Origin: Aureimonas fodinaquatilis
GTDB lineage: Bacteria; Pseudomonadota; Alphaproteobacteria; Rhizobiales; Rhizobiaceae
Assembly (NCBI RefSeq): GCF_008369445.1
Contig: NZ_VTWH01000002.1
Location: forward strand, 310,001-374,000
Direction of reading: 5' to 3'
Length of the DNA stretch: 64,000 nucleotides
Part shown: positions 1-64,000 of the stretch, one piece after another
How positions within the stretch are numbered: position 1 is the first letter of the stretch
Layout of the letters: the number at the start of each line of letters is the position of its first letter
Position numbers and translations under genes: made by a program
Notes under the pieces: model-generated
What the model was told of the DNA's origin: nothing
Database searches by the model: none
What the model saw: the letters and a program-made list of their open reading frames with translations, nothing else

Positions 1-266
1 TTACCCGCCAGATTGGGCGCGATCACCGCCGCAACATGGTCTGCCCGCGCGGCAGCAAACAAGACAGCCTCTATGTCATTGCCAAATTGCCGGGCTGCGC
101 CGCTTAACACAAGCTCGCGAAGGATATCGGCCCCGGTCGTGCCGCCTGGCTCCCGGGTCACATGCACATCGCGGCCCCGGGCCTCCAGCGCCGCGGCCAG
201 CCGCTCTACCTGAGTGGTCTTGCCGCTGCCCTCGCCGCCTTCGAACGTAATGAACAGTCCTGCCAC
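1..266 (-). CDS. tmk: thymidylate kinase, 3' part cut by window edge
   Basis: Cytosolic dTMP kinase (dTMP + ATP to dTDP), a step in DNA precursor synthesis. The visible N-terminal 88 residues contain the P-loop [10 protein letters not shown] and the DRX-type region [15 protein letters not shown], which are diagnostic of Tmk. The chosen start is a GTG at 266, preceded by GGAAAGA about seven bases upstream. It gives the usual short N-terminus before LFITFEGG. The gene follows the D-Ala-D-Ala carboxypeptidase homolog by 20 bp on the same strand, so they are probably cotranscribed. The remaining C-terminal part lies outside the window. Confidence 0.93.
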
Positions 267-286
267 TGATGGTCTTTCCAATGCAT

Positions 287-1486
287 TCAAAGTGAACGTA
301 TCCAGCCGAAAGCCAACTCCTGCACAGCACCCAGCGCGCGGCTGGAAAAACTGCCCTGAGGAATATTCTCGCCCGCAAACAGATCACGGGTGATGCTGGC
401 CTGATTCTGAATCCGCATTTCCAACTGACCGATCTTTTGCCCTTTTTGCAGCGGTGCCCGCAAGGGTCCATCATAGATCACAACTGCCTCGACCAGATCT
501 GGCGAGGCATTTGGCACATAGGCGATGATGTCGTCATGTGTGACCAGCGAAACAGTGCTTTTCAAACCACCGAACACCTTCGCGTGGCCGATTTCATCAC
601 CGGCAACAAACAGCCGCTTGCGGGAAAATGTGGTGTTGGACCAGTCCAGAAGCCGCTTTGCCTCCGCTGCGCGTTCGGCATCGCTGGCAAGGCCACCCAG
701 AGCCATGAAGGTTTTGCGGCCTGCCTTTTCCGTTACGCCAACAAGCGAGAAGCCGGATGCCTCGGTAAAGCCGGTACCAATGCCCGTTGCGCCAACATCC
801 AGGCGCAGCAGCGGGTTGCGATTGCGCTGGAAAATCTTGTTCCACTCAAAATCCGGCTGCACATAGATCTGGTAGTAGTCAGGATAGGTCGATTCAATGT
901 GCTTTGCCAGTTTGACCAGATCACTGGCGGTCACCACCTGCCCGTCCGCAGGAAGCCCGGTCGGGTTTACAAAATGGCTTGATGTCAGGCCAAGCTCCTC
1001 AGCCCGGCGGTTCATTCGGTCAGCGAAGGCCTTTTCAGAGCCGGCAAGGCCCTCAGCCAGAATAATGCAGGCATCATTTGCGGCCTGCACGATTGCGCCC
1101 TGTATCAGGGCATCCACCGGTACACTGGATTTGACGGCGGCAAACATGGTGGATGTGCGCGAAGGTGCGCCGCCCGTACGCCATGCATGTTCACTCACCG
1201 GAAAACTGTCGGTTATGCTGATTTCGCCGCGCTTGAGAGCATCGAAGACAATTTCCATCGTCATCATCTTGGCAAGCGATGCCGGGCCAAACTCCGCATC
1301 GGAGTTTTTCTCAAGCAGGATTGCACCAGTCTCGCCATCTACAATCAGTGCTTGCGCAGCTTTGGTCTGGTTGAACAGAACGGGCTTGTCACTGGCTGGC
1401 TGGGCATTTGCTTCAAAAACCAGAACGGTCAGGGCCAGAGTCAGGGCCTGCGCAAAGCGATTTGCCGAAAACCGTTCCATTGCCAT
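287..1486 (-). CDS. S11-family D-alanyl-D-alanine carboxypeptidase homolog with altered SXN and KTG motifs
   Basis: Family role: periplasmic DD-carboxypeptidases (penicillin-binding proteins of the DacA type) trim the terminal D-Ala of peptidoglycan stem peptides. The 399-residue protein has a signal peptide (residues 1-28, ending ANA), the SXXK motif (PASLAKMM, S70/K73) and the downstream beta-rich domain. The second motif, normally S-A/G-N, reads AAN (A135-A136-N137). The third, normally KTG, reads GTG (G237-T238-G239, inside [11 protein letters not shown]). Both were checked in the nucleotides. Two catalytic residues are therefore missing, so activity may be reduced or lost. Start: ATG 1486 with AGGGG upstream. 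It sits directly before tmk, an arrangement known from Rhizobiales. Confidence 0.9.
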
Positions 1487-1636
1487 CCGATGCCCCTGCT
1501 CTAAACTCCACTCGCGTTGGAACCGGCTTTACAAGTCAGTTGCACGCAGTGTCAGTCTAACAGAGTTGAGCATTCGCGCTACGGCCAAGGTGCAACTACA
1601 AGGCACCCTTTGCCAGCATCCTTAACGGATGAAAAA

Positions 1637-2815
1637 TCAGTCTCTCAAAACAAAGGCGTCTGTTGCACCTGCATCCCAGAGCATCTGCACCACCCTGTCG
1701 GCGCTTTGGGCGCTGTTCAGCGCCAGTGTCAAGGAAGCGCCCTCGCCCATCTGTGCAGGAACAGCGTCAATTTCCAACTGACCAATCTGCGCCGTCATTG
1801 CCTGAATTCTGGTGATCAGCTTGCTGTCGGTCAGCACCCCGATTTCGATCACTTCAGCCTGGGCCTGCCCATTTGCCAGGGAGGCCAGCGCGCTGAAGGC
1901 GCGGGATTTCGGCTGCTCCGACGCATAGGACAACAAGTCGGAACGGGGTGTTGGCACGGGCGCAAATGCAACTGGAGTTACAGCATTGCCCGGCATTGAA
2001 AAGGCAGGTGCAGGGCGTGTTGCTGTCGGTGCGGCAGTGCGAATGGCGTCCAGTGAGCGAACGCCGGGCATGCCGGCTCCGGTTTGTTCGCTGCCCAAAA
2101 ATGCCGTCTGAACAAGGGCTCGGTCGTCCATTCTGGTGTTGGATGCCACCATGACGCCAGATGCCAGACCATCACTGGCGGGATCAGCATTGCCGGGGCG
2201 GAAAGATGCCATCAGAACTTCGCTGTCATCGCCTTCAACCGGCGCGCGGCCAACATAATCGACCTGAACATTTGCGATGCCGTCTTGCTTGAAGTCCAGA
2301 ACATCTGCGGCGCGGGAGGAAAGATCGACAATGCGTCCATGGGCAAACGGGCCGCGGTCATTGATACGGACCATTACCGAATGGCCGTTTTCCTTGTTGG
2401 TCACACGAGCATAGGAAGGCAGCGGGAATGTCGGATGTGCAGCGGACAGGTGGTACATGTCGTAGACTTCGCCATTGGCAGTCAGTCTGCCGTGGAAGTT
2501 TGCACCGTACCAGGATGCTTTGCCGCTTTTGGAATAATTCGGCTCTTCCTTGGGGTAATACCAGTTGCCGCGAACCTTGTAGGGTTTGCCGACATGCTCT
2601 CTGCCGCCGCCTTTGCGCACCTGCTTCAGGTTCGATACCCGTGGGCTGGCAGCAACGCCATATTCAGCAGATGTGAAAGCGGGCGCGTCGGGTTCCGGAG
2701 CAAGCTCGGCGTGTGTTGTCGAACCTGACTGGCAGGCTGACAGAAGTGCCGTGATGCACACGAGCGCGGCGATATTCGTTGCTTTACCACGCAACGTATC
2801 GGCGGTCAGTTTCAT
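1637..2815 (-). CDS. rlpA: RlpA-type septal lytic transglycosylase lipoprotein
   Basis: RlpA proteins cut denuded glycan strands of septal peptidoglycan. The 392-residue product begins with a lipoprotein signal (LLSAC, lipidated C28). The double-psi beta-barrel domain covers about residues 95-190, with the conserved run GKASWYGANFHGRLTANGE, a conserved acidic residue at E116, H127 and RINDRGPF around D153. A long Pro/Ala-rich linker leads to a C-terminal SPOR-like domain (about 320-392) that would bind denuded glycan. The ATG at 2815 was preferred to an upstream in-frame ATG because it starts the signal peptide directly and has GAGGGG eight to nine bases before it. Confidence 0.92.
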   Translation of the reverse strand: MKLTADTLRGKATNIAALVCITALLSACQSGSTTHAELAPEPDAPAFTSAEYGVAASPRVSNLKQVRKGGGREHVGKPYKVRGNWYYPKEEPNYSKSGKASWYGANFHGRLTANGEVYDMYHLSAAHPTFPLPSYARVTNKENGHSVMVRINDRGPFAHGRIVDLSSRAADVLDFKQDGIANVQVDYVGRAPVEGDDSEVLMASFRPGNADPASDGLASGVMVASNTRMDDRALVQTAFLGSEQTGAGMPGVRSLDAIRTAAPTATRPAPAFSMPGNAVTPVAFAPVPTPRSDLLSYASEQPKSRAFSALASLANGQAQAEVIEIGVLTDSKLITRIQAMTAQIGQLEIDAVPAQMGEGASLTLALNSAQSADRVVQMLWDAGATDAFVLRD

Positions 2816-3328
2816 CGGTAATCCCCTCGGATGTGATACCTTAAACAGCGGCCTTCCCCAGAACGCGGCCATCACTCGTCAAAAATTCTTACCAAAAATT
2901 TAACAAATGATGCAAGCATTTAATGTCAATGCTGTGTTTTTGACGTGACAGCACAAAAAACGTCTAAAAAATACGGACAGATTACTTTGATGTATAAAAA
3001 GAAACATACAAACATATAAATATTATAAGAACTGAACATTCGGGTTCCTTGTCCGCTCCGGCAGATTGGGGATAGTGCATGCCGAATGCTTGGCATCTGG
3101 CCGTTTCTCAAAACCTATTGCTGACCCACCTCGTAATACCCAATCGACATCGCTTCCTGCGAGTTTCGATTGCCTGCAAAGCTCGAATTCGTTGTTTATC
3201 AGAATGTTATTTTGGCAGAACGAACCAGATTCGAAGTTAAACGCTCAAGAGAGACCTCAAAAAATTCGCCCGATGCTTCGGCACCGGTCCAACTTGTGGT
3301 AGGCCGCCTTCAACCAAGTGGAGACGGC
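2816..3328. other. A+T-rich divergent intergenic region
   Basis: This 513-base stretch separates the divergent rlpA and DedA-like genes and must carry both promoters. It is clearly more A+T-rich than the flanking genes, especially 2880-3030. The short open frames inside lack ribosome-binding sites and family features. I see no convincing RNA gene or operator. Confidence 0.5.
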
Positions 3329-3913
3329 ATGATCAGAGCGCTTTATGATTGGACTATGAGACTGGCGGCAAAACCACGGGCGACATACGCGCTTGGTGCT
3401 GTGTCCTTCGCTGAAAGTTCATTTTTTCCGATTCCGCCGGACGTTCTTCTCATTCCAATGGTGATATCGGAACGCCGGCGTGCGTGGTGGCTTGCGCTTG
3501 TCTGCACCGTCACGTCTGTTCTGGGCGCTTTGGCCGGATATTTCATTGGCGCTTTTCTGTTCGATGAACTCGCAAGGCCCATCCTGGCGTTTTACGGCTA
3601 CGTGGACGAGTTCGCAGATTTCGCGGTCACTTATAATGACTACGGCGCATGGATTGTTCTGGTCGCAGGCGGTTTGACACCATTTCCGTTCAAGGTGGTA
3701 ACGATAGCCAGCGGAGCCACCGGCTTGAACCTGGGCGTGTTTATTCTTTCCAGCATAGCGGCACGCGGCATACGGTTTTTCACCGTGGCCGGCTTGATCT
3801 ATTATTTTGGCGCGCCTGTGCGTGATTTCATCGAAAGGCGGTTGACGCTGGTTTTCACAATTGGCGTAATTGCCGTTGTCGGGGGATTTGCAGCCATTCG
3901 GTTTATTCGTTGA
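3329..3913 (+). CDS. YqaA/DedA-type membrane protein
   Basis: A 194-residue inner-membrane protein of the SNARE-associated/DedA superfamily, close to the YqaA branch. The family is linked to membrane lipid homeostasis and proton-dependent transport, but this member has no certain substrate. Visible features: the re-entrant-type segment AESSFFPIPPDVLLIPM near residue 30, then hydrophobic segments, and the second conserved stretch GGLTPFPFKVVTIASGATGL. The C-terminus is a hydrophobic helix ending in Arg. Start: ATG 3329 with GTGGAG six bases upstream. The longer frame upstream lacks such a signal. It appears to be monocistronic. Confidence 0.82.
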   Translation: MIRALYDWTMRLAAKPRATYALGAVSFAESSFFPIPPDVLLIPMVISERRRAWWLALVCTVTSVLGALAGYFIGAFLFDELARPILAFYGYVDEFADFAVTYNDYGAWIVLVAGGLTPFPFKVVTIASGATGLNLGVFILSSIAARGIRFFTVAGLIYYFGAPVRDFIERRLTLVFTIGVIAVVGGFAAIRFIR

Positions 3914-4089
3914 ATGAGCCTGTCAAAGGATACCGGTAACACGTGCGAATTCTTAAAGTTGGCAGTTGCCGAAGGTTGCAATGGGCACAACTTGTAGAAT
4001 GCGATCGCCAGAATCTTTACCGGGTGCTACGAACATTCCGAATTTGACGTTCCGGGCCACATTAGATTGGCTGCTAGTTGAAGACAGTG

Positions 4090-7000
4090 ATGATAGAAAC
4101 CCCATTTTACATGCCGCGAGAGTCATCCAGCCAATTAGCCAGGCTGATCAGCGACTTCGACTGGGCTTCTACCAGCCTGGGTGCGATTGACAGTTGGCCA
4201 TCCGCGGTTCGCTCCACCGTCGACATGATGCTTCGTTCCCCGATTCCGATTGTGACCTTGTGGGGCGAAGCCGGAGTTATGATCTACAATGATGCATATT
4301 CGATCTTTGCCGGATCGCGGCATCCTGACCTTTTAGGCAGTGATGTGCGCGAAGGCTGGCCGGAAGTTGCAGACTTTAATGACCACGTCATCAAGTCTGT
4401 ATTCCGGAATGGCGAGATTTTATCATTCAAAGACCAGGAACTTGTGCTCAACAGAGGCAATGGGCCCGCCTCTGGATGGATGAACCTGGACTATTCGCCA
4501 ATCGTTGACAGTGAAGGCCGGCCGCAGGGCGTGATTGCTTTTGTAGTGGAGACGACCGAGAAGGTTGTTGCCGACAAGCAATTGCGTGACGAGCGAGCTC
4601 GCCTGCAGCAAATGTATGAGCAGTCGCCTTCATTGATGGCGCTGCTGGAGGGGCCGCAACATTGCTTTGTATTTGCCAACCCGGCCTATCAACAGTTCAT
4701 TGGCCAACAGGATGTGATCGGTCGTACGGTTTCTGAAACTTTTGCTCAGAAGCATGACCTGGACTACCTGACGCTGTTGGACACTGTGTATACGACCGGT
4801 CAGACGCATCGGGAAAATGAAACGACCTATGAACTGCCGACGGATGTTGGCGTTCAGCGGCGCCATGTCGACTTCGTTTTTCAACCCATTACCGATGTCA
4901 GCGGAACCGTCACCGGTATTTTCATCAACGGGGTTGATGTTACCGAACGCATTGCCGCCCAGGAAGCCATCCGCGAACGCGAAGCGCAGTTTCAGACCTT
5001 TGCCGAGGTAATGCCGAACCACGTCTGGACATCGCGACCGGACGGAATGCTTGACTGGTTCAATGACCGGGTCAACTTGTATAGCGGGCTGACAAATGAG
5101 CAGCTTGCGGGCCAAGGTTGGGCCGGTATTGTTCACAAGGATGATCAGGACAATGCCAAACTGAAATGGCAGGCGGCGCTCAGTTCGGGGGCCCTGTACG
5201 AGACCGAGTTTCGCATCCGCCGCGCGGATGGCGAGTATCGGTGGCATCTGGTTCGCGCCTTGCCGATCAAAGACGATACGGGCTCTATTGGTCACTGGAT
5301 TGGAACCAATACCGACATCCACGATCAGAAACTGGCCGAAGCAGAGACGGTCGAGGATCGCAATCGTCTCTGGAAGCTCTCTCAGGAACTCATGCTGGTG
5401 TGTGATTACGCCGGCGTGATCACAGCGGTCAATCCGACGGCCGAGCGCCTTTTGGGTTGGAGCGAGCAGGAGATGGTCGGAAGAACACTGGCAGAGTTTC
5501 TGCACTCGGACGATCTGCAAAGCACGGCAGACGAAGTCCGCAAGCTCACGGCCGGCGAAGCCACTCTGGCGTTTCAGAACCGCTATCGACGCAAGGACGG
5601 GAGCTACTGCCTGCTGGATTGGACCGCCGTTCCGGATGGCGGTCGCATTCACGCCGTTGGCCGCGACATCACTGAAGAGCGACGGCTTGCCCGCGATCGC
5701 GAACGTATCTGGAATTTGTCTCCAGTGCTGAAGGTCATGGCAACGAACAAAGGTGGAATTGTTGCTGTAAATCCCGCCTGGACAGATATTCTGGGTTGGT
5801 CAGAGGCGGACACGCTTGGAAAGAGCATTTTTGAATTTCTCCCATCTGCACATCGCGAGCCGCTCAAAAACCAGCTCAAACAGTTGGTGGATGGTGCTGA
5901 AAGAACCTCACTTTCGGCAGTGGTTTTGACCAAAGACGGCGAAGAGCGCCACATTGACTGGACAGTCATCCGGGAAAACCAGACGATCTATGGCTTCGGG
6001 CGAGACATAACCAATGAGGAGCAGGCTGCAGCCGCACTGGCCATTAGCGAAGCAGCATTGCGACAGGCGCAGAAAATGGAAGCCATTGGTCAGCTTACCG
6101 GTGGCATTGCCCATGATTTTAACAATCTGCTGCAGGTTGTCGGCGGCAATCTTCAGCTACTGGCCAAAAATGTTGCCGGTGACGACAAGGCGCAGCGGCG
6201 CGTTCAGAACGCTATGGAGGGCGTTTCTCGCGGCGCACGCCTCGCCTCCCAACTGTTGGCTTTCGGTCGGCGGCAGCCGCTGGCTCCCAAAGCGGTCAAT
6301 CTCGGGCGGCTTATTCGCAGCATGGATGCCATGCTCCGCCATGCTCTGGGAGAAGCAATCGAGATCGAGACCATGGTTGCAGGTGGTCTCTGGAACACCC
6401 TGATCGATCCTAACAATCTTGAAAACGCGCTGCTCAATCTTGCCATCAACGCGCGTGACGCCATGGAGGGACATGGCAAGCTGACGATCGAGGCTGGAAA
6501 TGCATTTCTGGATGATCGTTATGTGCGAGATCATCCCGATGTCTCTGCCGGACAATATGTTTTGCTCGCTGTGACGGACACGGGTACGGGCATTGCTGCG
6601 TCGGCTCTGGAGCGAGTGTTCGACCCCTTCTATACCACCAAATCCGAAGGGAAAGGCAGTGGCCTTGGATTGTCCATGGTCTATGGCTTTGTCAAACAGT
6701 CCGGCGGGCATATCAAAATCTACAGTGAGCTCGGTGAAGGAACGACAGTCCGGCTTTATCTGCCAAGATCCACGCAGTCGGAAGACGACTTGGTAAGGCA
6801 TGACGCTGGACCTGTTACCGGCGGAACGGAGACTATTCTTGTTGCCGAGGATGATGAGGGTGTCCGCGAAACCGTCGTCGAGACATTGAGCGATCTTGGC
6901 TACAAGGTTCTTCAGGCGTCTGATGCTGCCGGAGCACTGGCAATCATTGAAAGCGGCATTCCTATTGATCTGCTTTTCACCGATGTTGTGATGCCAGGCC

Positions 7001-7602
7001 CCGTCAAGTCAACGGAACTGGCCCGCAAAGCCGTGCAGAGAATGCCGCGCCTGAGTGTCCTTTTCACCTCCGGATACACTGAAAACTCCATTGTGCACGC
7101 AGGACGGCTGGATGAAGGCGTCGAATTGCTGAGCAAGCCCTACACCCGGGAGGATCTGGCTCGCAAAATCCGGCATCAGCTTGCCAATGCTGCACAGCAT
7201 GGCACCGCAAGAAGCGTCGACCCGATCCAGACAGTACGCACAGATGAAATCCGGCCCTTCAGGATCCTGGTTTGCGAGGATGAGTCCCTGATCCGTATGT
7301 CCATCGTTGATATGCTGGAGGCTCAAGGTCATTTCGTTGTGGAAGCAGGCGATGCAGGCGCAGCTCTTGCACTGCTTGGCCAGCAGGAGGTTGACATTCT
7401 CATCACCGATGTTGGATTGCCTGACATGCCCGGCACGGAGCTGGCATCCCGGGCGCGCAACAACCGCCCGATGATGCCTGTCATCTTTGCAACTGGCTAC
7501 AGCCGCGTCGAAGGAGTTGTTGAAGATGACACGACACGCATTCTCAGCAAGCCGTTTGACTCGGTTTCGCTTAGCAATGTGCTGAGCCACTTCCAACGCT
7601 GA
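4090..7602 (+). CDS. five-PAS hybrid sensor histidine kinase with two receiver domains
   Basis: A soluble 1170-residue sensor kinase with no transmembrane segment, so it should sense a cytosolic or membrane-permeant signal. Domain order: five PAS-like units (about 30-160, 170-300, 305-425, 430-540, 545-655), HisKA with H-box GGIAHDFNNLL (H675), HATPase with the N box LLNLAINARDAM and the G boxes DTGTGI and GKGSGLGLSMV, then two receiver domains with phospho-acceptors D965 (LLFTDVVMP) and D1107 (ILITDVGLP). No output domain or cognate regulator gene is adjacent, so phosphorelay to a distant partner is likely. ATG 4090 was chosen (GAAG six bases upstream). An in-frame TTG at 4078 and a GTG at 4087 are alternatives. 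Confidence 0.92.
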   Translation: MIETPFYMPRESSSQLARLISDFDWASTSLGAIDSWPSAVRSTVDMMLRSPIPIVTLWGEAGVMIYNDAYSIFAGSRHPDLLGSDVREGWPEVADFNDHVIKSVFRNGEILSFKDQELVLNRGNGPASGWMNLDYSPIVDSEGRPQGVIAFVVETTEKVVADKQLRDERARLQQMYEQSPSLMALLEGPQHCFVFANPAYQQFIGQQDVIGRTVSETFAQKHDLDYLTLLDTVYTTGQTHRENETTYELPTDVGVQRRHVDFVFQPITDVSGTVTGIFINGVDVTERIAAQEAIREREAQFQTFAEVMPNHVWTSRPDGMLDWFNDRVNLYSGLTNEQLAGQGWAGIVHKDDQDNAKLKWQAALSSGALYETEFRIRRADGEYRWHLVRALPIKDDTGSIGHWIGTNTDIHDQKLAEAETVEDRNRLWKLSQELMLVCDYAGVITAVNPTAERLLGWSEQEMVGRTLAEFLHSDDLQSTADEVRKLTAGEATLAFQNRYRRKDGSYCLLDWTAVPDGGRIHAVGRDITEERRLARDRERIWNLSPVLKVMATNKGGIVAVNPAWTDILGWSEADTLGKSIFEFLPSAHREPLKNQLKQLVDGAERTSLSAVVLTKDGEERHIDWTVIRENQTIYGFGRDITNEEQAAAALAISEAALRQAQKMEAIGQLTGGIAHDFNNLLQVVGGNLQLLAKNVAGDDKAQRRVQNAMEGVSRGARLASQLLAFGRRQPLAPKAVNLGRLIRSMDAMLRHALGEAIEIETMVAGGLWNTLIDPNNLENALLNLAINARDAMEGHGKLTIEAGNAFLDDRYVRDHPDVSAGQYVLLAVTDTGTGIAASALERVFDPFYTTKSEGKGSGLGLSMVYGFVKQSGGHIKIYSELGEGTTVRLYLPRSTQSEDDLVRHDAGPVTGGTETILVAEDDEGVRETVVETLSDLGYKVLQASDAAGALAIIESGIPIDLLFTDVVMPGPVKSTELARKAVQRMPRLSVLFTSGYTENSIVHAGRLDEGVELLSKPYTREDLARKIRHQLANAAQHGTARSVDPIQTVRTDEIRPFRILVCEDESLIRMSIVDMLEAQGHFVVEAGDAGAALALLGQQEVDILITDVGLPDMPGTELASRARNNRPMMPVIFATGYSRVEGVVEDDTTRILSKPFDSVSLSNVLSHFQR

Positions 7603-7692
7603 TGTTCAGGAGGTATCAAACCCTCCTTTGCCTCTCGGCGGACCGACATTCCTTAAAGCGCTTTAGCGCTGGTGGTGCGGCTGTGAAGATGC

Positions 7693-7707
7693 CGGTGCCT
7701 GGCACCG
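7693..7707. terminator. possible hairpin between convergent genes
   Basis: CGGTGCC and GGCACCG form a seven-base inverted repeat around one T, between the 3' ends of the histidine kinase and DUF6894 genes. The loop is too small to form fully and no T-run follows, so a terminator role is only suggested by position. Confidence 0.3.
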
Positions 7708-7741
7708 CGCACTGGCTGGGAATGTTGGTTCAGTTTGCCGA

Positions 7742-7978
7742 TCATGTTTCAATCGTATCCGCGAAATGAACAGTTGCAACGAGTTGCCCATGCTCGTCCA
7801 TGATTTCAATCCAATGATTGCTCGACAAATCCCGGCCATCCAGAATAGCTCTGCTCATCATATCCCGTGCATCTGCAACAGCTTCGGATTGCGCTTTTTC
7901 CAGATTTTCAAGTTCTGAACCTTCGAGGTCCACGATGACATTGTCACCGCAGCAGATGTTCAAGTGGTATTTCGGCAT
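7742..7978 (-). CDS. DUF6894 family small protein
   Basis: A 78-residue cytosolic protein of unknown function. The opening MPKYHLNICCGDNVIVDLEG, the middle EAVADARDMMSRAILDG and the ending GQLVATVHF match the pattern of DUF6894, a family common in Rhizobiales. The ATG at 7978 was chosen because it begins the conserved domain and has GGAAAA upstream. The frame continues 45 codons further upstream without family similarity. It lies between the convergent kinase and the Crp/Fnr gene. Nothing in the sequence reveals its job. Confidence 0.75.
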   Translation of the reverse strand: MPKYHLNICCGDNVIVDLEGSELENLEKAQSEAVADARDMMSRAILDGRDLSSNHWIEIMDEHGQLVATVHFADTIET

Positions 7979-8132
7979 GATTTTTTCCGGTCGCAACAAC
8001 TGCATGTCCCCTGTTGTAGCAACCCTTAACTCGCAAAAAGGATGCTGAAAAACTCCAGTTTTGCGGTTTCTACAAGGCCTGAGTTGCAGGTTGTCCGCTG
8101 AAGTCGGCATCATACTGGGACTTGACGGTAGA

Positions 8133-8867
8133 TTATGCGGCGCTTGGCCGCGGCCAGACGGCCTTCCCGATTGTGCGGGCGTATTCAGCTTCGCTTGAGC
8201 CGTAACATCCCGCCGTTCGGACTATCAGCGCGTCACGATCCAGCACTATGATATGCCCCCTCATGGCCTTGATCATCCCTTCCCCTTCCAAAATTGCCAC
8301 GGCATCTGTAACGCCCGCACGGCGGGCGCCGATCATTGAAGCAAGGACAGTGTGGGTCAGGAAAATGTCGTCGCTATTGGCGCGATCATGCGCCAGCAAA
8401 AGCCAGCGTGCCAGCCTCTCGGCAACAGTGTTGTGGCTGAAGGAATGCGCCGCTTCAACCGTTTGCAGGGTGGCGGTGTAGGAATATTTGAGCAATTTTC
8501 TGTGCAGGCTGGGGCTGGCATCGATTGCGCCGCGCATGGCATCAGCAGGAATGCGAAATGCCGTGCCTGAAACTTGAACGAATGTTTCCAAAGGCGTCAG
8601 GGTCAGATCAAGCAGCACGGGTATTCCAGTCATGCCTTCGCGACCAACGCAGGAAACCTGGACGCATCGACTGCGTTCGGGAGCCGATACGATGGATGCC
8701 ATCCCATCTTCGATAAAGTGCAGATGTCTGATTGGAGACAGCCGCTGCACAAGCAGGTCATTCACTTTGAGTTTTACCGGCTCGAAAAAGGCCCGCAGCA
8801 ACTGAAATTCGTCGTCACTGAGCGATCTTAGCAATCGGTTTTGAACATTGCATAAATCTGGGAACAT
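8133..8867 (-). CDS. Crp/Fnr family transcriptional regulator
   Basis: A 244-residue regulator with an N-terminal cyclic-nucleotide-binding-type beta roll (about residues 20-125, HLHFIEDGMASIV, VGREGMTGIPVLL) and a C-terminal winged helix (FLTHTVLASMIGARRAGVTDAVAILEGEGMI). It lacks the cysteine cluster of Fnr and the arginine/serine phosphate cassette of Crp, so its ligand is unknown. Proteins of this shape are common as stress or light regulators in Rhizobiales. The ATG at 8867 was chosen for its very strong site GAAGGAGGAGG, seven bases or fewer upstream. The in-frame codon at 8894 has none. Confidence 0.88.
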   Translation of the reverse strand: MFPDLCNVQNRLLRSLSDDEFQLLRAFFEPVKLKVNDLLVQRLSPIRHLHFIEDGMASIVSAPERSRCVQVSCVGREGMTGIPVLLDLTLTPLETFVQVSGTAFRIPADAMRGAIDASPSLHRKLLKYSYTATLQTVEAAHSFSHNTVAERLARWLLLAHDRANSDDIFLTHTVLASMIGARRAGVTDAVAILEGEGMIKAMRGHIIVLDRDALIVRTAGCYGSSEAEYARTIGKAVWPRPSAA

Positions 8868-9174
8868 AGCCTCCTCCTTCGCGGCGGGAGACATAGCCTC
8901 TCAGTGTGCCTACGCCAGATGGTCTGCGGCACCATAAGCGGAATATGTAGTGCGCTTTTTCAGAAGGTCACGGAAGATAGTTTGCCAGCAAGCAATATCC
9001 AGGACCTCACGGGTTTCCTGCGCCCTTCAGGCTTCAAAACAGACCTTGCTGACAAGGTTGACACGGCAATCCTGAAGGCGCTAAAGACCACCTCGAAAGT
9101 CGTTCGATAGCGGATGGTGGCAGGTCTCAAACGGGGCCTATACCTGATCCAAAAAGCTAGCGTTTCCAGGCTTC
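8868..9174. other. intergenic region upstream of tRNA-Ser
   Basis: About 300 bases between the Crp/Fnr start and the tRNA. A 68-codon GTG-initiated frame (8904-9110) is present but shows no recognisable motif or ribosome-binding site. CCTTCAGG (9024-9031) and CCTGAAGG (9071-9078) form a long-loop inverted repeat of unknown meaning. The promoters of both neighbours must lie here. Confidence 0.4.
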
Positions 9175-9264
9175 GGATGGGTGGCCGAGTGGTTTAAGGC
9201 AGCGGTCTTGAAAACCGCCGTGCGGGGAACCGTACCGTGAGTTCGAATCTCACCCCATCCGCCA
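9175..9264 (+). tRNA. tRNA-Ser (UGA anticodon)
   Basis: A class II tRNA of 90 bases. The acceptor arms GGATGGG and CCCATCC pair. The D arm is GTGGCCGAGTGG, the anticodon stem is GCGGT/ACCGC with loop CTTGAAA (anticodon TGA), a long variable arm follows, and the T arm carries GTTCGAATC. The discriminator G and CCA are encoded. A serine tRNA is a frequent integration target, and the sequence just behind it contains a repeat cluster (9361-9404). Confidence 0.97.
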
Positions 9265-9360
9265 TTTAGCTTTTCCCCAGGTTGTAAATTACCGCGAAAG
9301 CCATGAAATTCAGGGCTTTTCACAACAGCTCCATCGCATCCGGTAGCAGAGCATTCTCTG

Positions 9361-9404
9361 AAAGCGGGTACTAAAGCGGGTATCCACAAAGCAAAAAGCG
9401 GGTA
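9361..9404 (+). repeat. three direct copies of AAAGCGGGTA behind tRNA-Ser
   Basis: The 10-mer AAAGCGGGTA occurs exactly at 9361-9370, 9373-9382 and 9395-9404, starting 97 bases beyond the tRNA. The third copy runs into a T-tract. Similar G+T-rich repeats occur upstream of tRNA-linked tyrosine integrase genes, where they can serve as arm-type sites. No integrase gene follows here: the next gene is a VOC protein on the opposite strand. The copies are directly seen. The integration-site reading is inference. Confidence 0.55.
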
Positions 9405-9420
9405 TTTTTGATGGGAGAAA

Positions 9421-9849
9421 CTAGAAATCGATGACCACTGACGGTGCGCTACGCCGGGCGTCGCCATGGTACACAGCCTCGATATTATTGCCATCCGGGT
9501 CAAGCACGAAGGCTGCGTAATAGCCGGGGTGATACGGACGCTCGCCCGGTGCGCCATTATCACGCCCACCATGGGCCAACGCCGCTTGATAAAATGCATC
9601 CACCGTCGCACGGTCTTTGGCCTGAAAGGCCAAATGGTGCCGACCCGTCACTGCCCCCAGAGCCGCCGGACTGTCGGGCGTCGACACGACGAGTTCATCG
9701 GCCCAGAAATAACCGTCGCTCGTCCCTATGACTGGAATGTCCAGCACGTTCAGAACAGCGGTGTAAAAGTCCTGACTGGGCTTGAGGTCGCATACAACCA
9801 GCTGAATGTGATCGATCAGCCGTCCACGATGCAGTTGGGAAGTTTCCAT
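9421..9849 (-). CDS. VOC family protein (glyoxalase/dioxygenase fold)
   Basis: A 142-residue single vicinal-oxygen-chelate domain protein. It has the expected alternating pattern: IDHIQLVVCDLKPSQDFY at the N-terminus, GRHHLAFQAKDRATVDAFY in the middle and the ending AAFVLDPDGNNIEAVYH. The candidate metal ligands are H19, H74 and E121, as in the family. The reaction is not predictable, because members include glyoxalases, dioxygenases and resistance proteins. The ATG at 9849 was chosen (GGTGGAAC upstream). It lies alone beside the tRNA-linked repeat cluster, which could make it part of an old insertion. Confidence 0.8.
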   Translation of the reverse strand: METSQLHRGRLIDHIQLVVCDLKPSQDFYTAVLNVLDIPVIGTSDGYFWADELVVSTPDSPAALGAVTGRHHLAFQAKDRATVDAFYQAALAHGGRDNGAPGERPYHPGYYAAFVLDPDGNNIEAVYHGDARRSAPSVVIDF

Positions 9850-9960
9850 GACCGTTCCACCCAATGTTTATCCATTGCGTCACAAAGCTTTCGATTAATC
9901 TGGATATTCCGGCTACCAAGGGCAAGAGTGAGCACCCGAATGCCGATGTGTTGACCTTGG

Positions 9961-11022
9961 TCAGTTTACCTTGGCCCGCAACGCCGTGGTCAGTTTTTGA
10001 CAGGCTTCCGACAGAGATGCGGCTACTTTTTTACGCTGGGAAAGACAGCGTTTCTCAAATCCATGCCAACAGGCATATCCAATGATTGTCGTGAGGATAA
10101 AGGACACTGTCATCGACAGCCAGAAATCTGGAATCAGTACGATTGCCGCTTGCTGTATGGGAAAGGCATAAATGTAGACCCCGTAGCTGGCATCTCCGTA
10201 TTTTGAAAAACCACTCGCCAACGGTGACAGACAAAGAATGAAAAACGGGATCCAGGCAAAAAACAAAATTGCGCTTTTTATTCCGGGCGCGAAAACTGCC
10301 AGCAGCGCAATTGCCACTATCGAGCCAACCGACGCGATCAACTTATGCGACGTAATCCTTTCCCAATAACAGGCAATCAGCGCACCGGCCAAGAAGTGAA
10401 ATCCTGTCTGTGCCAGAAACCCGACATGCAAATGGAAGGTCGCAATGCGGTAAGCGCGATCCATTGTCTGGAAAAAAGGCAGGGACGCTATCGCCAGAAT
10501 GCCGATCAACGCCGCTGCGAAAAGCCGCTTTGGCAGCAAGAACAGCCCGAAGATGACAATATACATGAAGAATTCATATTGAAGCGTCCACAGCGAGCCA
10601 TTCACCCCCCTGTCCGGGCGATCTGTAAACAGACCCTCTATCCAATAATATGGTGGCGCAATAAATGAAAATGCGTCTTTTCTGATGTAGTAGAGGTGCG
10701 AGTCCAGGTTCTCATAGTTGTTGAATATCACCATTAACGCCAGTGAGGTTGTGGCGACGGCCACAAACAGGTTTGGCACAATCCGCAATGTGCGCGAGGT
10801 GAAATAGAAGAAGAAATCCTGCGAGCGCACGAGCGAATTGTACATCAGAAAGCCACTGACAGCGAAAAACGCAAACACAGCGACCCGCCCTACCGACGCA
10901 TTCACCAAAGGGACGTCTGGCGCGGGAAATCCTGACAAGCTGTAATGATGAGAAACTAAAACGGCTGACGCCAGAAAAAAGCGGATAAAATCAAAGCTGT
11001 TATAGTGTCGAGTCTGTGCCAT
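9961..11022 (-). CDS. membrane acyltransferase, Acyl_transf_3/OafA family
   Basis: A 353-residue polytopic inner-membrane protein with about ten hydrophobic segments. The start FDFIRFFLASAVLVSHHYS is typical of acyltransferase family 3, with the paired histidines in the first helix region. Members transfer acetyl or other acyl groups to lipopolysaccharide, exopolysaccharide or secreted sugars. The polysaccharide locus ten kilobases downstream is a plausible but unproven user. The basic C-terminal tail (SQRKKVAASL) faces the cytoplasm in the family model. The gene is isolated, on the minus strand. Confidence 0.85.
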   Translation of the reverse strand: MAQTRHYNSFDFIRFFLASAVLVSHHYSLSGFPAPDVPLVNASVGRVAVFAFFAVSGFLMYNSLVRSQDFFFYFTSRTLRIVPNLFVAVATTSLALMVIFNNYENLDSHLYYIRKDAFSFIAPPYYWIEGLFTDRPDRGVNGSLWTLQYEFFMYIVIFGLFLLPKRLFAAALIGILAIASLPFFQTMDRAYRIATFHLHVGFLAQTGFHFLAGALIACYWERITSHKLIASVGSIVAIALLAVFAPGIKSAILFFAWIPFFILCLSPLASGFSKYGDASYGVYIYAFPIQQAAIVLIPDFWLSMTVSFILTTIIGYACWHGFEKRCLSQRKKVAASLSEACQKLTTALRAKVN

Positions 11023-11313
11023 TTGTCACCGTCTTGTCATACGGTGCAGATACAGGACACAGACTCATTTAACTAGCAATATCCATTTATTGAGCATCTC
11101 AAGTTGAAATGTTCGGTTTGGTCACGAGCTTGCACACGTGGGCAGGTCTGTAGGAGTCTCTGCCGGTATCCACTACGAATATCGAATACCTGCGAGCTAT
11201 AGTCAGGCAGTTTCCGGTCAAAATTGGGGTTGTTTCCAGCAGAGGCAAAGCCGATCAGGCAGAACTGGGCAGAACAAGCGACTGATAACCCGCCTGCCCC
11301 CGTGAATTGCGCT

Positions 11314-11616
11314 TTAATCGGCGCATCCCAAAGGGTCGACATCTTCGGGTTCCGTTGAAAATGGGCGGACACTGACGGTGCCGTTCTCCGGTATTTTTCC
11401 AATGTGCTGTTTCAGGACACGATAGCAGCTATCGTCAGGGGCATATTTGACGACGCTTTCACCGACTATGCCATTGGAGGATTCCGCCCGAAGTTGCAGT
11501 ACGATGGTCCCATCTGCTTCCAGCCAGGCAACCCCTACCGTTTCCGCATGGGCAGAGCCGAAGCTGCTAATGGCCAGTGAAGCCGCAACGGTAAGCGCTT
11601 TGAGATATTTGCGCAT
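11314..11616 (-). CDS. small secreted protein of unknown function
   Basis: A 100-residue product with a clear Sec signal peptide (MRKYLKALTVAASLAISS, cleavage after AHA near residue 24). The mature part of about 75 residues has two cysteines (in DDSCYRVL and at the end, LGCAD) that could form a disulfide in the periplasm. No family is recognised. It stands alone between the acyltransferase and another uncharacterised gene. The signal peptide and acceptable codon pattern support a real gene. Confidence 0.6.
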   Translation of the reverse strand: MRKYLKALTVAASLAISSFGSAHAETVGVAWLEADGTIVLQLRAESSNGIVGESVVKYAPDDSCYRVLKQHIGKIPENGTVSVRPFSTEPEDVDPLGCAD

Positions 11617-11678
11617 TGGAATCGCCCCGCCACTTCATTTCAATAAAATTTCACGATCTGGCAAACCTTCGGTGTTTG

Positions 11679-12275
11679 TCAGCCATACTTCGCGCGCTCG
11701 GACCAGATATTCGGATGGCGCACTGCGTCATATGATATCCATTCGGCACTATCAGAAATTTGCTGCTGTTCACCGGTTTTTACATCGCTGATAGTGAGCG
11801 GACCAAGGCTCACACGCATAGTGTGAACATAGCCAGGCAATGTGCAGAATGCGCTGGCATCCACGTCCACGACGGCAGTTTTCCGATCGTAGAGTTTTTC
11901 CATCCAGGCAAATACGAGGAATCTGCCATCCTTCGTCCATGCAAAATGTGACCCCCAGGCAAAACCAGGAAACGGCTTGCCGGCAACCGTCAGCCTGCAA
12001 TAGGAATCGCCGAATGGCGGCTCGGTCACGTAGGTCAAAAGCGCCTGTGTCTGGCCGTCCGGTGCGATGATGCGATAGTCACCATAGCCGCAATAAACAC
12101 TTCCCCCATCGCTCGGGCATTGAACATTCTGGTATATGATTTCCGGTTGTACCAAAGCTTGAATCTCATCGTGGTGGGCAGGCAATAGCGGCGGCCGTGA
12201 ACATCCAGGCTGCCGCAGGTCGGTGCTATCTGCCAAATAAATCGTAAGAGAGTCATGACCATCAACGGTTTCCAC
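11679..12275 (-). CDS. uncharacterised protein
   Basis: A 198-residue product with no family I recognise. It contains several cysteines (CPSDGGSVYCGYGDY, DSYCRLTV, AFCTLPGY) and aromatic, strand-rich stretches such as AWTKDGRFLVFAWMEKLYD, which resemble beta-propeller-like repeats without being diagnostic. No signal peptide is obvious from this start. The GTG at 12275 was chosen because AGGAG lies nine bases upstream. The TTG at 12281 is closer than usual. It is divergent from the SecY-like gene with about 80 bases between, so they share a promoter region. Confidence 0.5.
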   Translation of the reverse strand: METVDGHDSLTIYLADSTDLRQPGCSRPPLLPAHHDEIQALVQPEIIYQNVQCPSDGGSVYCGYGDYRIIAPDGQTQALLTYVTEPPFGDSYCRLTVAGKPFPGFAWGSHFAWTKDGRFLVFAWMEKLYDRKTAVVDVDASAFCTLPGYVHTMRVSLGPLTISDVKTGEQQQISDSAEWISYDAVRHPNIWSERAKYG

Positions 12276-12355
12276 TTGCAAGCTCTCCTGTTACTCGAAG
12301 CGCTGGTAACAGCCGTGCATTACGTTCGGTCTGATGGGGTCTGCGAGGCTTGAAC

Positions 12356-13429
12356 ATGATATCTGCAACTGAGGCAAAAGCAGCCGTTCGTTGGAAATCA
12401 ATTCTTGCAGTCCTGATTGCCGGGGTGATCGTGCTGATCGGCCAACGCATCCCGTTGCCGGGCATCAGTGAAGATGCGCTGATGCAATTCAATAAGCAAT
12501 CTTCAGGCGGTCTGGAACGCTTGTCTATTCTGGCTTTAGGCATCCAGCCGCTTCTCTCTGCTTACCTCATCATTGAAATATGCAAGCTTGCGGTTCCAAA
12601 GCTTGGCAATTGGAGTCTGGCGACGCCAACGGGCAGACGCACGATGTTTATGCTGGTAACGTTGCTGGCACTGGTTTTCGCAGCACTCCAAGGCATTGGC
12701 ATCGCGCAATCCCTGACATCGCTTGGGCTCATTGCGAAAGACCCGCTTTCGCCAATGTTGGTGATTGCAACGCTCGTCGCTGGCATCGCTGTACTGGCGG
12801 CAATCGCAGACCGGATAAGCATACCCTTGCTTGTTTACGGAGGGTTCTGGCTGACACTTTCCATTTTCAGCCTTCATCGACTGTCATCGGACATCAGCGC
12901 CTATCTGGAATTGTTGCGCTCTGCCGCCATCCCCCTTGCAGATTTCCTGATACCTGTCGCAATCCTCGCAACCTGCTTCGTGTCGATCGTCTATCTTTCT
13001 GAAAGACTCGCACGTAGTGCAACGGTTGCTGGAGCAGATGTCTTTGCCTGGTCAATTGTTCTGGTTTGGCCCCCCTTTGTCGCTGGCAGCATTGCCGGGG
13101 CGCTTACATTGCTTGTTCAGATGTTCGACCTGACGCCCGAAACATCATGGCAGGTGGACGGATTTATGATCGTCCATACGCTCATTCTGATAGCGGTTCT
13201 TCCAGCGGTGCTGGTTCTCTATTCGGGGCTCGCAACGCGTCTGGACCCGCGAGCGGCACAATGGGCGGACAAAAAATCCGTGCTTGCGGGCTTGGCGGCG
13301 GGCCAACTGGTTGTGTGTTCCGTTATCACCATTGCCTCTGCTTATTGGGCAACGATGCTTTCAGGCGCCGAACTGATTGCGCTGGCCGTCGTGTTCTGGG
13401 CGCTCTTTCGCTCCGTCCGCCTGGTCTGA
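12356..13429 (+). CDS. SecY-like membrane protein, orphan paralog
   Basis: A 357-residue polytopic protein with about ten hydrophobic segments. Its N-terminal half matches SecY closely in order and motifs: RIPLPGI after the first helix, a short plug-like segment SSGGLERLS, then ILALGIQPLLSAYLIIEI, equivalent to the SecY stretch ending in ALGI-PYISASII. The C-terminal half is divergent. I cannot find the GNGISL motif or the large cytosolic loops that bind SecA and the ribosome, and the protein is about 80 residues shorter than SecY. No ribosomal genes, secA2 or accessory secretion genes are adjacent. Start: ATG 12356 with GAGG seven bases upstream. A TTG at 12350 is the alternative. Confidence 0.72.
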   Translation: MISATEAKAAVRWKSILAVLIAGVIVLIGQRIPLPGISEDALMQFNKQSSGGLERLSILALGIQPLLSAYLIIEICKLAVPKLGNWSLATPTGRRTMFMLVTLLALVFAALQGIGIAQSLTSLGLIAKDPLSPMLVIATLVAGIAVLAAIADRISIPLLVYGGFWLTLSIFSLHRLSSDISAYLELLRSAAIPLADFLIPVAILATCFVSIVYLSERLARSATVAGADVFAWSIVLVWPPFVAGSIAGALTLLVQMFDLTPETSWQVDGFMIVHTLILIAVLPAVLVLYSGLATRLDPRAAQWADKKSVLAGLAAGQLVVCSVITIASAYWATMLSGAELIALAVVFWALFRSVRLV

Positions 13430-13475
13430 ACGCCTAATGTGGTGTTAGAAACATTGTTGCCGGACACAGCATGTT

Positions 13476-14240
13476 TTATGCGCCAAGTGTCCCAACTCTC
13501 ATATTGATCGGCCAAAACATGGATCGTGTCGTTGCAGGGTCCCCCCAAAGGCTCGCCACGTCTTTCCCAAAAGCCAGGACGATATCTTCCCGGCCTGCAT
13601 TTCTGGCGTTTCGAACTGCCGACCATGTTGAAATATATCCAAGGAAGTCATTCAGGTTCCACGCCAGCCTGATGTCCATCCGCGGTGGCTGTGTCTCTTT
13701 GAATGGAAATTGCATATCGCGATAGCCGCTATCGACCAGACTGCGTTCTGGCGACCAATACGGCCCGGCCTCATCGTGATAAAACCGTCGGAACCGGTCC
13801 TGTAACTCTTCTCCGGGTTGCAGCACTCCGTAGCTGACAAGAGCCAAAGCCGCATCTTTGACGCCAATTCTGCTGACCTCTTTGTAAAAATGCGGAAGAT
13901 TGAACCAGTGAGCCGCTTGAGCGGCAACGATCAGACTGACACTGCGATCTTTCAGCGGCAGGTTTTCAGCACTGGCGCAAACATATTCAACATTCGGATG
14001 GGAAGGCGCACTGTCAAGCTGATCCGCGCTTGGATCACAGCCAATGACCCTGTCAAAATGCTGGGCCAAAAGAGTGGTGAGTTGACCGCTGCCACACCCG
14101 ACGTCAACCGCGCAGCTGCGCGAAGGCGCTGTATCGGCAAGGAATTCTGCCAACTGCGCAGGGTAATCCGGTCTGAAACGGGCGTAATCTTTTCCACCAC
14201 TTTCAAACCAGTTTTTCGGCGATCCCGGGTTGTTCGACAT
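13476..14240 (-). CDS. class I SAM-dependent methyltransferase
   Basis: A 254-residue cytosolic methyltransferase of the type-11 fold. Motif I is AVDVGCGSGQLTTLL (residues about 42-56), followed by the acidic residue in IGCDPSADQL and the post-motif VEYVCASAENLPL. The region SLIVAAQAAHWFNLPHFYKEVSRI is typical of small-molecule methyltransferases related to yeast Tmt1 and Rhizobiales homologs. The substrate is unknown. It is convergent with the SecY-like gene (46 bp apart) and divergent from the DUF1801 gene. Confidence 0.85.
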   Translation of the reverse strand: MSNNPGSPKNWFESGGKDYARFRPDYPAQLAEFLADTAPSRSCAVDVGCGSGQLTTLLAQHFDRVIGCDPSADQLDSAPSHPNVEYVCASAENLPLKDRSVSLIVAAQAAHWFNLPHFYKEVSRIGVKDAALALVSYGVLQPGEELQDRFRRFYHDEAGPYWSPERSLVDSGYRDMQFPFKETQPPRMDIRLAWNLNDFLGYISTWSAVRNARNAGREDIVLAFGKDVASLWGDPATTRSMFWPINMRVGTLGA

Positions 14241-14346
14241 TAGCGTTGCTCTCAGTCATTTTCTGGCGGATTGTCAAATATGCTATAGCTCAATCGTCGA
14301 AAGCACATGGCAGCAAACCCTGCACATAACTTCCAAGGGGTTTAAC

Positions 14347-14778
14347 ATGGCGGGTGATCTGTTGAAGAAAAGTGATGGCACTGCTCTCCTGTCCGGCGGC
14401 AACCCGCAAATTGCCAAAGGATATGGCAACGCGCCGGTGCAGCAGTTCATTGCTGCAATGCCCGGCTGGAAACATGAGGTTGGCCGCCGCCTGGATGAGC
14501 TGATTGTTCTTGCATTTCCTGATGTGGAAAAGGCAGTCAAATGGAACTCGCCCCTCTACGGCACGGAAAAGGGCCTTTGGTTCCTGAGTTTTCATTGCAT
14601 GACCCGATACATCAAGGTTGCGTTTTTTCGTGGATCGGAACTAAGCCCTATTCCACCCGTCAGTTCGAAACAGGCAGAGGTGCGGTATCTTCATATCCAC
14701 GAGAATGAAGCAATCGAAGAAACGCAATTTTTGGAATGGATCAGTCAGGCAAGCCGCCTGCCCGGGGTCAAGATGTAA
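14347..14778 (+). CDS. DUF1801 domain protein
   Basis: A 143-residue cytosolic protein. The core IAAMPGWKHEVGRRLDELI, then VKWNSPLYGTEKGLWFLSFHCMTRYIKVAFFRG, is the DUF1801 (YdhG-like) signature. The family is iron-chaperone-like in fold, but its function is not established. Start: ATG 14347 with AAGGGG six bases upstream. The frame is open 39 codons further up without a signal. It is divergent from the methyltransferase and convergent with the efflux gene. Confidence 0.78.
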   Translation: MAGDLLKKSDGTALLSGGNPQIAKGYGNAPVQQFIAAMPGWKHEVGRRLDELIVLAFPDVEKAVKWNSPLYGTEKGLWFLSFHCMTRYIKVAFFRGSELSPIPPVSSKQAEVRYLHIHENEAIEETQFLEWISQASRLPGVKM

Positions 14779-14823
14779 CTTCGGGCAGGCCAGAAATTTG
14801 GGTCGATGCATCACTTGCAGCCC

Positions 14824-16305
14824 TTACATCACTGCCGGGCGGCTTCTGTAGAGGATAAACGCGGAAGAAACGAGCAGCAACGAAGCAGCAATAGCGATTG
14901 CGGCCATTGCCGACATGTTAAAAGCGTGCAGCGCGAGATCCATCATTGCAGTCGCCGCTTCCTCGGGCATTGTTGCCCGAGCGGCCAAAGCCGCATCAAA
15001 GCTGTCTATAATCTGCGGATGCGCATTTGCGACATCGGAACTGGACATTGCATTGGTGTAAATTCCCGCCATTGCACTGCCCAGAATGGCCACACCAATG
15101 GCGCCACCCATTTCGTAAGACACCTCCTCAATGGAGGCGGCGGACCCGGCGCTTTCGGCTGGTGCGTTCATCAAAATCGCAGATGATGCCGCCGTCATGG
15201 TAGCGCCTACACCGACGCCAATGACAATAAATGCTGCAATTTGCGCCAGCACTCCATGGTCCAGAGCGAAAAACAGGCCAAGCGTGCCTGCTCCTGCAAC
15301 CATCATGGACGACCATAGAAGACGAGTGGCACCCATGCGCGGCATGACCAGACCTGCCAGCGGACCGGCGACAAAGGCCGCAAGCGGAAGAGGCAGAATG
15401 GCAATTCCGGCCTGAAGGGGTGACAGCGCCATGGCCAGTTGCAGACGCTGGCTGATTGCCAGTTCAAGGCCGATCAATGCCGCACAAGCAACCAGGGCGG
15501 CTATGACGCCGGAGCTGAACTCTTTGTTTTTAAACAGGGCAAAATCGACCATTGGCGAAGATGCGCGCCTTTGTCTGCGGTAAAACAAACCAAGAAAGCT
15601 CCCACTGAGTGCGAGATAAAGAAACGCAAGACTCCATACCGCATCTGCCCGCCCCAGTTCCTTGATCGCCAGAACCAGCGCCACCAGCCCAACCAGCACC
15701 TGGCCTGAGCCAACCAAGTCAAACGGACGGTTTGGATTGGCGGGATTGCGGGGGATAAGTCTTATGGCAGCAACGAAGGCAATGACGACAACCGGCACGT
15801 TGATCAGAAACACCGACCCCCACCAGAAAAACTCCAGCAATATGCCACCGAGAACAGGCCCAAAAGCAGCACCGCCAGCGGCAATCGAGGCCCAGACACC
15901 AATGGCAAACGCCCTCTCCTGCGGATCGTCAAACTGCTGACGAATGATGGACAAGGTGGCCGGCATCATCATCGCTGCACCGATTGCCAGAAACACACGC
16001 GCCAGTATCAGTATTTCCGAACTGGGAGAAAAAGCGGCAAGCATTGAGGCCGCGCCGAAAACGACAAGGCCTGAAACGAACATGACTTTCGCACCGTAGC
16101 GGTCGCTCAGCGCTCCCGATCCTGGCAGAAGGCCGGCAACAACCAATGCATATGCATTGACGATCCATAGCTTCTGGGAGGCGGAGGCGCTCAAGTCTGC
16201 GGTCAGGCGAGGCAGAGCCGTGTAAAGCACCGTCATGTCAATGACGATCAGAAGCAAGGCACTCGACACAATCGCCAGAACCAGCCAGCGGGACTGCAGA
16301 AACAT
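14824..16305 (-). CDS. DHA2-family MFS multidrug efflux transporter
   Basis: A 493-residue inner-membrane proton antiporter with about 14 transmembrane helices. Visible motifs: motif D1-like VIDMTVLYTALPRLTADL in helix 1, motif A GALSDRYGAKVMFVSG between helices 2 and 3, and motif C-like AAFGPVLGGILLEF in helix 5, the antiporter signature. It belongs with the EmrB/QacA drug exporters, so export of hydrophobic toxic compounds is expected. The ATG at 16305 was chosen because it opens the first helix directly. It is divergent from a TetR gene across an 80-base region with a perfect palindrome, a standard repressor-pump layout. Confidence 0.9.
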   Translation of the reverse strand: MFLQSRWLVLAIVSSALLLIVIDMTVLYTALPRLTADLSASASQKLWIVNAYALVVAGLLPGSGALSDRYGAKVMFVSGLVVFGAASMLAAFSPSSEILILARVFLAIGAAMMMPATLSIIRQQFDDPQERAFAIGVWASIAAGGAAFGPVLGGILLEFFWWGSVFLINVPVVVIAFVAAIRLIPRNPANPNRPFDLVGSGQVLVGLVALVLAIKELGRADAVWSLAFLYLALSGSFLGLFYRRQRRASSPMVDFALFKNKEFSSGVIAALVACAALIGLELAISQRLQLAMALSPLQAGIAILPLPLAAFVAGPLAGLVMPRMGATRLLWSSMMVAGAGTLGLFFALDHGVLAQIAAFIVIGVGVGATMTAASSAILMNAPAESAGSAASIEEVSYEMGGAIGVAILGSAMAGIYTNAMSSSDVANAHPQIIDSFDAALAARATMPEEAATAMMDLALHAFNMSAMAAIAIAASLLLVSSAFILYRSRPAVM

Positions 16306-16356
16306 GTTACACCATCTATATACGGCACACGGGACCATTCCCGAATGACCGATATA

Positions 16357-16370
16357 AATACGTACGTATT
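16357..16370. promoter_or_regulatory. TetR-type operator palindrome
   Basis: AATACGTACGTATT is a perfect 14-base palindrome between the divergent pump (start 16305) and TetR (start 16386) genes. Length, symmetry and position fit an operator that represses both promoters. Confidence 0.75.
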
Positions 16371-16385
16371 GAAAAGAAAGAGCGC

Positions 16386-16925
16386 ATGGGCCGAAAAAAA
16401 ACCATCGATCGTGACGAGCTGCTGGACACAGCCGAATTGATCATTCGAACGCATGGCGCTGCCGGGCTGACGATCGACAGTCTGGCAAAAGCTGCCGACA
16501 TAACCAAAGGCGGAGTGCAATACACCTTCAGCTCCAAACAGGCCATCATTGATGCGATCATGGAGCGCTGGTTTGAAAGCTATACCGAGCTGTACACGAA
16601 ACTGGCCGGAGAAAACCCTGCGCCAACCGACAGTCTGAAAGCGCACATAGAGGCAACAAGACTGGAGGAACAACCGACTGACGCCAAGTCAGCCGGCATC
16701 ATGGCAGCTCTTCTGCAATCGCCGGACGATCTTGAAGGATCGCGGGTCTGGTATCAGGAACGGCTGAAGGTGTTTGATCTGAACACAGACGCCGGGCGCA
16801 ACCTGCGCATGCTGTTTTACGCGACAGAAGGTCTTTTCATGTTGAAGCAGATGCGCCTGGCCGATGTTAGCGACAAAGAGTGGGACATCATGTTGAAGCA
16901 CATCCTTGCCGCTGCATCGACATAG
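16386..16925 (+). CDS. TetR/AcrR family repressor of the adjacent efflux pump
   Basis: A 179-residue DNA-binding protein. The N-terminal helix-turn-helix (about residues 8-55) reads GAAGLTIDSLAKAADITKGG followed by VQYTFSSKQAIIDAIMERW, typical of TetR. The C-terminal ligand domain is variable and ends in an alpha-helical dimerisation region. The predicted role is to repress the divergent DHA2 pump and itself through the palindrome at 16357-16370, with release by a pump substrate. Start: ATG 16386, GAAAGAG upstream. Confidence 0.88.
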   Translation: MGRKKTIDRDELLDTAELIIRTHGAAGLTIDSLAKAADITKGGVQYTFSSKQAIIDAIMERWFESYTELYTKLAGENPAPTDSLKAHIEATRLEEQPTDAKSAGIMAALLQSPDDLEGSRVWYQERLKVFDLNTDAGRNLRMLFYATEGLFMLKQMRLADVSDKEWDIMLKHILAAAST

Positions 16926-16937
16926 CCGCCAACGCGC

Positions 16938-17993
16938 TCAGGCAGGCATTGCCGCCGGAGAGCGCATCAACATTCCGAACAGATCGCGCGGATCATCGGG
17001 ATCAGCAATCAGATCCAGAAATTCCAGAGTTTCCGCTCCTACAGTCTTGTCGTAGACATAGCGAAGCGCCGAAAAATCCTCGATTGCAAAACCCACTGAA
17101 TCAAACAGGGTGATCTGGCGTTCACTGCTTCTTCCGGCAGCATGGCCGGCGATGACATCCCACAATTCAATCACGGGATGATCTTCTGCAAGTTGCTGAA
17201 TTTCACCTTCAATTCGGGTCTGCGGCGGAAATTCGACAAATATGTCGGACCGCAAAAGAATGTCGCTGTGTATTTCAGTCTTGCCCGGGCAATCGCCGCC
17301 AACCGCGTTGATGTGAACGCCGGGGCCAACCATATTGTCGCTCAGGATAGTGGCATATTGCTTGTCGGCGGTAGCGGTGGTGATGATGCCTGCGCCTTCC
17401 ACAGCCTCCGCCGCAGCGCTGCAGATTTCGATGGATGCAAATCCGTGCCGCGCGAGGTTCCTGGCACATTTTTGCGACGCCGCCGGATCAACGTCATACA
17501 GGCGAAGTTTATCAACTCCCAGCAACGCCTTGAATGCCAGAGCCTGAAATTCCGATTGCGCCCCATTGCCGATCAGCGCCATCGTGCTGTTGCCTTTGGG
17601 TGCAAGATATTTGCCCGCAACCGCTGACATGGCGGCTGTGCGAAGAGCCGTCAGCATGGTCATTTCCGAAAGCAGAACAGGATAGCCAGTGGCTACATCT
17701 GCCAAAAGGCCGAACGCCGTAACTGTCTGCAGGCCATCACGTGTGTTTTTCGGGTGGCCGTTGACATATTTGAAGCCGTAAAACCTGCCATCGCTGGTTG
17801 GCATCAGCTCGATGACACCATCCACGCTGTGCGAAGCAATGCGCGGCGTTTTGTCAAAGCTGTTCCAGCGCAGAAAATCTTCCTCAATATATTGAGCAAG
17901 TTCTACTAGGAATTGCTCGACACCAATCGAATGCACAAGCCGCATCATGCGGTCGACACTGATAAACGGCACTACATTCAATTGCTTGTCCAT
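16938..17993 (-). CDS. ocd: ornithine cyclodeaminase
   Basis: Converts L-ornithine to L-proline with release of ammonia, using bound NAD(H). The 351-residue protein has the family start region, the substrate-side stretch SEMTMLTALRTAAMSAVA, the Rossmann motif ALIGNGAQSEFQA and the catalytic region INAVGGDCPGKTE, whose Asp matches the catalytic D228 of characterised enzymes. GGDCPGKTE separates true ornithine cyclodeaminases from the broader mu-crystallin family. It abuts the arginase gene with no spacing, so arginine goes to ornithine and urea, then to proline. The Lrp/AsnC gene upstream of arginase is the likely regulator. Confidence 0.92.
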   Translation of the reverse strand: MDKQLNVVPFISVDRMMRLVHSIGVEQFLVELAQYIEEDFLRWNSFDKTPRIASHSVDGVIELMPTSDGRFYGFKYVNGHPKNTRDGLQTVTAFGLLADVATGYPVLLSEMTMLTALRTAAMSAVAGKYLAPKGNSTMALIGNGAQSEFQALAFKALLGVDKLRLYDVDPAASQKCARNLARHGFASIEICSAAAEAVEGAGIITTATADKQYATILSDNMVGPGVHINAVGGDCPGKTEIHSDILLRSDIFVEFPPQTRIEGEIQQLAEDHPVIELWDVIAGHAAGRSSERQITLFDSVGFAIEDFSALRYVYDKTVGAETLEFLDLIADPDDPRDLFGMLMRSPAAMPA

Positions 17994-18911
17994 TCAGGCT
18001 ACCCTCTTCTTGCCCGTTATTGTCTTGCCGAAAAGGCTGCTCACCAGTTCATTTGCAAGTGCGGCCGTGCGGCCATTCTCGTCCAGAGTGGGATTGAGTT
18101 CGACCACATCAAGGCTGGTGACCAGCCCGCTTTCATGAAGCATTTCCATCGCCAGATGCGCCTCGCGGAATGTGGCGCCGCCCTGGACAGGCGTGCCCAC
18201 ACCCGGAACCAGCGACGGGTCCAGAAAATCAATGTCGAAAGACACGTGCAGCAAGCCGTCTGCATCCCGCACTTCCTGAAGAAAAGACTCCAGCAAAGGT
18301 GCGACGCCACGGCGGTCAATGTCGCTCATATCATATGCGCGAAACTGCGATGCCGCCAAAGCATCCTTTTCAGCCTTGTCGACACTGCGCAAACCCAGAA
18401 TGCACACATGCTCCTGAACCAGCGGAGCGGCAAGCGGCGGAAAATAGCCGTCAAATCCTGGCATGCCCGCCAGATAAGCCAGAGGGACACCATGCAGATT
18501 TCCGCTTGTGGTCGTATTCAGCGTATGCAGGTCAGAATGGGCATCCATCCAGAGAACGAAGAACGGTTTTCCCTGCTCTGCAGCGCGGCGCGCCAGACCC
18601 GAGACCGAGCCGGCTGAAATACTGTGATCGCCCCCCAGAAAAATCGGCAGACCATCGGCACTGGCCTCATAGGCCTTGGCCGCAATAGCCTCAATCCATG
18701 CGCTGACTTCCCGCAGATGTTTCAGCCGGTTCGGATGATCTGGCACCGCTCTTGGTTCTGGTGCCGGTATCGCACCAAGATCATCCACATCATGGCCAAG
18801 ATCTTGCAGCGCTTCACCCAGACCCGCGTTTTTCAACGCTTCCGGTCCAAGAGCACACCCCGCAACCGGCTGCCCCAACTCAAACGGTACCGAAATCAAT
18901 TTGCAGCTCAT
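17994..18911 (-). CDS. rocF: arginase
   Basis: Hydrolyses L-arginine to L-ornithine and urea at a binuclear manganese site. The 305-residue protein carries all three metal motifs: [20 protein letters not shown] with SGNLHG, and [14 protein letters not shown]. The C-terminal [17 protein letters not shown] is also conserved. The ATG at 18911 was chosen (AGGA eight bases upstream, [14 protein letters not shown] is the family start). It is the first gene of a two-gene operon with ornithine cyclodeaminase, whose start codon follows the arginase stop directly. A palindrome and an Lrp-type gene lie upstream. Confidence 0.93.
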
Positions 18912-18972
18912 TTTACTTTCCTGGTCATTTCTGCACTCAGGAAATGCGATTTTGCTGGCACATGGAAGCAGC

Positions 18973-18988
18973 CATATTGCCCAATATG
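18973..18988. promoter_or_regulatory. operator between arginase operon and Lrp-type regulator
   Basis: CATATTG-CC-CAATATG is a perfect seven-base inverted repeat. Two further half-sites, CAATATG at 19003-19009 and CATATTG at 19069-19075 (inside the regulator gene), recur nearby. Multiple spaced sites suit an Lrp/AsnC octamer that wraps DNA. Confidence 0.7.
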
Positions 18989-19039
18989 CGCTCATCACTT
19001 ACCAATATGGCAAATGCATTTGTTCAAACTGGATAATAA

Positions 19040-19477
19040 ATGGACGCTATCGATCAGCGACTCATCACCATATTGCGGCATGATGGACGACGGAGCCTTT
19101 CCGATCTGGCAGTGGAATTGGGGCTGACCCGTGCCACGGTTCGTGCGCGACTGGAGCGTCTGAAGAAGAATGACGAGATCATTGGCTTCACTGTCATTTT
19201 GCGGTCCGACGCCATCGACTTGCCCGTGCGGGGAATTATGATGATCGAAATCGGCGGACACAGCGCAGACGCTGTGGTGAAAACGCTGAACGGATTTTCC
19301 GAGGTCAGCGCCATTCATACGACCAATGGAAAATGGGATCTGGTGGTCGAACTTGGTACATCAGACCTGATCGCCTTTGATCAGGTTTTGCGCCGGATAA
19401 GATTGATTGCGGGCATCACCAATTCGGAAACCAGCCTGCTTCTGGCCACTCCCCGCAGCGTAAAAGCCAGACTCTGA
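19040..19477 (+). CDS. Lrp/AsnC family regulator of arginine catabolism
   Basis: A 145-residue regulator. The N-terminal helix-turn-helix (IDQRLITILRHDGRRSLSDL, then LGLTRATVRARLERLKK) and the C-terminal ligand-binding RAM domain (GIMMIEIGGHSADAVVKTL through GITNSETSLLLATP) are complete. It is divergent from arginase/ornithine cyclodeaminase and separated by repeated CATATTG sites. Its most likely role is arginine- or ornithine-dependent control of that operon and of itself. The ligand is inferred from context only. Confidence 0.88.
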   Translation: MDAIDQRLITILRHDGRRSLSDLAVELGLTRATVRARLERLKKNDEIIGFTVILRSDAIDLPVRGIMMIEIGGHSADAVVKTLNGFSEVSAIHTTNGKWDLVVELGTSDLIAFDQVLRRIRLIAGITNSETSLLLATPRSVKARL

Positions 19478-19776
19478 AATTCCTTCAGCAGGCCATTTGC
19501 ATCGCTGTATGGCAGAGGTTTGCCCTTCCTGCCAATTGGACCGGCGACGCGTTCAGCTTCGCAGAACCTCTTTCCGTCTCCCGGCATTGGAGAGTGCTGG
19601 TTGAGAGAAATCTACGATTGAGATAAAATATAAATCTACAATCTGCAGTACATTGTGAAATTAATTTCGATTAATTAATAATACAAACGAATGCCGGGCG
19701 GGTAGCTCCTATCAAAACGGCATCTTCCTTATTCAATATCCAAGTTGACTGCCATATTTATTGTATCATTTTCGCG
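19478..19776. other. intergenic region before the polysaccharide locus
   Basis: This gap of about 300 bases becomes strongly A+T-rich from 19610 onward, marking a composition change at the edge of the polysaccharide locus. It must contain the promoter of the following glycosyltransferase fragment. No gene or structured RNA was recognised. Confidence 0.4.
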
Positions 19777-20742
19777 ATGTTGAGCAAAAATCTTGTCAAC
19801 ATACCTCAGGAACTGAACTTCTTGAAGAATCTTTTATACCTCTCTCCTGTACCATGGGCGAGTTTTGCGCAGCGGCCGCACAAATTCGTGTCATGGTTCC
19901 AAAGCCATTATCAGGGAAAAGTATTCTGGATTGAACCTTACGCGACGCGCCTTCCTTCGTTAGCGGATTTGCGCCGGTTTCAGAAAGCCAAGAGAAGTCT
20001 GGGAGTTACGCCATGTCCCGAATGGCTGACCATCTGTTCGCCATCAAGTCTTCCCGTTGAGCCGCTTCCCGGCTCCGGCTGGCTGAACCGCCGTTTATGG
20101 AAGAGCAGTTTAACGGATGCTGCCGAATTTGCCGGAGACGGTGAGTGTGTCATCGTTGTCGGAAAACCTTCCCGGCTTGCACTACAGATCATGGAAAGAC
20201 TTCCAGAGCTCAGATCCATCTATGACGCCATGGATGATTTTCCGGCATTTTACACAGGTCTATCTCACGCTGCGATGAAAAGAAGCGAAGAAGCCGTTGC
20301 TTCAAGAGCCGACGAAGTCTGGACATCCAGCTCGTTTCTTCAGAACCGCTGGAAGACAAAACATTCGAATGTCCGCCTGATATTCAACGGCCTGGACAGT
20401 GACGTCATCAGAAATGTTGCGATTGCACCGTCCAGTTCCGACCAGAAGATATTCGGCTATATCGGAACTGTTGGTCAATGGTTCGACTGGGAAATGGTGG
20501 TCGCACTGGCGCGCAGTTCCCCGGGCGACCTTATCCATATTATAGGCCCTGTGTATAAGCTGCCGCCGAAAGACCTTCCCGGCAATATCCGGATGTTTCC
20601 GGCATGTGAGCATGAGCGCGCTCTTACGGAAATGGCGCATTTTGACGTGGGCCTCATTCCGTTTCTAAAGAACGAACTGACCAGATCCGTGGATCCTATC
20701 AAGTTCGCCATGGCCGGAAGAGATGAACCGAACGGTCGTTGA
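19777..20742 (+). pseudogene. glycosyltransferase truncated by fusion to wecB
   Basis: The first 310 codons or so encode a GT4-like glycosyltransferase of surface-polysaccharide type: SPVPWASFAQRPHKFVSWF, YDAMDDFPAFY, the sugar-nucleotide region FGYIGTVGQWFDWEMV, and the approach to the last conserved motif, RSVDPIKF. The parallel stretch NPVKVYEY in the middle domain of the 986-residue protein (21578-24538) shows what should follow. Instead the reading switches, near 20702-20708, into sequence that in another frame is WecB, and translation stops 12 codons later. The C-terminal third of the enzyme is missing, so it is very probably inactive. Confidence 0.82.
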
Positions 20743-21484
20743 TCGCATCAGTGACGCAATGTTCGCACCGACTGCAAAATCCCGCGCAAATCTTCTGAGC
20801 GAGGGTCTGGACGATCGTCGGATTCTGGTAACCGGCAACACCGTAATTGATGCATTGGTGGATGTCGCTGAACGGCTTCGCACTGACGCACGTCTGCGTG
20901 CGGGAATGGCGGCCAGATTTGCTGCAATTGATGCCAGCAAACGAATGATCCTCGTGACAGGCCACCGTCGCGAGAGTTTCGGAAACGGCTTTGAGCAGAT
21001 CTGTCATGCACTGGCGCAAATTGCAGATCGGGGAGATGTCGAGATCGTTTACCCAGTGCACCTTAACCCCAATGTACGCGAGCCGGTTCAGCGAATTCTG
21101 GCTGACCGCAGATCAATCCATCTCATCGAACCGCAGGCCTATCTGGAATTCGTTTACCTGATGACGCGTGCTCACCTGATCCTGACGGACTCGGGTGGCG
21201 TGCAGGAAGAAGCACCGTCTCTCGGGAAGCCGGTTCTGGTCATGCGTGAGGTAACAGAAAGGCCGGAGGCGGTGGAGGCTGGCACCGTTGAACTGGTGGG
21301 CGCAAACCGGGCACAGATTGTCAAAGCTGTTGAAAGACTGCTCGACGATGAAGAGCGATATTCGGCTTTTTCACGCGCCCACAATCCCTATGGTGATGGG
21401 GCGGCTGCGCGGCGGATTGTCGGATATCTGGAAGACTGTGCCGCGGGCATGGAGACACAGATGCCTCAAAGTGCCGTTGCGTAA
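20702..21484 (+). pseudogene. wecB: UDP-GlcNAc 2-epimerase fragment lacking its N-terminus
   Basis: WecB interconverts UDP-GlcNAc and UDP-ManNAc. From [16 protein letters not shown] (frame opening near 20705) the sequence matches WecB to its end: [56 protein letters not shown] and [12 protein letters not shown]. The first 120-odd residues of the usual 370-380, including half of the active-site cleft, are absent and replaced by an out-of-frame glycosyltransferase. A 253-codon frame could start at ATG 20723, inside the conserved PEEMNR motif, but would not give an active epimerase. Confidence 0.85.
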
Positions 21485-21497
21485 CAGATAGTGCGAA

Positions 21498-21540
21498 ACA
21501 ACTCAGGGCATTTTCGTAAAGCGAAAATGTCCTGAGTTGT
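21498..21540. terminator. 19-base hairpin between convergent genes
   Basis: Arms 21498-21516 and 21522-21540 pair over 19 bases with one G-T position and a five-base loop TAAAG. It lies between the wecB fragment (+) and the large fusion gene (-), so it can act in both directions. There is no long T-run, but the stem is very strong. Confidence 0.7.
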
Positions 21541-21577
21541 AAGGGGAAGAGACTTTCTGAAGCGCGAGCGCAAAGCT

Positions 21578-24538
21578 TCAGCGCTTGTCGAACCTGTATT
21601 TATGGGGAGTCCAAGGCCCCCATTTCTGTTCGTAAATCAGTTTGTTCTGCTCAAACAGTTCCATTTTCTTCTCGGCCTTCAGTGCATCGAAAGACGCCGA
21701 CAGATGATGATGAATGAAAACATCGTCAGCTATGGCGTTGCGCAGACCAAGCGCCTGAACTCGCCGACAATAATCATCATCTTCAAAAAATCCGACGCGG
21801 AATGCCTCATCGAGGTTTCCGACAGCTTCAAATGTCTTGCGGCTGAATGCGACGCAGAAGAATGCAAGATTAGGGCAGTCGTGCAGGCGGCCGATGCGCT
21901 GCGCAGTATAATGGAGCGCCTCGGTGCGCATCTCGTTCATATCCGCGTAGTGAATTTCGATCCGCGCCTCATTGCCGATATTGTTGGTGACCGGCCCGAC
22001 AAGCCCCAGGTCCGGGTTGCGCCTCAGATGCGCGACGAGGCTGCCCAACCAGCCTGGCGTGACATAGGTATCGTTGTTGAGAAGAACAAAATAATCGCCC
22101 GTTGCACGCGCAAGGCCCTGATTGTTCGCGGCGGCAAAGCCACGATTGTCCTCATTCAATATCAGAGTGCGGTTAGGCCCACCCTGCTCCCATAGCTTGA
22201 GGTAATCGGCAGAACCGTCGGTAGACGCGTTGTCGACAACAATGATCTCAAAATCATCATAGGCGGTGTCCTGCGACAGGCTTTCCAGGCAAACTTCGGT
22301 AAATTCAAGATTGTTGTAAGTGACAACAATGACGCTGGCGCGCGGTGACCGTGTCTTCTCGAGTGCGGTCAGAAATGCTTCTACCCGATGGTCCCATGTC
22401 TGCTCGGCGGCAAATTGCCGGCGTCTGGCCTCGTCTTCCGTGCCGGGAATGGCCGACAGGACGTCATCGACCTTTTCTAGAAAGTCAGCATGGCTTTTGG
22501 CGCGCTCAACACAATCGCCGAACTGCGATATTTCCGGCAGGTCAATTGATATGACGGGTTTGCCCGCGCTCAGATATTCATAAACCTTGACCGGGTTTGT
22601 TGCCAGGGTCAGTGGAATGACCTTGAACGGGAGAATGCAGACATCAAAGGCGTAGAGATAATAGGGAAGATCCGTATATTTCACCTCGCCGGTCATCACC
22701 ACGTTTGGCAGTGCCGACAGCCTCTCTTTGGCCTTCACAGTGTCTGCGCCAATGAGCAACACGCAATCATCTGGCCGTGCACGGGCAATTTTTTCGATCA
22801 GGTCGATGTCGAACCATTCGGCAATTGCTCCGTAATAGCCAATAATGCGCCGGTCTTTTTCATCGCGATAGATCTCAGACGGGCGGTTGGCGAAATGCGT
22901 ATAGTCTCCAGCATTGCGAACCATGGAAACGTTTGCATTGCTTTTGTTCGCTATGTCTTCAAGAAATGTGGATGTGACGATGACATGATCAGCCTCGCGC
23001 AGCAGTGCGTGCTCTTCGGCAATGGCATCCTTTGCATTGTCGCCAAAGCCCTCATGGTGGTCCATCAGATCGTAGACGAGCTTTCGATTTGGCACCTGAT
23101 CCGCAAATGGCCGCCAGAAAGGATGCTGGACAAGCGACAGGATCTCACGCGGTGCGGCCCATTCCAGAAACATGCCCAGGCTGGCAAAAACTGCCGCCTT
23201 TGTTTTTGGCGATGGCATGCCGAAGTAAATCGCCGGCGCTCCTGGAACATGCAGATAAACGATCTGCAACGAACCATCTTCAGATAAAGGCTCTATACGG
23301 AAGCCCGGCTCCGCTGCGTCAATGAAATGGTTCGAGAAATAAAAAGTGCGATGGCCCCGATTGGCGAAGGCGCGCGCCAGATGCTGAGGCCGCTGCACGC
23401 GAAAATGCCAGTCGATGATGGCCCAGACAAAAACATCGGCCTTGGGTGAAATTTCTTTCGATGGCCTGAAACCCACGCTGACCGGACGAGACGACTTCAC
23501 CGGAACACCGGGAAAAGCCCGTCGGTGCCGCAGAATTGCACTTTTCAGCTTGTGCTTGATTGGCGGTGACAGAGGCAGGGCCCGGTACACCGTTCGCAGG
23601 GATAGTTTTCCGGCCTGCCTGATATCCCGCACGCCATTGGTCACGGACCGCAGCGGCGCGGTCGCACGCCAGGAATGGCTGCTGTGAATGCTGTGAATCT
23701 GGGTTTCGCGTACCGACAATGCTTCATGGAGCGCCGCCACCTCGGCTTTGAGCGCATCATTTTCGGCTGCCTGTTCTGCCGTTCCCGTCAGGCTCTGTAC
23801 AGCTCGCTGCTGGTCGCGGATGTCCCGGCGAAGCGCATTGATCGTGGATTCAATGGCCAGGACAGAGGCCTTGCCGGGCGCAGCAAGGACGTCGCACAGT
23901 TTCAGGGCGTATCGCTGAGCCACGTCATTTGATGCATAGACCAGCAATATCTGGTCGCCGGGCCAGTAACTGGGCTTTTCCTGTGATGCATCAATCACCC
24001 GAGCTTCAACGCAGTGAAACCTGCCGGCAACGGACGTTGGTATCATGTTCAGGTCAAACGTCACCTTATGCTCGCAGTGACGCTCCCGCTCCTGAAACGG
24101 TACAAGAATGACCAGAATGTCCTTTGCATAGGCAGAGACTGTCTCAAGCGTCGACCACGGGTCTTCAAAGTGTTCCAGTGTGTTGGAACAGAACAGGACA
24201 TCGAAACGGTCTTCAATCGTCTGGGTCAAAAGATCGACATCGATGAAGCGCGGAATTTTATGCAGACTCCGCGCCTTCTCAATAGCTGGCCGCGCAAAAT
24301 CAATTCCAGTGACTTGGCCTCCAAAAGTGTGGGCGAGAATTTCCGTTCCTTCACCCGTGGCACAACCCCAGTCACATATTGAAAGACGCTCAGCCTGCAA
24401 GGTGCGGCTCAACCATACAGGGAGGTTACCCAACGCAAGATTGTAGAAAAAGCGCGTTTGAGCAGGACCGGCCTTTTCGTCCCAATCTGTCAGAAAACGA
24501 TCGGACCAGTATTGCTCGCTATTCAGATCAAGCGCCAT
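21578..24538 (-). CDS. three-domain methyltransferase / GT4-like / GT2 polysaccharide enzyme
   Basis: A 986-residue cytosolic protein. Residues 1-200 are a SAM methyltransferase (motif I SICDWGCATGEG at 53-64, then CSNTLEHFEDPW). Residues about 220-290 look like a coiled coil (RDIRDQQRAVQSL, ENDALKAEVAALHEAL). Residues about 370-720 form a GT4-like transferase (AIIDWHFRVQRPQHLA, YDLMDHHEGF, IGYYGAIAEWFD, NPVKVYEYLSAGKPV). Residues about 728-986 are a GT2 transferase (ASVIVVTYNN, VDNASTDGS, LLNNDTYV, FFEDDDYCRR). Methyltransferase-coiled-coil-transferase proteins encoded beside Wzm/Wzt often cap O-polysaccharide chains and set their length. That role is inferred here. It precedes no other gene on its strand and follows wzt by 53 bp. 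Confidence 0.9.
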   Translation of the reverse strand: MALDLNSEQYWSDRFLTDWDEKAGPAQTRFFYNLALGNLPVWLSRTLQAERLSICDWGCATGEGTEILAHTFGGQVTGIDFARPAIEKARSLHKIPRFIDVDLLTQTIEDRFDVLFCSNTLEHFEDPWSTLETVSAYAKDILVILVPFQERERHCEHKVTFDLNMIPTSVAGRFHCVEARVIDASQEKPSYWPGDQILLVYASNDVAQRYALKLCDVLAAPGKASVLAIESTINALRRDIRDQQRAVQSLTGTAEQAAENDALKAEVAALHEALSVRETQIHSIHSSHSWRATAPLRSVTNGVRDIRQAGKLSLRTVYRALPLSPPIKHKLKSAILRHRRAFPGVPVKSSRPVSVGFRPSKEISPKADVFVWAIIDWHFRVQRPQHLARAFANRGHRTFYFSNHFIDAAEPGFRIEPLSEDGSLQIVYLHVPGAPAIYFGMPSPKTKAAVFASLGMFLEWAAPREILSLVQHPFWRPFADQVPNRKLVYDLMDHHEGFGDNAKDAIAEEHALLREADHVIVTSTFLEDIANKSNANVSMVRNAGDYTHFANRPSEIYRDEKDRRIIGYYGAIAEWFDIDLIEKIARARPDDCVLLIGADTVKAKERLSALPNVVMTGEVKYTDLPYYLYAFDVCILPFKVIPLTLATNPVKVYEYLSAGKPVISIDLPEISQFGDCVERAKSHADFLEKVDDVLSAIPGTEDEARRRQFAAEQTWDHRVEAFLTALEKTRSPRASVIVVTYNNLEFTEVCLESLSQDTAYDDFEIIVVDNASTDGSADYLKLWEQGGPNRTLILNEDNRGFAAANNQGLARATGDYFVLLNNDTYVTPGWLGSLVAHLRRNPDLGLVGPVTNNIGNEARIEIHYADMNEMRTEALHYTAQRIGRLHDCPNLAFFCVAFSRKTFEAVGNLDEAFRVGFFEDDDYCRRVQALGLRNAIADDVFIHHHLSASFDALKAEKKMELFEQNKLIYEQKWGPWTPHKYRFDKR

Positions 24539-24591
24539 GAAGCCTCTTCCTAAGTGTCAATTCGGGCATTGACGCAGCGCTGTAAAAGCGC

Positions 24592-25902
24592 TCACGCGAT
24601 GTTCTCGATCGATTTGCTGATGTTCGGGGCGATGATGCCGAAATGCCTGTCACTCATGTCTGTACGCAGGTAAAGCACACCTTCGATATGCTCATAATAG
24701 GCCGGATGCACATTCGTTTTGTCTTCCACTGCAACGGCCACCAGATACTCGCTGGTGTTCAGCATGTTCTGGAATGTGAACCGGACGGTGACACGGCTGC
24801 CCGTTCCCCGAAAAGAAACGTGCCCATCGTGCCAGGTCGAGCCGACAATCAGATCCAGTCCGGAGAGTGTTTTGATCGAAAACGCAATTGCCAATGTTTC
24901 CCGCGCCACGTCTTCCGGCAGGTCCAGTTCAATGGCAAGCGTTATGTCTTCCCGATCCCGGAACACGCGTGCCCGGCGGCCCAGCGCGTTCAACGCTTCC
25001 ACCCGCTTCACAATTCCACAATGCGAGCCCCAATGATTCAGCGGAACCGGTGCAGCAGGTTCCGTGCTCAGCTCAACCTCTTCAAGCTCGATTGCAATTT
25101 CCGGTTCGCCATCACCGGTTTCGGGCAGCGGCTGCTCGGCTCCTTCAAACAGACGCTGAATATATTCGGACGTGACTGTCTGGATAGACCCGTTCATCCG
25201 AACCCGCCCGGCGTCAATCCAGATAGCGCGATCGCACAGGGTGCGTACGGCCGATACGTCATGCGACACAAACAGAATGGAGGTTCCGGCATCGCGCAGC
25301 TTGCGAATTCTGTCATGGCATTTGGCCTGAAACTGCGCATCGCCCACTGCAAGTGCTTCATCGACAATCAGGATTTCGGGCTCAATAAGCGCCTGCACGG
25401 CGAATGCCACCCGCACATACATGCCAGTGGAATAGGTTAGCATCGGACGATCGAAAAACTCGCCCACATCGGCAAATTCTTCGATCCTCGGCATCAGCCG
25501 ACCAATCTCGTCGGGGTCAAGGCCAAGAATTGCCGCGTTCAGTGCAGCGTTGTCCCGCCCGGTGAATTCGGGGTTGAAGCCTGCCCCCAGTTCCAGCAAA
25601 GCCGCAATGCGCCCATTTCTGACCACCTGTCCGGACGAGGGCCTGAGCGTGCCGCAGATGATCTGAAGGATGGTGGATTTGCCGGAACCATTGCGTCCGA
25701 CAATGCCAACGGTTTCCCCGCGGGCAACCTCAAACGAAATGTCGTGCAGAGCCTCAAACTGCCGGAAATAGCTTTTCGGCGCCAAGCCTGCGGCGCGCCT
25801 CAGACGCGGCACAATCATCTGTTTCAGGCGGTCATGCGGGGCGGCGTAAATGTTGTACGCTTTGCTGACATGACTGACGCTGATGGCGGGCTCAGACAAC
25901 AT
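24592..25902 (-). CDS. wzt: polysaccharide ABC exporter ATPase with C-terminal carbohydrate-binding domain
   Basis: The ATPase of an ABC-2 polysaccharide exporter, 436 residues. The N-terminal domain has Walker A GRNGSGKS (69-76), the Wzt-type signature region YSTGMYVRVAFAVQ, Walker B ILIVDEALAVGD and the switch VSHD. Residues from about 260 onward form an extra beta-rich domain (GSHCGIVKRVEALNALG, SFRGTGSRVTVRFTFQN, YYEHIEGVLYLRTD), typical of Wzt proteins that recognise a modified chain end. ATG 25902, with GGTGGA upstream, starts 11 bases inside the end of wzm. The codon at 25944 is less likely. It pairs with wzm and the methyltransferase fusion. Confidence 0.92.
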   Translation of the reverse strand: MLSEPAISVSHVSKAYNIYAAPHDRLKQMIVPRLRRAAGLAPKSYFRQFEALHDISFEVARGETVGIVGRNGSGKSTILQIICGTLRPSSGQVVRNGRIAALLELGAGFNPEFTGRDNAALNAAILGLDPDEIGRLMPRIEEFADVGEFFDRPMLTYSTGMYVRVAFAVQALIEPEILIVDEALAVGDAQFQAKCHDRIRKLRDAGTSILFVSHDVSAVRTLCDRAIWIDAGRVRMNGSIQTVTSEYIQRLFEGAEQPLPETGDGEPEIAIELEEVELSTEPAAPVPLNHWGSHCGIVKRVEALNALGRRARVFRDREDITLAIELDLPEDVARETLAIAFSIKTLSGLDLIVGSTWHDGHVSFRGTGSRVTVRFTFQNMLNTSEYLVAVAVEDKTNVHPAYYEHIEGVLYLRTDMSDRHFGIIAPNISKSIENIA

Positions 25903-26698
25903 CTGCAAATCCACCACGCATCTTTTCAAAAATCCATCTTCCAAGCAGCATGACCGAACAAGCTGCCAACCAGTAAATTCCCAAGGCGGTGAAATTGGGC
26001 GTCTGTCCGAAAATCAGGACAGACCGCGCTTCCATAATCGGCACGGTGAGTGGGTTGAACGCCACGAGCATCCGAAGCCCCTCGGGCAACATGCCAATCG
26101 GGTAAAACAACGGAGACAGAAACATCATGGCCGTGACAAGCAGAGTAACGACTTGCCCCACATCGCGAACATAGGTTCCAAGTGCAGCCAGAATCCACGC
26201 AAGGCCAACCGCTCCGATCACCAGCGGAGCCACCACAGCAGGCAGCCACAGACCGTTCCACGACAGGGGAACGTTCAACACAAATGCTGCAACGAGCAAG
26301 ACGCAGAACGCAACGAGAGCGTTAAACACCGCGACACCCGTCAGGATGACCGGCAGGATTTCAAGCGGAAACAAGACTTTGGTCACCAGATTGGCGTTCT
26401 GGACAATCTGGTGAGGCGCCCGAATGAGTATTTCGGATAGAAGATTATATTGGATAAGCCCGAGAAAAAGGACAATCGTGAAGTTGATTTCTCCCAGTCC
26501 CTCCTCTCTCCACATTCCCCTCAGGATCGAGCCGAATACCGAGGAATAAATCAGCACGATGATCACGTTCTGGATGACGTACCAGTAAAGACCGCCAAAC
26601 GTGCCTTTATGTCTTGTCCGGATTTCGCGTTTGAGTAGCGGACCCAACAAATGCCGGCGCCTTCCGCTACCCTTTGCGGGCATTGCAGCATCAGGCAT
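25892..26698 (-). CDS. wzm: polysaccharide ABC exporter permease
   Basis: A 268-residue ABC-2 type permease with six hydrophobic segments after a basic N-terminus (LLKREIRTRHKGTFGGLYWYVIQN). The pattern AALGTYVRDVGQVVTLLVTAMMFLSPLFYP is the typical KpsM/Wzm core. With Wzt it should export an undecaprenyl-linked polysaccharide across the inner membrane. Its 3' end overlaps wzt by 11 bases. The region upstream (26699-26908) separates it from the GtrA gene. Confidence 0.92.
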   Translation of the reverse strand: MPDAAMPAKGSGRRRHLLGPLLKREIRTRHKGTFGGLYWYVIQNVIIVLIYSSVFGSILRGMWREEGLGEINFTIVLFLGLIQYNLLSEILIRAPHQIVQNANLVTKVLFPLEILPVILTGVAVFNALVAFCVLLVAAFVLNVPLSWNGLWLPAVVAPLVIGAVGLAWILAALGTYVRDVGQVVTLLVTAMMFLSPLFYPIGMLPEGLRMLVAFNPLTVPIMEARSVLIFGQTPNFTALGIYWLAACSVMLLGRWIFEKMRGGFADVV

Positions 26699-26908
26699 GG
26701 GGGGTAACCCACTGTAATAAAAGCGGCATAGATAGTCTTATGCCGTCACAGACGCTGGCTGCAATTGTTGAAGTTGCTGTCATTTCACTCTGAACCGAAC
26801 GCTGACCTGATAAAGTTCTGTCACTATCAGCACCTGACTGGCGCATCGAACCGCTTGTATTCATATATATGATGAACGTCAATAAACAGGGTTATGCAGG
26901 TTAGTGCA

Positions 26909-27301
26909 TCAGCGCCGCAGCAATGCACGCGACAGGACGAAATTCAGCAGCGTTGTCGCAACGATGACCATCAGTATCGCCAGCCTTGGCACAACACCCT
27001 GCTCTTGCAGTACGCGCAGGAAAAACAGTCCCGATAAAAACACCGCGCAGTAGCATCCAGCCAGAGACAAACGATCAATCACAGTTCTACGTCCGCCCTT
27101 GAACACCTTGTTCGGGTAGATGATTGCCACGAAGGCAAGCCCGGTCACCCACGCCACTATGTATGAGTGCGCCGGGGACACCACAAAAAGCAGGAGTTGA
27201 TAAACAACAAGCGTCAGACCGGTATTGGCGATGCCAGCGGCCAGAAAGCGTAAACCGTCACCTTTGAGAAGGCGCTTTCCTTCGCCGTGCATTGTCTTCA
27301 C
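26909..27301 (-). CDS. gtrA: GtrA-like flippase
   Basis: A 130-residue protein with four hydrophobic helices (GLRFLAAGIANTGLTLVVYQLLL at the start, LLNFVLSRALLRR at the end), a GtrA/DPMS-like fold. GtrA proteins are proposed to flip undecaprenyl-phosphate-linked sugars made by a GtrB transferase. A GtrB-type gene lies two genes upstream in the same operon. The start codon overlaps the stop of the WxcM-like gene as ATGA, so the two are translationally coupled. Confidence 0.85.
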   Translation of the reverse strand: MKTMHGEGKRLLKGDGLRFLAAGIANTGLTLVVYQLLLFVVSPAHSYIVAWVTGLAFVAIIYPNKVFKGGRRTVIDRLSLAGCYCAVFLSGLFFLRVLQEQGVVPRLAILMVIVATTLLNFVLSRALLRR

Positions 27302-28284
27302 ACCGGGTTTTCCTGGCCAACCAGTTGTCGAAATTCTGAATAGTTCCTGATGTAGTCGCCTGCATCATAGGCATGCGATGCGGCAACCATCAGAACGCTG
27401 TCCGGGTCGAACTTGTACTGAACACCCCAGATCATCCGCGGCATGTACAAGCCCACAGTCTGGTCAACCAGCCGAACTTCACGCCGGCGGGTGCCATCGT
27501 CTACGACAATTGATACACCGCCATGCGCAGCGACCAGAAATTGCTGGCATTCATGGTGGGCGTGTTCCCCGCGAACATAATGGCTGGGAACTCCGTAAAC
27601 GAGGAAAATTCGGGCGGGCACAAATGGCAGCCCTTTTTCCATTTGCAACGGCGTAAGACTGCCGCGCATGTCGGTGAAATGCGACAGACGCTCCAGCCAG
27701 CAACCTGCCACTCCCAGGTCAAGGCGGCTGCCAATTGCGCTTCCCAAAGAGTTTGAACCTGATGAAAACTCTGCTGCAACGTCACCTTGTGGCAGAGTGG
27801 CGCTGTCATGATAGCCGATAATGACGGCAGGATTGCCGACCACCGTGCTGTAGGGTGGCACATCACGCGTTACCACTGCCCCGGCCCCGACCATAGCACC
27901 GCGCCCGATGCGCACCCCGGGAAGAATGGTTGCATTGGCGCCGATAGACGCGTCGTCCTCGACAATGGTTTGGAGAAACTTTGCAGGGTACCGTTTGGAG
28001 CGCGGGAACCTGTCATTGGTGAATGTGGCGTTCGGGCCGATAAAGACCCTGTTGCCAATGCGAAGTCCGTCCCAAAGCTGCACGCCACATTTGAGCGTGA
28101 CCTCATCGCCGATAACGACATCTGCCTCTACAAACACATTATCGCAGATATTGCAGTTTGCGCCGATGCGCGCGCCGGGCAGGACGTGAGCAAAGGCCCA
28201 GACGCGTGTACCCACACCAATATCCGTGCTTTCACACAATCCCTGCGGATGGACAAAATAACTGCTTGCGGTGCTCATATTCAT
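27298..28284 (-). CDS. WxcM-like fusion: left-handed beta-helix acetyltransferase plus sugar 3,4-ketoisomerase
   Basis: A 328-residue two-domain enzyme for 3-amino-3,6-dideoxyhexose synthesis. The N-terminal 155 residues are a hexapeptide-repeat acetyltransferase (IGANCNICDNVFVEADVVIGDEVTLK, GPNATFTNDRFPRS, GRGAMVGAGAVVTRDVPPYS, VVGNPAVIIGY). The C-terminal part, from about residue 190, is a cupin of the FdtA/QdtA type (GSLTPLQMEKGLPFVPARIF, RGEHAHHECQQFL, MPRMIWGVQYKF). The same domain order is known from WxcM of Xanthomonas. A DegT aminotransferase, the third enzyme needed, follows in the cluster. RmlA/RmlB are not in the window. Confidence 0.88.
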   Translation of the reverse strand: MNMSTASSYFVHPQGLCESTDIGVGTRVWAFAHVLPGARIGANCNICDNVFVEADVVIGDEVTLKCGVQLWDGLRIGNRVFIGPNATFTNDRFPRSKRYPAKFLQTIVEDDASIGANATILPGVRIGRGAMVGAGAVVTRDVPPYSTVVGNPAVIIGYHDSATLPQGDVAAEFSSGSNSLGSAIGSRLDLGVAGCWLERLSHFTDMRGSLTPLQMEKGLPFVPARIFLVYGVPSHYVRGEHAHHECQQFLVAAHGGVSIVVDDGTRRREVRLVDQTVGLYMPRMIWGVQYKFDPDSVLMVAASHAYDAGDYIRNYSEFRQLVGQENPV

Positions 28285-28301
28285 GGCCTGAAAATGGAAA
28301 A

Positions 28302-29300
28302 TCAGATCTGGTGGAAAATGCTTTTTTCGCGTTTGGCGAATGCATCAAACTCGACGACGCGGCTGACAATGCGCAGTGGCCGCCGCTTTGTGTTTTCGAA
28401 AGTTCGCCACAGGTAAGTGCCAACAATGCCTTGCGAGACGAGCATGGCAGATGCGGTGAATGTGATGAGAACCGAAAGCGTGGCAAAGCCGGGTTCTGAT
28501 ATGAACCCTGCAACGCGCAGAACCGCTATCGCCAAACCAAGGGTGGCACTTGCCGCGCACCCGAAAATGCCCAGCCACAGCACCAGTATTATGGGCAGGT
28601 CGGAAAACGAAAAGATGCTGTCCATCATGTAACGGACACGGCGCATGAAGTTCCACGCGCTGGTGCCCTTCAGCCGCTTCTGGCGTTCATATGGTATGAA
28701 TTTGCGGCGAAACCCTATCCAGAAAAGCTGCGCGATCAATGAGCTGTTCGGCTCGCTGATACTTAAAACTGCATCCACGGCTGCGCGGTTGCATGCGAAT
28801 ATATCAACGCCGCCTTTCGGCACATCCTTGATGACAAGCTTTCGATAAAGCCACCAGAATGTGTTGGACAATGCATCCCGTAAGAATGCGTCGCTGCGCC
28901 CGGCGCGCTGGCCAAACACGATATCGGCCTTATCGCTTTCCAGCAGATGAAAAAAATTCTCGATGAGGGCTGGTGGCTCTTGCAAGTCTGCGGCCATGAC
29001 GGCCACCACATCGCCGCTTGCCAGCTCCATGCCTGTACGAATTGCGGTGAAAGAACCAAAGTTGCGACTGTGAAATGCTATTTTGGATGCGAACGGCATC
29101 CGGTCGCGCGCTTCAATCAGCAACTCGCCCGAACGATCCGGAGAACCGTCCACCACAAATATCACTTCCATGCCACCCACCCGGTGGTGAAGCTCGGACA
29201 GCGCAGCAATCAGGTCACTGATGTTTTCTTCATTGCCATAAACGGGAATAACCAGCGAGCGTCGATCCGAAGGGCGGTCATTTTGTTTTGCGTTCAACAT
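28302..29300 (-). CDS. gtrB: GtrB/DPM1-type polyisoprenyl-phosphate glycosyltransferase
   Basis: A 332-residue GT2 enzyme that moves a sugar from a nucleotide donor to undecaprenyl phosphate. The catalytic domain shows LVIPVYGNEENI, FVVDGSPDRS, SRNFGSFTAI, MAADLQEPPALI and, later, KRLKGTSAWNF. Two C-terminal transmembrane helices follow (IILVLWLGIFGCAASATLGL and FATLSVLITFTASAMLVSQG), as in GtrB and ArnC. It works with GtrA, two genes on, to put a modifying sugar on a periplasmic acceptor. It is spaced 17 bp from the WxcM-like gene and nine bases from the aminotransferase. Confidence 0.9.
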   Translation of the reverse strand: MLNAKQNDRPSDRRSLVIPVYGNEENISDLIAALSELHHRVGGMEVIFVVDGSPDRSGELLIEARDRMPFASKIAFHSRNFGSFTAIRTGMELASGDVVAVMAADLQEPPALIENFFHLLESDKADIVFGQRAGRSDAFLRDALSNTFWWLYRKLVIKDVPKGGVDIFACNRAAVDAVLSISEPNSSLIAQLFWIGFRRKFIPYERQKRLKGTSAWNFMRRVRYMMDSIFSFSDLPIILVLWLGIFGCAASATLGLAIAVLRVAGFISEPGFATLSVLITFTASAMLVSQGIVGTYLWRTFENTKRRPLRIVSRVVEFDAFAKREKSIFHQI

Positions 29301-29309
29301 TGCACGGCC

Positions 29310-30429
29310 CTACTTCTTCCAGGATGCCAGTGCCTGGCAGACAGTTTCCACCTCGGCATCTGTCATGCCTGGAAAGCACGGGATGGTCAGAAGCCGGGAA
29401 ACGCTGGATTCCGCCACTGGCAACCCACCGGGGGCCACGCGGTGCAGTTGCGCAATCCAACCTGTCTGATGGCAGTCAAGAATGGGATAGTGAACTTCCG
29501 TCGCAATGCTGTGCGCCTTGAGGTGGCTGCGCAAATCATCGCGATTATCACACAGAAGAACCGCAAGATGCGCCACAGAGCCGTTCGGGCTGCGCACAAC
29601 CGTTATTCCTTCGCCGGACGCTGATGCGTATCGGTCAAGAATTGCCACGCGCCTGGCGTTCGCCGTCTCAAGCTGTTGCAGTTGCACGAGAAGAATTGCC
29701 GCCTGAACCTCGTCAAGCCGAGAATTGCGCCCGCCGGGCCGTGAAATATCGTATTTGGACGCCCAGCCATATTGGCGCAATGCATCACAGGCCTGTGCCA
29801 AATCCGGACTGTTGGTGGCGACAGCGCCACCGTCGCCAAATGCACCAAGATTTTTGGTTGGATAGAAGCTGAAAGTGGATATATCGCCGAGACTGCCGAC
29901 TTTTTGACCGCGCAGTTCCGCCCCGTGTGCCTGCGCACAATCTTCAAGGATCGGGACATGAGAAAATCCACGCGCATCCATGTCGATTCGCAGCGCTTCA
30001 ACATCAAAAACCCCGCCATACAGGTGGGTTATGTCAACAAATGCGGTGGCCTCTGTCAGCGCGGCCAGAACGGAAGCTGCTGAAACAAGCTGCGAACTGC
30101 GCTCAACATCCACATAGACCGGGATAAGACCGATCTGCCGCAAGGCAATGGACGAGTAGCCCCCCTGCATTTGGTGCAGTGATAACCTCCCGCCTCTCCT
30201 GCCCGCAGCGCTCTGCCAAAGCGCGCATGGCAATTTCCAGTGCGTCCGTGCCGTTGGCGACGCCAATGCAGTTCGTCACTCCGATATACTGCGCAAAAGC
30301 CGAGCAGAAATTGCGGTTCTGCTCTCCATTCAGCCACCAACCGGAGCGCACAGTGGTCAGAACGGCATGGTCGATCGCCTCAGCGTCCTGCTGATAGACT
30401 CTCTTCAAATCATTCAATGGAAGCGCCAT
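29310..30429 (-). pseudogene. DegT/DnrJ/EryC1 sugar aminotransferase with frameshift at a G6 run
   Basis: A PLP-dependent aminotransferase of the FdtB/QdtB type that would aminate the 3-keto sugar made by the WxcM-like enzyme. Start: ATG 30429 (GGAG five bases upstream, MALPLNDLKR). The first frame is normal to EVITAPNAGG, then reads into nonsense after six G (30160-30165 on the plus strand as six C). Removing one G restores GGYSSIALRQIGLIPVYVDV, and the rest is intact in the other frame: LEDCAQAHGAEL, the PLP lysine in SFYPTKNLGAFGDGGA, and a complete C-terminus. The rest is undamaged, so this is a recent mutation, a phase-variable tract or a sequencing error. Confidence 0.87.
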
Positions 30430-30780
30430 TGGAACTCCGTCTGTGCGCACAGCAATCTGCCCTAACGTTCCGAAGAACTTTAGATGCCTTATAATATAAA
30501 TGATAAATCTATCAAGCTGGATCGGCTATGGTCGCTTCTGCGCGACACGGGCGCGTGTAGGCTGCCCGAAGCGAACTCTGGCTTCAGGTGCGCTTTAACT
30601 TTGCGGCTGAACTGCGCCGCCTGGAGTTCAAAATCTTGAAAATTGCTGAAATATTTAGCTGGCTAACGCGATGTGGCGGGGCGTTTAGCGCCGACCTGAT
30701 CGGTTTTAATCGACAAACTCTGTCAGACGCCGAGGCGTTTTCGCATTCCAGCAAATGCGAAAACGCCACTTTCAGACCGG
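30430..30780. other. intergenic region at the end of the polysaccharide locus
   Basis: This 350-base gap should hold the promoter of the polysaccharide operon read leftward (A+T-rich 30480-30520) and, at its right end, the terminator of the CocE gene (30734-30767). No coding capacity with a start signal was seen. Confidence 0.45.
30734..30767 (-). terminator. hairpin terminator of the CocE gene
   Basis: GGCGTTTTCGCATT and AATGCGAAAACGCC form a perfect 14-base stem with a six-base loop, 13 bases beyond the stop codon of the minus-strand CocE gene. Its position, stem strength and internal A/T tracts support termination. Confidence 0.75.
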
Positions 30781-32520
30781 TCAGGCTTTGGGAATGACTG
30801 GCAGAAGAATATATGGAAGCTCGGCACCATCGAAGTGAACGGTGTTTCTGGTGTCGAACAGCGCAGGCGGACGATCATCGGGATCGTCGTGAATAAAGGG
30901 CCCACAGCCTGTCATCGGCCGCTTCATGTTGGAAAGCACCGCTGGCGCCCCAGGTTTTTCGTAATCTCGCCCACGAATGTTGAGTGCAAAGCGGTATCCC
31001 TTTGGAACCACAACACTGGTGGGCAGGATTTCCACATCGAGAGACACAGGCTCGCCCGGAGTCAGCATCCATTGTTCATCATGGTTGTGATAGGGGCGAT
31101 ACGGAGTGGATTTTTCCGCATCCAGCTTGCGATGCGAGGCACGCAACCATCCCTGCCCGACCGGTGTGTTCGGATCGAGTGCGCCATAGAAGTGCACTTC
31201 CTTTCCCTGCGGATCAAACACCTGCAAGACCAGAAACACGTCGGCGTCCGCAGTCTGTGATGACAGATTGAGCCTGACGGCTGACGGACCGGTGATTTCC
31301 ATATCCTCGGTCAGAGGCTCGCTGAAGAATGTCAGCCCGTTGCCCATTGTTTCGTAGGACATATTCGAAGCTTGAGTTGGCGCTTCGGTTGCCAGACTCA
31401 TCGTGTCCGGATGGAGGTAGTATCGCGTCCATTGGGTTCGGGCCAGCGGCCACTCATGCTCGCCACGTCCGGCAAATCGGACTTCGCCCGGACGGCGGAT
31501 CTGGAGTTGAACCTTGGGCTGATTTTCCCAGCCATTCTGCTCGCCCTTCAGGAAATAGCCAAAGAAGCGCTTTTGCAATGCCACGCCGTAATCGGTGTAA
31601 AACTCTGCCCAGTGCGCGCCGCCATGCATTTCAAGCCATTTCTGTTCGGACGCTGCCTGCAAAAATCCTTCAATATTTCCGCGCAAATGCAAGCCCTGTC
31701 CGCCCCAATTGCCTGCACTCAGCAACGGCACGGTAATCTTGCTCAAATCACCGGAAAGGTTCTTGTAATAGTCGCCGTCAAGATTGTTGCGCAGCAGGTC
31801 GTTGGGCATGTCAGCCCGGTTGCGCTCAAGCTCATCCTCGGCCAGCGTTTCCGGACCGCAAACCAGTTCTCCGGTTACCGGGCTGCGCGGCCCACGGTCA
31901 CCCACGCCGTGTTGAACGGTTTTGACCTGCATTTCCTGCCAGTTCTTGCGAAAAACTGACAAAATGCCGCCGTGATGGGTTGCATCGCGGTAGTTATCCG
32001 CAAACCCCTCCCAAACGCAGATTGCCGCCAGCGATGCTGGCTGGCGGGCCGCTACCCGCCATTGGTTGGCCGCATAATAGGAAATGCCGCTCATGCCAAC
32101 CTTGCCATTGCACCACGGCAAGCGTGCAACCTGCTCGATGCACTCGCAAATATCGTCGGTTTCCTGCGGGCTGTGAACGGACAAAAACCCCTGGGAACGC
32201 CCGGCGCCACGGCTGTCAAAGCGAATAATGGCATAGCCATCCGGCACCCATTTTTCTGGGTCAGCCGTTTCCCAGTTGGCATATTTGTTGGACGTTCCTT
32301 CCAACGCATCGGAATAGTCCTGTGCCATGATTTCCCAGGCGGTTTTGTAGCCTTCCTGAAATGCCAGTCCCTTGCCATATGGCCCGTAGCTGATCAGCGC
32401 CGGATATTGGCCATCTTCTATGGGGCGGAAAATGTCGGCGCGAATAACGATGCCGTCCGGCATGGTGAACGGGGCATCCCATTCAATGATCATCCCATCG
32501 CGGGTTTCAGTTTTGTGCAT
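30781..32520 (-). CDS. CocE/NonD family alpha/beta hydrolase
   Basis: A 579-residue serine hydrolase of the cocaine-esterase / X-Pro dipeptidyl-peptidase family, which cleaves esters or amides. The alpha/beta core has the N-terminal strand region MPDGIVIRADIFRP, the oxyanion YGPYGKG, and RFDSRGAGRSQGF, then the nucleophile elbow VGMSGISYYAANQW. The His of the triad is probably in MHGGAHWAEF. The C-terminal jelly-roll domain starts about residue 340 and contains FFSEPLTEDMEITGPSAVRL. No signal peptide is seen. It is 24 bp behind an ornithine-cyclodeaminase-family gene and ends at a strong hairpin, so it is the last gene of the operon. ATG 32520 has GGAG upstream. Confidence 0.9.
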   Translation of the reverse strand: MHKTETRDGMIIEWDAPFTMPDGIVIRADIFRPIEDGQYPALISYGPYGKGLAFQEGYKTAWEIMAQDYSDALEGTSNKYANWETADPEKWVPDGYAIIRFDSRGAGRSQGFLSVHSPQETDDICECIEQVARLPWCNGKVGMSGISYYAANQWRVAARQPASLAAICVWEGFADNYRDATHHGGILSVFRKNWQEMQVKTVQHGVGDRGPRSPVTGELVCGPETLAEDELERNRADMPNDLLRNNLDGDYYKNLSGDLSKITVPLLSAGNWGGQGLHLRGNIEGFLQAASEQKWLEMHGGAHWAEFYTDYGVALQKRFFGYFLKGEQNGWENQPKVQLQIRRPGEVRFAGRGEHEWPLARTQWTRYYLHPDTMSLATEAPTQASNMSYETMGNGLTFFSEPLTEDMEITGPSAVRLNLSSQTADADVFLVLQVFDPQGKEVHFYGALDPNTPVGQGWLRASHRKLDAEKSTPYRPYHNHDEQWMLTPGEPVSLDVEILPTSVVVPKGYRFALNIRGRDYEKPGAPAVLSNMKRPMTGCGPFIHDDPDDRPPALFDTRNTVHFDGAELPYILLPVIPKA

Positions 32521-32544
32521 GCTATAACTCCGAAAGATTGGGAT

Positions 32545-33492
32545 TCAGGTGTTTGCCAAAGCGCGCTGGTAGAGAACTGACGCAAGGGCCACATCCTCCA
32601 TGGCAACGCCCAGAGATTTGAAAATGCTGATGTCTTGCTGGCTTTGCCGTCCGGGTTTCCCGGCACAAAGCTCATCCAGCGTCAGAACGGATGCCCAGTT
32701 CATCGCTCCCTGACGATCCACCGCCAGAAACTCTGCGGCTTCCATTCGAGCCTGTTCCACATCATCTGTGGCCAACGTGGCTGCTCGCTGAACCAGCCCG
32801 GTTTCCAGTTCCTGGCGGGCAGAGGTATTTGCGCCTGCGGCATTGATATGAGTGCCAGCCTGCACCCAGCCAGACTGGCAGACAGGCGTGGCCGAGGTGG
32901 TGATGGTTGCAACAATGTCTGCGCTTTCCACAGCTTCCCGTGCCGTGCTGACCGCCATTGCCGCAACGCCGAGTTCAGCCTGAACCCGCTCTGCCAGTTC
33001 AACGGCGCGAGCGCTTGTGCGTCCGAAGATTCTGACACTGTTCAGTTGCCGCACACCTGCAACGGCCGCAACCTGCCAGAATGCCTGTTTGCCTGTTCCA
33101 ATCAGCGCCATTTCAGTGGCATCCTGCCGGGCCATATATTTGGCCGCCAGACCAGAGGCCGCCCCAGTGCGCAACTGGCTCATATAGTTTGCCTCAATCA
33201 CGGCCAGCAGGTCACCGCGTTCGACCGAGTAAAGCAGCACGTGATAGCCGCCATTGCCGCCCGAGCGGTAATAGGCCTTCAGGCCAAACACATCCCGAGC
33301 CGGGGCCTTGGCCGCCATGACATTGAAAAAGCCGTCTGGAAGCAGTGCGCGCTGGCGTGGCAGATTGGCCTTGTCCTGCGGTTTTTCACCGCACGGCAGC
33401 GCAAAAAAATCTTCCAGCGCGGCAAGTGCATCCGCCATGTTCAGGAGCGATCGAACCTGATTTTCGGCAATGAACAGCGGGGGAACAGACAA
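32545..33492 (-). CDS. ornithine cyclodeaminase / mu-crystallin family enzyme
   Basis: A 315-residue NAD(P)-binding enzyme related to ornithine cyclodeaminase, alanine dehydrogenase of archaea and ketimine reductases. It has the family features ANYMSQLRTGAASGLAAKYMAR and ALIGTGKQAFWQVAAVAG, and INAAGANTSARQELE in the catalytic loop. The GGDCPGKTE of the arginase-linked paralog (16938-17993) is replaced here, so ornithine is an unlikely substrate. Reduction of a cyclic or N-substituted imine, or deamination of another amino acid, fits better. It starts at a TTG (33492) with GAGAGG upstream and precedes the CocE hydrolase in the same operon, after a hairpin that separates it from the transporter genes. 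Confidence 0.85.
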   Translation of the reverse strand: MSVPPLFIAENQVRSLLNMADALAALEDFFALPCGEKPQDKANLPRQRALLPDGFFNVMAAKAPARDVFGLKAYYRSGGNGGYHVLLYSVERGDLLAVIEANYMSQLRTGAASGLAAKYMARQDATEMALIGTGKQAFWQVAAVAGVRQLNSVRIFGRTSARAVELAERVQAELGVAAMAVSTAREAVESADIVATITTSATPVCQSGWVQAGTHINAAGANTSARQELETGLVQRAATLATDDVEQARMEAAEFLAVDRQGAMNWASVLTLDELCAGKPGRQSQQDISIFKSLGVAMEDVALASVLYQRALANT

Positions 33493-33530
33493 GATGCCTC
33501 TCCGTCAGATGGTCAGAAATAGGTGTGATA

Positions 33531-33561
33531 GGCGCAGCATTGACCTGGTCAATGCTGCGCC
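33531..33561 (-). terminator. 14-base hairpin after the substrate-binding protein gene
   Basis: GGCGCAGCATTGAC and GTCAATGCTGCGCC pair perfectly around a three-base loop, ten bases beyond the stop of the binding-protein gene. It may terminate, or only reduce, transcription into the downstream OCD-like and CocE genes. Confidence 0.72.
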
Positions 33562-33570
33562 GGATGTCAG

Positions 33571-34668
33571 CTAAAGCTGCAATTCATTGGATTCCCGGAT
33601 GACTTCCTCGCGGTCGAAATCGTTGATTTCATCCAGAAGATCGGTGGTGGAGACGCCGGACACATCGGAAATTTTGTCCGCAAGCCCGGTAAATGCCACC
33701 ATGGCTTGCCATTGTTCTTCCGAATGAGCGCCAAAGCGTTGATCCGGCTGGCCTTCCCTTGGCATCCACTTGTCGGCACGGGCGTTCAGAATAACCATTG
33801 CATCTCGCATGGCTTCTTCTTCACTCACACCGCGAGGCTTGGACTCCGGATAAACTTCCCAGTGAAGGGCCACTGCCTTTTCGAGGTCGTTGTAGGCAAA
33901 CACGGTAGACTTGGCCATTGCCCTGAAAAAGCGCACCATCGTGTCGCGCTGATCTTCGAGGCTGGATTTGCGAATGGCATATGAATTGCCGAAAAGCTGG
34001 CTCATGCCTTCCGTGTTGGGCAGATGCCGCAGCGGAAACCCGGCAATTTCCATACGGGAGAAACCGCCGTCCCAATAGGCCATTGCGTCAACACTGCCAT
34101 TGTAAACGGCCTCACCAGCCGGGCCGCCCTCTCCTACGGGAATCCACTCGACGTCCACATCGGGGTTGATGCCAATTTCCTCAAGCATGGCGCGCGCGCC
34201 GAAATAGCCTGTGTCACCCTGATTGCGGATGCCTATTTTCTTGCCGCGCAACTCGGAAAGCTCTTTGATCTCGCTATCGTCCTTGACGGCAACCGACCAG
34301 TGCGGCTCGCGCAGCCAGCAATAGGGAAAAATCACATCCAGATCCGGATTGCCCGCGAAGGCGTTCAGAAACGCCACAGGTGAAATTGCCGAAGTGTCGG
34401 AATTGCCACTGGCAACTGCCTGCAATGTCTGACCTGCACCGGACATATTGATGATGTCGAGAGCAACACCCTCACGCTCGTAATAGTTGACGCGCGGGTT
34501 CTGCCCAACTGTCATGAACACAAGCTGCGCGTCGATGACGCCGGATGCGTTGCCAAGGCTGACAGTTGCCGTGTTCTGGGCAAACACCAACCGCGTTGGC
34601 ATCAGGGAAAAGCCACCAGCGGCACCCATGGCGGTCACAAAACTTCTGCGATTCAGTTTCAAAGTCAT
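33571..34668 (-). CDS. NMT1/TauA-type ABC substrate-binding protein
   Basis: A 365-residue periplasmic binding protein for a sulfonate-, nitrate- or thiamine-precursor-like class of ligand. It has an N-terminal twin-arginine-like signal (LNRRSFVTAMGAAGG), then the family pattern NASGVIDAQLVFMTVGQNP, SGAGQTLQAVASGNSDTSAIS, KKIGIRNQGDTGYFGARAML and VYNGSVDAMAYWDGGF. The ATG at 34668 lies only one base after GGAGG, so a TTG two codons later (34662, six-base spacing) may be the real start. It is third in the order ATPase, permease, binding protein. The true ligand is unknown. Downstream OCD-like and CocE enzymes suggest a nitrogen-containing ester or amide. Confidence 0.85.
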   Translation of the reverse strand: MTLKLNRRSFVTAMGAAGGFSLMPTRLVFAQNTATVSLGNASGVIDAQLVFMTVGQNPRVNYYEREGVALDIINMSGAGQTLQAVASGNSDTSAISPVAFLNAFAGNPDLDVIFPYCWLREPHWSVAVKDDSEIKELSELRGKKIGIRNQGDTGYFGARAMLEEIGINPDVDVEWIPVGEGGPAGEAVYNGSVDAMAYWDGGFSRMEIAGFPLRHLPNTEGMSQLFGNSYAIRKSSLEDQRDTMVRFFRAMAKSTVFAYNDLEKAVALHWEVYPESKPRGVSEEEAMRDAMVILNARADKWMPREGQPDQRFGAHSEEQWQAMVAFTGLADKISDVSGVSTTDLLDEINDFDREEVIRESNELQL

Positions 34669-34729
34669 TCCTCCACAAGGGGAGCAGCCCGCTTTTTTAA
34701 TCCGCGATAACCGCCCTGATTTTTGTTGA

Positions 34730-35593
34730 TCAACTTCCAACTGTCTGCTGGCCACTGCTTGTCCAGAAAAGCAGGCGCTTTGATACAAAGCGAAGAGAGC
34801 CATGCAAAAGCAGGCCGATCAGTGCCAGAATAATGAAAATCGAGAATGTTCCTGCCGTGTCCATCTGGGCGTTCATGGCCAGGATGAGTGTGCCAAGACC
34901 GCGCTGCGCACCAACAAATTCCCCGACAATCGCGCCAACGACGGAAAACACCGCCGCCATTTCAAGACCGGCAAAAATATATGGCAAGGCGCTGGGCAGC
35001 CGGGCTTTCCAGAAAATCTGCCAGCGGTTGGCGCCAATGGCGCGCATGAGCTCCAGCCTCTCCGGTTCAACCGAACGAAATCCGGCCATGCTTGTCACCA
35101 GCAACGGAAAGAAGGTCAGAAGGCAGATGATGACAACTTTGGAAGAAAGGCCAAAACCGAACCACAGAACGATGATGGGCGCCAATGCGATCTTGGGCAG
35201 GCTTTGAATGCCGACAAGATATAGCCTGAGCGTGGCTTCCAGAATTCGGAACTGCGAAATGATTGTTCCCAGCATCAGGCCAATGCTGCTGCCGATAACA
35301 AAGCCCAACAGAACCTCTGTTACCGTAACCCCGGTGTGCAGCCAGTAACCGGCGCGTGAATTGAATGGCTCATTCAGTCCGCTCCACAGGGCACGCATGA
35401 TATCACTGGGCGACGGCAGAATGTATTTGGGCGTTTCCAGCCAGACCACCCCATATTCCCAGGCGGTGATGATGATCACGAGCAACAGGGGCGCAAGCAC
35501 ATATTCAGGGTGTGTGCGCATAAGAATGCGAAAGCGCGACGGTCCTTTGCGCGGAGCTTCCACAACTGCCGTTTCTGTCGGAACTGCGGTCAT
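34730..35593 (-). CDS. TauC/SsuC-type ABC permease
   Basis: A 287-residue permease with six transmembrane segments and the BPD_transp_1 coupling loop EPERLELMRAIGANRWQIFWKARLPSALPYIFAGLEMA. It opens with a basic cytosolic tail (VEAPRKGPSRFRILM). The start overlaps the end of the ATPase gene by four bases. It should form the channel of a binding-protein-dependent importer with the genes on either side. Confidence 0.92.
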   Translation of the reverse strand: MTAVPTETAVVEAPRKGPSRFRILMRTHPEYVLAPLLLVIIITAWEYGVVWLETPKYILPSPSDIMRALWSGLNEPFNSRAGYWLHTGVTVTEVLLGFVIGSSIGLMLGTIISQFRILEATLRLYLVGIQSLPKIALAPIIVLWFGFGLSSKVVIICLLTFFPLLVTSMAGFRSVEPERLELMRAIGANRWQIFWKARLPSALPYIFAGLEMAAVFSVVGAIVGEFVGAQRGLGTLILAMNAQMDTAGTFSIFIILALIGLLLHGSLRFVSKRLLFWTSSGQQTVGS

Positions 35594-36456
35594 GATATTC
35601 CCTCGCCCGATATTGCGCTGTCGTCGGCATTGCCCATTCGGTAAAACAGCTTGCGGATATGGCTTGTCTGGCGCCCGAATTCGGGTTCACCCATAACGTC
35701 CAGACCACGCGGACGCGGTGTCGTTACCTCGATAATTTCCGAAATGCGGCCCGGCCGCGGTGACATGACAACCACCCGATCACCCAGAAACACCGCCTCT
35801 GGGATTGAATGGGTGATGAGAATGATGGTCTTGCCACTTTCCCGCCAGATGCGCTGCACATCCAGGTTCATCTGCTCACGGGTCATGGCATCCAGCGCAC
35901 CAAACGGCTCGTCCATCAGCAATATGGAAGGGTCGCAAACCAGCGACCGGGTGATGGCCGCGCGCTGCTGCATGCCGCCGCTGAGCTCTGCCGGATACTT
36001 GCCTTCAAACCCGGCCAGCCCAACCATTTTCAACAAATCGATTGCGCGCGAGCGGGCCGCTTTCATCGGGCGTCCCTGCACTTCTGCAGGCAACAGCACA
36101 TTGTCGAGAATGGTGCGCCATGGAAACAGAATGGCGTTTTGAAACACCATGCCAATGTCGCGCCGGGGCGCCGCAACCGGTTGCCCGGCAACGCTGACGT
36201 TTCCGCGTGTTGCGGGCGTCAACCCCGCCAGAATTTTCAGAAGGGTGCTTTTGCCGCAACCGCTGGGGCCGACAATTGTCACAAACTCGCCTTCCGAAAC
36301 CGAAAGGTTGATGTCTGACAAAGCGTTGATCCGCTCGTCGCGCACGGTGGTGAAAATCTTGTCGAGCTTTTCGATATGAATCATCGGCTCCCCCCGCTTT
36401 TCAGCGGCGAGACGTGAATCCTGAGGCTCGAGCAACGTTGCCGTTGTTCGCTGCAC
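35590..36456 (-). CDS. TauB/SsuB-type ABC ATPase
   Basis: A 288-residue ATPase with Walker A VGPSGCGKST, Q-loop MVFQNAILFPW, signature LSGGMQQRAAI, Walker B ILLMDEPFGALD and switch THSIPEAV. It energises the importer formed with the two following genes. GTG 36456 was chosen because GGGAGGAATACA lies directly before it, giving a 24-residue extension. The ATG at 36384 (MIHIEKL, also preceded by GGGGGAG) is a real alternative and begins the domain. A candidate LysR box is 23 bases upstream. Confidence 0.9.
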   Translation of the reverse strand: MQRTTATLLEPQDSRLAAEKRGEPMIHIEKLDKIFTTVRDERINALSDINLSVSEGEFVTIVGPSGCGKSTLLKILAGLTPATRGNVSVAGQPVAAPRRDIGMVFQNAILFPWRTILDNVLLPAEVQGRPMKAARSRAIDLLKMVGLAGFEGKYPAELSGGMQQRAAITRSLVCDPSILLMDEPFGALDAMTREQMNLDVQRIWRESGKTIILITHSIPEAVFLGDRVVVMSPRPGRISEIIEVTTPRPRGLDVMGEPEFGRQTSHIRKLFYRMGNADDSAISGEGIS

Positions 36457-36478
36457 TGTATTCCTCCCGTTGCACGAG

Positions 36479-36501
36479 TACTGGCTCTCTCCCAACCAGT
36501 A
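36479..36501. promoter_or_regulatory. LysR-type box TACTGG-N11-CCAGTA
   Basis: An inverted repeat with six-base arms and an 11-base centre, between the transporter operon (start 36456) and the divergent LysR gene (start 36597). It fits the T-N11-A pattern of LysR family operators, though it lies close to the operon start. Confidence 0.6.
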
Positions 36502-36596
36502 ACGTGTATCCTATTGTATATCCACGATTGTGCGATGCCGTCTAATACCTTATTGGACAAGTGGTGATATCATTTTGGCATCGCATGGAGGCGGCC

Positions 36597-37502
36597 ATGA
36601 ATGACAGGCAGTTGGACTATTTTGTCGCCATTTCAGATGCGGGAAGTTTTCGCAAAGCGGCCGAAACGCTTCATATTGCACAGCCTGCTCTGACCCGGCA
36701 GATGAAGCAGCTTGAGCAGGACTTCGGGGTGCCCCTGTTCTTTCGCAGCAGCAAGGGAGTCATGCTGACTGAGGCAGGATTGCTTCTCCTGGAGCGGGCG
36801 CGGTTTCTGCGTCGCCACAGAGAACAAACCCGGGCAGATGTTGCAGCCCGTGGCACTGTGCCGTCTGGCCGGGTTGGCTTTGGTGCGCCGCCCTCAATCG
36901 CCGATATCCTGTTTCAGCCTCTGGCCGTCAGCTATCTGGAAAAATATACAAATGTGCAGCTCAATTTTTTTGAAGGGGTAGGTCGTCTGCACGAGTGGCT
37001 GTTCAGCGGCGATATTGATCTTGCCATACTGCCAAACAGCCGCCTTCTGGATTCACGGGAATATGAGCGTGTGGAGTTCGTCGCAGAGCCTATGTATGTC
37101 ATCGGCGCAAAGGGCGCGTTTGACGCGCAGGATGAAATGTCGGCCGAAAAGGTTGTGCAATTGCCGCTGATCCTCACGCCAGCACCCAGCACCGTGCGTG
37201 GGCTGATAGACCGGCTGGTTGGACAGGACACCCGACAGTTGCGAATTGTAGCGGAAACGGAAAGTGCCAGGGTGCAGAAAAATCTCGTCGCGGCGGGTCT
37301 CGGGTTTGCGATTCTTCCGCACAGCGCGGTTTATGAAGATCAGCGCACCGGCCAGCTTTCAACCTGCAGAATTGCCAACTGGAATTTGCATCGCGTTCTG
37401 GCGTGGCGTTCCGACAGGCCGTTGACTGCGGCGGTTTCCCGGATGATCGAGCACACCACTCAGATCATGAAGCGTCTGGACGCACAGGGAGCGTTTGGCT
37501 AA
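36597..37502 (+). CDS. LysR family transcriptional regulator
   Basis: A 301-residue regulator with a standard N-terminal winged helix (RQLDYFVAISDAGSFRKAAE, then LHIAQPALTRQMKQLEQDFGVPLF) and a periplasmic-binding-protein-like effector domain (VGFGAPPSIADILFQPLA, LAILPNSRLLDS, GLGFAILPHSAVYED). It is divergent from the TauABC-like/OCD/CocE operon and is the obvious candidate activator. The ATG at 36597 has ATGGAGG six or seven bases upstream. The frame starting at 36561 lacks a signal. Confidence 0.9.
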   Translation: MNDRQLDYFVAISDAGSFRKAAETLHIAQPALTRQMKQLEQDFGVPLFFRSSKGVMLTEAGLLLLERARFLRRHREQTRADVAARGTVPSGRVGFGAPPSIADILFQPLAVSYLEKYTNVQLNFFEGVGRLHEWLFSGDIDLAILPNSRLLDSREYERVEFVAEPMYVIGAKGAFDAQDEMSAEKVVQLPLILTPAPSTVRGLIDRLVGQDTRQLRIVAETESARVQKNLVAAGLGFAILPHSAVYEDQRTGQLSTCRIANWNLHRVLAWRSDRPLTAAVSRMIEHTTQIMKRLDAQGAFG

Positions 37503-37508
37503 CCGGCA

Positions 37509-38078
37509 TCAGCGCACAACGACCCGATGGAACCGAACAATTTCGCTGCCGGCATTGGCATATGCGTAAGTCTGCGCACTGCTGTAGATCGCAAAGTCTC
37601 CAGCCTCAACAGTGACCACGCCGTCCTGTTTTTCGATGCGCAGCCGCCCCGAATTCACAGCAATCATCTCGTGCCAGCCAGCCGGATCAGGCTCTGCCTG
37701 ATACCGCTCCCCTACGGCGAGCGACCAGACCCAGAGCTGCGCTTCCTGTGAAGCGGGTACACTGCCCAGGAGAACAGCCTGGCTATCGGCACTGTTCCCG
37801 CGCCAGACAACTGCTTCGATACGCTGGCTGTTGACTTCGGGATCCACAACCATTGCCACAAAATCCACCCCCAGCGCGCTCGCCAGTTTATCAAGGCTCG
37901 AAAGACTGACATTGGTGTCCCCGCCTTCGAGGTTGACAATCATGCGTCTGCTGACCCCTGCCGCTTCAGCAAGTGCTGTCTGGCTCAAACCCGCATCCCT
38001 GCGAAGGCGACGCAGATTGCTCGATACGTGGCCGAGAACATTGTCGCGACCATCTTGACTGTGCAATATAATGCTCAT
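37509..38078 (-). CDS. XRE-type helix-turn-helix regulator with cupin sensor domain
   Basis: A 189-residue repressor-like protein. The N-terminal lambda-type helix-turn-helix is complete (SSNLRRLRRDAGLSQTALAEAAGVSRRMIVNLE). A C-terminal cupin (WHEMIAVNSGRLRIEKQDGVVTVEAGDFAIYSS) could bind a small ligand. It is divergent from an EamA transporter with only 11 bases between start codons, so both promoters overlap the coding ends. An inverted repeat (38068-38091) covers both starts. The likely job is control of the transporter and itself. Confidence 0.9.
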   Translation of the reverse strand: MSIILHSQDGRDNVLGHVSSNLRRLRRDAGLSQTALAEAAGVSRRMIVNLEGGDTNVSLSSLDKLASALGVDFVAMVVDPEVNSQRIEAVVWRGNSADSQAVLLGSVPASQEAQLWVWSLAVGERYQAEPDPAGWHEMIAVNSGRLRIEKQDGVVTVEAGDFAIYSSAQTYAYANAGSEIVRFHRVVVR

Positions 38079-38091
38079 AACAAGGCATTAT
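38068..38091. promoter_or_regulatory. operator spanning both divergent start codons
   Basis: ATAATGC-N10-GCATTAT is a perfect seven-base inverted repeat. The XRE start codon lies between the arms and the EamA start codon overlaps the right arm. Binding here would block transcription of both genes and possibly loading of ribosomes on leader-poor transcripts. Confidence 0.7.
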
Positions 38092-39007
38092 GATACACAT
38101 TCTCGCTCCCTGTAAAGTCTCATTCTCGCGTCAGGAGCTGGCGCTGATCGTCGTCACAATGGTGTGGGGGGCAACATTCCTGATTGTCCACACAGCAATG
38201 GCGCACAGTGGCCCCCTGTTTCTGGTGGGGTTGCGCTTTGCTGCGGCGGGCGTGCTTGCGGCATTGATTTTTCACCGTCAACTTCGCGGTTTGACCCGGC
38301 TCGACGTGATCGCCGGTTGCGCGATCGGGTTCACGATATTCCTTGGCTATTCTCTGCAGACCTACGGTCTTCAAACGATCAACAGCAGCACATCGGCCTT
38401 TCTGACAGCGCTCTACGTGCCGATGGTACCCTTGCTGCAATGGGGGCTCATGCGCAAACCGCCACGCGCGATGACATGGGTGGGAATTGGTCTGGCTTTT
38501 ACCGGCCTGTTGCTTCTGGCTGGCCCCAACGCGTTACAGGTCGGGCTTGGTCGTGGCGAAGTGGTTACCGTCATCAGTGCCGTTGCAATTGCGGCCGAGA
38601 TCATTCTCATCAGTCGCTATGCACCCCTGGTGGACAGCGCCCGGGTCACCGTCGTTCAACTGCTGGCCGCTTCCATTTTCGCCTTTGCAACGATGCCTCT
38701 TGCTGGTGAACATATTCCCGGCTTCTCGTGGGTCTGGGTTTTGGCAGGTGTGGGGCTGGGCGCAGCAAGTGCCGTTATTCAGCTTACAATGAACTGGGCT
38801 CAGAAGTCCGTGTCATCAACGCGCGCGACGATCATTTATGCTGGCGAGCCTGTGTGGGCCGGAATTGTGGGCCGTCTGGCTGGCGATCGCCTGCCTGCGC
38901 TGGCCTTTGTCGGCGCAGCCTTCATCATTGCAGGCGTAATCGTCAGTGAGCTTAAGCTGAAAAGCGCGCGCAAGCTCGATCTGCCGCTCGACACCAGATC
39001 TGTGTAA
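38090..39007 (+). CDS. EamA/DMT family transporter
   Basis: A 305-residue inner-membrane exporter of the drug/metabolite superfamily with ten hydrophobic helices in two EamA repeats (LALIVVTMVWGATFLIVHTA and, in the second half, AIAAEIILISRYAP to ATIIYAGEPVWAGIVGRLAG). Such proteins export amino acids, purines or other metabolites. The substrate is unknown. The ATG at 38090 has AAGG close by. Its short spacing to the divergent XRE-cupin gene suggests tight control by that regulator. The ligand may be a metabolite exported by this protein. Confidence 0.85.
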   Translation: MIHILAPCKVSFSRQELALIVVTMVWGATFLIVHTAMAHSGPLFLVGLRFAAAGVLAALIFHRQLRGLTRLDVIAGCAIGFTIFLGYSLQTYGLQTINSSTSAFLTALYVPMVPLLQWGLMRKPPRAMTWVGIGLAFTGLLLLAGPNALQVGLGRGEVVTVISAVAIAAEIILISRYAPLVDSARVTVVQLLAASIFAFATMPLAGEHIPGFSWVWVLAGVGLGAASAVIQLTMNWAQKSVSSTRATIIYAGEPVWAGIVGRLAGDRLPALAFVGAAFIIAGVIVSELKLKSARKLDLPLDTRSV

Positions 39008-39039
39008 CCCAATGTCTGACATGCCTGGAGCAGCCCTGC

Positions 39040-39954
39040 TTATGAAGCGTCTGGGCGCACCGGTAGCGTCTGGGTGACGCCGCCGCTAGGCGGTGGCGGT
39101 GGGTTGGGATGAACACGCTGCGCCAGCCAAATTCCCAACATGACAAGACCTGCGCCGGCATATTGCAGAAGCGTCAGCTTTTCTCCAAGGAAAACCCAGC
39201 CCAGCACCACGGCAGTGACGGGGCTCAGGAAACCCAGTGTAGAAACCAGCGACGGTTCCAGACGGCTAAGCCCGCGAAACCAGAAGTAGGTGGTAAAAGC
39301 CGCGCCAAAAATTGAAAGCCAGACAAGCCCCGAAATATTGGCGAATGTCAGAGTTGGCAGCGGTGGCTCCAGCAGAAATGCCACCGGAACCAGCAGCAGG
39401 CCTGCCGCTGTCAGCTGCCATGCTGTGAATGTCAGTGCGGACACAGGCGGTTGCCAGCGCCTGCTCAGCACCACACCCAATGCCATGGAAGCGGATGCAA
39501 ACAGACCTGCTGCAACACCCAGTAGGTCAACTTTCGCTTCCGGCCCCAAAACCACCAGGGCAACTCCGAACAGTCCGGAAATGGCACCCAGCAATGACAG
39601 GGCACGAATTCTGTGCCCAAGAAGTCCATAGGCCAGGAAAATGACCACAAGCGGCTGGACAGCGCCCAGCGTTGCAGCAACGCCGCCGGGCAACCTGTAG
39701 GCGGATATGAACAGAAAGATCCAGAACACTGAAAAATTCAGTCCGCCCAGAAGGAAAACCCGCCACCACCACTGCACGCTTGGCGGCAATTGCCGCGACA
39801 AAGCCAGCAGCAGAAAACCCGCTGGCAAGGCACGCAACATCGCATTTGTTATCGGATAACCAGCCGGTAACAATTCACTTGTGACGATGTAGGTGCTTCC
39901 CCAGATTGCTGGCGCAATGGCCGTCAGCAGCAGGTCGACATGGCGGGTTTTCAT
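39040..39954 (-). CDS. EamA/DMT family transporter (second copy)
   Basis: A 304-residue ten-helix exporter, clearly different from the one at 38090. It starts HVDLLLTAIAPAIWGSTYIVTSELLPAGYP, a pattern typical of the RhaT/YedA-like EamA branch, with the second repeat at AFTTYFWFRGLSRLEPSLVSTLGFLSPVTAVVLG. The C-terminal tail is proline-rich (RVHPNPPPPPSGG). The substrate is unknown. It is convergent with the first EamA gene and 20 bp downstream of the yghU stop on the same strand, so cotranscription with yghU is possible. Confidence 0.85.
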   Translation of the reverse strand: MKTRHVDLLLTAIAPAIWGSTYIVTSELLPAGYPITNAMLRALPAGFLLLALSRQLPPSVQWWWRVFLLGGLNFSVFWIFLFISAYRLPGGVAATLGAVQPLVVIFLAYGLLGHRIRALSLLGAISGLFGVALVVLGPEAKVDLLGVAAGLFASASMALGVVLSRRWQPPVSALTFTAWQLTAAGLLLVPVAFLLEPPLPTLTFANISGLVWLSIFGAAFTTYFWFRGLSRLEPSLVSTLGFLSPVTAVVLGWVFLGEKLTLLQYAGAGLVMLGIWLAQRVHPNPPPPPSGGVTQTLPVRPDAS

Positions 39955-39974
39955 ATATTCAGGGATTTCGTGTG

Positions 39975-40832
39975 TTATCCGGCAATCTTATCCTGCGTTT
40001 TCGTATCAAAATCGCTGGCGTCATGCCGTTCATGCAACTGCTCGGCAGGATCACCGTTCAGCCGGTTGACAATACGGCCGCGTTGCACCGCTGGCCGCGC
40101 CAGCAGTGTGTCGGCCCATCTGTGGACATTCTTGTATTCATCGACTGACAGAAATTCTGCGCCATTGTAAAGCCAGCCCTTGATCAGGCCGCCATACCAC
40201 GGAAATACAGCAATATCGGCAATCGTATAATTGTCGCCGCCCAGATAGGCGCTTTCAGAAAGCCGTTTGTCCAGCACATCAAGCTGGCGCTTGGTTTCCA
40301 TGGCAAACCGGTCGATGGCATACTGAATCTTGATCGGCGCGTAGGCATAAAAATGGCCGAACCCGCCGCCAAGATACGGAGCACTGCCGATCTGCCAGAA
40401 CAGCCAGGACAGGGTTTCGGCCCGTTCGGCCGGATCTTGAGGCAGAAACTCGCCAAATTTTTCAGCCAGATAAAGCAGAATGGCACCGGATTCAAAAACC
40501 CGCACGGGCTTTTCGGATGAGCGATCCAGCAAAGCCGGAATTTTGGAGTTCGGGTTGACATCCACAAAACCCGAACCGAATTGTTCGCCTTCTGAGATCC
40601 GGATCAGCCAGGCATCATATTCGGCACCCGTGTGGCCGGCAGCAAGAAGTTCTTCCAGAAGAATGGTGACTTTCTGGCCGTTTGGTGTGCCCAGGGAATA
40701 GAGCTGAAACGGATGTTTGCCAACCGGCAGTTCCTTTTCCTGCGTTGCGCCGGCAATAGGTCGGTTAAGACCGCCGAAACTCTTGTCCCAAACCCAAACC
40801 TTTGGCGGTGTGTAACCAGTTTGATCCGTCAT
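39975..40832 (-). CDS. yghU: glutathione-dependent disulfide-bond oxidoreductase, YghU-type
   Basis: A 285-residue glutathione-S-transferase-superfamily enzyme of the Nu class that reduces organic hydroperoxides and disulfides with glutathione. The long N-terminal extension (TPPKVWVWDKSFGGLNRPIAGATQEKELPVGKHP), the thioredoxin-fold segment LYSLGTPNGQKVTILLEELL, and the C-terminal helical domain (LFWQIGSAPYLGGGFGHFY, YTIADIAVFPWYGG) match YghU throughout. The ATG at 40832 gives the usual start MTDQTGYTPPKVW. An inverted repeat lies in its leader. Confidence 0.92.
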   Translation of the reverse strand: MTDQTGYTPPKVWVWDKSFGGLNRPIAGATQEKELPVGKHPFQLYSLGTPNGQKVTILLEELLAAGHTGAEYDAWLIRISEGEQFGSGFVDVNPNSKIPALLDRSSEKPVRVFESGAILLYLAEKFGEFLPQDPAERAETLSWLFWQIGSAPYLGGGFGHFYAYAPIKIQYAIDRFAMETKRQLDVLDKRLSESAYLGGDNYTIADIAVFPWYGGLIKGWLYNGAEFLSVDEYKNVHRWADTLLARPAVQRGRIVNRLNGDPAEQLHERHDASDFDTKTQDKIAG

Positions 40833-40865
40833 GGCGAAAAACCCCGTTTTGCTTTCACAGGCGGT

Positions 40866-40886
40866 GCGCTCATCGCGCATGAGCGC
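40866..40886. promoter_or_regulatory. inverted repeat upstream of yghU
   Basis: GCGCTCAT and ATGAGCGC flank five bases, about 35 bases upstream of the yghU start. It could be an operator or a leader stem. No regulator gene is adjacent. Confidence 0.35.
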
Positions 40887-40994
40887 CTCCCTATGTCTCA
40901 GCTATTTGAGCCTCGCATAGCGGTTGTTCAAGAAACCATATGCCAAGCTCGCACCACTTTGCGCAAAACCGGTCTTTGCGCATCGGACAAAATT

Positions 40995-41028
40995 GCGCCT
41001 GTGCCGACCTAGCAATCAGCACAGGCGC
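40995..41028 (-). terminator. terminator of the BKACE-Liv-cyclase-SDR operon
   Basis: GCGCCTGTGC and GCACAGGCGC form a ten-base stem with a 14-base loop, followed on the minus strand by AATTTTG. It lies 45 bases beyond the stop codon of the SDR gene, the last gene of the operon. Confidence 0.78.
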
Positions 41029-41073
41029 GCACGGACCGCATGGGAGTGATCAGCCCGTGAAACCATAAACGCT

Positions 41074-41823
41074 TCAGACGGCCGTTGCGCCGCCATCCAC
41101 CCGAAGGCTTGTGCCCGTAACAAGCCGCGCTGCGGGTGATGCCAGATACAAAACTGCGCCTGCGACATCTTCCGGTTGCAGAACTTCCTTCAGCGGAATG
41201 CTGGCCATGGCCGCTTCCATATAGGCCGGATCATTGAAGAAGGGCGCAGTCATGGGCGTGACAACCACCGTTGGAGCCACCGCGTTCACCCGCACCTTAT
41301 GCGGCGCAAGGTCAATGGCCATTGCCTTTGTCATGCCCTCTATCGCGTGCTTGGTCATGGCGTAAACGGTGCGGCGTGGTCCGCCAACATGCCCCATCTG
41401 CGAAGAGATGTTGACGATAGAGCCACCCGTTTCCTGCGCAGCCATAACGGTGCCGGCGGCTTGCGCCACCTTGAATGCGGCGCGTATGTTCAGCGCAATC
41501 AAAAGATCCAGCGTTTCATCATCCACATCCAGCACATATTGCAGCTTGTTGGTGCCGGCATTGTTGACGAGGATATCCAGTTGCTTCAGCGCTTTGATCC
41601 GGTTGGGCAATGCGTCGCCACGCACGTCCTCAACCCAGCTTTCCACCTGGCCGGGGGCCGCCTGCTCAAGGCTGGTCAGGTCTTCCGCCGTGCGCGCAAC
41701 CGCAATGACGCGCGCACCGGCATTTGCCAGAGCAAGGGCGCAAGCGCGCCCTATGCCCTTGCCGGCACCCGTGACAAGTGCAACCTTGCCTGCAAGTATC
41801 CCAGCCTGCCCCGCCGCGCTCAT
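41074..41823 (-). CDS. SDR family oxidoreductase
   Basis: A 249-residue classical short-chain dehydrogenase. It shows the NAD(P) motif TGAGKGIG, the NNAG motif (ILVNNAG), the catalytic Ser in IVNISSQMG and the Tyr/Lys pair in YAMTKHA, all complete. The end LRVDGGATAV is typical. Its start overlaps the stop of the cyclase gene by four bases (ATGA), so the two act together. In context it may oxidise a hydroxy acid from the hydrolase step to the beta-keto acid used by the BKACE enzyme. The substrate is inferred only. Confidence 0.9.
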   Translation of the reverse strand: MSAAGQAGILAGKVALVTGAGKGIGRACALALANAGARVIAVARTAEDLTSLEQAAPGQVESWVEDVRGDALPNRIKALKQLDILVNNAGTNKLQYVLDVDDETLDLLIALNIRAAFKVAQAAGTVMAAQETGGSIVNISSQMGHVGGPRRTVYAMTKHAIEGMTKAMAIDLAPHKVRVNAVAPTVVVTPMTAPFFNDPAYMEAAMASIPLKEVLQPEDVAGAVLYLASPAARLVTGTSLRVDGGATAV

Positions 41824-42773
41824 TTGATTGCCTGCGGATTGATGGGTGAACCTGTGCCGCCGGTGATGATCAGTGGTGGACCGCAGAAGAAGAATTCATA
41901 AACTCCGTCATTGGCGCAGTCTTCGGCCAGCTCTTTCAGGAAGAAGATTTCGCCCATGCAAAGACCCATGGCAGGAATGACCACCCAGTGCCAAGGCTGG
42001 TTTGCCTCGGTCGTTTCATTCGGGCGAACCTCAACGCCCCATGTGTCGGAGCAGATCGCCGCAATCTCTTTTTCCTGGCACCAGTAGCAGTTTTCAAACT
42101 TCACGCCGGGCGCATCGCCACCGGCATAGCCGCCCCAGTCACCCTCATCCAGGCAACGCTCCATATGTCCGGTGCGGATGATGACAAAGTCTCCCTTGCC
42201 AATTTCCACGCCCTGCGCCTTGGCGCAGGCATCGAGCTCATCATTGGAAATGCCTTCGCCGTCTTTCAGTGACGAGACGCCGCGAAAACGGGCGATATCC
42301 AGAAGTACGCCACGGCCAACCATTTTGTTTCTGGAGTGCTCGATGCCAAGGACTGAAAGACCGCGTGAGTCAATCAACCTTGCATCATGGCCGTTATAGG
42401 TCTGCTCTTCATAGAAGATGTGGCCGAGTGCGTCCCAGTGCGTAGCGCCCTGAACACAAAGGTTCAACGTGTCATCTGCATAGCGGATTTTGTTCCAGTC
42501 CTGATTGCCGGCAACGGCATCCGTGCCGGTGGCCAGCATCTGGTGGATAGGGTTGAAGCGCCCGCCATACAGGCCGCGCTGCGGGCCATCCGCATCCAGC
42601 GGAATGCCAAGGGCGAAGCTCTTGCCTTTTTTGATCAGCTCTCTGGCCGCAACAATATGGCCGGGCTCTACGTGGTTAAGGGTGCCGACATGGTCGTCCT
42701 TGCCCCAACGTCCCCAGTTGGACAGCTTTTTGGAAGCTTCCTCAATTGCTGCCTTGCCTACCTTGATATCCAT
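41820..42773 (-). CDS. cyclase family hydrolase (kynurenine-formamidase-like)
   Basis: A 317-residue metal hydrolase of the cyclase superfamily (PF04199), which includes kynurenine formamidase and isatin hydrolase. The family metal site HxGTHxDxPxH appears in modified form as GATHWDALGHIFYEEQTYNG, with the second region GDFVIIRTGHMERCL. The C-terminal region SDTWGVEVRPNETTEANQPWHWVVIP is typical of the longer bacterial members. It should open an amide, lactam or similar ring. It lies directly after livF and is coupled to the SDR gene. Confidence 0.87.
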   Translation of the reverse strand: MDIKVGKAAIEEASKKLSNWGRWGKDDHVGTLNHVEPGHIVAARELIKKGKSFALGIPLDADGPQRGLYGGRFNPIHQMLATGTDAVAGNQDWNKIRYADDTLNLCVQGATHWDALGHIFYEEQTYNGHDARLIDSRGLSVLGIEHSRNKMVGRGVLLDIARFRGVSSLKDGEGISNDELDACAKAQGVEIGKGDFVIIRTGHMERCLDEGDWGGYAGGDAPGVKFENCYWCQEKEIAAICSDTWGVEVRPNETTEANQPWHWVVIPAMGLCMGEIFFLKELAEDCANDGVYEFFFCGPPLIITGGTGSPINPQAIK

Positions 42774-42803
42774 GACTGCATTTCCTCTTGTCTTATTATG
42801 TTT

Positions 42804-43538
42804 TCAGTCGCCGCCCAGATAGAGCTTGCGCACAATGTCGCTATCGCGAAGCGACTGCGGATCATCTGCCGAAAGCTCAATATGGCCGTGCACCAGCACA
42901 TAGCCGCGATCGGCAATTCGAATGGCCTGCGGAAAGTTTTGCTCTGCCATCAGAACCGTCAGCCCAAGCCGCTGCTTCATCTCGGCAATGGTGTCGATGG
43001 TGCGCGCCACCAGAATTGGCGCCAGACCAACCGAAGGTTCATCCACCAGCAGAATTTTTGGCAATGTCATCAAAGCCCGGCCAATGGCCAGCATCTGCTG
43101 TTCACCACCACTCATTGAACCGGCAAGTTGGGTCCGCCGCTCTTTCAGCCTCGGAAAGGCTTCGTAACAGAAGGCCAGGCTTTCATGCCGCTTTGCACGC
43201 GCAGCAGCGCGGAATGAACCGAGAAGAAGGTTTTCTTCCACTGTCAGCTTGGGAAAAAGCCGCCTGCCTTCCGGCACGAGAGCAATGCCCAGGCCAACAA
43301 TGTCTTCAGTTGAAAGGCGCGAAAGGTCATGTTCGACACCTTCGATTGTGGCGTGAACCGTGCCTTGCGTAGGCCGCACCTGCCCCATCACACATTTGAT
43401 GAGCGTGCTTTTGCCGTTACCATTGGTGCCAAGCAATGCCACTGTTTCGCCCGACCGTACCTCCAGATCAATGCCTGAAAGAACCTTGACTGCGCCATAG
43501 CCCGCATGAAGGCCTTTGATCGTGATGCTATTGCCCAA
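42804..43538 (-). CDS. livF: branched-chain amino-acid-type ABC ATPase LivF
   Basis: A 244-residue ATPase with Walker A LGTNGNGKST, the LivF-type region GIALVPEGRRLFPKLTVEENLLLG, signature MSGGEQQMLAIGRAL and Walker B ILLVDEPSVGLAP. The best start is TTG 43538 (GNSITIKGLHAGYG), with AAAGGG upstream, 11 bases inside the end of livG. The frame extends further but without a signal. It pairs with LivG to drive the LivHM channel. Confidence 0.92.
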   Translation of the reverse strand: MGNSITIKGLHAGYGAVKVLSGIDLEVRSGETVALLGTNGNGKSTLIKCVMGQVRPTQGTVHATIEGVEHDLSRLSTEDIVGLGIALVPEGRRLFPKLTVEENLLLGSFRAAARAKRHESLAFCYEAFPRLKERRTQLAGSMSGGEQQMLAIGRALMTLPKILLVDEPSVGLAPILVARTIDTIAEMKQRLGLTVLMAEQNFPQAIRIADRGYVLVHGHIELSADDPQSLRDSDIVRKLYLGGD

Positions 43539-44277
43539 GATAAGCCCTTTCCACGTCTTCGTGCCGCATAACCTCATGCGGATTGCCATCGGCTATTTTC
43601 TTGCCAGCCACGAGCACAACGATCCGTTGTGAAAACCGCATAACGGCGCGCATGATGTGCTCAATCAGGATGATGGCGATGCCGTCGGCATTCAGTCTTT
43701 CCAGCAGTTCGACAATTTCGTCGACTTCGCTGTCGGAAAGTCCGGCCATGGACTCGTCGGCGATCAGGAGCCTGGGGCTTGCAGCCAGGGCACGCCCCAA
43801 CTCCAGCTTGCGCAGTTCCACCTGACTGAGGTCCTTCGGGCTCCAGTCCGCCTTGCTGTCCAGACCAATGCTGGCCAGAATTTCCATTGCTCTGTTGGCA
43901 CTGCCCTCCGGCGGCGCCTCTGCAAGCGCAAACCGAAGCGGCACCTGCACGTTTTCCATCAGGCTCAGCTTGTTGAACGGGCGCGGAATTTGGAAACTCC
44001 GCACCAGGCCCATTCGCGCCCGCTGCCAGGCAGCGAGTTTGGTTATGTCCTGTCCCTGAAAGGTAATAGTGCCTTCTTCCGGTGTCAGTGCCCCAGTCAG
44101 GCAGTTGACGCAGGTGCTTTTGCCGGAGCCGTTTGGACCAATAAGCCCGACACGTTCGCCCGGTGCCACGGTGAAATCCACGGAGTCGAGTGCTGTAAAG
44201 CCACCGAAACGCTTCGTTACACCCTTGGCCTGCAGGATCGGCTGGCCGACTTGTTGATGTGGTGAAACCAGCCTCAT
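43528..44277 (-). CDS. livG: branched-chain amino-acid-type ABC ATPase LivG
   Basis: A 249-residue ATPase with Walker A IGPNGSGKST, the LivG-specific stretch LVRSFQIPRPFNKLSLMENV, signature LSQVELRKLELGRAL and Walker B LLIADESMAGL. Its signature begins LSQVE rather than LSGGQ, a normal variation of the LivG-like group. The ATG at 44277 overlaps the livM stop as ATGA. Confidence 0.92.
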   Translation of the reverse strand: MRLVSPHQQVGQPILQAKGVTKRFGGFTALDSVDFTVAPGERVGLIGPNGSGKSTCVNCLTGALTPEEGTITFQGQDITKLAAWQRARMGLVRSFQIPRPFNKLSLMENVQVPLRFALAEAPPEGSANRAMEILASIGLDSKADWSPKDLSQVELRKLELGRALAASPRLLIADESMAGLSDSEVDEIVELLERLNADGIAIILIEHIMRAVMRFSQRIVVLVAGKKIADGNPHEVMRHEDVERAYLGQ

Positions 44278-45263
44278 GACCGCCCTTTCCGAAAACGCCG
44301 CACCATTCCGACAATGCCGGTAGGCGCCACAGTGACAAAGACCACCAGCACAACGCCGACGATGAGCAGGTTGGCTGCGGAAGAAATGGTGACAGTCAGA
44401 ACCTGTTGCGTTGTTCCAAGCAGGATCGCGCCGATCACAGGTCCCCACCAGACTGCAGTTCCACCAATCAACGGCATGGCAATCGCGTTAACCGCCAGCG
44501 CAAGGCTGAAGGCGGACGGCGGATCGACATAAGTGATCAGATACGGAAATGGAGCACCGGCCATGCCAAGAATGGCACCGCTGATGGTTGTAGCCGTCAG
44601 TTTCAGTCGCAGGCTCGGCACACCGCTGGCTTCAGCGGCCACTTCATCATCACGAATGGCGGCAAGGCCCATTCCAATCCACGACCGTTCGATAGCAACG
44701 GCCACCAGAACCGCGGCCACGGCCAGAATGGTCATCAGCACCAGAAGGTAGTGCACATAGCTGGCAAAGGGCCACATGGCATCCGGGCGAAGAACATAGG
44801 CTCCGCGCGCGCCGCCCACAAAGCTCCAGTTGACGATCAGCGTTTGCAGCACGACCGCCAAAGCCAGTGTGGCAATGGAAAAGAACACCCCGCGCAGGCG
44901 CAATGTCAGATAACCGGTGCCAAGGCCCAGAAGGCCGGTCACAACCCCCGCTGCCAGAATGCTGAGTGGCAGCGGCATTGGAAGAATGTTGTTCAGCGCA
45001 ATGGTGGTGTAGCAGCCCAGAGCAAAAAAGCCTGCGGTGCCAAAGTTGACGTAACCCGCATAGCCGCCAAGAATGTTCCAGCCTGTGGAAAGCACGACAT
45101 ATTGCAGGATGACGTAGGCAGCGAGAAAGTAATACTCGCTGACCTGTGTGCCAATCAGCAGTTCCACGGCAACAAGCGCCACGCCGAACAGCAGGATTGG
45201 CAGGCTGAAAGCCTTTGGCAAAACACGCTTTGCCGCCGGGTGTGAGGTGTAGGTGCTGCTCAT
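44274..45263 (-). CDS. livM: branched-chain amino-acid-type ABC permease LivM
   Basis: A 329-residue permease of the LivM type with about eight to ten hydrophobic helices, GWNILGGYAGYVNFGTAGFFALGCY near the first third, and the coupling region WIGMGLAAIRDDEVAAEASGV. The ATG at 45263 overlaps the livH stop as ATGA and opens the natural N-terminus MSSTYTSHPAAKR. Confidence 0.92.
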   Translation of the reverse strand: MSSTYTSHPAAKRVLPKAFSLPILLFGVALVAVELLIGTQVSEYYFLAAYVILQYVVLSTGWNILGGYAGYVNFGTAGFFALGCYTTIALNNILPMPLPLSILAAGVVTGLLGLGTGYLTLRLRGVFFSIATLALAVVLQTLIVNWSFVGGARGAYVLRPDAMWPFASYVHYLLVLMTILAVAAVLVAVAIERSWIGMGLAAIRDDEVAAEASGVPSLRLKLTATTISGAILGMAGAPFPYLITYVDPPSAFSLALAVNAIAMPLIGGTAVWWGPVIGAILLGTTQQVLTVTISSAANLLIVGVVLVVFVTVAPTGIVGMVRRFRKGRS

Positions 45264-46135
45264 CGGCCAAAAATCCCTGCTGGACGGAACGCGAGTGTCA
45301 GCAACAGCAGGCCGAAGGCGACTGCCGGCGACCATGATGGCCCCAGAAAGGTTGATGTCAGGGTTTCAGCAACTCCAAGGATCATGGCGGCAACCAATGT
45401 GCCGGGAAGGCTGGCCATGCCACCAAGAACGCAGATTGCGAATGCCCGGCCAATGAATTCACGCCCGATGGACGGTTCCACCGACTGAATGACAATCAGC
45501 AGCATACCGGCAATGATTGCCGTTCCAACAGCGATACCAAAAGCAATTTCCTTGGTTTTGATCGGGTTTGCCCCGACAAAACGCACCGCTTCCAGATCCT
45601 GCGCCACGGCCTGTATTGCCCTGCCGGTGAACGTCTTGGAGAGGTAAAGCTGGATTGCCAGCACCATCAACACGCCAACAACTGCCGGTGCGGCAAGACG
45701 CAGCGGAATTTGCACAAAGCCGATTTCATAGGTTTTGGCGAGGTAGGGAAGATCGATCAACCGGTAGTCCACACCGAAGATCAGCACCAGGCTGATTTCA
45801 ACGATGAACATGATGCCGAAGAAAAAGGCCAGCCCCTGAAGGGAGTCATCACCGCGTTTTTCGAAGAAATGGTAATAGGCGCGGTAGAAGTAGCGACCGA
45901 AGAAAAAGCCGAGAACCGCAAACAGCATCGCTGCGAAAAACGGGTCAACCCCCATGCTGTTGATGGAGAGATAGGCCAGGAATGACCCGAGAATAATGAA
46001 TGCCGGATGCGCGATATTGACAATATCGAGCATGCCGAAGGCAATCGTGATGCCGACAGCCACAGCAGCATAAAAGCCACCGAGCATGATGCCGGACGCC
46101 ACCGCATTCAGCAGTAGATCCCAACTGAAGTCCAT
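45260..46135 (-). CDS. livH: branched-chain amino-acid-type ABC permease LivH
   Basis: A 291-residue permease with the LivH pattern ASGIMLGGFYAAVAVGITIAFGMLDIVNIAHPAF and the coupling loop GRAIQAVAQDLEAVRFVGANPIKTKEIAF. The ATG at 46135 has AGGGGATATTC upstream. The upstream gap to livK contains a small hairpin. It is the first of four overlapping Liv genes. Confidence 0.93.
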   Translation of the reverse strand: MDFSWDLLLNAVASGIMLGGFYAAVAVGITIAFGMLDIVNIAHPAFIILGSFLAYLSINSMGVDPFFAAMLFAVLGFFFGRYFYRAYYHFFEKRGDDSLQGLAFFFGIMFIVEISLVLIFGVDYRLIDLPYLAKTYEIGFVQIPLRLAAPAVVGVLMVLAIQLYLSKTFTGRAIQAVAQDLEAVRFVGANPIKTKEIAFGIAVGTAIIAGMLLIVIQSVEPSIGREFIGRAFAICVLGGMASLPGTLVAAMILGVAETLTSTFLGPSWSPAVAFGLLLLTLAFRPAGIFGR

Positions 46136-46265
46136 GAATATCCCCTGTCGCGAAATAGGGCGCCTGTGAAAAGGGGCGGTTCGGCATGAGATCTGATTAT
46201 CAGATGGCACATGCAGCTATTGCCGCCGCCTTTCATCATCAGGCTTGTGAAAACAACTGACGGTA

Positions 46266-46297
46266 TTTGCGGACCGCACATCTGCGCGCTCCGCAAA
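46266..46297 (-). terminator. hairpin between livK and livH
   Basis: TTTGCGGA and TCCGCAAA pair with a 16-base loop, 16 bases beyond the livK stop. It may cap the livK transcript and let the binding protein be made in excess over the membrane parts. Confidence 0.45.
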
Positions 46298-46312
46298 CTC
46301 GCGCCATGGGCC

Positions 46313-47587
46313 TTACTTCGAGGCTTCGCTGAATGGATATTTCAGCTCACCGGATTTGAACTGGTCAGGATAGAGAATGACCTGACGACCAGGTTCCATG
46401 AACTGTTCAATGCTGTTGCCGGAAACACCCTGATACTGAACCCAGAGAATGCGTGGCTGGGCCCATTCGCCGCGTTCACCGAAACTGATGTCACCACCAA
46501 TTGTCTTGAACTCTGTGCTGCGAATGTATTCGGCCAGTTTCTCATCGTCGAGCGACTGGGTTTCTTCCACTGCCTGACCGAGGATCTGCAGCTCGGCATA
46601 AGCCAGAGGAGCAATATAGAAGCCCAGAGGATCAATACCCTGTGGAGTTGCCTGCTCGCGATAGCGAACCAGGAATTCCTCAACGCCCGGGAACTTCATT
46701 GTTGGTTCAGGTGCATACAGGTCGTAGGAGACCACGCCATTCAGCGAGGCGCCGAGCTGGCTTTTGAGAGCTGCCGACTGCAGGCCGATCATGCCGCCGC
46801 CGAACAGTTTTACATTGTCCAGCCCGACCTCACGCACAGCGCGCACCATACCAGCCGAATCCGGTGGATAGGACGCAACAAAGACTACATCGGGGTTTGT
46901 GGACTTGATTGCACGAACAACCGACGCAAATTCAATGGTTTGCGGCGGATACGTGCGATCGTAAACGATTTTCAGGCCTGCTTTTTCGGCATTTTCACGT
47001 GCGCCAGCCAAGGCAATTGCAGGAAATTCCGCGTCACCGCCAACCAGCGCAATGGTCTCGGGCTTGGGGTCCATGGACAATGCAGCTTCGATGAAGCCTC
47101 TGGAAAATTCCGCCTGTGCATCCGGGCCGTTAGGCTGCATCTGGAAATAGCGGTCGTAATTGAACTTATCGTTCGCAGCCAGGCCGAAGAGTGTCATAAA
47201 CACCTTCTTCTTCTGCATGACAGTTGGCATGGCAGCCACGATCTGGTTGGTGGCATAGCCCGAAATGACCAGATCAACCTTGTCCACATCAATCAGCTTG
47301 GCGTAGATGCCTGGAACGACCGAAGGGTTTGACTGGTCATCATAATAAACCAGTTCAATCTGACGGCCCAGGAGACCACCCTTGGCGTTCTGATCTTCCG
47401 CCCAGATTTGCATGGCCAGCAGCGCAGATTTACCAAACGCAGCCAGACCGCCTGACATGGCGATGCCCATGCCGATGCGGATTGGTGGCTCTGCGCTTTG
47501 TGCAAAAGCAGGCAGGCTTGTTGTTGCCAGACCAACAGCCATAAGCCCCAGCATTGCGCGACGCGTTAGACGATTAAGAACTCCCAT
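46313..47587 (-). CDS. livK: branched-chain amino-acid-type ABC substrate-binding protein
   Basis: A 424-residue periplasmic binding protein of the Peripla_BP_6 type, with a signal peptide (LTRRAMLGLMAVGLATTSLP, cut after AFA). It has the family pattern PIRIGMGIAMSGGLAAFGKS, LLGRQIELVYYDDQSNPSVV, VDLVISGYATNQIVAAM and ETIALVGGDAEFPAIALAGARENAEKAGLKIV. Liv-type proteins of this length bind many amides and aromatic acids as well as leucine. The linked BKACE, cyclase and SDR genes suggest a ligand that these enzymes degrade. Confidence 0.9.
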   Translation of the reverse strand: MGVLNRLTRRAMLGLMAVGLATTSLPAFAQSAEPPIRIGMGIAMSGGLAAFGKSALLAMQIWAEDQNAKGGLLGRQIELVYYDDQSNPSVVPGIYAKLIDVDKVDLVISGYATNQIVAAMPTVMQKKKVFMTLFGLAANDKFNYDRYFQMQPNGPDAQAEFSRGFIEAALSMDPKPETIALVGGDAEFPAIALAGARENAEKAGLKIVYDRTYPPQTIEFASVVRAIKSTNPDVVFVASYPPDSAGMVRAVREVGLDNVKLFGGGMIGLQSAALKSQLGASLNGVVSYDLYAPEPTMKFPGVEEFLVRYREQATPQGIDPLGFYIAPLAYAELQILGQAVEETQSLDDEKLAEYIRSTEFKTIGGDISFGERGEWAQPRILWVQYQGVSGNSIEQFMEPGRQVILYPDQFKSGELKYPFSEASK

Positions 47588-47640
47588 TGCATTTCCTCCA
47601 GAAAGCCTTCTTTAAATTGTGCTTATTTTTCAGAGAGTTG

Positions 47641-47667
47641 CTGCCCGGATTTGATCCCCCCGGGCAG
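47641..47667 (-). terminator. hairpin between BKACE and livK genes
   Basis: CTGCCCGG and CCGGGCAG pair over eight bases with an 11-base loop, 17 bases beyond the BKACE stop. No T-run follows directly, so it may be a processing or attenuation signal within the operon. Confidence 0.5.
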
Positions 47668-47683
47668 TATCAGTCACAGGATT

Positions 47684-48616
47684 TCAGATATTTGTTCTGT
47701 CAGCACCCTTCAGATCCAGAATCTCGCGTGCCTCATCCGGGGTTGCAACTTCCAGACCCAAGCCCTCAATAATCTTGCGTGCCAGATGCACCTGATCAGC
47801 GTTGGAACTGGCAAGTTTGCCTGGTCCTGCCCAAAGTGAATCTTCCAGCCCGACGCGAATGTTGCTGCCCATTGCTGCGGCCATTGCGGCGATTGGCAAC
47901 TGGTTGCGCCCTGCCCCAAGCACCGACCAGCGATACTGGTCGCCGAACAGGCGGTCACAGGTGCGCTTCATGTGCATGACGTCTTCCGGGTGCGGGCCAA
48001 TGCCGCCCAGAAGCCCGAATACGGACTGGACAAACAGTGGCCCCTTGACCAGGCCGCGGTCCATGAAGTGCGCCAGGTTGTAGAGATGGGCGATGTCGTA
48101 GCACTCAAACTCAAAGCGCGTGCCGTTGTCGTAGCAGGTGCTCAGAATGTATTCGATGTCCTTGAAAGTGTTTCTGAACACCAGATCGCGGGTGTTTTCC
48201 AGATGTTCACGTTCCCAATCGAACTTGAAATCCTTGTACTTATCCAACAGGTGATACAGGCCGAAATTGATCGAGCCCATGTTCAGTGAAGCGACTTCCG
48301 GTTTGAAAGTCGCGGCAGGAAGAACCCGCTCTTCAACTTTCATATACGGGCTGCCGCCGGACGTGATGTTGATAACCGCGTTGGTTGCCTGCTTGATGCG
48401 TGACAGAAACGGCTTGAAAGCTTCTGGCCGTTGATCGGGCCGTCCGTTTTCCGGATTACGGGCATGCAAGTGCAGAATGGCAGCGCCGGCTTCAGCCGCG
48501 GCCAATGCCTCCGCCACGATTTCGTCTGGCGTGATTGGCAGATGCGGCGACATGGTTGGCGTGTGAATTGCACCCGTTACGGCGCACGTAATGATGACTT
48601 TGCGAGCTTGAGCCAA
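47684..48616 (-). CDS. beta-keto acid cleavage enzyme (BKACE, former DUF849)
   Basis: A 310-residue zinc enzyme of the family of 3-keto-5-aminohexanoate cleavage enzyme (Kce), which splits a beta-keto acid with acetyl-CoA to give acetoacetate and a new acyl-CoA. It has ITCAVTGAIHTPTMSPHLPIT, the zinc-site strand ILHLHARNPENGRP, the region NITSGGSPYM, and the late stretch SVLGAGRNQLPIAAMAAAMG with NIRVGLEDSLW, all diagnostic. The start is TTG 48616 with GGGAGAGAG directly before it. It is first in an operon with the Liv importer, cyclase and SDR, and is divergent from a TetR gene. Confidence 0.9.
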   Translation of the reverse strand: MAQARKVIITCAVTGAIHTPTMSPHLPITPDEIVAEALAAAEAGAAILHLHARNPENGRPDQRPEAFKPFLSRIKQATNAVINITSGGSPYMKVEERVLPAATFKPEVASLNMGSINFGLYHLLDKYKDFKFDWEREHLENTRDLVFRNTFKDIEYILSTCYDNGTRFEFECYDIAHLYNLAHFMDRGLVKGPLFVQSVFGLLGGIGPHPEDVMHMKRTCDRLFGDQYRWSVLGAGRNQLPIAAMAAAMGSNIRVGLEDSLWAGPGKLASSNADQVHLARKIIEGLGLEVATPDEAREILDLKGADRTNI

Positions 48617-48676
48617 GTCTCTCTCCCTATATGGCAGGTTGTGTTTTTTTGCCTTATTGAGCCAAAACTCATTACA

Positions 48677-48696
48677 TATTGATTGGATTGTCAATA
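48677..48696. promoter_or_regulatory. candidate TetR operator TATTGA-N8-TCAATA
   Basis: A six-base inverted repeat about midway between the divergent BKACE (48616) and TetR (48751) starts. Size and location fit an operator, though the arms are A+T-rich and the signal is modest. Confidence 0.55.
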
Positions 48697-48750
48697 GGGT
48701 GATACGAAGGTAAATGATCCAGACATTGGAACAGTTCGTCGGAGACGACC

Positions 48751-49446
48751 TTGCCGAAAAAGACGAGCAGCGCTAAAGCGGCTGAAAACAGCGTACAGGT
48801 GGCAAATACCACCCCGCACGCCAAACGCCCCGCGGCTCGAACGAGGCTGGACCCGAGTGTGCGGGAGCGTATGATTTTGGACGCCGCGGTGGAATTTTTT
48901 GCCGAGCATGGCTTTGGGGCACAGACAAAAGATCTGGCAGACCGAATCGGCGTCTCTCAGGGCCTTATTTTCCGCTACTTTGGCACAAAGCAGAATCTGG
49001 TGGAGCAGGTTTACCAGCGTGTCTTTCTGCAACGCTGGTCATTGAGCTGGGAACTGGTGCTGCGGGATCGGACAGAGCCATTTCCAGAGCGGCTCAAGCG
49101 CTTTTACAATTCCTATTTTGACACGATAGATGAGTACCACTGGATTCGTGTTTCGCTATATGCCAGCCTTGCCGGACACGACATCATTGCGCGCTATATT
49201 CAAAGCCACGTCAGCAAATTGCTGGAAATCATTGCCCGTGAGCTTCGTGTTTATCGTGGGCTCGAGGAAACCGGTCAGATTGACCCGATGGAGATGGAGC
49301 TGGCATGGCACCTGCACTCCACATTCATCTATTTCATGATCCGCAAATATATTCACCGTTTGCCAGTCATTGACGACAAGGCGGCGCTGGTATCGCGCCT
49401 CGTGGCCAATTTTCTGCATGAGTTTCAGCCAGATCGCAAAACCTAG
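48751..49446 (+). CDS. TetR family regulator of the BKACE-Liv operon
   Basis: A 231-residue regulator with a basic, Ala-rich N-terminal tail of about 35 residues, then a standard TetR helix-turn-helix (RERMILDAAVEFFAEHGFGAQTKDLADRIGV, SQGLIFRYFGTKQNLVEQVY). The C-terminal ligand domain is longer than average. The start is TTG 48751 with GGAG seven bases upstream. It is divergent from the BKACE-Liv operon, so it probably responds to the imported compound or its CoA ester. Confidence 0.87.
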   Translation: MPKKTSSAKAAENSVQVANTTPHAKRPAARTRLDPSVRERMILDAAVEFFAEHGFGAQTKDLADRIGVSQGLIFRYFGTKQNLVEQVYQRVFLQRWSLSWELVLRDRTEPFPERLKRFYNSYFDTIDEYHWIRVSLYASLAGHDIIARYIQSHVSKLLEIIARELRVYRGLEETGQIDPMEMELAWHLHSTFIYFMIRKYIHRLPVIDDKAALVSRLVANFLHEFQPDRKT

Positions 49447-49657
49447 ACCTTTGGCAATTCAGCTAAACTGAAGCATAGAATACAAAATTAGTATTCCATT
49501 TAAGTATAATATCTAACCAATCAGAATAGAGAAATCGTATACTGAGTTAATTGAGAAAATTAATCTGTAAAACCCTGCTGCCGAACACGACGACGTATTG
49601 CCTAATCAAATCGAATCATTTCTTTATAGGATAAATGTATGAAAATGGGGTGGCGTC

Positions 49658-50509
49658 GTGTTGATTTCAGTTGCAAGGACAGCTTTGACGTTTGGGATGC
49701 TGCTATCCCTTGCGGCGTGCGGAACCACTTACGAACTGCCGACCATTACCGAAAATAACAAGGCGGACGCTCAAAAGCTGTTTGCTGAGGCGAAGTCGGC
49801 CCCTCATTCGCAAATGGTTTCACCGGAAGCTGCGGAAAGTCGATTTCATCGCGTGAAAGACCGGGTCGGTCCCGTTGCCACAGAGTTGTGCAAGCAGGAA
49901 TCCGCGGCAAATTCCCTCAAAGATTGCAATGCGACCATCGTTTATGACCGCACCCTGCAAGAACGCAATGCATTCTTTTACTATGACGATGAGCAACCCA
50001 GAATTATTGTCACTCAGTCCTTCGTTCAGACCACCAAAAATGATGATGAATTGGCGTTTGTCCTAGGACACGAATACGGTCATCTGATTGGACGGCATAT
50101 TGAAAAGCAAAAGCAGCAACGAATTGCCGGTGCAATTATATTGGGTGCTGCAACGGCTTACGTTCAGGCGCAATCACAGACAGCCTACTCGTACGCCAGC
50201 CAAGCCGAGATGGATCGGAATATCGACGCGGGAATGGCAATGGGCGACCAAGCGTATTCACAGACCTATGAACTTGAAAGCGACATGCTTGGTGCTCGCA
50301 TTGCTGCCGCTGCAGGGTATAACCCCAAAATCGGCGCTGCGTTTTTTGCCCGCCCGGAAGACTCCCGTTCGGTAAGTGGTACAAGTTTATCATTTTGGGG
50401 AACTCACCCGTCAGATGAACGCCGAGTGGCCATTGTATTGGCCACGCAACAGCAAATCAGCCAAAAACAGGGTCTGGTCAGAGAGAAACCGTCTCGGCAA
50501 ACACCATAA
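49658..50509 (+). CDS. M48-family metalloprotease lipoprotein
   Basis: A 283-residue envelope protease with a lipoprotein signal (SLAAC, lipidated C21). The zinc site is HEYGH at 138-142, and the third ligand is expected in ELESD (205-209), both typical of the BepA/LoiP-type M48 group that handles outer-membrane protein assembly. The C-terminal HPSDERR motif (GTHPSDERRVAI) is also characteristic. The start is a GTG at 49658 (GGGGTGG upstream). It stands alone, between a TetR gene and a structured intergenic region. Confidence 0.88.
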   Translation: MLISVARTALTFGMLLSLAACGTTYELPTITENNKADAQKLFAEAKSAPHSQMVSPEAAESRFHRVKDRVGPVATELCKQESAANSLKDCNATIVYDRTLQERNAFFYYDDEQPRIIVTQSFVQTTKNDDELAFVLGHEYGHLIGRHIEKQKQQRIAGAIILGAATAYVQAQSQTAYSYASQAEMDRNIDAGMAMGDQAYSQTYELESDMLGARIAAAAGYNPKIGAAFFARPEDSRSVSGTSLSFWGTHPSDERRVAIVLATQQQISQKQGLVREKPSRQTP

Positions 50510-50893
50510 ATTGCAATCGGCCTTCAGGGCGCAGCATCACAAAAGGCGGTCCTGACAAGCACAGCCTGTTTGTCGATTTGATTGGCAAAATTTCTCTAAG
50601 CATAACGATATGCCAAATCGGCGGTTGCGATATTTTCCGGTGCCAGCGGCTGAATGGCACCGTCGCGCGGTCGAGTATTTTCCCTGAGAATCTATGACCG
50701 CAAACGGTGCTTTTTGCGGTCCATTTTTCATCTGTTAAAGCAAGAATAAGTTTCAGATGCCGAACCGCATCGTGGGAATCCGTATTTTTGCCGATGATAA
50801 GCCGCGTCATAGAGCGCGTGCGGCGGCTTTTTGCTTTTATAAATGCAGTATGCGCACTAAGCATTCCAGTCATCGATATTCAGGGTAGACATC
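50510..50893 (+). other. structured intergenic region, possible small RNA
   Basis: This 384-base stretch has no credible gene but several stems: CGGTGCC/GGCACCG (50638-50644 with 50656-50662), the strong hairpin at 50696-50721, and AAGCCGC/GCGGCTT ending in a T-rich tail near 50835. Two terminator-like hairpins 110 bases apart are more than the protease gene alone should need. A small RNA between them or before the first is possible but not shown. Confidence 0.4.
50696..50721 (+). terminator. rho-independent terminator
   Basis: GACCGCAAA and TTTGCGGTC form a nine-base stem with an eight-base loop, followed by CATTTTTC. It lies 187 bases beyond the protease stop codon and could end that transcript or a separate short RNA. 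Confidence 0.7.
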
Positions 50894-51439
50894 ATGGCGC
50901 AGAAAGCCACCATTTATAAAGTTGAGCTTTCCGTTGCCGATATGGATCGCCATTACTACGAGACCCATAAGCTGACCGTCGCCAAACACCCGTCAGAGAC
51001 GGATGAACGGCTTATGGTGCGCATTTTAGCTTTTGCGCTGAATGCCAACGCTCAACTGGAAATGACCAGGGGTCTTTCAACTGACGATGAACCGGATATC
51101 TGGAAGAAAAGTCTGAGTGGCGAAATTGATCTTTGGGTTTTGCTGGGTCTGCCAAGCGAAAAGACTGTGCGTCAGTCCTGCAGCAGAGCTGATGAGGTGA
51201 TTGTCTATTGCTATGGCGGGCGAACGGCGGAGATGTGGTGGGAAAACACCAGAAGCACCACAACTCGTCTGAACAACCTGCGTGTGGTGAACCTGTCCGA
51301 GCAAGACACCAGGGATCTGGCTCAACAGGCCAGCCGCACAATGAAGATCCAGGTCAATATTCAGGATGAAGAAGTGATGGTCAGTGTTGATGATGCAATC
51401 ATTTATGTTAATCCCGTTAAATGGAAGAATGCTGCTTAA
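50894..51439 (+). CDS. yaeQ: YaeQ family protein
   Basis: A 181-residue cytosolic protein matching YaeQ from end to end: MAQKATIYKVELSVADMDRHYYE, LTVAKHPSETDERLMVRILAFAL, EPDIWKKSLSGEIDLWVLLG, VYCYGGRTAEMWWEN and the ending VSVDDAIIYVNPVKWK. The fold is PD-(D/E)XK nuclease-like, but the function is not established. The expected acidic and lysine positions are present. The T-rich hairpin just upstream suggests its own promoter. The ion channel gene follows 42 bp later. Confidence 0.92.
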   Translation: MAQKATIYKVELSVADMDRHYYETHKLTVAKHPSETDERLMVRILAFALNANAQLEMTRGLSTDDEPDIWKKSLSGEIDLWVLLGLPSEKTVRQSCSRADEVIVYCYGGRTAEMWWENTRSTTTRLNNLRVVNLSEQDTRDLAQQASRTMKIQVNIQDEEVMVSVDDAIIYVNPVKWKNAA

Positions 51440-51481
51440 GGCAGCGCACCCCGGACCGATCACTAAAAGCCTAGACACCTC

Positions 51482-52066
51482 ATGTATTTGAAAAAAATGA
51501 CTCTGAAGAAACTGAAGAACATCAACGGCTACGGTTTCTCGTTAATCATAGCCGTGACGTTCGGGCTTATGCAGCTTGCTGAGATGACCGGCGAACCGCC
51601 GCTGTACATTCTTCAACCTCTGAGCATTGCCATATACATATTCGTGTTACTGTTCTTCGCCAACACGATCCGCACTTTGCTGATGCGACGGAGATTTGAA
51701 GCCGGCATCACATATGGACGGCTGGCGCGCGACATTGCCCTGTCCATGGTGGCAGCCGTTGTCAGCGGTGCAGGCATTTTCCATTTTTTCGGATACACGA
51801 CTTTGGGTACCGCCTGCAAAGCCGGGCTATCCACAATGAATGACGCGCTCTACCTGGCTTCCGTCACATTCACCACTTTGGGTTACGGGGATTTTTTGCC
51901 CTGCCCTGGCTGGTCGCGCTTTGCCAGCGCAACGCTTTCCCTGTTTGGCAACCTTCATCTTGCCTTTCTTGTCAGCCTTGTGATGGTCATCATCGGCGAA
52001 AGGGAGGCAGAGGCCAAATCACGAACCGGCGAAAAAAAGCGGCAGAAATCACACGAAGCCGAGTGA
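51482..52066 (+). CDS. small potassium-channel-like protein
   Basis: A 194-residue membrane protein with four hydrophobic segments. The last pair encloses the pore loop with filter TFTTLGYGDF, the T-x-GYGD signature of potassium channels (Ion_trans_2). There is no RCK or cyclic-nucleotide domain after the second pore helix, only a charged tail (GEREAEAKSRTGEKKRQ). This points to a minimal channel. It follows yaeQ on the same strand. Confidence 0.83.
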   Translation: MYLKKMTLKKLKNINGYGFSLIIAVTFGLMQLAEMTGEPPLYILQPLSIAIYIFVLLFFANTIRTLLMRRRFEAGITYGRLARDIALSMVAAVVSGAGIFHFFGYTTLGTACKAGLSTMNDALYLASVTFTTLGYGDFLPCPGWSRFASATLSLFGNLHLAFLVSLVMVIIGEREAEAKSRTGEKKRQKSHEAE

Positions 52067-52139
52067 TTTCCTGTCGTTCAGCGCCGGGCAAAACCGCTAT
52101 ATTCCTAACGCTGTGGGCGCTGTTGCACATGGCCGGCCA

Positions 52140-52715
52140 TTATTTTCGTCTGGGTTCACCCAGCGTGTGCATCAGGCGGTTCGCCCAGCCAAACACTGCA
52201 ATCGAATGGACAAGATCCAGAATTTCCAGATCATCCAGACCTGCATTTCTCAATGCCGCGACGGGCAGGCCTGCCGGGTCATCCGTCTTGCGTGTCAGCG
52301 CCACAGAAAAGTCAAACAGCGCGCGGTCCAGGCCATGTAAGTCAGCATCGAGCTTGTCGCGCAAAATGGTCTCAATCACGTCACTCCGCTTCTCCAACTG
52401 CACATGTCTGCGCGCGTGCACGCTTGCGCAGAAAATGCATTCGTTCACAATGGAGGCGGCAAGCGCTCCCATTTCCCGACCGCCCCGGGACAGACCATCC
52501 TTGCCATACATGATTTCGTTGAACAGCGGGCTGCGGGCATTCAGCATCGGCGCTTCCTGAGCCAGCACCAGAATGTAGTCTGAAACCTGAGTGGCTGAGG
52601 GCGTGATTTTCATCGCATCGCGCTGTTCGGCGGTTGCGCCTTCCAGTATGATCGGGCGGACACGCGGATGCCAATCCAACTCGTCCAGGGTGAAATCAAC
52701 AACATGCTGGCTCAT
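52140..52715 (-). CDS. CMD/AhpD-like alkylhydroperoxidase domain protein
   Basis: A 191-residue protein of the carboxymuconolactone-decarboxylase/AhpD superfamily. It has the redox pair and proton relay in VNECIFCASVHARR (the C-x-x-C and H motif). An N-terminal stretch of about 40 residues (DELDWHPRVRPI) is typical of the Avi_7169-like group. It probably acts as a peroxide or radical-protecting partner of the flavoprotein in the same operon. It is one base downstream of another CMD gene. Confidence 0.82.
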   Translation of the reverse strand: MSQHVVDFTLDELDWHPRVRPIILEGATAEQRDAMKITPSATQVSDYILVLAQEAPMLNARSPLFNEIMYGKDGLSRGGREMGALAASIVNECIFCASVHARRHVQLEKRSDVIETILRDKLDADLHGLDRALFDFSVALTRKTDDPAGLPVAALRNAGLDDLEILDLVHSIAVFGWANRLMHTLGEPRRK

Positions 52716-52716
52716 T

Positions 52717-53220
52717 TCAACCTCTTTTCAGCGCGCTCAAGCCCGCCACTACTAAAATTTGATAGTTCACGAATGCAATCAGCCCGGTCAGTGTCACAAT
52801 GTCCCGGTCATCCAGCCCTGCAGAGTAAAGCGCCGCAATATCGGCCTCTGTTGTGTCCTTGGGTAAACGTGTCACCAGATCGACATGCCGCAAGACCGCA
52901 AAGAACCAGCCGTCGGATTTATCTGGCCACCAGGCCGGATCCGCAAGTGCCAGCTCAGCTGCGCCTGGGTCTTCATCATCCATCACTGATTCATATTGTT
53001 CGGCAAGGCCTTCACACTTCCACAAACGCGCCATGCGGGTTGCAAGCGCAGCTCGAAGTGCAAAGGAAAAATTGCGCGGGTTTTCCGGCCGCATGACAGC
53101 AAGATAATTTGCCTGGGTCATTTCTTTCAGCTTTGGCCGCTGATTGCGCAGCCGCGCCAGTTCCGAGCCGGGTCGGGCATCAAGGGCCGCATTGATCACG
53201 TCCGGCACACGATCACTCAT
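52717..53220 (-). CDS. CMD-domain protein, second member of the pair
   Basis: A 167-residue relative of the CMD family (DVINAALDARPGSELARLRNQRPKLKEM, TQANYLAVMRPENPRNFSFALRAALATRMA, DIAALYSAGLDDRDIVTLTGLIAFVNYQ). It lacks the C-x-x-C pair of its neighbour, so it may be a partner subunit rather than a redox enzyme. Such pairs (Avi_7170/Avi_7169 type) occur beside flavin-dependent oxygenases. The start overlaps the flavoprotein stop by four bases. Confidence 0.75.
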   Translation of the reverse strand: MSDRVPDVINAALDARPGSELARLRNQRPKLKEMTQANYLAVMRPENPRNFSFALRAALATRMARLWKCEGLAEQYESVMDDEDPGAAELALADPAWWPDKSDGWFFAVLRHVDLVTRLPKDTTEADIAALYSAGLDDRDIVTLTGLIAFVNYQILVVAGLSALKRG

Positions 53221-54698
53221 ACAGTGTTCTCCTTCATCTCCAGGCAGGCGTCAGCATCTGTCCACTCCGATCCGTCAAGTTCGGGCAGAGAATAGGCTTG
53301 CAGAGCGTCCCAATGCTGCTGAATGTCGCGGTTGAAAAGCTGCGCGCTGATGCTGCGTGCCAGCCATTTTGCGCCTTCACTGATAGCGGGGATGTCACCA
53401 CTGACCTTGCCGAGGCTCATTGCAGACGCATAATTGAAGCAATGTATGTCGGCTAACCATGGCGCTTTGCCCATGTCTCGTTCGACAAACGAGAAGTCGT
53501 CATTCAGCCAGGGATAGCGCCCCTGTTCGCGGTTCTGCTCAGTTTCCCGCGGGGTAAACCTGTCCTCCCAGCACGCAATGTGACTGGCGACAAACCGCAA
53601 TTCCGGTCGCAATTTCGGATCAACCGTGAAACCCGTTCCCAGAAGAACGAAATCTGTGGTGAAACTGCGCCCACTGCGGGTCTCCAGGACAATTTCACCA
53701 TCGCGTTCCACCACCGAGGCGATGTCACAGTTGAAATGAAAGAACGCGTTCTTGTGTCGGCTCACTCGCAAAGTTGAATTGTGCGGTGCCGGCGTTTGCT
53801 GGCACGCAGCATAATGGCTGAATCGCCAGCGCCATTCTGCGGGCATTTCTGCATAGCCAGCGGTCATTCCGTAAGAGCCGACACCCATCAGCTTGTTAAT
53901 TTGCGGCATTTCAGCACGCCGCGCCAGAAGCCGAACTTCTCCAGCTCCAGCCTCAAGTGCTTCAGCGGCATTGTCCACCGCGGATGCACCGATACCTATC
54001 ACAACCACTCGCTTGCCGCGCAAGGCCGAAAAGTCGACCGGGTCAGACGAATGAGCCCAATGCAGATGGCGGGTTATAGACTTGATAAAGCTCGGCAGAC
54101 TGGCATCGCCCATCCCTTCCCGGCCGGTTGCGAGCACCAGTTTGCGGGTGATGATCGGCGCACGGCAACCACCATTGATTTCCAACTCCAGATAGCCGTC
54201 TGGTCGCTGCAGAACAGATGTCAGTTCTGTTCCGTTTTCGACCGCGATGTCCAGTACCTTGCGGTACCAGCGCAGGTAGTCCATCCACTGCCGCCGCGGT
54301 ATGCGATACAGCTCATCCCAGGCTTCACGACCAAACTGGGCGGTAAACCATGCCCGAAATGTCAAGCTTGCAATGCCGAAAGCTGGGCCAATCAGCGTTT
54401 TAGGAGATCGCAAGGTCTCCATTCGGGCATAGGTTACCCAAGGCCCCTCCTGCCCTGACGCTGCGCGATCGAGAATTCGGATGTTGGTAACGCCGCTTTG
54501 ACGCAAGGCGAACCATGCAACAAGGCCGCACATTCCGCTGCCAACGATGGTGACATCGCTGACATTTTGTCCCGAATTTGTCGTTCTCGACGGCACCCAA
54601 TTGGGTGCGGGATAGTTCAGGCATGCAAGATCGTCTTGCAGGCGTGCTTCCAACTGTTGCAGACCTTGATTTTTCACGTCCGTCTGAAGGTTCGCCAT
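53217..54698 (-). CDS. FAD/NAD(P)-dependent oxidoreductase, flavin-containing-monooxygenase-like
   Basis: A 493-residue flavoprotein with two dinucleotide-binding motifs, VTIVGSGMCGLVAW near residue 50 (FAD) and VVVIGIGASAVDNAAEAL near 230 (NADP). RAASGQEGPWVTYARMETLRSPK and TDFVLLGTGFTVDPKLRPEL fit the FMO/Baeyer-Villiger-like superfamily. It probably hydroxylates or N-oxidises the imported substrate or oxidises a product. The ATG at 54698 lies five bases after the SDR stop codon. A TTG at 54707 overlaps it and is the alternative. It is coupled to the CMD pair. Confidence 0.83.
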   Translation of the reverse strand: MANLQTDVKNQGLQQLEARLQDDLACLNYPAPNWVPSRTTNSGQNVSDVTIVGSGMCGLVAWFALRQSGVTNIRILDRAASGQEGPWVTYARMETLRSPKTLIGPAFGIASLTFRAWFTAQFGREAWDELYRIPRRQWMDYLRWYRKVLDIAVENGTELTSVLQRPDGYLELEINGGCRAPIITRKLVLATGREGMGDASLPSFIKSITRHLHWAHSSDPVDFSALRGKRVVVIGIGASAVDNAAEALEAGAGEVRLLARRAEMPQINKLMGVGSYGMTAGYAEMPAEWRWRFSHYAACQQTPAPHNSTLRVSRHKNAFFHFNCDIASVVERDGEIVLETRSGRSFTTDFVLLGTGFTVDPKLRPELRFVASHIACWEDRFTPRETEQNREQGRYPWLNDDFSFVERDMGKAPWLADIHCFNYASAMSLGKVSGDIPAISEGAKWLARSISAQLFNRDIQQHWDALQAYSLPELDGSEWTDADACLEMKENTV

Positions 54699-54703
54699 GG
54701 TCT

Positions 54704-55465
54704 TCAACGCCCCATCCAGCCGCCATCAACGAGCATGACTGAACCACTTACGTAGTCAGAGGCGGAAGAGGCAAGAAAGACAACCGGGCCAGCAAAGTCT
54801 TCCGGTTTTCCCCATCGGCCGGCAGGAATGCGGCCAACAATCAAGGCAGAACGCGCAGCATCTGCCTGCAACGCAGCAGTGTTGTCGGTAGCAATGTAGC
54901 CCGGCGCAATGGCATTCACGTTGACGCCGCGCTCTGCCCATTCATTGGCCAGCGATTTGGTCAATTGAGCAATGGCTCCTTTGCTGGCCGCATAGGCGGG
55001 CACATTGATACCGCCCTGGAAAGACAACAGGGATGCGGTGAAGATGACTTTGCCAGACCTGCGTTCCAGCATTCCCCGACCGATTGCCTGTGTGAGCACA
55101 AACTGGGCGTTCAGATTCACTTCCAGGATAGCGTCCCAATCTTCCAGCGAATGACGGGCTGCCGGTGCGCGGCGGATTGTGCCCCCGTTGTTCACCAGTA
55201 TGTCTATCTGCTCGCGCTCCATAGCCTCGGCAAAGGCAACGACGGCCTCTCGCCGGGAAAAATCCACTGCATAGCCGGTGAATTGACGCCCGACACTACG
55301 AACAGCTCTTTCAATAGGACTGTCGGATTTCAGTGATGCACTGACCCCGATGATATCGGCTCCGGCGTCGGCCAGCGCAGTAGCCATCGCCGCCCCAATT
55401 CCACGGCTGCAGCCGGTCACCAGTGCTCTTTTGCCGTCGAGCCGGAAAGTATCCACCACGCTCAT
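54704..55465 (-). CDS. SDR family oxidoreductase, KduD-like
   Basis: A 253-residue classical SDR resembling 2-keto-3-deoxygluconate-type dehydrogenases of the KduD group: TGCSRGIGAAMA, ILVNNGGTIRR, Ser in VIFTASLLSFQGG, YAASKGAIAQLTKSLANEWA, VNAIAPGYIATDNT and the end DGGWMGR. The catalytic Tyr and Lys are present. The ATG at 55465 has GGGAGG close upstream. It overlaps the aldo/keto-reductase frame region and is coupled to the flavoprotein, so it is part of the redox set rather than a uronate pathway by itself. Confidence 0.88.
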   Translation of the reverse strand: MSVVDTFRLDGKRALVTGCSRGIGAAMATALADAGADIIGVSASLKSDSPIERAVRSVGRQFTGYAVDFSRREAVVAFAEAMEREQIDILVNNGGTIRRAPAARHSLEDWDAILEVNLNAQFVLTQAIGRGMLERRSGKVIFTASLLSFQGGINVPAYAASKGAIAQLTKSLANEWAERGVNVNAIAPGYIATDNTAALQADAARSALIVGRIPAGRWGKPEDFAGPVVFLASSASDYVSGSVMLVDGGWMGR

Positions 55466-55482
55466 CGCCCGCCTCCCGCTGT

Positions 55483-56463
<981 letters not shown>

Positions 56464-56475
56464 ATCGCCTCCTCA

Positions 56476-56583
56476 AAGCATTTCTCGTTGAAACGGTGAC
56501 GTTTCAACGGCAAGACAATGCGGCCAGTTACGAAGCATTTCTCGTTGAAACGGTGACGTTTCAACGGCAAGACAATGCGACCA
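56476..56583. repeat. two direct copies of a 47-base element with an internal palindrome
   Basis: A 47-base sequence at 56476-56522 recurs exactly at 56533-56579, offset by 57 bases. The match extends further over CCAG after one mismatch. Each copy holds CGTTGAAACG-GTGA-CGTTTCAACG, a perfect ten-base inverted repeat of LacI/GntR-operator style. The pair lies directly upstream of the AKR gene at 55483 and just behind the other AKR gene at 56601, so it looks like a duplicated operator. It is not a CRISPR: only two copies, ten bases apart. Confidence 0.75.
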
Positions 56584-56600
56584 GACACACCCGAAGCGAC

Positions 56601-57458
56601 CTAAAAATCGACCGTATCGGGGAACAGGCCGGAATTGCCGCAGCCCTGGATCGCATCAATCCTTCGCATTTCATCGTCCGTCAGGTCGAAATCAAAGAGC
56701 TGAGTGTTTTCGATAATGCGTGCAGGCGTTGTGGTTTTTGGAAGTGGCAACACGTCTTTCTGCAACAACCAGCGTAAGGTCACCTGAGAAACAGTGCGTT
56801 GCTTGTCGCGGGCGATCTCTTGAATGTCAGCAACCTCAAACAGTTTGCCATTGGCAAACGGGCCCCAGGCTTCAACCTGAATTCCCTCTGCCTTGCAGAA
56901 AGCAACAGCTTCATCCTGTAGAAAACTTGGGTGAATTTCGATCTGGTCGACCATCGGTCGCACTTCGCAGGCAGCCAGCAACGGCTTCAAATGGTGCGGC
57001 AGAAAATTGCACACACCCAGCACCCGAACAGTGCCTTTTTGATATTGTTCTTCGAAAAAGCGCCAGGTTTCGATGACGTCTTCCTGCCAACGGTCGCGAT
57101 GCGGTTTGGCAATGGGCCAATGCACCATATACATGTCCAGATAATCCAGCTTCAGATTGTCCATGGTTCGGCCAAAAGCCTCAATGGCGTTGTCATAGCC
57201 GTGCTCGGGATTGCGCAACTTGCTGGTTATAAAAATTTGATCCCGTTCAATGCCGCTTTCGCGCACCGCACGGCCAACACCGGTTTCATTGCGATAGGCG
57301 GATGCCGTATCAATATGGCGGTACCCTGCAGCCAACGCATGCCCGACAGCTGCTTCGGTTTCCGCGCCATCTGGAATTTTCCAGGTGCCGAAACCCACAC
57401 AGGGGATGCCGACGCCATTCGCCAGCATGAAGCAGTCCTTTACGGATTGAAGTTTCAT
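56601..57458 (-). CDS. aldo/keto reductase (2,5-diketogluconate-reductase-like)
   Basis: A 285-residue aldo/keto reductase of the AKR5 type. The catalytic tetrad is visible: D and Y in HIDTASAYRNE (about D50, Y55), K in IFITSKLRN and H in DMYMVHWPIAK. The NADP region LPLPKTTTPARIIENTQLFDF is also typical. It differs from the AKR at 55483, so the two are not recent duplicates. It is 30 bp downstream of the Pot-type ATPase gene, so it is probably in the transporter operon. Confidence 0.9.
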   Translation of the reverse strand: MKLQSVKDCFMLANGVGIPCVGFGTWKIPDGAETEAAVGHALAAGYRHIDTASAYRNETGVGRAVRESGIERDQIFITSKLRNPEHGYDNAIEAFGRTMDNLKLDYLDMYMVHWPIAKPHRDRWQEDVIETWRFFEEQYQKGTVRVLGVCNFLPHHLKPLLAACEVRPMVDQIEIHPSFLQDEAVAFCKAEGIQVEAWGPFANGKLFEVADIQEIARDKQRTVSQVTLRWLLQKDVLPLPKTTTPARIIENTQLFDFDLTDDEMRRIDAIQGCGNSGLFPDTVDF

Positions 57459-57488
57459 GACTTATTCCTTTGCAAAACAGAGTGGGTG

Positions 57489-58550
57489 TCAGGCGGCGCC
57501 TAGCCAAACGACATCATCGGGAGTGCAAACCAACCGCAAATGCTCACCTGTAACTGACACACGGTGCTTGCTGTTCAGCCGCAGATTGATAGCGCCGCCA
57601 CAATTGCCGGCGTTCAGAGAGATCAACTGATGGTCTCCGCGATAAATGACGCTGGTCACCTCGCCCTCAAATATTGCAGCCATATCACTGGTGGCCACAC
57701 GCAAATTTTCCGGACGAATGGAAACTGTGCCATCAGTGCCTGAAGCAACCCCGACATTCAGCGGTATCGCCACGCCGTGCCACCGCAGCACTCGACCTTC
57801 GGCAGTGGTTTCAACGCGCCCTTCCAGCAGATTTGTTTCGCCAACAAATTCTGCAACAAAGCGAGAGACGGGCTTTTCGTAAATTTCGCGTGGCGTTCCG
57901 TCCTGCTCAATTCGCCCGTCACGCATAACCAGTATCCGGTCGCTCATTGTCAGAGCTTCGTCCTGATCATGGGTTACGAAGATGAAGGTTTTGCCGGTCT
58001 GCTGTTGCAGGTTCTTTAACTCGACCTGCACATCCGCTCGCAGTTTGGCATCCAGTGCGGCCAATGGCTCATCCAGCAACACAACGGCCGGGTCGGGCGC
58101 CAATGCACGGCCCAAGGCCACACGCTGTCGCTGTCCGCCCGAAAGTGCATCCGGACGCCGATCAGCAAACTGGCTGATGCGCAGCATATCCAGCAACTGG
58201 TTCACACGTTCTGTAACATGCGCCTTTGACCAGCGCTTTCGCTCCAGGCCGAAAGCTATATTTTGCCGTACAGTCATATGCGGAAACAACGCATAATCCT
58301 GAAACACCATGTTCGTGTTGCGCTTTTCCGGCGCCAGCCGCGTTACGTCCAACCCCTCGACCAGAATGCGACCACCGCTGACATCCTCAAAACCGCCCAG
58401 CATGCGCAGGGTTGTAGACTTGCCGCAGCCGGATGGCCCGAGCAGGGTTACAAATTGTCCTGACGCGATTTCGAGATTGAGGTCTTTTACGACCATCATC
58501 GCGCCATATGCCTTGTTAACGCCTTCGAACTTGACAATGGCCTGGCTCAT
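57489..58550 (-). CDS. Pot-type (spermidine/putrescine-like) ABC ATPase
   Basis: A 353-residue importer ATPase. It has Walker A LGPSGCGKST, Q-loop NMVFQDYALFPHM, signature LSGGQRQRVALGRAL, Walker B VVLLDEPLAALD and the switch VTHDQDEAL, followed by a TOBE domain (about 240-350). It is a close match in layout to PotA-like proteins. The ATG at 58550 overlaps the permease stop as ATGA. The ligand is unknown. Confidence 0.93.
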   Translation of the reverse strand: MSQAIVKFEGVNKAYGAMMVVKDLNLEIASGQFVTLLGPSGCGKSTTLRMLGGFEDVSGGRILVEGLDVTRLAPEKRNTNMVFQDYALFPHMTVRQNIAFGLERKRWSKAHVTERVNQLLDMLRISQFADRRPDALSGGQRQRVALGRALAPDPAVVLLDEPLAALDAKLRADVQVELKNLQQQTGKTFIFVTHDQDEALTMSDRILVMRDGRIEQDGTPREIYEKPVSRFVAEFVGETNLLEGRVETTAEGRVLRWHGVAIPLNVGVASGTDGTVSIRPENLRVATSDMAAIFEGEVTSVIYRGDHQLISLNAGNCGGAINLRLNSKHRVSVTGEHLRLVCTPDDVVWLGAA

Positions 58551-59335
58551 CGGGCTGTTCCTTTGTTTCTGCGCGAGGCGCGTTCTGCCCAAATTCCAAC
58601 CACTGCGGTAAGAACCAGAACGATGGTGGATATTGCGTTGATTTCAGGTGACATGCCCGCGCGCAGCTTGGCAAAAAGCAGCACCATCAGTGTCGGCTCA
58701 TATCCGCCAAGGAAGAAGGCCCGGACAAAATCGTCATAACTTAGAAGCATGCAGAAGGTGGCTGCGCCAAATATAGCCGGGGTAAGATAGGGAATGGTGA
58801 TCCGGCGAAAGGCGTCCCAGGCCGAAGACCCCAGATCGCGTGCTGCCTCTATCTGACTGGTGGGCAGCGACCCCAGACGCGCAAGCAGCATCAGAGTGGC
58901 AAATGGCACATTGTGAATAACCTGCCCCATGATCAGGGCCACCACACCGGGCTCCATGCCGATACTGCGTATGAATATGCGCAGCGAAATAGCCGAGATG
59001 ATCCCGGGCATGACCGCAGGAAGACACAACAGCGCGAAAACCAGCATTTTTCCACGGAAGCGAAATGGCCCCATAAACATCGCAGTCCAAATGGAAATCA
59101 GCAATGTCAGCACCATGGATACAACAGCAATAAATGTTGTGTAGGCCATAGAGCGCATCATTTGCCCATCACGGAAAACCTGCAGATACCAATCTGTTGT
59201 CCAGGCATTGATGGGAAAGCCTATGAAGCGGCTGTCCTTGAAACTCATCAGAATCATCATTGCCAATGGCAGGCTGAGATAAAGTATGAAGGTCCAGTAA
59301 CTCGATGCCAAAAGACGGGAGGAGAGTTTTCTCAT
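58547..59335 (-). CDS. Pot-type ABC permease, PotC-like
   Basis: A 262-residue permease with six helices and the coupling region QIEAARDLGSSAWDAFRRITIPYLTPAI. It matches PotC-like proteins in the pattern LPAVMPGIISAISLRIFIRSIG and LLSYDDFVRAFFLGG. The ATG at 59335 overlaps the upstream permease stop by four bases (ATGA). It should form the membrane channel with the next permease gene. Confidence 0.92.
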   Translation of the reverse strand: MRKLSSRLLASSYWTFILYLSLPLAMMILMSFKDSRFIGFPINAWTTDWYLQVFRDGQMMRSMAYTTFIAVVSMVLTLLISIWTAMFMGPFRFRGKMLVFALLCLPAVMPGIISAISLRIFIRSIGMEPGVVALIMGQVIHNVPFATLMLLARLGSLPTSQIEAARDLGSSAWDAFRRITIPYLTPAIFGAATFCMLLSYDDFVRAFFLGGYEPTLMVLLFAKLRAGMSPEINAISTIVLVLTAVVGIWAERASRRNKGTAR

Positions 59336-60240
59336 CGCAGGATACTCCCTTCCTTGCCGCCGACAAGGCGCATGAATATTCCACAAACCACCATTGCGCC
59401 GACCAGCATGATGCCGGAAAATGCGGCTCCGATTGGCCAAGTGTCGCCAGCGTACATGAAGAAGCCGGCAATGGTTTCAGCGAACATTGTTGTGCGCGAG
59501 CCGCCCAGAAGAACGGGCGTAGCGTAAATGCCGATCGAGATCAGGAACACGAGCACGCAGCCGGAGGAAATTCCTGAACGCGACTGTGGCAGTATGATTT
59601 TCCAGAAACGGGTCAATGGCCCTGCGCCAAGGTCCGCGGCGGCTTCCAGTTGTGATGTGGGAATACGCTCCAAAGCAGCATAAAGGGGCATCATCATATA
59701 GAGCGATGTCAGGTAGATAACGCCAAATCCCACGGAAAAATTGGAGTAGATCAGTGAAAGAGGCTGATCGATGATGCCCAGCCAGATCAGCAGCATATTG
59801 ATGAAACCACGGTTTCCCAGAAGGATCATGATCGCGTATGTGCGCACAATCTCACCCACCCAGAATGGTACCAGCAGAACCAGCATGAAGCGCAACTGCC
59901 GCTCAGGCCGCACCACCTTGGCAACGTAGTAGGCAACGGGATAGGTGATCATCAACGTTATGCCTGTGACAACCATGGCAAAGGTCAAGGTGCGAAAGAA
60001 TTGATAAATGTAGATCGGGTCACCGAAAAACACTCTCCATGAAGCAAGGGTCCACACGGCTTGCTTGCCTACGGTTGGCGGATAGCTGCTCAAGAAGCTG
60101 ATGCGCACCATTTCAACAATAGGCGCGACATTCATCGCAAGAATCCAGATCATCGGCAGGCTGCCGATCACCAGTGCACGCCGTAATGGCGTGGCTGACA
60201 GCAAGTCGATCAATTTTTCCCATAATGAGGAAGGCGGCAT
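59332..60240 (-). CDS. Pot-type ABC permease, PotB-like
   Basis: A 302-residue permease with six helices and the coupling stretch TSQLEAAADLGAGPLTRFWKIILPQSRSGI, typical of PotB. The start at ATG 60240 was chosen, because the frame upstream (to 60402) is inside the leader and lacks a ribosome site. A stable hairpin lies between it and the binding-protein gene. Together with the PotC-like gene it forms the importer channel. Confidence 0.88.
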   Translation of the reverse strand: MPPSSLWEKLIDLLSATPLRRALVIGSLPMIWILAMNVAPIVEMVRISFLSSYPPTVGKQAVWTLASWRVFFGDPIYIYQFFRTLTFAMVVTGITLMITYPVAYYVAKVVRPERQLRFMLVLLVPFWVGEIVRTYAIMILLGNRGFINMLLIWLGIIDQPLSLIYSNFSVGFGVIYLTSLYMMMPLYAALERIPTSQLEAAADLGAGPLTRFWKIILPQSRSGISSGCVLVFLISIGIYATPVLLGGSRTTMFAETIAGFFMYAGDTWPIGAAFSGIMLVGAMVVCGIFMRLVGGKEGSILR

Positions 60241-60309
60241 CCGTTCAGCCCGTTCTGGAGCAATTCGGCAAATATGCAAAAAAGCTGATTTCGAAAGTGG
60301 CGGTGGCGG

Positions 60310-60350
60310 CTGCCGGTTTCTGCGCTGTATGAAAATGCAAAAACCGGCAG
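60310..60350 (-). terminator. hairpin between binding-protein and permease genes
   Basis: CTGCCGGTTT and AAACCGGCAG pair over ten bases with a 21-base loop, 18 bases after the binding-protein stop. It is a probable partial terminator or 3' stabiliser that raises binding-protein output over the permease. Confidence 0.6.
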
Positions 60351-60367
60351 ACTGAACCTCGTGGAAT

Positions 60368-61486
60368 TCAGGCCGCTTTAACCTGCTCAACCGCGGCATC
60401 AATCAATGGCCACTTCAGATCATTGGCCTCACTGCTGATGAAGATCAGCCGTTCCAGATCACGCGGGCTGAAAGCAATGGCGCGCTTCTCCAGATCACTT
60501 AGAGCCTCGTCCGCGCCATCGATGGTGGAAGCAAAGCCAGATGCCCGCACCATTTCGGTACCAACCTCAGGTGATGCCAGAATGGCATCCAGCAGTTTGT
60601 AGGCATTTTCAGCATTGGGCGAATTGTTGGCAAGGTTGAGGTTGTAAACAAAGCCGTAGCCGCCTTCCTTTGGAATGTTCACATCCAGCGGAAAGCCTTC
60701 CATAATCATCTTGGCGAAAGGTCCGGACCAGGCTTGTGCGGCCACAACTTCCTGATTGATGAACATCTGTTGTGACTCCGGACCGGAGGTCACATATTTG
60801 CGCACCATGTCCTTATGCTCGATCATCATGTCGCGGGCCGCATTGACAACTTCACGCGCTTTTTCCTCGTTTCCAAGATATTCAACCATGTTGCCGTCAT
60901 TGCCCATGGCCAGGATCAGGCTGGAGAAAAATCCCTGGATCTCATAGGTCACCTGCCCCTTGAACTTCGGGTCAAACATGATCATCCAGCTATCGGCTTC
61001 CTCGTCAGAAACCATTTCCGTGTTGTAGCAAAGCGCATCCGCGCCGGTCAGAATGGGCATGCCCCATTTGTTGCCATCCATTGAAATCCAGTCGCTTTCG
61101 CGAAAAACCGGATTAACGTTCTGCCAGTGTATAAGCTTCTCCGTATCCAGCGGCGCCAAAAGATCGGAGCTGACAAACTGCTTGAAGCGATGACTGGCAA
61201 TGGTCACAAGATCAGCGCTGGGATTGGGCGCTTCAGCAGCCATGAGATTGAACTGGGCTCCCTGGTCGTCAACCAGTCGAATGCGGATCTGCACGCCCGT
61301 GTCGCGCTGAAACTGGTCTATAAAGCTTTGTGGCAAAAAGTTTGCATAGGTCCAAACGTTCACCACATTGCTCTGGGCAAAGGCAGAACTGCGCATGACA
61401 TAGGGGGTAGCCAGGGCGCCGGCGGCTGCACCCGCCGTTTTGAGGAATCGTCTGCGAGTGAATGGCATTTGCTTCATCATCATCAT
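60368..61486 (-). CDS. PotD-like ABC substrate-binding protein
   Basis: A 372-residue periplasmic protein with a Tat signal (TRRRFLKTAGAAAGALA, cut after AFA). It shows the PotD/iron-type pattern NVVNVWTYANFLPQSFIDQFQRDTG, DLVTIASHRFKQFV, and KGQVTYEIQGFFSS. It has few of the acidic residues expected for polyamines, so another ligand is possible. The exact start is uncertain: four consecutive ATG codons from 61486 follow GGAAGG, and the third or fourth has the best spacing. It is 47 bp behind the opine-dehydrogenase-like gene. Confidence 0.88.
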   Translation of the reverse strand: MMMMKQMPFTRRRFLKTAGAAAGALATPYVMRSSAFAQSNVVNVWTYANFLPQSFIDQFQRDTGVQIRIRLVDDQGAQFNLMAAEAPNPSADLVTIASHRFKQFVSSDLLAPLDTEKLIHWQNVNPVFRESDWISMDGNKWGMPILTGADALCYNTEMVSDEEADSWMIMFDPKFKGQVTYEIQGFFSSLILAMGNDGNMVEYLGNEEKAREVVNAARDMMIEHKDMVRKYVTSGPESQQMFINQEVVAAQAWSGPFAKMIMEGFPLDVNIPKEGGYGFVYNLNLANNSPNAENAYKLLDAILASPEVGTEMVRASGFASTIDGADEALSDLEKRAIAFSPRDLERLIFISSEANDLKWPLIDAAVEQVKAA

Positions 61487-61533
61487 CCTTCCGGTAAATT
61501 GCCGGGCAGCGCCACGGCGAATTGATGTCAGGC

Positions 61534-62625
61534 TCAGGAATTGGCAGTCATGCCGGGAGTTTTGACACCCTGCTCCAGCCGCGTTCGCAGCGCGGCGGCA
61601 GAGATGCCGGAAAGGCCAAGCACGTCCAGAAGGTCATTGGCCCGGCGGAAATCCTCTCCATAAACTGCAGAGAGAATGTCTATTCCCGCCTCATGCAGTT
61701 GCATGGGTGCGCCACAGATCCGGCCAATCAACGCGGATGTCAGCAGGCCGAACGGCACGTCTTCGTAAACATAGCGGGTATCGAGTGTGGCAGGTCCATG
61801 CCCGCCCCGGCCGTCCTCATGCATTGCCCTGTTCATGTCGGATACAGATCCATAAGGCACATGGAATGACTTGTGAAAATGCTCCCGAACGGTTTTTACC
61901 GGAATGTCCAGCGCGGCGGCCACAGACAAGCGTTCATCGTCCAGCGCTTCCATCAGACGGCCGATACCGGGCGTCACATTTTCTGCCTGCCCCCAGACCT
62001 CGCCCCGCTCCATTCGCGTCAGGTTGCCCAGCACTATGGCCAGGTGGTTTTGCGGGTTAACGTTGCTCAGCGCAATCGCCAGTGCATTTTCGCGCGCGAC
62101 AAATCGCTCACCGAACAACGTGGCGCACAGCGCCATGCCGTTGGCGAGGCAGTCTGCGGGAATGGTGGAGAGATCCACATTCTGCCGCACAGAGTTCAGC
62201 CACACAGAGTCTGGCGCGGTGCGCCTTCCGGTTGTGGCTGTTGTGCCCCAGATTATGACTGGAATGCTCAATCCCCGTTTGGCAATCTGCATTTGCAGAT
62301 AAAGCCCGCTGAAAGAAATTTCCGAACTGACAATGATTGCCTGCTGGTGTGTCAGCAATGGCACCATTCGGTCGATGACGGCTCTGTGCGCATAGCCCGG
62401 CAGGCACAGCATGACGACATCTGCCTGGCCGAGAACTTCCGCCATATCCTCCGAAGCTGCCACGGGAAAATGCCCGGAAATTGCACCCGTCGCGTTAATT
62501 CCAGATGCCAGGGCGTCTGCCTGCTCAGGGTCGCGCGTCCACAAACTTGCTGAATGCCCATTGGTAGCGGCCAGCGCTGCCCCGCTCAAACCAATAGCGC
62601 CAGAACCCAGAATTGCCAGTTGCAC
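61534..62625 (-). CDS. octopine/nopaline-dehydrogenase family protein
   Basis: A 363-residue NAD(P)-dependent dehydrogenase of the opine dehydrogenase fold. It has the Rossmann motif LAILGSGAIGLSGAALA, the region ADVVMLCLPGYAHRAVIDRM and the C-terminal catalytic domain ALSNVNPQNHLAIVLGNLTRMERGE (His and Asn of the family active site). Opine dehydrogenases join or split an amino acid and an alpha-keto acid through reductive condensation. It leads an importer and redox gene set and is divergent from a LysR gene. The GTG at 62625 has GGAG six bases upstream. The frame upstream to 62712 lacks a signal. Confidence 0.85.
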   Translation of the reverse strand: MQLAILGSGAIGLSGAALAATNGHSASLWTRDPEQADALASGINATGAISGHFPVAASEDMAEVLGQADVVMLCLPGYAHRAVIDRMVPLLTHQQAIIVSSEISFSGLYLQMQIAKRGLSIPVIIWGTTATTGRRTAPDSVWLNSVRQNVDLSTIPADCLANGMALCATLFGERFVARENALAIALSNVNPQNHLAIVLGNLTRMERGEVWGQAENVTPGIGRLMEALDDERLSVAAALDIPVKTVREHFHKSFHVPYGSVSDMNRAMHEDGRGGHGPATLDTRYVYEDVPFGLLTSALIGRICGAPMQLHEAGIDILSAVYGEDFRRANDLLDVLGLSGISAAALRTRLEQGVKTPGMTANS

Positions 62626-62803
62626 CGAAATCTCCACTTGCCGTTTCCAACCAGAAGTAAGCCGCCAGCGAAAAGATTTGTCAATACGATTTTCGAATGA
62701 TATTTGGTTCAATATTCTTTTTCTGAATTATCGACCCGTATTTGACTTGGCACGACGAATCCGCACATTCCATCAGTGACCGGTTGATACTGGAGGTGAA
62801 CTC

Positions 62804-63742
62804 TTGGATTTTCGTGACGTGAATTTTCGCCAGTTTGATGCATTCTCCGCGGTTATGGCTGCGGGCAGCATTACCGGTGCGGCTAAAATGCTGGGCTGCT
62901 CGCAACCAACCATAACGCGATTGATCCGCGAGTTTGAAAGTGCACTCGGGTTTGAGCTCCTGCACAGAAGCGGGCCCAGGGTTTCACCCACCGAGCGGGC
63001 TCTTAAATTCCATCAGGAAGTCGAAGGTCTGATGGTCGACATGGGCCGTTTGCAAGAGCGTGTGGCGGAAATTCGCGAGGAGGCAACACCCCGCATACAC
63101 ATTGCCGCCACGCCGGCTCTGGCTGTATCTCTGGTGCCGGGCGCGCTTGCGCGGCTGGCTGCCGAAGACCTGCCGCAACGTATTCTGCTCAGTGCCGATC
63201 CAATTGAACGGGTTATCCAATCTGTTGTTTCGCGCAAATCAGAGCTTGGTGTCGCTTCATTTCCAATCGAGCATGCGTCGATTGAAACACACTGGCTTGC
63301 CGAAGCACCCTGTGTCGCAATCTTGCCGATCGGCCATCCGCTTGGTGGGCATGGTCATTTGCGGGTTGCCGATCTGAAGGATGAAAGGCTGATAGCTGCA
63401 GCGCATCCCTTTCGTCACCGCACCCGTATCGACCGCGCATTGCAGGAAAATGGCGTTGAACCAAACCGGGTGATTGATACCAATGCCTCCATAACCGCAA
63501 TCAGCATGGCACGAGCTGGACTGGGTGTGGCAATTGTTGAGCCGGCAACCGCCTACGGCTACCCCGTAGAGGGCGTAGAAGTGTGCAGGATTGATGCGCA
63601 AATTCCGTTTTACTTTGGCGCAATCAGCCCGGTAAATGTTCCATTGTCACCAGCGGCGGAAGCCTTCATTCCCTGTGTCAGAGATTATGCTGCAGCAATT
63701 ATTCCGGGGATACGGTTCAAAACAAATGTAGCCAAAATTTAA
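62804..63742 (+). CDS. LysR family regulator of the opine-type operon
   Basis: A 312-residue LysR protein with the winged helix (NFRQFDAFSAVMAAGSITGA, AKMLGCSQPTITRLIREFESALGFELL) and the effector domain (THWLAEAPCVAILPIGHPLGG, SMARAGLGVAIVEP). It starts at TTG 62804 with GGAGG seven or eight bases upstream. It is divergent from the opine-dehydrogenase-like operon (178 bp between), which it probably controls with the imported compound as ligand. Confidence 0.88.
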   Translation: MDFRDVNFRQFDAFSAVMAAGSITGAAKMLGCSQPTITRLIREFESALGFELLHRSGPRVSPTERALKFHQEVEGLMVDMGRLQERVAEIREEATPRIHIAATPALAVSLVPGALARLAAEDLPQRILLSADPIERVIQSVVSRKSELGVASFPIEHASIETHWLAEAPCVAILPIGHPLGGHGHLRVADLKDERLIAAAHPFRHRTRIDRALQENGVEPNRVIDTNASITAISMARAGLGVAIVEPATAYGYPVEGVEVCRIDAQIPFYFGAISPVNVPLSPAAEAFIPCVRDYAAAIIPGIRFKTNVAKI

Positions 63743-63792
63743 AGCGAGCTGAGTTTCAAAACAAGCTGCTGAGCTGTGGCGTGGTATTGATA

Positions 63793-64000
63793 CTAGGGCG
63801 AGGAGACGGTTGGCAGCGGGTCGGTCAGCGTTGTCAGATAGCGGCTCAATGCCGCTGTTTCCTCTTCGGTAAAGCGCAGAACGAGTTTGGAGCGACGAAC
63901 CAGAATATCCTCTGCGGTGCGCGCCCATTCATTCTCAACCAGCCACCGAACCTCTGCCTCATATAGACCGTGGCCAATTTCCTGCCCCATACCGCCAGGC
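63793..64000 (-). CDS. glpD: glycerol-3-phosphate dehydrogenase, C-terminal part
   Basis: The last 68 residues of an aerobic FAD-dependent glycerol-3-phosphate dehydrogenase. The run GHGLYEAEVRWLVENEWART with AEDILVRRSKLVLRF, followed by TEEETAALSRY, is the conserved C-terminal domain of GlpD. The reading frame continues off the right edge toward the N-terminus. The apparent ATG at 63990 is internal. It is convergent with the LysR gene. The product oxidises glycerol-3-phosphate to dihydroxyacetone phosphate at the inner membrane. Confidence 0.85.
   Translation of the reverse strand, partial: PGGMGQEIGHGLYEAEVRWLVENEWARTAEDILVRRSKLVLRFTEEETAALSRYLTTLTDPLPTVSSP

Follow-up and report, generated by a model that had tools for sequence, protein, structure and literature searches.

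SecY occurs almost universally and changes slowly. In the canonical protein, the cytosolic loops C4 and C5 (the latter with Arg357) are the surfaces on which SecA and the ribosome dock. Its known paralogs, SecY2 and Ssh1, are believed to retain their contacts with the motor or the ribosome, and the Gram-positive SecY2 is encoded outside the ribosomal operon. The plug of E. coli SecY has its limits at residues 60-74, and a plugless mutant has been engineered in which these residues were replaced by GSGS, according to the available text of PMC4148884. YidC, of the YidC/Oxa1 insertases, resembles one SecY half, as described in the accessible part of PMC8675477.

The window is a 64,000-nucleotide stretch of the 3.93-Mb Aureimonas fodinaquatilis genome (C2:310001-374000), and it encodes a SecY-like (SYL) protein that has neither a plug helix nor the long cytosolic docking loops. 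The features compared below are, in window coordinates:

11679-12281, - strand: divergent ORF on the left, matching no Pfam model
12345..12348, + strand: GAGG, read from the sequence as a plausible ribosome-binding site, 7 bases 5' of the ATG
12356..13429, + strand: SYL gene, a single ORF of 357 amino acids (ATG at 12356, stop at 13427-13429)
12449..12523, + strand: segment from TM1 to TM2b (residues 32-56), its plug helix region (E. coli 58-74) cut from 17 to 7 residues
12524..12592, + strand: TM2b (residues 57-79), the best conserved family segment, where Glu74 and Lys77 replace E. coli Gln93 and Thr96
12842..12850, + strand: remnant of GNGISL at the start of TM5 (residues 163-165, G-F-W)
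13013..13054, + strand: TM6-TM7 cytosolic loop C4 (residues 220-233), shortened to 24 residues from the 38 of E. coli 234-271
13067..13075, + strand: W-P-P of TM7 (residues 238-240), with Trp238 in 27/27 non-redundant sequences where canonical SecY has Ile275
13229..13276, + strand: TM8-TM9 cytosolic loop C5 (residues 292-307), shortened to 16 residues from the 36 of E. coli 335-370, the Arg357 motif being absent
13476-14240, - strand: convergent methyltransferase on the right (Pfam)

A TTG at 12350 offers an alternative start. With the divergent ORF on one side and the convergent methyltransferase on the other, the SYL gene stands alone; its contig also carries the housekeeping secY, at a distance of about 650 kb. 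This agrees with the first-pass annotation of this DNA, which had described a lone gene outside the ribosomal operon. The gene shows no foreign base composition that would hint at a recent arrival: the GC content of the gene matches its surroundings both in the window (0.546 vs. 0.547) and across 26 SYL loci (mean difference -0.006, with the gene below its surroundings in 15 of 26).

The relationship to SecY, proposed by the same annotation from an N-terminal half that keeps SecY landmarks in order, is borne out by profiles and by the predicted fold. RIPLPGI (residues 31-37) and ALGIQPLLSAYLI (residues 60-72) are both where they had been read. The window protein passes the Pfam SecY model PF00344 (37.6 bits, cut-off 32.2), which 13 of 18 SYL members match at E <= 1e-3 and five do not. 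It matches the SecY of its own genome at 4.5e-11 and a solved SecY at 4.3e-12, while a search with the SYL family profile recovers E. coli SecY (7.8e-33), including a second, weak match that spans TM9-10. An AlphaFold2 model (pLDDT 81, pTM 0.79), based on 8 sequences and possibly influenced by SecY structures known to AlphaFold2 from its training, predicts ten transmembrane helices in two SecY halves. As a correction to the annotation, the C-terminal half is also SecY; it is poorly visible in the single sequence but visible in the profiles and the model. Residues 8-357 of the model match the SecY/Sec61 fold in Foldseek, where the titles of rows 1-45 all name SecY, Sec61 or a translocon and the probability is down to 0.10 at the first unrelated row, so the model neither lacks one of the two halves nor fits another family better, the two outcomes that the annotation had named as speaking against itself. 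Another transporter family is ruled out by the fold search together with the profile matches, and a COX1 Pfam match of the window protein is too weak (15.5 bits, cut-off 34.8). The listed fold-search matches hold no YidC chain, an absence from a list that excludes nothing.

Within the superfamily, SYL falls short of the housekeeping SecY equivalog TIGR00967 (48.5 bits, cut-off 253.6) and far short of two SecY2 models (26.8 bits, cut-off 353; 23.7 bits, cut-off 249.6); by these cut-offs it is neither housekeeping SecY nor SecY2. No paper describing the family was recognised in the open-access literature under a limited set of search terms, and two annotated plasmid records label the gene "hypothetical protein." As far as literature searches can tell, SYL is an undescribed subfamily of a known superfamily.

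The losses were measured on 34 intact ORFs of 344-429 amino acids (the window's own and the doubtful L149 included, the truncated L034 and two tandem copies left out) against 68 canonical SecY, of which 22 were assigned by a length of >= 435 amino acids and do not have the exact IRPGE string. The plug segment (E. coli 58-74) comprises 7-8 residues in 34/34 family sequences and has a median of 17 in the canonical set; the plug-like short segment of the first-pass annotation exists, but it marks the deletion of the plug, a loss of some 10-12 residues. Since a replacement plug can form in plugless SecY, according to the available text of PMC4148884, a short helix predicted at residues 39-48 of the model could serve as one. 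Median lengths in the family vs. the canonical set are 15 vs. 36 for C5, 24 vs. 38 for C4, and 12.5 vs. 26 for the C-tail, and Arg357 is gapped in 34/34 family sequences and present in 68/68 canonical ones, as expected from the earlier reading that the SecA- and ribosome-contacting loops are missing. The E. coli reference SecY is the copy at locus L155 (NZ_OL790696.1), a 4.8-Mb record that is filed as an E. coli plasmid, carries the housekeeping secY, and looks like a whole chromosome.

SYL shares with housekeeping SecY the ten-helix, two-half fold, the hydrophobic pore ring, and several motifs and residues: PxPG after TM1, A-L-G...P in TM2b, Gly186 before TM5, Gln131 and Gly134 in TM3, Pro276 in TM7, and Tyr332 in TM8. 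Unlike housekeeping SecY, it has no plug helix and no Arg357, its C4, C5, and C-tail are shortened, its branches are much longer, it is a lone accessory gene, and it has residues of its own. Among 27 non-redundant sequences (33 family sequences minus rows of >= 80% identity, L149 being left out), these are Glu74 in 23 (SecY Gln93), Lys or Arg77 in 25 (Thr96), Trp165 in 24 (Ser188), and the invariant Trp238, in window numbering, and SecY residues are kept at Gln112 (26/27), Tyr289 (24/27), and Pro65 (26/27). The GNGISL motif, which the first pass had listed as missing, is indeed changed, yet degenerate and not lost: the window protein reads G162-G163-F164-W165, Gly is found in 26/27 and Trp for Ser in 24/27, and a few relatives keep G-N-G. 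Mean pairwise identity is 0.46 in TM2b, with C4 (0.12) and C5 (0.11) among the lowest segments. TM4 and TM5 equal TM7 and TM8 in conservation (1.70-1.74 bits each) and TM2b alone is clearly higher (2.16), so conservation does not single out the gate helices as a set.

For the pore ring, we take sites 82 and 187 to be ring positions; residue 187 of E. coli SecY, used here as a ring site, is Ile, and residue 282 is Ser. Sites 86, 191, and 278 are named in the available text of PMC4148884, and site 408 is named as a prlA4 site in PMC7530735. The corresponding window residues (I63, L67, F164, L168, F241, A342) are hydrophobic in 24, 34, 34, 34, 34, and 32 of the 34 family sequences; the pore ring that the annotation had suggested looking for is mostly hydrophobic. 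Site 82 is Thr in 9/34, which counts against a fully sealed pore. At least one ring aromatic is present in 23/27 family sequences and in 0/68 canonical ones, at nearly equal total side-chain volume (984 vs. 994 cubic angstrom), which speaks for a sealed pore.

The family was found in the Hyphomicrobiales, where it is accessory and patchy. Genome counts are lower bounds, since the most divergent relatives may score below their own housekeeping SecY or the E-value limit: at least 2 of 21 genomes in the genus sample, at least 18 of 394 Rhizobiaceae, and at least 13 of 397 in the order sample, at least 10 of these outside Rhizobiaceae in three families. In the class sample (385 genomes), the window's genome alone appeared at the search threshold, again a lower bound. 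One Rhizobiaceae copy is truncated (G218:C29:2035-2712, at L034 and L069): it has a 232-residue open frame, and the portion corresponding to profile positions 131-357 is all that stays open. One further genome of the order sample (G575) is doubtful: its locus L149 (8432-9508) encodes a 358-amino-acid SecY lacking the plug and the C5 loop, scores higher than SYL on PF00344 (102.3 bits), and branches between the SYL family and SecY, with unsure placement. Named carriers are the genus mate Aureimonas sp. ME7 (NZ_CAJCKW010000005.1), Brucella pecoris, B. daejeonensis, Aliihoeflea aestuarii, Shinella sumterensis, and two MAGs. Among the 20 of 29 matches listed from a plasmid collection, five span 67-73% of the query; they come from Sinorhizobium sp. 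RAC02 and from Shinella. A peptide-pattern scan of genome contigs, with patterns from the window protein alone, gave no match. Carriage by phages was rejected, since six records of a phage collection match only 31-32% of the query (four at an annotated secY, two unannotated) and viral contigs, scanned with a single peptide pattern, gave no SYL relative.

The SYL family is fast-evolving and under purifying selection. In ten close pairs, which overlap, dN/dS (Nei-Gojobori) is 0.15-0.75, in all cases below 1, with dS saturated above about 1; on these values, the intact ORFs, and the conserved family residues, a sequencing artefact or pseudogene was rejected. Divergence at fixed loci can be strong, as seen with gene calls that come, at neighbour loci, from a simple ORF script. 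Between L139 and L140, SYL is 35% identical with a dS of 1.74, whereas the 13 other gene pairs around it are 57-100% identical (12 at >= 84%) with a dS of 0.20-0.55. This excess of dS points to replacement in place by a distant allele, or to very old alleles, and not only to fast amino-acid change. The same syntenic block holds a second fast gene (10050-10678, 57% identity, dN/dS 0.69). In four genomes of one family (L145-L148), SYL lies inside a conserved purine neighbourhood with purC in four and purB in three (named by Pfam in L145, by similarity in L146-L148); in three pairs SYL is 36-41% identical, compared with 92-97% for purC, and some other neighbours are also fast (44-56%). SYL is no outlier in L141-L143 (85%, neighbours 89-96%), and in L064-L066 it is 67% identical, with one neighbour at 55%.

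The host genome has one SecE and one SecA above the cut-off, plus a 21.5-bit match below it, and accessory Sec genes do not occur among the scanned neighbours; the earlier statement that secA2 and accessory secretion genes are lacking holds. No partner gene recurs at SYL loci beyond close relatives. A shared operon partner was likewise rejected, the neighbours including LysE, MFS, ABC, phage portal, integrase, purine, and methyltransferase genes, and so was an anti-phage defence family, as PADLOC gave no match in 18 SYL members. The window encodes a hybrid histidine kinase of 1174 amino acids with several PAS domains and a receiver domain (4078-7602), and an arginase adjoining an ornithine cyclodeaminase (16938-18998); relatives of the latter adjoin SYL in L141 and L143, and LysE exporters do so in L060 and L065. 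In L064 and L066 (7080-9523), SYL closely follows a phage portal gene (identified by Pfam in L064, by similarity in L066) but is encoded on the other strand; the syntenic block that holds them is perhaps a gene-transfer-agent or prophage cluster.

Four genomes (G545, G765, G1173, and G1186) carry a second SecY of 402-417 amino acids directly behind secY in the ribosomal spc operon (L150 5970-8509; L151 6545-9081; L176; L177), preceding adk in L150 (by Pfam) and L151 (by similarity). Such copies were found in 3 of 80 genomes in one search, the query's own included, plus G765. Like SYL, these tandem copies are SecY paralogs that have lost the C5 Arg, reading V[AE]PGE where SecY has IRPGE; unlike SYL, they have C4/C5 loops. 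The plug is lost in two of the four, kept in G1173, and a degenerate segment in G1186. Together, V[AE]PGE and the variable plug suggest from sequence that Arg357 was lost first, the plug next, and the loops last. In a 43-row tree (17 of 34 SYL sequences, a random draw of canonical ones), SYL and the four tandem copies are separated from canonical SecY at 95/97. A 70-row tree, which sampled 33 of the 68 canonical sequences and included E. coli, has a branch at 100/100 with 33/34 SYL sequences as one side, and another at 99/96 with the canonical and E. coli sequences as one side. These data are compatible with a descent of SYL from a tandem secY duplicate, although the tree programme flagged both trees for long branches that meet, which could create the grouping.

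As sites for a motor or the ribosome are missing and the ring is mostly hydrophobic, what SYL most likely still does would take place laterally, at the gate, as in YidC. We tentatively favour SYL as a motor-free lateral-gate insertase or intramembrane chaperone, YidC-like in mode although that proposed mode, motor-free lateral insertion, is all that the two would share, SYL having two SecY halves. SYL would work in the membrane apart from any motor, perhaps still held by the cell's single SecE. Its clients would be few, or just one: membrane proteins that are small or change rapidly, with transmembrane segments that would go in through a lateral gate of the SecY type (TM2b/3/7/8). With residues placed solely by alignment to E. 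coli SecY, this gate would carry the family-specific Glu74, Lys/Arg77, and Trp238 beside the retained Gln112 and Tyr289; as there is no plug, the route would be closed by the hydrophobic, often aromatic, pore ring. The SecY fold of both halves, the loss of plug and Arg357, the mostly hydrophobic ring with its aromatics at equal volume, the high conservation of TM2b beside poorly conserved C4 and C5 loops, the family-specific residues, and dN/dS below 1 argue for such an insertase. The lack of a neighbour conserved beyond close relatives, gate helices that do not stand out, and Thr at site 82 argue against it, and fast divergence, not obviously needed by an insertase of a fixed client, also counts against it.

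A fuller version, which we consider doubtful, holds that SYL is a natural plugless, motor-free SecY whose lateral gate alone inserts or chaperones, which arose from a tandem secY, lost the C5 Arg, then the plug, then the loops, and diversifies because its clients or attackers change fast. If true, SYL would be a living counterpart of a plugless proto-SecY, which has been called plausible as the translocon ancestor.

Alternatively, SYL could be a channel for small solutes or anions, in which the natural lack of a plug gives a SecY with a regulated leak of chloride or similar anions. The plug region is short in all 34 sequences, and the SYL deletion covers much of the segment absent from the engineered plugless SecY, for which the available text of PMC4148884 gives a Cl over K permeability ratio of about 3.7; that protein, in contrast to SYL, was made in the laboratory from E. 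coli SecY and keeps the SecA and ribosome loops and the isoleucine ring. Growth of Methylobacterium extorquens on dichloromethane was helped by secY mutations where plug and pore meet, for which a chloride leak is predicted, as reported in the accessible part of PMC4271186. Yet the SYL ring is mostly hydrophobic, with aromatics gained at equal volume, the engineered channels still close with voltage (PMC4148884, available text), and no ion-channel gene recurs among the scanned neighbours, which makes a channel unlikely.

An improbable reading, in our judgement, is that of a decoy, immunity factor, or regulator acting toward the housekeeping translocon or toxins entering through it. SecY is the reported entry route of two contact-dependent growth inhibition toxins, and S281F in TM7 protected cells against one of them, according to the available text of PMC7858069. 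SYL itself is patchy, accessory, and strongly divergent at fixed loci. On Sinorhizobium and Shinella plasmids it lies near DKNYY, YcxB, and DUF3396 genes, which we take to be possibly immunity-like. At L071, a tyrosine-phosphatase-like neighbour (10037-10603), which is also conserved at L072 and at L073, is marginally above the cut-off of a polymorphic-toxin phosphatase model (27.4 vs. 27 bits), but it scores higher as PTP-NADK or ordinary PTP (44.8 bits). Moreover, no clear CDI or T6SS gene is found among the Pfam-scanned neighbours, PADLOC is silent, and the best conserved part, TM2b, lies inside the membrane.

That SYL is a minimal SecY2-like export channel for a specific substrate, driven by the ordinary SecA, is quite unlikely: its location outside the ribosomal operon is shared with SecY2 and there are weak SecY2-model matches, but the cut-offs are missed by far, no second SecA passes, accessory Sec genes are lacking among the scanned neighbours, the C5 loop with Arg357 is gone, and no recurring large cargo gene was seen. 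A decaying, functionless duplicate, for which one could cite the fast divergence, the very patchy distribution, dN/dS values that reach 0.75 in the closest pairs, and one truncated copy among at least 18 in Rhizobiaceae (G218), is hardly credible given 34 intact ORFs, dN/dS below 1 in 10/10 pairs, and Trp238 in 27/27.

The strong divergence of SYL at fixed loci raises the question of a driving partner or attacker. As 27 non-redundant proteins that have neither plug nor docking loops, with a modelled member keeping the fold, the family provides a natural series on the roles of the plug, the loops, and the lateral gate. SYL would also test the YidC-like working of a SecY, in line with the hypothesis of a common origin of SecY and YidC set out in the accessible part of PMC8675477.
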